Source: a virus. Taken from it: 21,120 bases of DNA. Within the stretch, counting starts at the first letter, position 1. Each line of letters opens with the position of its first letter. The DNA lies in the IMG/VR virus record IMGVR_UViG_3300045973_000522, positions 1 to 21,120 of that record. One strand, given 5' to 3'. Position numbers and translations under genes: made by a program. Below are positions 1 through 21,120 of this stretch, piece by piece. A model generated the notes under the pieces. That model was not told the DNA's origin, did no database searches, and was given only the letters and a program-made list of their open reading frames with translations.

Positions 1-504
1 TATCACACCAGATAGGTTTGGCATATTCGTAACATTACCCGCCGTTAAACCAGCCGCCGTACCATTACAGTTAGTCAAATTACCACTAACAGGCGTACCC
101 AGCGCAGCATTAACCAGTGTGATATTAGTCAGCGTAGAACCATTAGCAAACACAATAGAACCGCTGCCTGTTTTATCACTAATCCATACCGCTAATTGAC
201 TTGAATTAACACCGTTAGCAGTTAGTGTAGTTGTACCTGTAGCATTGCCTGTTATCACACCAGATAGGTTTGGCATATTCGTAACATTACCCGCCGTTAA
301 ACCAGCCGCCGTACCATTACAGTTAGTCAAATTACCACTAACAGGCGTACCCAGCGCAGCATTAACCAGTGTGATATTATTCAGCGTAGAACCATTAGCA
401 AACACAATAGAACCGCTGCCTGTTTTATCACTAATCCATACCGCTAATTGAGTTGAATTAGTACCGTTAGGAGTTAGTGTAGTTGTACCTGTAGCATTGC
501 CTGT
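1..504 (-). repeat. 252-bp tandem repeat inside the fibre gene
   Basis: Positions 1-252 and 253-504 are two copies of the same 252-bp unit (84 codons, in frame), differing at 5 bases. The unit begins again at 505-522 and then diverges into the N-terminal segment. The array may continue beyond the left edge. The five base differences change four amino acids (Pro/Ala, Thr/Val, Thr/Ser, Asn/Thr); none is silent. Confidence 0.95.
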
Positions 505-636
505 TATCACACCAGATAGGTTATTTTTTGATTGCAATGCCTCAATTTCATTTTTAACAATAACAAAATTATCGCGTACAGATTGAGTCGTTGGATTACC
601 CGCAACGGGGACAGAGATATTAATAAAAGAAGTCAT
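1..636 (-). CDS. Tail fibre protein, N-terminal part (3' end outside window)
   Basis: The reading frame starts at the ATG at 636 (MTSFINISVPVAGNPTTQSV) and stays open for 212 codons to the left edge, so the C-terminus is missing. The first 38 residues look like the N-terminal attachment segment common to many phage fibres (pattern PTTQSVRDNF..NEIEALQ). From residue 39 the protein is made of 84-residue repeats rich in Gly, Thr and Asn, with the motif ALGTPVSGNLTNC seen in repetitive tail fibre proteins. Two nearly identical repeats fit in the window and a further one has begun at the edge. It starts 2 bp after the stop codon of the J-like tail-tip gene, which fits a fibre mounted on the tail tip and used for host binding. 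The receptor-binding end is not visible. Family call is by motif only. Confidence 0.8.
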   Translation of the reverse strand, partial: MTSFINISVPVAGNPTTQSVRDNFVIVKNEIEALQSKNNLSGVITGNATGTTTLTPNGTNSTQLAVWISDKTGSGSIVFANGSTLNNITLVNAALGTPVSGNLTNCNGTAAGLTAGNVTNMPNLSGVITGNATGTTTLTANGVNSSQLAVWISDKTGSGSIVFANGSTLTNITLVNAALGTPVSGNLTNCNGTAAGLTAGNVTNMPNLSGVI

Positions 637-638
637 TT

Positions 639-2582
639 TTATGTCCAGTTAGTTGAGCCGCTATCCCAAATTGTTGCACCGCTATCCCAAAGCACACCGC
701 CACCGATAGTGAAATCATAGGCTGGAACACTGGCTAAATCCTGCAATCCATTTTGGTAGATGTTATAAGCAACAAATTTAAGTTTGAGTGTAATGCCTTC
801 ATAGGCAATGGTATAAGGCACTTTAAATAACGTAGCATCACAGCGCACAAAGGAACTACCCAAAGAAGCACCCTCAGAACTGCCATACAAAGCGCGGTGT
901 AAAGGCGTTAAAGCGTACTGATTAGGTGCCGATAAAGTAGCCGTTTGATAAGCAATAAACTCACTACCTGCACGACACAGCGTTGATAAACTATCAAAGG
1001 CTAGTGTATCAACCGTATTCATCACCCCGTTAGACTCGCTTACATCAACCAACAACGACGTAGCACCCGCCACAAAATCAGCCGTTACAACTCCCATGCG
1101 GGTTTGACCATCATGATTACCGATAAAATTATAAGACGTGCCGCCGTCGGTACTCATATACACAGCACAGCCACCATACAAAGCATCAGGGCTAGAAATA
1201 GCACACCAAATTTCTTTACCCGTTGCAGTCAGTTCAGCAGGGGCCTTAAAAATAACAGGCGGATTGATATTACCGACTGTTGCATTTTGATTAGGCTGAT
1301 ACGGTTCAATCACCGCCGCAGGAGGTGGATTAACATAGTCAGTTGTTCCCCAAACACTATCCTCAGCGGTAACGTGTAATTTAAAGTCTGGCGTAAGCAC
1401 AATTTTTTTAATCACCACCGCCCGACCATACAAGCCCAAGACAGGATCAGTAATCGTCACCACATCCATCGGCTCAAGCAAAATGTAACGAATCGACAGC
1501 GTGAACTCATAACTGTTACGAATCGCCAAATCACGTTGTAACAACTGCTCTGCCATCATGCGAGCCTGCCCAGCTCTACAGATACAATGTGCGGTTACTG
1601 TTTCAGCAGTACGCAAACCAATTTCAGCAATAGAGGCTTGATCCTTCGCTTCTGCTATCTCAATGTTGTAATCATTATCACGGTTTAAAAACTCCACTTT
1701 CAGCGCGTTAAAGCAATCAATGGCTTTTTTGCGGGTAGGTTTCAGATAGCTACTACCGCGTTCAGCAATAAAATCATCGGTTGATAAGTTATAACCCGTC
1801 ACTAATCCAGCATCTTTATAATTGATAAAATCAATATAACCGCTTCTAATCACCAGCTCCGTATCACACAGTTTTAACATCTGAGCAATCACATCATTAG
1901 CTTGATTTTGTTCAGATAGTGCAACACTGAACCACCAATCATGTGCTTCACAAGCAGCCCTAAAGTTAGTGATAGGTGCAAATAGATCAACTGATAGACC
2001 GCATTGTTCAATCATCAACCAAGGAACAATATCAGCGGGATTAGCATCATTAGTGACGTTATTACAAAACAGACCCAACACTTCAACGCTATGATTACCA
2101 ATACTGGCATTGTCCGATAGCGGATAATTGTTGACCGCCATATAAGAAAAGCCGCGTAAATTAACCGCCTTAGCAGGTTCAAAAGTGGACAAATAGCCCC
2201 AAGGAATCTGACTATTTAACCCCGTAAAAACACTAAAACCCAACTCAGCCACACTAGCGTACTTATTCTTATCAACCCACAGCCTAGCGATTGATTGAAT
2301 AGCATGAGCAGCAATCCCTAAAGCAATAGCCGCCGTATAACTGTAACTCTGTAAAGTTTGCTTAGGCTTCTTGCCACCTTTGCCCGCTTGCTGTTGTTCA
2401 GCACTCATGACAGGATTAGCTTTAAAATTGCCATAATAAAACAGCGTGACAGGCAATCTAGTTTTACCAAACACAACAGGAATAGTATTGCCGTAACCCG
2501 CTGATTGAATATTCATACTACCTAAGCGTTTAGGCTCAGATGCAGTAGAAGGCTTGCTTTTATTGCCGCCGAACAAGCTCAT
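639..2582 (-). CDS. Tail tip / central fibre attachment protein (phage-tail_3, J-like, GTA gp15-like)
   Basis: A 647-aa protein in the position of lambda J / GTA gp15, directly after the NlpC/P60 gene, whose end it overlaps by 4 bp. Early features are a Gly/Lys-rich linker near residues 60-75 (AGKGGKKPKQ) and an alanine-rich hydrophobic stretch at about 80-95. The middle part (about 150-420), with motifs such as ADIVPWLMIEQCG and KLCDTELVIRSGYIDFI, looks like the phage-tail_3 domain that forms the beta-rich hub around the tail tip. The C-terminal third is beta-rich and Gly/Ser-rich, ending in the repeated phrase WDSGATIWDSGSTNW, a kind of ending I associate with this family. Its likely role is to complete the tip and carry the fibre encoded next. 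Functional call is by context plus motif. Confidence 0.8.
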   Translation of the reverse strand: MSLFGGNKSKPSTASEPKRLGSMNIQSAGYGNTIPVVFGKTRLPVTLFYYGNFKANPVMSAEQQQAGKGGKKPKQTLQSYSYTAAIALGIAAHAIQSIARLWVDKNKYASVAELGFSVFTGLNSQIPWGYLSTFEPAKAVNLRGFSYMAVNNYPLSDNASIGNHSVEVLGLFCNNVTNDANPADIVPWLMIEQCGLSVDLFAPITNFRAACEAHDWWFSVALSEQNQANDVIAQMLKLCDTELVIRSGYIDFINYKDAGLVTGYNLSTDDFIAERGSSYLKPTRKKAIDCFNALKVEFLNRDNDYNIEIAEAKDQASIAEIGLRTAETVTAHCICRAGQARMMAEQLLQRDLAIRNSYEFTLSIRYILLEPMDVVTITDPVLGLYGRAVVIKKIVLTPDFKLHVTAEDSVWGTTDYVNPPPAAVIEPYQPNQNATVGNINPPVIFKAPAELTATGKEIWCAISSPDALYGGCAVYMSTDGGTSYNFIGNHDGQTRMGVVTADFVAGATSLLVDVSESNGVMNTVDTLAFDSLSTLCRAGSEFIAYQTATLSAPNQYALTPLHRALYGSSEGASLGSSFVRCDATLFKVPYTIAYEGITLKLKFVAYNIYQNGLQDLASVPAYDFTIGGGVLWDSGATIWDSGSTNWT

Positions 2583-2995
2583 GACAACACCGAATAAAAC
2601 CGAACATCACGCCCTGCCAAATCGCCCTGATCTGCCAAATCCAATAGCACACCCTCGCCAATTTTTGCATGAATAATATGCGGATAGTCCACCACAATAG
2701 CGGCATGACTAAAACACCGTCCAAACTTCCACACCGCAATATCGCCTTTTTGCGGCGTTAAAACTTCGTGTGCATAACGCTCGATATTCGCTAAAAACCG
2801 CTCCTCTTTAGAATGCAGCGCGAAATCTTGCGGATACGGCTCAGGTACATAATGCGCAATCAAACCCACTGCTGCATACACCTCAATCAACAGCCGACCA
2901 CAATCCACGCCCGCGCCTTTCACCGCTGCATAATGCCGCCAAGGTGTGCGTAACCATGTTTTAGCCTCATCAATAATCGCTTGTCTATTACTCAT
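2579..2995 (-). CDS. NlpC/P60-type tail peptidase (GTA gp14-like)
   Basis: This 138-aa protein shows the NlpC/P60 cysteine-peptidase pattern: catalytic Cys32 in GVDCGRLL, His97 in CFSHAAIV and a third polar residue, His109, in HIIHAK. A PQKGDIAVWK segment (81-90) matches the usual strand before the His. The family cuts peptide bonds in peptidoglycan. In siphoviral and gene-transfer-agent tail tips the enzyme, attached to the hub, is thought to open the cell wall during DNA delivery. The gene overlaps both neighbours by 4 bp (ATGA type), so translation of the DUF2163, peptidase and J-like genes is probably coupled. Length is typical of the tail-associated form (about 140 aa). Confidence 0.9.
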   Translation of the reverse strand: MSNRQAIIDEAKTWLRTPWRHYAAVKGAGVDCGRLLIEVYAAVGLIAHYVPEPYPQDFALHSKEERFLANIERYAHEVLTPQKGDIAVWKFGRCFSHAAIVVDYPHIIHAKIGEGVLLDLADQGDLAGRDVRFYSVLS

Positions 2996-3867
2996 AAAGA
3001 AGCCTCTGGTACTGGCATATACTCCCAGCCTAAAAAATGCACCTCATTATTAAACTTAGCCCGACAAGTAGCGCGTAACTTATCGCATCCAGGAACAATC
3101 ATAAATTCATCACCGACCTGAGGCATAAACGGAAACTCATAATTAACAGCCGCCACCGCTGTAGCATGTTGATGAAAATAATTAACAGACCTAGAAATTC
3201 CGCTATTACGACCAGAAATAAAAGTAATCCTGCCTAACTCAAAATAGCCATTTGCTACACTGGAATTAAACCAAATCTGACTTGAACTAGACCCAGCAAC
3301 TACCACGCCAAATGCACCAAAATTATCATCCAGCAAACTACAACCCGCGTCATACAAACTATGTGTACAACTAGGCTGATACACCACTCTTGGCACTTTA
3401 GTATCTAATTTAATCAACACACTACTAATTGTCAGATCAACCTTATCCCTTGCTATCACTACATCTGTTACAGACCCTTGAAACAAATGAATTAACTTCT
3501 TGCTAAACTGTCCCATGCTATCCATTAATGCTAAATTAATAGTAATCTCTGCATTATCAAAACCACCAATCAAGGAAAAATGCTGTGCTGTCACATCACC
3601 AAACAGTGCCACATCCGTACAGAATAAAGATACTGTCACATCATCAACCGATAGCCCGACAGATTGCGTAATATCACCGTGCTCTAACGGCATAGGCTCA
3701 AAAACAGCTATCACTTCAGCACCAAATTCCCCTGTCATATCAATAACAGTATCAGATGAAGTCCATCTCAACACAGTGCTATTAGATAGCTTTATGGTGT
3801 ACAGTTCAGCCACGACAAACTGATAACCTGTCAATAAATCAACTATATCAGTATGTACTTTCTTCAT
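2992..3867 (-). CDS. Tail tip hub protein, DUF2163 / BR0599 family (GTA gp13-like)
   Basis: A 291-aa protein matching the DUF2163 type: an N-terminal part with ELYTIKLSNSTVLRWTSSD and a C-terminal part carrying four cysteines, Cys167 and Cys176 (CTHSLYDAGC) and Cys261 and Cys268 (CDKLRATC), followed by NNEVHFLGWEYMPVPE. This ending is characteristic of the C-terminal BR0599 domain. In the Rhodobacter gene transfer agent and in lambda gpL, hub proteins of this kind hold an iron-sulfur cluster; the four cysteines here are in the right region to do so, which is an inference. It sits between DUF2460 and the NlpC/P60 gene with 4-bp overlaps at both ends, the usual order in GTA-like tail tips. Confidence 0.85.
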   Translation of the reverse strand: MKKVHTDIVDLLTGYQFVVAELYTIKLSNSTVLRWTSSDTVIDMTGEFGAEVIAVFEPMPLEHGDITQSVGLSVDDVTVSLFCTDVALFGDVTAQHFSLIGGFDNAEITINLALMDSMGQFSKKLIHLFQGSVTDVVIARDKVDLTISSVLIKLDTKVPRVVYQPSCTHSLYDAGCSLLDDNFGAFGVVVAGSSSSQIWFNSSVANGYFELGRITFISGRNSGISRSVNYFHQHATAVAAVNYEFPFMPQVGDEFMIVPGCDKLRATCRAKFNNEVHFLGWEYMPVPEASL

Positions 3868-4454
3868 AACTTATTCGCCAAACAGCCTTTGAACTTAATC
3901 TCGCCACAGTCATACAACCTATCGGCAAACTGGTTATATTCCAAAGAATCTTCCAAAAAAACACAGCGGTAATAACAAGAGCCAGACCAGGACACAACAT
4001 CATCAGGCGTGAAAACTATACTAACCAAACCCGTAGAACTAACCGTATAATCAAATAGATAATCCAACGCACCTAAGCCAACGATAGATACAACAGGAGC
4101 TACAGCGACATTATTAACAAGCTCGTCAGCCGCATAGGTTGATTTAATCAACTGAAAATTATTTGATCCACTAACAGCATAAATTGGCTGATTAACAACA
4201 ACGCAATCCTCGTCCTGATACAAAAAACTATCAAAGCCGCCTTTTCTGGCTAAAAAGAACCCAATCAACAAATCCTTATCAGCCTTAGTCAGCCACTGAT
4301 TAGACAACGTGAACTCATAAACAGGCTGACTATACAAAGAAATCCGCACATCACGACCCGTCGGTGGTGAATGAGTAATCGTATTAAAGACAGGCTTCTT
4401 CTTACACTCCCAAGTAAAGCCATGTAACTGAGAAGGGAAAACTTCATTGCTCAT
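3864..4454 (-). CDS. Distal tail protein, DUF2460 family (GTA gp12-like)
   Basis: A 196-aa protein whose first half carries the pattern expected of the DUF2460/TIGR02217 family: WECKKKPVFNT, then SGR-like PPTGRDVRISLYSQPVYEF, followed by LIGFFLARKGGFDSFLYQDEDC. The family forms the distal tail ring (Dit-like) that joins the tail tube to the hub in gene transfer agents and related siphoviruses. It follows the tape measure gene by 11 bp and overlaps the DUF2163 gene by 4 bp, the standard order. Length is a little under the usual 200-210 aa. No sign of truncation. Confidence 0.85.
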   Translation of the reverse strand: MSNEVFPSQLHGFTWECKKKPVFNTITHSPPTGRDVRISLYSQPVYEFTLSNQWLTKADKDLLIGFFLARKGGFDSFLYQDEDCVVVNQPIYAVSGSNNFQLIKSTYAADELVNNVAVAPVVSIVGLGALDYLFDYTVSSTGLVSIVFTPDDVVSWSGSCYYRCVFLEDSLEYNQFADRLYDCGEIKFKGCLANKL

Positions 4455-4465
4455 TTAATTACTCC

Positions 4466-7400
4466 CTACGCCAGCCTAAAATTACGATTCTCTTTTTTCA
4501 TAAACTCAGCCAAATCATTCTTATGAATAAAATCGCCGCCCTTAGTATTAATCACCACCGTACCGCCAGAAGACTGCCGTGCAGTAGCCTTTTGTTGCGT
4601 CATAATTAACGACTGCTGCATCGCTAAAGCAGAAGCTGCCGTATTCGCTAGCCCCTGATTAGCAGGATTAGCAAAATTAGTTGCAGAATCAGGCAGGCTT
4701 AAATTACCCATACCGCCATTAGCGAAAAACTCCCGCATAGGCGCGGCGATCGTAGCGGGCAAAATCGTTTCATTCTTATGCACAAAATTTAAACGATCAT
4801 CAGGTACATTCCATTCACCACCCGCTGAAGACGAAACCATGCCACCAAACGCCATTACACCTGCAAAAGCAACAGCCGCCGCTATAGGCGCGATAATAGG
4901 ACCCACATAAGGAATACCCACCATCGCATCATAAGCACCCGCCGCCGCATCTGCCGCTTTAGTCGTGATTTTGCTGGTAGCAGAGCTAGCTTCAATCGCT
5001 TTACTTTCCATCGAAGCCGATGCTTCAGCTGCCACACGCGATTGCGTACCTACTACCGTCGCCCCAGTTTGTGCCGCCTCAGACGTTGTTTTTAATACGG
5101 TTTTACTCGTTTCTTTCGCCTCAAAACCCAATAATTCCCATAACCAATGCGCCGCTGAATCAATCGCCATATTCGCTAACGACTGCGCCCAAGATAGCGC
5201 GATACTTTGCGCCATATTCCTAAAGCCTTGTTTCAGCGTGGTTGTGCCTTGAATAATGCCCTGTACCGTCGAACTAAAGGCTGATTTAATAGGTGATATA
5301 AAACTACTAAACGACGCTTGCGAATCCAACGCCATCTTATGATTAATCGCTTTTAAATCCGCTGCGTGCTTATTCGTTAAACTCTTTTCTTGCGCTAACG
5401 ACTTCGCCTTTCCCGACAAATCGCCCTCATCCAATAACGCCCTGCGATCTTGCAACGCTTTTAACGCGATCTGATAACGCTGATCCTCAAACTGCTGTTG
5501 TTTTTGTAACAGCGTTTCATGATTGATGTTACCCAATTCAAATTGCTGTTGGGCTTCATCCTCAGCTAACTTAATCGGCTCTAAATCGGCTTTCTCTTGG
5601 CTATCAATGCGTTCTGCTTGCGCCTTGCTCTGTTCAGCCTTCATCTCAGCATCAGCGTTTTTCTGAACAGTCAGCAACTCGCTGTTAAGTTGCCCTAACT
5701 CCTGAACTAACTTAGCTTTTTCAGTTTGATAATCTGCTTCAATCTTGGGCAGTTTTTCAGGCGTATCCTTTGCCGCTTTTTTCTTAGCGGAAAATTCTTT
5801 ATCCAGAATAGAAAGCTTGGCTTGAATCGCTTTGATATTAGCGGCAATACCCGCATCTTCTAATTTTTTACGCTTAGCGTAGTATTGACTAATGCGGGTA
5901 TCATCTTGTTGCTCAAGTTGCTTAATATCGCCGCCACTGCCACCGCTCAACGCATCAATTTGATTGTAATAACCCGCACGTTTAGCATCATGCTTTTTCC
6001 AGTCAAAACTTTCGCCATTTTTAAGGACATTTTGCCCCATTGCCCACTTGATATAACCATGCCCTAACTGATTAGCTGCATCCTCTGAACCGATGTTTTT
6101 ATTCGCTAAAAAACTACTAGAGCCTTTATATTTGCCGCTCTCCATTTCAGCTTTAGCGAATGCCGCCATTGCATTCAGCGACTCTTGAGAAAACTCAATC
6201 TTGCCGTCTTTCATCAAGCCTTTTTCTGTCAGGCTTTGTCTTAACTCAGTAGAGCGACTGCCTTGCCAACTAAAAAAGCCAGTATTGGTTGCACCATTTG
6301 CCGCGTCGGTATGACTGCCAAACACATTCCTAGGATTAAAATCATTTTCACGACCCACCTCAGCAGATAATGCTTTTGCTTGATTAGCACTAAAACCCGC
6401 ATTTTGAAACGCCGAAAAAACGCCCAGCATCATGTCTTGCTTACCGCCGCCTTGATAAGCATGACCTTGACCAGATGAATTTCCGCCTTGCTCAAACCCC
6501 CGCTTCAACTCATCCAGCGCGGTCTTAACCTCCGCCTTACTCGCTGCCAAGTCCAGCTCAATCTTAGATTTCTCTAAATCAAATTGTGCCTCTAATCGTG
6601 TTTGCGCTAACTCTTGAGCATTATCACGCTGTTCAAAGCCCAACGTTTTACGCTTAGTTTCAGCCTCATTGATTGCCGCCAAGCGTTGATTTTCCAAGTC
6701 TGCTAATTGCGTTTGTAGCTCAACATCCTTATTCTTTTTATCAGAACCTTCATTAGCTTTAATTTTTGCCGCTTTCTCTGCCTCAATGCGCTGTAGCGTA
6801 AGTTGCAAAGACTTTTGGCTAAAATCCTTTTCAATCTCAAGGCGTTTTTCCTTGTCTTTGCCTGCTTCGGCAATTGCTACTTCCCGCGCATTCTGTAGCG
6901 TTTGTTCTTTTAAGCGATACTCACTGGTAATCGCTTTTTCAGCCGCTTTGCTTTGCGCTTTAATCAAAGACGTATCAGCCGCTTTCGGTTTAGAGCCTTT
7001 ACCTAAACTGCCCTCTAATGCAGATAACTTAGACTGCAAAGCATTTAAGCGCACCTCATCAGCACTAAACGCTTCTTTGCCAATTAAGCCATCTTTATAT
7101 TGCGCTTGCAGTGGTGCTATCTTGTCCGATAAGGCTTTAAACTCCGCTTGCGTGGTTTTTAATTCACTGTTTAGCTGCTCAGTAGATAAATTGGAAGTAT
7201 CAAAATTAGCCGTTAGGTCATTTTTCTTTTCACCTAATGCCGCCTTGCGCTGTTCTAGCAATTCTTTTTGTTGTTGCAAATTTGCACGTTGCTCTGACAG
7301 TTCGCCAACATTACCTAATTTTGACCAACTAAACTGTTCTATCTCTTTGATTTTGGCATTCACCGCATCCAAGTCTGCCAGCGTTTTAGAAAAATCAATT

Positions 7401-8980
7401 TCTACCGACTTATCATTCAGCTTGGTTATTTCTTTGTGCATCAAATCCAGCGACTCAGCAAAGGCTTTCGACTTACGTTCAGCGTCTTCCTCAGCCCCAG
7501 TGACTTTATTTAAAACTTCATACAAGCCCCATAAAGCCAAAACAGCCACACCCACCCAGCCACCAACAAAAGCAAAGGCAGACTTCATCGCCGCGCCTAG
7601 TCGAGTCACAGCAACACCACTAGCATTACTTGCCGCCGTCACTGCCGCTTGTGATTCAGCTAATTTTAGATTTTGCTGGACAAGGAATTGTTCAGCCGCC
7701 GCTTGAGATTGTGTTGCTTTAGTGAGTGCGGTTGAAATAGCTAATTTTTGCGTACTGAGTGCAGCGAGTTTATTCACAATTGCCGCACGTTCAGCTTCAG
7801 TAGCAGCAAGTGCCAATGTTGCCGCTTCAGCACGAATGTCCGAATCAACTAAGGCTAAATTAGCCGTTGTTAATTGCACAGTTGCCGTTCTATCCAGTGC
7901 TTTTGCCTCAGCCGCTCTAACCTTTACCAACCGCGCCGCTTCTTCACGCTGTGCATTTTCGACCAATGCCATACCGTGCGCTTGCTCTACTTGAATGGCT
8001 TGAATACCTGCTTGGGTTTTTAACGCGATAGCGGCAGTAGCTTTGCCAGCCATCACCACCGCAATAGCAGTTAATAAAGTAATAACCGCATCGCCGTTTT
8101 CCTTAATCCAGCCATACGCGGACTTTCCAACATCCACCACACCCAAGGTAGCCGTTGCAACAGGCTTTTCTAATTCAGCCGCCATTTCCGTATAAGCCGA
8201 GCCAATATCAGCATAACTGGCTGAAATAGTCCCAGCCGAACGCGCCGCCGCACCCTCATAACCTTTAAGGGCTTGCGTCATTGCCACTGCCATCATTTCA
8301 CTGGTAATCTTTTGCTCACCAATGGCTTTTTTTAATGCCGCCGTTGTGTCATAACCCAATGATTTAGCAATGCGATTACCCAAATCGCCCATCGGCTCAA
8401 TAGTCTGGTTAAATTCAGCCGCTTGCACTGTGCCTTGACCCAGCATCTGGCTTAAGCCATACAACGATTGCGCTACCTGTACTGCCGTTGCACCCGTCTT
8501 CGATTGCGCGTTACTAAAGCCCTCTAACAACTGCATGGATTGCTGACGGGTAATAATGCCAGACTGTTCCATGACTAATAATCGCCCATAGCCACTGGCT
8601 AAATCCTGCACCGCCTTATGATGCCTATGCGCCAAATCCGTTAGATAGGCTTCGGTATTGGCATAATCCTGAGCATCTTTCGTTAAGCTCGACAACATCA
8701 TGCGTAAGTTTTGAATTTCCGCAACCGTATCAACCAGCTTTTTAACAAACGCAGCTGCAGCACCCACTGCAAACATCCCAGCAACCATGCTTTTAATGTC
8801 AGCACCGACTTTGTTAAAAGTATTGCCCAAAGCCCCCGCGCTTTTTTCAGTATCATCCAAGGCTTTTTTAGCTTTGTTTTCGCCACTGCCTGAATTATTC
8901 AAATCATTCTGAAACTGACGAAGCCGCGCTTGCGCTTCATCAATCAGCACACTGATCTTGATTTTAATTTCATTAATCAT
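4466..8980 (-). CDS. Tape measure protein with embedded tail lysozyme domain
   Basis: At 1504 aa this is the longest gene and sits between the chaperone and the distal tail gene, the fixed position of the tape measure. Residues about 85-250 form a tape-measure domain (ASGYGRLLVMEQSGIITRQQ, then TVQAAEFNQTIEPMGDLGNR). Hydrophobic stretches lie near 298-322 and 468-490, and a third close to the C-terminus (VGIPYVGPIIAPIAAAVAFAG). Long Ala/Lys/Glu/Gln coiled-coil regions run at about 325-460, 500-830 and 1020-1240. Inserted in the coiled coil at about 847-1010 is a phage tail-lysozyme-type domain with SAEVGREND. It sets tail length, is expelled with the DNA, and probably both cuts peptidoglycan and spans the membrane. 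Start is ATG at 8980, preceded by AAGGA at good spacing and 2 bp from the upstream stop. By rough rule (about 0.15 nm per residue) the tail would be around 200 nm. Confidence 0.93.
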   Translation of the reverse strand: MINEIKIKISVLIDEAQARLRQFQNDLNNSGSGENKAKKALDDTEKSAGALGNTFNKVGADIKSMVAGMFAVGAAAAFVKKLVDTVAEIQNLRMMLSSLTKDAQDYANTEAYLTDLAHRHHKAVQDLASGYGRLLVMEQSGIITRQQSMQLLEGFSNAQSKTGATAVQVAQSLYGLSQMLGQGTVQAAEFNQTIEPMGDLGNRIAKSLGYDTTAALKKAIGEQKITSEMMAVAMTQALKGYEGAAARSAGTISASYADIGSAYTEMAAELEKPVATATLGVVDVGKSAYGWIKENGDAVITLLTAIAVVMAGKATAAIALKTQAGIQAIQVEQAHGMALVENAQREEAARLVKVRAAEAKALDRTATVQLTTANLALVDSDIRAEAATLALAATEAERAAIVNKLAALSTQKLAISTALTKATQSQAAAEQFLVQQNLKLAESQAAVTAASNASGVAVTRLGAAMKSAFAFVGGWVGVAVLALWGLYEVLNKVTGAEEDAERKSKAFAESLDLMHKEITKLNDKSVEIDFSKTLADLDAVNAKIKEIEQFSWSKLGNVGELSEQRANLQQQKELLEQRKAALGEKKNDLTANFDTSNLSTEQLNSELKTTQAEFKALSDKIAPLQAQYKDGLIGKEAFSADEVRLNALQSKLSALEGSLGKGSKPKAADTSLIKAQSKAAEKAITSEYRLKEQTLQNAREVAIAEAGKDKEKRLEIEKDFSQKSLQLTLQRIEAEKAAKIKANEGSDKKNKDVELQTQLADLENQRLAAINEAETKRKTLGFEQRDNAQELAQTRLEAQFDLEKSKIELDLAASKAEVKTALDELKRGFEQGGNSSGQGHAYQGGGKQDMMLGVFSAFQNAGFSANQAKALSAEVGRENDFNPRNVFGSHTDAANGATNTGFFSWQGSRSTELRQSLTEKGLMKDGKIEFSQESLNAMAAFAKAEMESGKYKGSSSFLANKNIGSEDAANQLGHGYIKWAMGQNVLKNGESFDWKKHDAKRAGYYNQIDALSGGSGGDIKQLEQQDDTRISQYYAKRKKLEDAGIAANIKAIQAKLSILDKEFSAKKKAAKDTPEKLPKIEADYQTEKAKLVQELGQLNSELLTVQKNADAEMKAEQSKAQAERIDSQEKADLEPIKLAEDEAQQQFELGNINHETLLQKQQQFEDQRYQIALKALQDRRALLDEGDLSGKAKSLAQEKSLTNKHAADLKAINHKMALDSQASFSSFISPIKSAFSSTVQGIIQGTTTLKQGFRNMAQSIALSWAQSLANMAIDSAAHWLWELLGFEAKETSKTVLKTTSEAAQTGATVVGTQSRVAAEASASMESKAIEASSATSKITTKAADAAAGAYDAMVGIPYVGPIIAPIAAAVAFAGVMAFGGMVSSSAGGEWNVPDDRLNFVHKNETILPATIAAPMREFFANGGMGNLSLPDSATNFANPANQGLANTAASALAMQQSLIMTQQKATARQSSGGTVVINTKGGDFIHKNDLAEFMKKENRNFRLA
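5951..6442 (-). other. Tail lysozyme domain within the tape measure protein
   Basis: This segment encodes tape measure residues about 847-1010. It starts MMLGVFSAFQNAGFSANQAKAL, has the active-site-like SAEVGREND with Glu874 (or Glu878) as candidate acid, then GFFSWQGSRSTEL, and ends FDWKKHDAKRAGYYNQI. The order matches the 'phage tail lysozyme' type (lysozyme-like fold). Gly/Ser-rich linkers flank it (GGNSSGQG before, LSGGSGGD after), as expected for a domain inserted into a coiled coil. Confidence 0.8.
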
Positions 8981-8982
8981 GA

Positions 8983-9510
8983 TTAATCCTTAGCTGCCAG
9001 CATTTCATCAATGGCATCTTCTAACGTGTGAGGTTTTTGATAGTCGTAGCCAAGATAGGCAGCGACCAGATCATCAGTGAGTGGCTTTTCAGCCAAATGT
9101 TCAGATAGCGCGGTTAATTTGCTTAACGTCATTTCGGTATCAATCTGGCTAAAAGTCCAGCCAGTCACGCGGGCAACACGCCAATACAGCGCGTTCCAAT
9201 CGTCTGATTTTTCGCTTGATTGACTGCTTGAAGTCGTTAAACCGCATATTTCAGGAATCGCGTTTAACAGTGTGAGTAGTTCTTCAGAAGATGGTGCTGG
9301 GATTTTCCACGCCTCCCAGCAATAGCGTCTAAAATTTTTTACATGACGTTCACCAATCAGGCAAGTAAGAATGATCTGCATATCAGCAAGCAGATTAAAA
9401 TCCTTGGAGTTAGGATTGTTTAAGCGGTTTAAAGCAGTTAGGATTATTTTCAAATCCCTAAAAACAGGCTCTTGAACATCGAATTTTTTGCCGCCTAATT
9501 GAATGTCCAT
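8983..9510 (-). CDS. Tail assembly chaperone (probable)
   Basis: A 175-aa soluble protein directly before the tape measure gene, where the assembly chaperones (lambda G/GT type) are found. Residues 1-100 (FDVQEPVFRDLKIILTALNRL..) resemble the chaperone N-domain that coats the unfolded tape measure. The C-terminal part (WNALYWRVARVTGWTFSQIDTEMT..KLTALSEHL) resembles the short second domain made by frameshifting in many phages. Here both parts are in one frame, and only 2 bp separate it from the tape measure gene, so there is no room for a frameshift extension; it looks like a fused single-product chaperone. A Ser-rich linker (TTSSSQSSEKSDD) joins the halves. Call is mainly by position. Confidence 0.65.
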   Translation of the reverse strand: MDIQLGGKKFDVQEPVFRDLKIILTALNRLNNPNSKDFNLLADMQIILTCLIGERHVKNFRRYCWEAWKIPAPSSEELLTLLNAIPEICGLTTSSSQSSEKSDDWNALYWRVARVTGWTFSQIDTEMTLSKLTALSEHLAEKPLTDDLVAAYLGYDYQKPHTLEDAIDEMLAAKD

Positions 9511-9539
9511 ACGCCATTAACCATTAACTACTTATCTCG

Positions 9540-9582
9540 TTCCCACGCGCCGCGTGGGAATGCCGTTAGAGCGCGCCGCGCG
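9540..9582. repeat. REP-like palindromic element
   Basis: Positions 9540-9549 and 9551-9560 are perfect 10-bp inverted arms (TTCCCACGCG / CGCGTGGGAA) separated by one base. A second, smaller GC palindrome (CGCG..CGCG) follows at 9572-9582. The first resembles the 'cgttcccacgctccgcgtgggaa' repeat that I remember as dispersed in gammaproteobacterial genomes. It lies in the 138-bp gap between the major tail protein and chaperone genes and has no T-run typical of a terminator on the minus strand. Confidence 0.75.
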
Positions 9583-9613
9583 TTTCTGCTTAAATTTTTT
9601 CAGTCAAGTAATT

Positions 9614-9641
9614 GGAATCCAAAGCCTAGGCTTTGGACTCC
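9614..9641. repeat. 28-bp palindrome, copy 1
   Basis: GGAATCCAAAGCCTAGGCTTTGGACTCC-type sequence: an almost perfect 28-bp palindrome centred on CCTAGG, with one G-U compatible mismatch. It begins 7 bp past the stop codon of the major tail protein gene. A second copy (26 of 28 bases identical) lies at 20639-20666, in the same position relative to another stop codon. Confidence 0.85.
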
Positions 9642-9648
9642 GCATTCA

Positions 9649-10425
9649 TCAAATAGGGATATTAGTAGTAAAAACGTGACCCGTATCCATATTAGCCAAT
9701 ACATCAACAGTGATTTTTTGCGCCATGTAATCGCCATTTTTAAACGGCTGTGACACATCTTTCACCGACACAATCGGTGCTTCAAATAACATCTGTACGC
9801 CGCGATACTTACCCGAAGTCATCACCAAACTGTACTCAGGCATCGCACCTTGTAAGCGATTGTATTCAGCGACTGAAGAACCACCTGTTGCAGTCGTATA
9901 GGTATATTTGATATAGGCTTTCAAATTTGCCGCTACATCAGCCGCCGCAAAGGTATAAACGCCTGTTGCTTCAACCAATGAGTATTGACCAGCAGCAGGC
10001 GCAGAAGCCACCCGAACCAACTGATCACCGCCCACTTCAAAGCGCACACCCATATCATTTTTAAACACACCGCTAGCAGGTGGTGCAATCGTCACCGTTG
10101 CCGCTAATGCCGTTGCAGTAGTCGGTACAAACATCGACACAAACGACTGGCTAACCGCTTCATTGGTCGAAACTGACAAAGACTTAGCATTATGGATATT
10201 ACAAGTCAGCGACACTTCAATAGAGCGTTTCGCCATCGCAGAGGCTAACGAATACTGAAACTTGCCCTCATGTTTTTTAGCATCGCCTTTCTTTTCAATG
10301 CCAATATCAGTACAGGATTCAAGCTGAATAGGCGTTGGTACTGCAATCGATACACCATCCGCATCGCGGGTTGGAATAAAAATGGCATCACCTACGCCGA
10401 ATAAGAAAAAGTTTTTACCGCTCAT
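9649..10425 (-). CDS. Major tail (tube) protein
   Basis: A 258-aa beta-rich protein in the tail-tube position, after the tail terminator and before the chaperone and tape measure. The N-terminus (FLFGVGDAIFIP, then IQLESCTDIGIEKKGDAKKHEGKF) is like tube proteins that stack as hexamers. A middle segment (about 115-185) with GVYTFAAADV..LKAYIKYTYT is a pattern common in major tail proteins. The C-terminal part (LFEAPIVSVKDVSQPFKNGDYMAQKITVDVLAN) is typical of the closing strands. The start codon overlaps the upstream stop (TAATG). A gap of 138 bp with two palindromic elements follows. There is no sheath gene nearby, which argues for a non-contractile tail. Confidence 0.8.
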   Translation of the reverse strand: MSGKNFFLFGVGDAIFIPTRDADGVSIAVPTPIQLESCTDIGIEKKGDAKKHEGKFQYSLASAMAKRSIEVSLTCNIHNAKSLSVSTNEAVSQSFVSMFVPTTATALAATVTIAPPASGVFKNDMGVRFEVGGDQLVRVASAPAAGQYSLVEATGVYTFAAADVAANLKAYIKYTYTTATGGSSVAEYNRLQGAMPEYSLVMTSGKYRGVQMLFEAPIVSVKDVSQPFKNGDYMAQKITVDVLANMDTGHVFTTNIPI

Positions 10426-10622
10426 TATTTGCTGCCCTCTTTGTCTAATTTAACTGCTGGTTTAGCGGCTTCTGCTTGATGCACCGTATAGCCACTTTGC
10501 CAAACTGCCGAAGTAATTAAATTATCTGGCACTTCAACTAAACCGTTCTCAATCACAAAAGAACGCCCATTTAAATGCAGTTCGCCCGTTTGTTGCCCAT
10601 TAGGAGCTTGTAAATTCATCAT
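10425..10622 (-). CDS. Small hypothetical protein (65 aa) of the tail module
   Basis: I do not recognise this gene. It encodes 65 aa, with a compact N-terminal part (GELHLNGRSFVIENGLVEVPDNL) and a charged Ala/Lys-rich end. It overlaps both neighbours by a single base (TAATG junctions), so it is translated together with the holin-like and major tail genes. The short beta-hairpin look (LHLNGRSFVIENGLVEVP) recalls small accessory proteins found before tube genes, but nothing firm can be said about function. Confidence 0.65.
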   Translation of the reverse strand: MMNLQAPNGQQTGELHLNGRSFVIENGLVEVPDNLITSAVWQSGYTVHQAEAAKPAVKLDKEGSK

Positions 10623-10816
10623 TAAACCTGCTTGTCTGGAGTTAAAATTGCTGCCGTACCAAATGCAACCAAGCCTGACACTGCCATAGATACCGCGCTA
10701 GACTGTGTATCACTTAACTGCAATACACCAAACGCGGTTAAAAGATTCATTATTCCGTACCAAGTGCTAGGTTCACGCAATCTGGCTAATGCTACTTGCA
10801 TAAATTTATTCATCAC
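10622..10816 (-). CDS. Small membrane protein, holin-like
   Basis: This 64-aa protein has a short positive N-terminus (MMNKFMQVALARLREPSTW), then two hydrophobic segments, about 19-34 (WYGIMNLLTAFGVLQL) and 41-58 (AVSMAVSGLVAFGTAAIL), separated by a short polar turn (SDTQSS), and a charged tail (TPDKQV). The phrase LREPSTW before the first helix and a Thr-Pro-Asp end are features I associate with small phage holins. Holins form pores in the inner membrane for lysis. No endolysin gene is adjacent, and its location between tail terminator and tube genes is unusual for lysis, so another membrane role is possible. Confidence 0.5.
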   Translation of the reverse strand: MMNKFMQVALARLREPSTWYGIMNLLTAFGVLQLSDTQSSAVSMAVSGLVAFGTAAILTPDKQV

Positions 10817-10822
10817 TCACCC

Positions 10823-11311
10823 TTATTTACTAAAGTTTCTTGAACCCATGCGGCTCAACTTAAATTGAATTTCAGTATTAAAAAACGGCGTAGTCGGTGG
10901 TAATTCTTGGAATACCGTAAAATCTGAACTAACAAAAAACGCCTCATGCTGACTATCCACTAAGGCTTGAATAATCGCCTCCGTCAATACACTGCTATTT
11001 TTTAAACCGCGAAACTCCACAAACTGGCTATGTCCAATGTCTTGATTCGCCAATTCCACGCCATTAACATCTAATGACTTAGTATCGTGAATGGTTAAAA
11101 CCAAACTCACTACACAGCCCTGATCATGCTGATTTAAACCATATTCAGCTTTAGGTGTGACATACGCAATAACAGGGCAATCATCAGCCTTGCCCGCTGT
11201 TTTATAGCCGAACAAATGCTTTAAGGTTTTGCCATATTCCGCACTTACCAAACTATTTAATGCACTGTCTGCACTTAAAATGTCATAAACCGCTGTTAAT
11301 GCTGCCTTCAT
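10823..11311 (-). CDS. Tail terminator-like protein (probable)
   Basis: A 162-aa protein with an alpha/beta layout: N-terminal helix (MKAALTAVYDILSADSALNSLV), a central strand with HDQGCVVSLVLTIHDTKSLDV, a helix (SVLTEAIIQALVDS), and closing strands ending in FNTEIQFKLSRMG. This order and length match minor tail U / tail terminator-type proteins that cap the tube and join it to the head. The position, after the connector and gp10-like genes and before the tube gene, agrees. It starts 1 bp after the preceding gene. Call is from position and fold pattern only. Confidence 0.55.
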   Translation of the reverse strand: MKAALTAVYDILSADSALNSLVSAEYGKTLKHLFGYKTAGKADDCPVIAYVTPKAEYGLNQHDQGCVVSLVLTIHDTKSLDVNGVELANQDIGHSQFVEFRGLKNSSVLTEAIIQALVDSQHEAFFVSSDFTVFQELPPTTPFFNTEIQFKLSRMGSRNFSK

Positions 11312-11312
11312 A

Positions 11313-11669
11313 TCAAGCCCTGCCTAATTTAATCACTGCATAACTACCCGCTGTATCATCAAGAGCGGTCACAATACCCAGTGCGTCTTTTGATAACTGC
11401 CCAATCAACATATCCAGCGTTTGTTTAAACTGCTTCGCCTTATCAATCAACACCGACTGTTCACCAATCGCCCCATCAATACAGGCTTCACGTTTGGCAT
11501 AAGTCGAACCAATCGCCGTTAATAACGCCTGTGGCAACGTCACATCAATAGGATTAATACCAATGGTGCGTAATGCCACATCAACATACATATTGCCCGC
11601 CTCAACATGACGCGGCTCAATACTCAAGGCAGAATCCACACAATCCGCTAATACGCAATAATTAGCCAC
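11313..11669 (-). CDS. Putative head-tail connector / neck protein
   Basis: A 118-aa mostly helical protein. It overlaps the gp10-like gene by 8 bp and lies 1 bp from the tail-terminator-like gene, so it belongs to the head-tail joining block. The N-terminal half (ANYCVLADCVDSALSIEPRHVEAGNMYVDVALRTIGI) looks like a helical adaptor; its position resembles that of the gp6/gp15-type connectors, though the usual order puts these before the gp10-like gene. I do not recognise a specific family. Confidence 0.5.
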   Translation of the reverse strand: MANYCVLADCVDSALSIEPRHVEAGNMYVDVALRTIGINPIDVTLPQALLTAIGSTYAKREACIDGAIGEQSVLIDKAKQFKQTLDMLIGQLSKDALGIVTALDDTAGSYAVIKLGRA

Positions 11670-12117
11670 CGCTTGCTCCTAAACTAGCTAATACCGACAA
11701 CATCTTCTGCTTCATCTTTTCTTCACGTTGAGGTAAATCGCGGTAAAAATAAGGGAACGGACGAAAACCAGGATGCTTTACTTGCTTACGAAAAATAAAA
11801 CCGCCAGCCGTGGGTATTTTCAAAAACTGGCGATTTTTAGCCTTGATAAGGTGAGGTTTAGTGCCAAGCTCCACGAATGGCGCGTGTTTAGCATTGGCAA
11901 AAACCTCAGCACTATTGTTTCCTATCGGCATCCAGCCAATAGACTGTTCTAACTGACCAGTTTGTGTTTTAAAGCTCTGCCCGCTTCTAATAGTGGCGTG
12001 TATCTCATCGTTATAGGTTTCAGCCGCCACATACACCAAGCGCGTTACCGTCGTATCAGACACTAAGGAGGCTAACACAGACGGCACATCACCTAAATCG
12101 AGTGAGATATTAATCAC
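11662..12117 (-). CDS. HK97 gp10-like tail completion protein
   Basis: A 151-aa protein with the gp10-like pattern: an N-terminal helix, TRSG-type segment (HATIRSGQSFKTQTGQLEQSIGW), then the marker phrase ANAKHAPFVELGTKPH at about 73-88 and GFRPFPYFYRDL near the C-terminus, followed by a Lys/Glu helix. Such proteins take part in head-tail joining in HK97-like phages. It is placed after the capsid genes and before the terminator-like gene, as expected. Confidence 0.75.
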   Translation of the reverse strand: MINISLDLGDVPSVLASLVSDTTVTRLVYVAAETYNDEIHATIRSGQSFKTQTGQLEQSIGWMPIGNNSAEVFANAKHAPFVELGTKPHLIKAKNRQFLKIPTAGGFIFRKQVKHPGFRPFPYFYRDLPQREEKMKQKMLSVLASLGASGG

Positions 12118-12125
12118 GCTGCACC

Positions 12126-12290
12126 TTATTCTTCAGTGGGGTTCTTGCTGGTTTTCTTGCTACCAGAATCAACAACTTCTTCCTGCACAACGACAGGTAA
12201 TTCAGTTGTCCAGCCTAAGCGTTCAATACATTCTTTCGCATCAACCGCTTCTTTTTCATGCTCTACGCCGTTTTCATCATAAATAATCAT
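12126..12290 (-). CDS. Small acidic hypothetical protein (54 aa)
   Basis: A short gene filling the gap between the cement protein and gp10-like genes. Reading from the ATG at 12290 gives MIIYDENGVEHEKEAVDAKE, continuing IERLGWTTELPVVV and an acidic/Lys-rich tail, ending with TAA at 12126-12128. It starts 2 bp after the cement gene stop and ends 8 bp before the next start, the same packing as the other late genes, which supports it being real. The Lys/Glu-rich end (SGSKKTSKNPTEE) looks disordered. No family recognised. Confidence 0.7.
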   Translation of the reverse strand: MIIYDENGVEHEKEAVDAKECIERLGWTTELPVVVQEEVVDSGSKKTSKNPTEE

Positions 12291-12292
12291 GA

Positions 12293-12718
12293 TCAATCAT
12301 CCTTCGCGATAAACGCTGAATAATTGATACCAGTAGCAATCGTGCCAGCCACCGTTGTATGCAAACGCACATAACGATACAACGTGCCAGCCTCTTCATT
12401 TCTAAACGGAATAACATAACGACCTGCTGCACTCAACGCGGCATCCATCGGGACAACTAAATTACCAAACACCTTGCGAGCCAAACACACCGAGCCGCTA
12501 TCCATTGCCGCCACGTTTGATGCTTCTAAGGACACCGTGTAGATTTCATCACCTGAAGCGATTTCACAGGCTGACAAATCAACGACCAAATAGCCATCCG
12601 CCAACCCATCACCTAAGTCTAAAATCGTTGCCCCATTCGTCGTTGCCGCTACTAAGCCAGCGGCTTTTAATGCCAGCGCGGCATCATAAGTAAAACTATT
12701 GCGATTAAGTCCCATCAT
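12293..12718 (-). CDS. Capsid cement (decoration) protein, Bbp16-like
   Basis: A 141-aa protein right after the major capsid gene. Its sequence (DAALALKAAGLVAATTNGATILDLGDG at 13-39, then DGYLVVDLSACEIASGDEIYTVSLEASN) and the ending on strands with LYRYVRLHTTVAGTIATGI match my memory of the Bbp16 family, trimeric cement proteins first seen on Bordetella phage BPP-1. It would bind the capsid exterior and stabilise it. The start MMG offers two ATGs one codon apart. The gene is 8 bp after the capsid gene. The family assignment needs a profile search, but the compact beta-sandwich pattern and position agree. Confidence 0.72.
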   Translation of the reverse strand: MMGLNRNSFTYDAALALKAAGLVAATTNGATILDLGDGLADGYLVVDLSACEIASGDEIYTVSLEASNVAAMDSGSVCLARKVFGNLVVPMDAALSAAGRYVIPFRNEEAGTLYRYVRLHTTVAGTIATGINYSAFIAKDD

Positions 12719-12726
12719 TCATCCCC

Positions 12727-13656
12727 TTATTTAGTCACAGCTGCATCAGCGATTGAATACAAGCGCGTCACCGCACGACCACTCATCACAGTCACACCGT
12801 TAAACCATTCCACACGAGTACGATATTTAGGTTCAGCTTGTAACTCACCTAAATCCTGCACGCGCATACCACCATTCTGAATACCCATTAACGCACCGTC
12901 ACCAATAGAAGCCACATACAACGAACTTGCCGTTGCAGTACCACTGGTTGCCGCTTCGTTAAAGCCTAAAATCTCGGTACCGTTATTGTCCAAATCCACC
13001 GTTAAAATCGGCAAACCGTTGTACATCATGATCTGCTGACCAAAGGCATCCGTTGTATAACTGATAAAACCGCCGATAGTGGTATCACGCGCCGCTACTG
13101 TTAAACGACGGCGCAAGGCTTTATTCATCAAAATATGCGTTGGGTTGAGCGTTTGGTCGATGGCTTCATCCAGCTTAGCCAACGACAATGCTGTACCATT
13201 CGCCGTGCTACCTGCCGCAATCAATTGATTACCGACAACCCGTTTTTGCAAACCGTCAAATTCTCGAGGATCAGCCGTTGAATCACCCTTAAAGAATTTC
13301 TTAGTCCACGCCAAACCTAAGGCGCGAATTTTCATACGCTCATGGGTACCGCGCACATCCGAACCAGGCATGGTTTGCACAATGAAGGTATCCACATCCA
13401 ATTCACCGCCTGCAATAACAAGACTTTCAGTTTGTGGATTTAAAATACCTGTTGATGGTGTATAGCTTTCATTGACACCGCGAAAGCCTACACCTGGCAT
13501 TCCAGATTCTTGATTGTATTTGTAAGCATTGCCCGCAATGTCTTCAAATGGCAATACCTGTAAAACACTGGAAGAACCCGCGTACATTTCAATCACGCCC
13601 GCGCGATACACATCGCCTGTTTCCAGCTTTGCCGCTTCAATTAAAGTTAAAGCCAT
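12727..13656 (-). CDS. Major capsid protein (HK97 fold)
   Basis: A 309-aa protein between scaffold-like and cement genes. Features: an N-arm (MALTLIEAAKLETGDVYRAGVIEMY), an E-loop-like region (KYNQESGMPGVGFRGVNESY at about 46-65), the spine/P-domain region around GTHERMKIRALGLAWTKKFFKGD, ILMNKALRRRLTVAAR, and a C-terminal A/P-domain part (YRTRVEWFNGVTVMSGRAVTRLYSI). Together these fit a short HK97-fold capsid without an N-terminal delta domain. No prohead protease gene is seen in the head block, so the protein is probably used uncleaved with the separate scaffold protein. It starts 3 bp after the scaffold gene. Confidence 0.85.
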   Translation of the reverse strand: MALTLIEAAKLETGDVYRAGVIEMYAGSSSVLQVLPFEDIAGNAYKYNQESGMPGVGFRGVNESYTPSTGILNPQTESLVIAGGELDVDTFIVQTMPGSDVRGTHERMKIRALGLAWTKKFFKGDSTADPREFDGLQKRVVGNQLIAAGSTANGTALSLAKLDEAIDQTLNPTHILMNKALRRRLTVAARDTTIGGFISYTTDAFGQQIMMYNGLPILTVDLDNNGTEILGFNEAATSGTATASSLYVASIGDGALMGIQNGGMRVQDLGELQAEPKYRTRVEWFNGVTVMSGRAVTRLYSIADAAVTK

Positions 13657-13659
13657 GGT

Positions 13660-14277
13660 TTATGCTCCTTTTTGGCTACGTCCATGCGCCATTTTTTGCG
13701 CTGGAGTCATTTTTGATACATCAACCGTTGTTTGTGTTGATTGTGAATGGGGCGTACCTGAACCCGTAGAACCCGTTGCTTTTGCCAGTGCGGGCTTATC
13801 TTTCAATAACGCTGCCACCGCATCTTTAACAGGCTTACCGTCAATCGTGACTACACCGTTATCATCCACCTTGGCTTTATCAACCAATAACGCATGAACC
13901 ACATCAGAATCAATGGCATCCGTTGAGGCTTGCAGTAAGGAGTTTTTAACCAAGGTGCTGTGAAATTGGCTTTTGAAATGATTCGCTTGTGCGGCATGAG
14001 TATCGGCAAGCTCTTGTAACTTACCTTGCTCTTTTAAACGATGCTGTTCCAGCTCATCAAAGGATTCAAAGCCCGTCGCTTTTTTCAAAGCCGCTTTGTG
14101 TTCCGCTTCTTTTTGAGCCAGTGCTTGAGCAATGGCGGCTTGAACATCCACCGTAGAACTTGTTTCAGGAGTTGCAGCAGCTTGTGAGCCGCCACCATCA
14201 CCTTCAATGATTGAAAACGCATAACCGATTGCTAACGTAAGCAATGGAAACGCGAAGAATGTTTTTTTACGAAACAT
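13660..14277 (-). CDS. Scaffold-like protein with N-terminal hydrophobic segment
   Basis: A 205-aa protein directly before the major capsid gene. Residues about 45-130 are charged and helical (AIAQALAQKEAEHKAALKKATG..LEQHRLKEQGKLQELADTHA), then a small domain (VDDNGVVTIDGKPVKDAVAALLKDKP), a Ser/Thr-rich linker and a basic end (PAQKMAHGRSQKGA). This is the layout of gp20-type scaffolding proteins, which bind capsid subunits by their C-terminus. Unusually, it begins MFRKKTFFAFPLLTLAIGYAFS, which reads as a signal or membrane anchor. No internal ATG offers a soluble start before residue 190; a GTG near residue 43 could. It opens the capsid block after a 242-bp gap. Confidence 0.65.
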   Translation of the reverse strand: MFRKKTFFAFPLLTLAIGYAFSIIEGDGGGSQAAATPETSSTVDVQAAIAQALAQKEAEHKAALKKATGFESFDELEQHRLKEQGKLQELADTHAAQANHFKSQFHSTLVKNSLLQASTDAIDSDVVHALLVDKAKVDDNGVVTIDGKPVKDAVAALLKDKPALAKATGSTGSGTPHSQSTQTTVDVSKMTPAQKMAHGRSQKGA

Positions 14278-14519
14278 GATTGACCTGCTATAGCTTGCTG
14301 TTGTGAAGCCATAGCATAAAAGCCAAGTAGGAAAAAAGATTGATTAGGACATTGAGCAATGTAACTAAGATTAGTGCTACTTATTCAATAGTAGGTCTTG
14401 CAGCACCCTAGGAATTGATTTTAAGGTATGTTTAACGGGTGTATAACGGGGGTAAAACAAAAAAGCAATACCAACTATGCTTAAGATAAAAAATCGCGCC
14501 TAAATCGCATTATTTAAAA
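14278..14519 (-). other. Intergenic gap before the capsid block
   Basis: The longest non-coding stretch of the window (242 bp). It holds no open frame worth reporting. On the minus strand a weak stem (AAGCA/TGCTT, 14463-14467 and 14478-14482) is followed by six T, and a mediocre promoter pair, TTGCTT (14463-14468) and TATACA (14440-14445) with 17-bp spacing, overlaps it. These suggest, without proving, a transcription boundary that could raise expression of scaffold and capsid genes. I find no copy of the Mor-type dyad here. Confidence 0.4.
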
Positions 14520-15746
14520 CTAACTCGACTTAGCATCTGCCAATGTGCTTAATATGTCCTGCTTACGCACTAAACCAAGCCCATCATCACGCAATAGTTT
14601 TTGCAATGGAATACCATCATCCAATGCAGCTTGCGCCCACTTGGGTAACAACTGCTGCCGTTGCTTGTCCGTCAATTTCGCTAAAAAACCACCATAGCTT
14701 TCACTGCCTTGTTCTTTTATAGCCGTCACGCGCGGAGTTAATCGACACATACAATGCGGATGCGCCTTGTGTCTTGGCACAGACTCCTTACGCCAAACAC
14801 CTTTACCTAAGCCTTGATCCACACTGGCATAATAATCGCAAATATCAAATATCTTATGGCTAGAAGATAAAGACCATTGATAACCGATAATATGCTCATT
14901 ATCTATCGTGCCGTCAATCACCGCTCTATGCGTAGCCGTTGCCATTTCTGTTCTGGCAATACGCTTTAAATTGTACAACTGCTTATCGTAAATCCACCAC
15001 TTCAAACTATTATCAACCAGCTCTAAGCGACCTTTATCAACAGCCGCTTTTAACTGATTAACCAACTGCAAAGAAGCGTGCTTAGTGCCAGTTTCCGCCA
15101 GCTTATCAACATAGCGTTCAGCTTTTTTCAGCGTCCTAGTCCATTGTGCTTGCGCTTGTGGATTATTGATTAACAACTTAGCAGAATCGGCTAACTCAGC
15201 CGTCCACTTATTACGATTATTGCTGATAACCGCAAACTTCTTAGCCCCATTAAGACTAACTTGCGCATCGGGCCCATCAAAAAAAATCGCGGCATTGTGT
15301 TCGATGTTGTATTGCAGATCATAGATAAGCTTGTTAATCGACTCACCTGTTTTAACGCCCTTAGTCAATACATCGCCCACACCGCTTTCCGTGGCGCGTT
15401 GCCAATTCCATAACCGTTGCGACAAAGTTAAATCATCATTCCAGCGTTCAACAAACGCCTGTTCAGCCAACGCCAACACCCGCCGACTACGCAAGCTGTT
15501 TCTAACTCGTACCTTTTCACCCAAGCCCAAAGCGGTAGAAACAACAATACCCTGACTAACCACGCCCTGCATAGCGGACAAATAAGCGGTTAATTCTGCT
15601 TTCGCCTGATCAGTAACCGCTTGCTTACCAGCGGGCAAGCTATCAACAAACCGCTGCACAAACGCCGCCGTATCATTGCCGATATTGCCTTCGACATTCA
15701 CCACTTCTTGAGCAAGCTGTTTGTAGAGTTCGTTGTAGTCAGTCAT
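14520..15746 (-). CDS. Minor head protein, SPP1 gp7 / Mu F-type
   Basis: A 408-aa protein after the portal gene. The C-terminal half has the phage head morphogenesis signature: RIARTEMATATHRAV followed by a cysteine/histidine cluster, FDICDYYA and later RHKAHPHCMCRLTP, which probably binds metal. Proteins of this family bind the portal and are packaged or mounted inside the procapsid. I chose the ATG at 15746 (MTDYNELYKQL). An upstream in-frame ATG at 15764 would add six residues but lies inside a perfect hairpin together with the portal stop codon, and neither start has a clear Shine-Dalgarno sequence. A 242-bp gap follows the gene. Confidence 0.82.
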   Translation of the reverse strand: MTDYNELYKQLAQEVVNVEGNIGNDTAAFVQRFVDSLPAGKQAVTDQAKAELTAYLSAMQGVVSQGIVVSTALGLGEKVRVRNSLRSRRVLALAEQAFVERWNDDLTLSQRLWNWQRATESGVGDVLTKGVKTGESINKLIYDLQYNIEHNAAIFFDGPDAQVSLNGAKKFAVISNNRNKWTAELADSAKLLINNPQAQAQWTRTLKKAERYVDKLAETGTKHASLQLVNQLKAAVDKGRLELVDNSLKWWIYDKQLYNLKRIARTEMATATHRAVIDGTIDNEHIIGYQWSLSSSHKIFDICDYYASVDQGLGKGVWRKESVPRHKAHPHCMCRLTPRVTAIKEQGSESYGGFLAKLTDKQRQQLLPKWAQAALDDGIPLQKLLRDDGLGLVRKQDILSTLADAKSS

Positions 15747-15752
15747 TTTAAA

Positions 15753-15787
15753 AACGGATAACATCCCTTTAAGGGATGTTATCCGTT
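15753..15787 (-). promoter_or_regulatory. Perfect hairpin over the portal stop codon
   Basis: Inverted arms of 16 bp (AACGGATAACATCCCT and its complement) with a 3-base loop. On the minus strand the stem is followed by a run of five T, so it has the shape of an intrinsic terminator. The portal stop (15779-15781) is in the first arm and a possible ATG for the next gene (15764) in the second. It may attenuate transcription, or be opened by ribosomes finishing the portal gene and so couple the two genes. Confidence 0.7.
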
Positions 15788-17107
15788 CACCTGCTGCGCA
15801 ACCCGATTACCGTACACATCACCATCCGCATCAATCTCTTCCTCGATTTTCGCCATAGTTTCACTATTAGTATCATTGCCTAATATATTTCTAGCCACGC
15901 GCTTTTTAATCTCTCGATCAAATTCACCGCCTAACTGCATATTCACTGCCGTCATAGCAACATCCAATGTCTTTGCTAAATCAATCAGATTAAAATTCTT
16001 GTTATAAATCACCGAGCCTTCATCAGCGGTTTTCTGATACCGTGCCACCAAGTCTTTAATTTCCATCTCAGCGCGGCGCGTTTCATTATTAATCGTGGTC
16101 ATCGCGGCATTGGCTTCTTCAAAATGAAATGCCAACGCTACTCCCGACGCTTGCACACCACCGACAAATTCCAAATTAGCAGATCGGTAAATATCCCCCA
16201 CCGTATCAGCGATATATTTCCGATATGATTCAATAGAATCAGGTGGTGGCGCGATAAAAGCAGGCACACCGCTATTAGCAGGGTTATAAACTAAGCCGTT
16301 TTGCGTACCAATGGTTAAATTGCTCAACGCCGCGCGGTCTTCTTTGCTAGAAGCAGGTAGCGTTAAAATGGCAAACGTCTGATCACGCAACAACGCCCGC
16401 AATTCCGAATGCAGATTAAACAAACTCCAATTCAATGCCGACAAATCCGAAAAAAATGACGTGGACTTAGAATCCATCAAACGCAATTTAGGCATCGCGT
16501 GTAACTGAATAATAGGCACACGACCCAAACCATGCTCACCCGAAGCAACGCCTACAAGGTCTTCACCCGCTGACAACGACCACGACGTTTCAGTAAAGGT
16601 ACGGTAGCGCGTTTCATTATTGATGGTTTCTGAAAACGTCACCGACTTCCATTGCCCAAAACTGTCTTTAGTTTCATTGGTTAATTGCGTATGAAACCGA
16701 ACAGTTAAATACGGCAATGTTTCATCAGCTTTGGAAGTGGCTTTAGTCGGTGATTTATCGACAATGATATACACCGTGCCTAAGATATTGGCTAAGCGTT
16801 GATAATTTGCCAGCACATTATCTAAATCCGTTCCAATGCCATCAGCATTTTTTAAAAACGCGCTATAAACGTCATTTAAACCCGTTCTATTCGGTGGTAC
16901 TTTCCACAAATAACCGCCATACACATCCACAATCTTGCGGCAATAATTTGGGTAAATTGCTAACTGCTTACGGCGCAAAAACTCATCATCTTGTTCACGG
17001 ACATGACGCACCAGATAATCACCCGTCTTAAAACCGCCACTGCCTTCATAAGAAGCCAATAGAAACTGATCACTGCTTTTATTGATTGGATTAACTTGGC
17101 TTACCAT
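15779..17107 (-). CDS. Portal protein (SPP1 gp6 / DUF4055-like)
   Basis: A 442-aa protein between large terminase and minor head genes, the fixed portal position. Readable features: RKQLAIYPNYCRKIVDVYGGYLWK near 45-70, DGIGTDLDNVLANYQRLANILGTVYIIVD at about 90-118, the charged helix-rich region after 225 (LNWSLFNLHSELRALLRDQTF), IADTVGDIYRSANLEFVGG near 305-323, ASGVALAFHFEEANAAM, and a helical end. This pattern fits DUF4055/SPP1-type portals rather than the DUF935 portal (gp29) expected next to a Mu-type terminase. It would form the dodecameric ring for DNA entry. The gene is separated from the terminase by 123 bp of hairpins. Its last codons form part of another hairpin. Confidence 0.8.
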   Translation of the reverse strand: MVSQVNPINKSSDQFLLASYEGSGGFKTGDYLVRHVREQDDEFLRRKQLAIYPNYCRKIVDVYGGYLWKVPPNRTGLNDVYSAFLKNADGIGTDLDNVLANYQRLANILGTVYIIVDKSPTKATSKADETLPYLTVRFHTQLTNETKDSFGQWKSVTFSETINNETRYRTFTETSWSLSAGEDLVGVASGEHGLGRVPIIQLHAMPKLRLMDSKSTSFFSDLSALNWSLFNLHSELRALLRDQTFAILTLPASSKEDRAALSNLTIGTQNGLVYNPANSGVPAFIAPPPDSIESYRKYIADTVGDIYRSANLEFVGGVQASGVALAFHFEEANAAMTTINNETRRAEMEIKDLVARYQKTADEGSVIYNKNFNLIDLAKTLDVAMTAVNMQLGGEFDREIKKRVARNILGNDTNSETMAKIEEEIDADGDVYGNRVAQQVNG

Positions 17108-17120
17108 TTCACACCATCAT

Positions 17121-17223
17121 CGTTCCAACGCTCCGTGTTGAACGCAAAAGAAGACGCTCCAGCGTCGTTATACACAACGCTTTAGCGTTGCAACCTTCAT
17201 GACAACACAGAGCATTGTCATGA
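17121..17223. repeat. Cluster of four hairpins between terminase and portal genes
   Basis: Four inverted repeats in a row: an imperfect one at 17122-17143; GACGCT/AGCGTC at 17153-17166; CAACGCT/AGCGTTG at 17175-17190; and a 9-bp stem TCATGACAA/TTGTCATGA at 17197-17223 with a 9-base loop. They resemble the dispersed 'cgctccagcgtcg' palindromes remembered from gammaproteobacterial genomes. No gene is encoded in this gap (17108-17230). They could protect the mRNA 3' end of the terminase, or mark an insertion or recombination joint. Confidence 0.75.
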
Positions 17224-17230
17224 TAAGAAA

Positions 17231-18802
17231 TCACCGCAACCCCTTAATCCGCACCGTCTCATAACTCTGTACATGACCTTCTGCCTGTGTAGCCACATAA
17301 GACATTAGCCCAGCAATCGCACTATCACCATGCCGAAAATCACCATCACAGCCTTTGATACGCTTATCGCTCATCGTTGGGCGACCATTCACTAAGGTCA
17401 CATTACGATGATCAGCAATCACATCTTCAGAACGACCGATTAAAAAAGAACGGTCTTCAAATACTTGCCGATAACGCGGAAAATGCTCGCTATAGAACAC
17501 CGCCGATATTTTGATACAGCTCACTTGAAAAGGGCTGATATTTGAATTTTGTAACGCACCTTCTGCATGACTTGCGCCATTGCCGCCCGCATCGAACGCA
17601 GCATGATGCAACAACGGTACATTTTCTAATAAGTAATCCCGAATCAATGCCTGAACATCAAAAGGAATTTGTCGTAATTCAACCGCTACTGCTTGCATCC
17701 AGCGATTAGCTTCACGCTCCTGCATTAACCAAATAACTGATAAATCGTTATGCCGTGCAAAGTCTTGACCATACACCGTTCTATGCCCTGTCATGTTATC
17801 AATGACAGGTTTTAACACATCAACAATCCACTGCTTGGCTTCTTGAATGCGCGTAGGGCAAGTGACCCATTCGGCAGGTTTAGACCACCGCACGACAGGC
17901 ACACCGTCAATCATGCACTGTTCAAGCAACAAGCGAGTGAAATATGCGCCACCGCCACGCTTGGGAATACAACCTAATTCTTCGTCCGCATCTTCCTTGT
18001 TGGGATAACTGGCATATTGAGCATCACGCCATTCTTGCTCGCCTTTGGCTGTCCATTTTTTGCCAGTCACTAAACAAATGCGTTTATAAAATCCTTCATA
18101 AATCGCTGTATTAAAATCAATATAATGGTAACCCCAAGGCAATTTACCAGCTTTAATGTCCTTGATTAACTCGTTAAAATCGTTGTCTTCGCCGTTGTGA
18201 GTAGAAACAATAGAAACACGACCACCCCACATCAAAAACGCCATTGCGCCTTTAATTACTTCATGCAAATTGCGATGGAATGCCGCCTCATCAATTCGTG
18301 CATGACCTTGCCGACCTCGCCAATTCCAAGGCGAAGACGATAGCGCCTCATAAATATGACCACTGGCGAAATTCAACCGAAAACGGGTAATATCTTGCTT
18401 AGTTTCACCAATCACCTCACGTTCTCGACTAATATCAATCGCTGAACACACCGACCCATAAGCACGGGCAAATAACAACGCATCACCGATATTCTCAGCC
18501 GCCATGCCTAAGTTATAGCCCATGTAATACTGATTCATACCATTGACAGCCGACGCTTCTAACGCGCCTTCAGCCGCAAAACATCCCCACGAAAACCCGA
18601 CACGGCGACATTTCTCAGCAGCGCGTACTGGAGATAAATCAGCATTCCACCGAATCTGACTAGGCATCAAAATTTTAGGGACTTCACTCAAGGGAATTTT
18701 ATGCGTGGCGCGCAAGGCTTGCTGTTCATCAATCAGTTCGTACAAGTCCTTTTTTTCACCTGCTGAAATTTCAACGGGTTCAACGCTCACTTGGCTAGAC
18801 AT
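17231..18802 (-). CDS. Terminase large subunit, Mu gp28-like
   Basis: This 523-aa protein is the DNA-packaging motor. Numbered from the upstream TTG at 18811, an ATPase P-loop variant lies at 66-75 (EKCRRVGFSW, as in the 'RRxGxSW' form of Mu gp28), Walker B at 171-177 (ARIDEAAF) and a coupling motif near 201-207 (IVSTHNG). The C-terminal RNase H-like nuclease has candidate metal-binding aspartates Asp350 (YGQDFARHND), Asp407 (AFDAGGNG) and Asp496 (RHGDSAIA). I prefer the ATG at 18802 (MSSQVSVEPVEI) over the TTG. The start overlaps the DUF3486 gene by 8 bp. The nuclease cuts DNA during headful packaging; in Mu-like phages this begins from integrated copies. Confidence 0.92.
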   Translation of the reverse strand: MSSQVSVEPVEISAGEKKDLYELIDEQQALRATHKIPLSEVPKILMPSQIRWNADLSPVRAAEKCRRVGFSWGCFAAEGALEASAVNGMNQYYMGYNLGMAAENIGDALLFARAYGSVCSAIDISREREVIGETKQDITRFRLNFASGHIYEALSSSPWNWRGRQGHARIDEAAFHRNLHEVIKGAMAFLMWGGRVSIVSTHNGEDNDFNELIKDIKAGKLPWGYHYIDFNTAIYEGFYKRICLVTGKKWTAKGEQEWRDAQYASYPNKEDADEELGCIPKRGGGAYFTRLLLEQCMIDGVPVVRWSKPAEWVTCPTRIQEAKQWIVDVLKPVIDNMTGHRTVYGQDFARHNDLSVIWLMQEREANRWMQAVAVELRQIPFDVQALIRDYLLENVPLLHHAAFDAGGNGASHAEGALQNSNISPFQVSCIKISAVFYSEHFPRYRQVFEDRSFLIGRSEDVIADHRNVTLVNGRPTMSDKRIKGCDGDFRHGDSAIAGLMSYVATQAEGHVQSYETVRIKGLR

Positions 18803-19346
18803 CGGTTTCAATGCCTAAGAAATTAGCACGGATTGCCGCCCAATCGCTGTCTGACAAACCTGCTTTTTTAACCGCACTGCCCAATTCTTCAGCCGCTTTA
18901 GCGCGTTCCTTATCGCGAATATCACGCTCAAATTGTTTCTGATTTAATGACGACTTAGCGATATTGTTCAGCGATAACGAGGCATCTTTTAACAGCTTCA
19001 AACGGTCTTGTGCATTCGTGGCTTCGTCTAAATCTTGCAAAGTCACCATGACATCAAACAATTCAGATTGAATCATCGCAATCACCGCCGCCGACCGCTG
19101 ATCAGCATCATCGGGGGCAGATTCAGCAATCATGCGCGCGCCTTGCGTGGCATCTTTCACTTTTTGCAAACGCTTCTTGAGCATCAAGCCACGATCAGCC
19201 ACCGACGTACGATTAATTTCTAAACCGCGCTCCGCTAACCACGCGGTAATGCCGCTATAGTCTTTAAAGTTGCGCCGTTCAATCTCCGCATCCATCGCGG
19301 CAATTTGCTCAAGCGTCCAATGATCAATAATGGCTTTAGCTGGCAT
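18795..19346 (-). CDS. DUF3486 family protein, Mu gp27-like (probable small terminase)
   Basis: A 183-aa protein with the DUF3486 pattern: a helix-turn-helix-like N-terminus (IDHWTLEQIAAMDAEIERRNFKDYSGITAWLAERGLEINRTSV), then helices and a basic, coiled-coil-like C-terminal part (LNQKQFERDIRDKERAKAAEELG). It lies between gp26-like and gp28-like genes exactly as in Mu, where gp27 is taken as the small terminase that selects DNA. It overlaps the next gene by 8 bp and shares one base with the previous stop (TAATG). Confidence 0.88.
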   Translation of the reverse strand: MPAKAIIDHWTLEQIAAMDAEIERRNFKDYSGITAWLAERGLEINRTSVADRGLMLKKRLQKVKDATQGARMIAESAPDDADQRSAAVIAMIQSELFDVMVTLQDLDEATNAQDRLKLLKDASLSLNNIAKSSLNQKQFERDIRDKERAKAAEELGSAVKKAGLSDSDWAAIRANFLGIETDV

Positions 19347-19633
19347 TACAATACAGGTCTAGCAATATGAGGGACACTAAGACGGTTTAATGCCACGTCT
19401 TCACCTTGAGCGGTCAGCTTAACCGTGACCACCTCGCCTGAATTTACCGTCACTAAGCCTTGGTCTTTTAACCAAGCCAACTGCTGATCTAAACGGTCGT
19501 GAGAAATAGGATTACCAATCGCATCCAAAGCTCGATACAACAACGGTACGCCCATTTGATAATCAGAATCTTCATTCAAAATCGTTAAAATATCGCGGCG
19601 AAACTGCTCATTCTGTAATTGAGTTAAGCTCAT
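19346..19633 (-). CDS. Mu gp26-like winged-helix protein
   Basis: A 95-aa protein that reads as a winged helix: helix (QLQNEQFRRDILTILNEDSD), QMGVPLLYRALDAIG, recognition-like helix (SHDRLDQQLAWLKDQGLV) and wing (VNSGEVVTVKLTAQGED). The position between DUF2730 and DUF3486 genes matches Mu gp26. Possible roles are DNA binding during packaging or regulation, neither shown. Overlaps the previous gene by 4 bp (ATGA) and the following by 1 bp. Confidence 0.82.
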   Translation of the reverse strand: MSLTQLQNEQFRRDILTILNEDSDYQMGVPLLYRALDAIGNPISHDRLDQQLAWLKDQGLVTVNSGEVVTVKLTAQGEDVALNRLSVPHIARPVL

Positions 19634-20007
19634 TTGCCGCCATCCCGATCTAAAGCGTGACGCTTTAAGTTTTCTAGGTCGTTGATAATGTGCTTATTGC
19701 TACCGATTAACTGCTGTAATAAGCCATTAGACGAATTAATTTCTTTGTAAATTTTCTCAAGTTCCAAAGTATTTTTTTCATTCATTTTATGAAGGTCTTG
19801 ATTAGATGGAACGTGTAGCACGAATTCTTCCAAGCGTATAACACGCTTATCCAAACTGCTAATACCTTTAGTCGCATGATTATCAATGCGTTCAATGCTG
19901 CTAATCGTGGCAGATTGTTTTCTATACAGAAATTGTTGAATACCAATTAAGGCAATGAAGAGTGTTTGAGCAACGTCAAACCAGAATTTGTAAGCGATAT
20001 AATCCAT
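19630..20007 (-). CDS. DUF2730 family membrane protein, Mu gp25-like
   Basis: A 125-aa protein with one N-terminal membrane helix (about 8-27, FWFDVAQTLFIALIGIQQFL) then a basic KQS stretch and a long coiled coil (about 35-118). This is the DUF2730 (Mu gp25) layout; function in Mu is unknown, with an envelope or lysis-related role possible. It is the first gene of the late operon. The start ATG at 20007 has a good ribosome site, AAAGGA, 7 bases before it. That site is the 3' arm of a hairpin whose 5' arm overlaps the predicted late promoter. Confidence 0.82.
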   Translation of the reverse strand: MDYIAYKFWFDVAQTLFIALIGIQQFLYRKQSATISSIERIDNHATKGISSLDKRVIRLEEFVLHVPSNQDLHKMNEKNTLELEKIYKEINSSNGLLQQLIGSNKHIINDLENLKRHALDRDGGK

Positions 20008-20011
20008 GACA

Positions 20012-20048
20012 GTCCTTTAGATGCGTTTTTAGCGCATTATAAAGGACA
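20012..20048 (-). promoter_or_regulatory. Hairpin hiding the ribosome site of the first late gene
   Basis: On the minus strand GTCCTTTA (20048-20041) pairs with TAAAGGAC (20019-20012), and inside these ATGCG pairs with CGCAT, with a small bulge and a 7-base loop. The 3' arm contains the AAAGGA ribosome site of the DUF2730 gene. The 5' arm lies upstream of the start site predicted for the late promoter, so only transcripts reading through from mor would contain the full hairpin. Confidence 0.6.
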
Positions 20049-20081
20049 GAAAAATTAACCGATTGATAAGTAACTTTATCA
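20029..20081 (-). promoter_or_regulatory. Predicted Mor-activated late promoter
   Basis: The -10 is TATAAT (minus strand, 20041-20036), with the start site predicted near 20029. There is no recognisable -35. Upstream is a perfect dyad, TGATAA-N6-TTATCA (20081-20064), centred at 20072.5, that is about -43.5. In phage Mu the Mor protein activates the middle promoter Pm by binding a dyad centred at this distance, and Pm also lacks a -35. The activator gene is immediately upstream. The promoter would drive the DUF2730-to-fibre operon. Confidence 0.65.
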
Positions 20082-20084
20082 TAT

Positions 20085-20114
20085 CCCCCCTTTGAAAAAG
20101 GGGGGCTAGGGGGG
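20085..20114. repeat. C6/G6 hairpin repeat
   Basis: CCCCCCTTT (20085-20093) and AAAGGGGGG (20097-20105) form a 9-bp stem with a GAA loop, followed by CTA and another G6 (20109-20114). It starts two bases beyond the mor stop codon on the minus strand. Sequences of this type (repeated C6 blocks with TAG and TTTTTCAAA) are remembered as dispersed in several bacterial genomes. A T-run is absent, so it is not a classical terminator, although the stem is strong. Confidence 0.75.
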
Positions 20115-20116
20115 AT

Positions 20117-20548
20117 TTACAACGACAGCCAATCCATTTGCTTACATTGAACAGTATTGTGCAGATACTCCTGCTTTTCAATACGCCGTAACGCCATACT
20201 CACACCTACTTCTGACAAGCGATATTTTCTAGCAACCTCAGACAGCGTTAAACCCGTGCGTTTATCAGCCAAAATAGCACTATCACGGACAAAGTTTAAC
20301 GCTTTAATACACTGTGGACAGTAAAAAACACTGCCACCATAGACATAACACAGCTTAGTAAGCTCATCCAAGCCAATTAACAAGCTCAAAGGATGATCAG
20401 CATCGGGGGTTTTAGGGACAATCACGCGCGTACCGCGATACGCTTGAATCAATGCCAGCACACTGGCAATAGACAAGGTATTCAGCAACTCTTTAATGCT
20501 ATCAGGAAGGTATTCAATCGGGAGGGGGGAATCATCATAATGCGCCAT
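20117..20548 (-). CDS. mor: Mor/C-type transcription activator of late genes
   Basis: A 143-aa DNA-binding protein of the Mor family. Visible parts are the N-terminal dimer region (SIKELLNTLSIASVLALIQAYRGTRVIVPK), the Gly-Gly strand (YVYGGSVFYCP) expected in the linker, and a helix-turn-helix at about 101-124 (LTLSEVARKYRLSEVGVSMALRRIEK in the longer numbering 117-141). Mor and C of Mu activate middle and late promoters; here one protein sits just ahead of the late operon and probably does both jobs. The ATG at 20548 (MAHYDDSPLP) is preferred; an upstream TTG at 20596 adds 16 odd residues and overlaps the promoter. The start has no good ribosome site. A CPQC cysteine pair (residues 77 and 80) is unusual. 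Confidence 0.88.
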   Translation of the reverse strand: MAHYDDSPLPIEYLPDSIKELLNTLSIASVLALIQAYRGTRVIVPKTPDADHPLSLLIGLDELTKLCYVYGGSVFYCPQCIKALNFVRDSAILADKRTGLTLSEVARKYRLSEVGVSMALRRIEKQEYLHNTVQCKQMDWLSL

Positions 20549-20581
20549 TTCACTACGGATAAAAATGTTAAGTGAACAAAC

Positions 20582-20611
20582 ATTATAGCAAAGCAAAAAA
20601 AGACCTGTCAG
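20582..20611 (-). promoter_or_regulatory. Sigma70-type promoter for mor
   Basis: CTGACA (20611-20606, five of six consensus bases) and TATAAT (20587-20582, perfect) with an 18-bp spacer, giving a start near 20575 and a leader of about 27 bases to the ATG at 20548. The -35 lies in the 3' arm of the terminator that ends the upstream unit. No activator would be needed. Confidence 0.7.
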
Positions 20612-20633
20612 GTTTTGAAAACCTGACAGGTCT
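20595..20633 (-). terminator. Strong intrinsic terminator
   Basis: A perfect 15-bp stem (AGACCTGTCAGGTTT at 20601-20615 with its complement at 20619-20633) with a TGA loop. On the minus strand it is followed by six more T (20600-20595). It should end transcription of the small genes to the right. The plus strand has no T-run after the stem, so the direction is clear. Confidence 0.88.
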
Positions 20634-20638
20634 ATGCT

Positions 20639-20666
20639 GGATTCCCAAGCCTAGGCTTTGGACTCC
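20639..20666. repeat. 28-bp palindrome, copy 2
   Basis: Matches the copy at 9614-9641 in 26 of 28 bases, including a shared 20-bp block AAGCCTAGGCTTTGGACTCC. Central inner palindrome AAGCCTAGGCTT. It lies 12 bp beyond the stop codon of the 64-aa gene and just before the terminator. The two base differences reduce pairing of the outer arms. Confidence 0.8.
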
Positions 20667-20677
20667 TGTTAAAAGTG

Positions 20678-20872
20678 CTAAATCGATTGGTAATTAATAT
20701 CCAACTGAGTGTGAAGCAAGCCAAACACCACGCCTAACGATTCAGGATTGACCGTGATGCTGGTTTTATCAAAGCCATTTATCGTTAAATCGGCTAATAG
20801 CCCTGCAAGGTGCTTGGCTTGATAAAGCTGATAGTATTCTTGTTCAGTGATGCCATACACTAACTCGTTCAT
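20678..20872 (-). CDS. Small hypothetical protein (64 aa)
   Basis: I do not recognise this gene. The 64-aa product has an N-terminal helix (MNELVYGITEQEYYQLYQAKHLAGLLADLTI) and a C-terminal part ending in FGLLHTQLDINYQSI. Its ATG overlaps the stop of the upstream gene (ATGA), so the pair is translated together. It is the last gene before the strong terminator, thus the end of an early or middle transcription unit. Several phages carry small soluble proteins of this size here, often accessory regulators; nothing specific supports that in this case. Confidence 0.65.
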   Translation of the reverse strand: MNELVYGITEQEYYQLYQAKHLAGLLADLTINGFDKTSITVNPESLGVVFGLLHTQLDINYQSI

Positions 20873-21120
20873 GCTGCACCGCCTTGTTTAACAGGCATTG
20901 CAGGCAACAGACCATCATGACGGGCATTAAAAATCACTTGGCGCACGTTATTAAACGATTTACCTGTCACTTTAACGATTTCATAACGCGGTCTTCCTTC
21001 AAATTCCATTTGAATAATCTGGTCAGTCACCTTGAAAAACTCCTGCTTTTCGCGCTCCTCCTGTTGGATTTTCGCTAAGGTTTTGTTGAGGTCGAGTTTT
21101 AAACACTCTTCGGCAGATAG
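20869..21120 (-). CDS. Hypothetical protein, C-terminal part (5' end outside window)
   Basis: An open frame that enters at the right edge and ends with TGA at 20869-20871, overlapping the next ATG. The 83 visible residues start LSAEECLKLDLNKTLAKIQQ, continue with a charged helix (EEREKQEFFKVTDQIIQMEF) and end with a basic beta-like part (GRPRYEIVKVTGKSFNNVRQ) and MPVKQGGAA. The family is not recognised. Frame openness and the ATGA junction are the evidence; the start and any N-terminal domain lie outside. Confidence 0.6.
   Translation of the reverse strand, partial: LSAEECLKLDLNKTLAKIQQEEREKQEFFKVTDQIIQMEFEGRPRYEIVKVTGKSFNNVRQVIFNARHDGLLPAMPVKQGGAA

Follow-up and report, generated by a model that had tools for sequence, protein, structure and literature searches.

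The middle promoter Pm of phage Mu is activated through a Mor element, a 16-bp dyad (5-bp arms around a 6-bp spacer) that is centred at −43.5 in a promoter with no −35 box (PMC4390567). Two of the late promoters of Mu, Plys and PI, located near the lysis and gp25 genes and near the head scaffold gene, are served by one protein, C (PMC4461284). In phage T4, the longer RNAs of gene e, soc, 49 and I-TevI fold so as to conceal the ribosome-binding site, and the late promoter falls within the DNA that encodes the 5′ strand of the fold (PMC3014915). Transposable phages with one annotated Mor-family gene are already known: in KS10 (Burkholderia), RR1-B (Rhizobium) and their relatives, such a gene stands ahead of the late region, and the literature searched contains no description of a pair of late boxes for these phages. 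Here we analyze an entire 21,120-bp IMG/VR fragment (the window), from which the early region is absent and in which all features discussed, except where a strand is not given, lie on the minus strand. The P1 site of this phage is probably one of two late promoters that are switched on by a single Mor/C-family activator. The analysis is one of sequence comparison, and dimer binding, activation and transcript starts are extrapolated from Mu.

Read along the minus strand, the stop codon of the Mor-family gene is followed by a C-rich/G-rich repeat, the perfect dyad TGATAA-AGTTAC-TTATCA (TGATAAAGTTACTTATCA, 20081..20064), 22 bases, a TATAAT −10 box (20041..20036) and the ATG of the first late gene at 20007. 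The dyad centre (20072.5) lies 43.5 bp from the predicted start at 20029, a figure that presumes a start 7 nt past the −10 box; the letters, coordinates and spacing are as described in the initial annotation. That annotation also reported no −35 box and, in agreement, a sigma-70 scan returned no site at the P1 −10, no −35 box was found 16–18 bp from it, and the hexamer at the 17-bp spacing is AATCGG. Thus, both features of a Mor-dependent promoter, namely a dyad with a 6-bp spacer at −43.5 from the (predicted) start and a −10 without a −35, are present at P1, and the resemblance to Mu Pm extends to the location beside the activator gene and to the TAA-N6-TTA core. However, the distance from the dyad centre to the first base of the −10 box is 31.5 bp at P1, one more than the 30.5 bp of Pm, and the window sites would drive late packaging and capsid operons, whereas Pm drives a middle operon.

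The P1 operon opens with a 125-aa, DUF2730-like gene in the gp25 position (19630..20007), the L036 homologue of which passes the DUF2730 cut-off, followed by a gene in the gp26 position (19346..19633; phrog_436), a small terminase subunit of the Mu Gp27 family (18795..19346; E 1.3e-30), and the large terminase subunit (17231..18811). Because the gp25-, gp26- and gp27-like genes and the terminase stand in the Mu gp25-26-27-28 order, the operon is partly Mu-like, and its earlier characterization as non-Mu-like, with head genes unrelated to those of Mu, is not supported; only the portal (15779..17107; phrog_145, E 4e-43), the head scaffold protein (13660..14277; phrog_206, E 5e-11) and the major capsid protein (12727..13656; phrog_212, E 3e-82) belong to other families. 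A head morphogenesis protein similar to Mu gpF (14520..15764) is encoded between the portal and scaffold genes. The first ORF of the window (1–636), perhaps a tail fibre gene, contains long near-identical repeats (such as NLSGVITGNATGTTTLT) and is truncated where the contig ends.

A scan of the operon strand with the eight positions common to the P1 sites of the window and its close relatives yielded two full matches each for the window and the L002 contig. For the window, as for L015 (located on the L002 contig), the second match has the same spacing and falls in the gap before the scaffold gene, the first gene after this P2 site. In the window, the candidate box TGCTCAATG-TCCTAATCA (14341..14358, centre 14349.5) precedes a TATGCT −10 box (14313..14318), with the start predicted at 14306. 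The two boxes of L015 are the top-scoring dyads of 15.5 kb. By dyad score alone, the window P2 is weak, ranking 11th, so that its tentative assignment draws on position, spacing and homology to the strong P2 box of L015. Convincing boxes were not found in the other window gaps (17108–17230, 12118–12292 and 9511–9648). A block resembling CCCCCGTTAAACCCGCGTTAAA is present upstream of P2 in three phages (window 14430–14455, L015 ~11161–11190, L027 ~12565–12600). The earlier reading of P1 as a Mor-type promoter with a single activator can be retained, but it missed both the box before the scaffold gene and a hairpin over the −10.

The 5′ arm of this P1 hairpin (20012..20047; −14.7 kcal/mol, z −4.4) lies on the −10 box and its 3′ arm on the Shine-Dalgarno sequence of the first late gene, whereas RNA from the predicted start would lack the hairpin. 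In all four close relatives, the hairpin extends from within the −10 to the Shine-Dalgarno sequence of the first gene; across the four phages, it aligns without gaps, 31 of the 32 outer-stem cells pair, and four of the eight outer pairs are changed on both sides. The P2 hairpin (14286..14316; −14.5 kcal/mol, z −3.0) follows the same plan in the window and L015, overlapping the −10 and reaching the Shine-Dalgarno sequence, although masking of the latter at the window P2 is only partial (0.60). Stems of at least 8 bp overlap the −10 in 9 of 16 promoters, compared to 12.7% of other intergenic −10-like hexamers; three of the 16 have no hairpin. A role as a shared operator was set aside given that the P1 and P2 hairpins differ in sequence. 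We consider the chances roughly even that the hairpin hides the ribosome-binding site when RNA reads through from upstream and that RNA started at the promoter lacks the hairpin. This stays a proposal because the hairpin of L036 and L037 resembles a terminator, with a 16-bp stem followed by CTTTTTT. That the hairpin mainly terminates read-through from the activator gene, rather than masking translation, is a somewhat less probable but serious alternative, in line also with the overlap of Mu Pm with a terminator-like hairpin; against it, there is no T run after the hairpin in the window or L002, and the P1 and P2 hairpins, different as they are, both reach the ribosome-binding site. If the masking interpretation is right, the arrangement recalls the T4 leaders, except that T4 employs its own late sigma factor, whereas the window promoters are expected to rely on a Mor-type activator and host sigma-70. 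The 5′ arm predicted at Mu Pm ends one base before the +1 deduced from published coordinates. It is conceivable, if somewhat doubtful, that across transposable phages, including Mu Pm, Mor-type promoters join an activator box to a hairpin running from the −10 over the ribosome-binding site or start codon, such that one activator would gate both transcription and translation. In the P1 regions of L027 (3914–3926), L028 (4384–4397), L032 (1469–1483) and L013 (4351–4363), an ATG comes 6–8 nt after the −10, which sometimes forms a hairpin loop; the late RNA may be nearly leaderless.

The putative activator gene (20117..20548, ATG at 20548) encodes 143 aa and matches PF08765 (E 2.8e-9; 37.4 bits against a cut-off of 24.9) and phrog_836 (E 1.7e-24), annotated as 'late transcriptional activator'. 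Its profile matches the Mu Mor structure 1rr7 (E 6e-4), and the protein aligns with Mu Mor over 80 aa at an identity of only 26%; a fold search with the monomer model (pLDDT 81) gave no significant match. The initial annotation placed the only activator gene of the window directly upstream of P1; the location stands, but "only in the window" carries little weight without relatives because the early region is missing from the fragment. Relatives were reached via the terminase, searches with the activator alone having returned none, and the activators of L002, L036 and L037 are 55–58% identical to that of the window. Each related contig that has any Mor-family gene has one, compared to two in Mu, which fits a single activator; the suggestion that one Mor-like protein may replace the Mor-then-C cascade is supported by this comparison, the window itself being incomplete. 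A Mu-type transposase was found in the relatives G312 and G318 as well as in Mu, but not in five other contigs.

Immediately ahead of the activator gene (20582–20633), a near-consensus sigma-70 promoter (11/12) and a strong terminator-like hairpin overlap, and in L002, L036 and L037 a terminator and then TATAAT likewise precede the activator gene, so that the activator, unlike Mu mor, may have a promoter of its own. The C-rich/G-rich repeat AAATCCCCCCTAGCCCCCCTTTTTCAAAGGGGGGA (20083–20119) begins at the activator stop; L013, a Methylobacter contig, has a similar repeat after its mor-like gene (4259–4295), and the element could be a mobile repeat of host type. In L042, the last ~40 codons of a Mor-family gene recur as a second copy farther downstream (1404–1941, 2406–2562).

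An inverted repeat by itself names no binding protein, and the missing early region would hold other regulators, so that the dyad might instead be the operator of a repressor, or of some activator outside the Mor family. We regard this as unlikely given the Mor geometry of the site, the TAA-N6-TTA core that it has in common with the known Mor site, and the Mor-family gene that directly precedes P1 in each of the four close relatives. The boxes of five canonical-Mor loci have the same core, as in Mu Pm. On comparative grounds, the P1 dyad is likely an activator site.

The hexamer dyad TGATAA-N6-TTATCA has a single exact match in the window, but look-alikes with up to two mismatches are commoner than in shuffled sequences (8 compared to 1.4) and mostly lie within coding regions, which makes the dyad weak evidence when taken by itself. 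In an ungapped alignment anchored on the −10, L002 (TGCTGAACC-CCTTCAACA), L036 (TGCTGAACC-TTTCCATCA) and L037 (TGCTGAACC-TTTCCCGCA) can be set against the window (TGATAAAGT-TACTTATCA), and all four P1 dyads stand 31.5 bp from TATGAT or TATAAT. These three relatives lose the exact motif yet keep a diverged dyad at the same distance; the loss of the dyad in close relatives that keep mor, which the initial annotation had named as evidence against its reading, is thus not observed. Across all viral contigs, motif matches are mainly in coding DNA, and only the contigs of L037 and L002 have a Mor-family gene too, with two matches in L002 alone. In 311 Methylococcales genomes, the motif scan gave two matches, both in coding DNA, and, by eye, most Mor-domain genes in Methylococcales genomes have no comparable promoter directly downstream.

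In other related phages, a sequence-blind scan (intergenic dyads with at least 5 of 7 pairs, −10 at 30–32 bp) detected boxes ahead of endolysin or amidase genes in L013, L020, L022, L027 and L033, and ahead of head-protease genes in L028 and L032. When partner boxes were sought by TAA-N6-TTA and by second copies of each box, two identical 18-bp boxes emerged in L033, a pair differing by one base in L028, and two similar boxes each in L032 and L027; a second box was not found in the L017, L020 and L022 DNA examined. In total, five related phages (L015, L027, L028, L032 and L033) carry two boxes, at the positions of Mu Plys and PI, and canonical-Mor relatives, too, seem to use Mor-type boxes at these positions. 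The window likewise has a pair at such positions, putatively served by one protein, but with boxes in the Mor rather than the C layout, and with no separate Mor step seen in the relatives. In a comparison of six phages, pairing each P1 with the P2 of its own phage gave the best fit (87 identities, the best of 720 pairings). Dyads with at least 6 pairs are most numerous at 31 bp among the 46 spacings tested (7 sites), a modest result given the 6 sites at 23 bp and the 5 at 37 bp; several −10 boxes in the family match just 3–4 of 6 positions. Part of the scan design derived from the P1 sites that the scans then supported, and the phages share ancestry. In known phages with distant homologues (TJ1, B23, YPCBV-1, RR1-B and EBPR siphovirus 4), the AT-rich −10 rule detected no box between genes, and the GC-rich single-Mor phages gave none by this rule. 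It is highly improbable that the dyad arose by chance as an inverted repeat of AT-rich DNA next to an ordinary or inactive TATAAT, with the likeness to Pm fitted post hoc. Imperfect look-alikes are frequent in the window, and dyads with at least 6 of 7 outer pairs occur at 0.24% of positions, but in all four close relatives the 65 bp upstream of the −10 contain a single dyad with 5 or more pairs, which stands at 31.5 bp, and phages carry matched pairs at equivalent genes.

Taken together, these observations are best explained by a model in which a dimer of the 143-aa activator would bind the P1 dyad at about −43.5, stand in for the missing −35 and recruit host sigma-70 RNA polymerase to TATAAT. 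Transcription from P1 would then start the gp25-26-27-terminase-portal operon, and P2, which precedes the scaffold and capsid genes, would respond to the same activator. Less certainly, the hairpin may mask the ribosome-binding site in read-through RNA, so that the late genes would be locked twice.

For phages with a single Mor/C-family protein, this model outlines a concrete two-promoter late regulon, the sites of which are readable from sequence. The matching of boxes within a phage suggests that the activator and its sites changed together, which makes these phages a natural set for the study of DNA recognition by Mor. If the hairpin works as proposed, read-through RNA would be kept from making late proteins too early.
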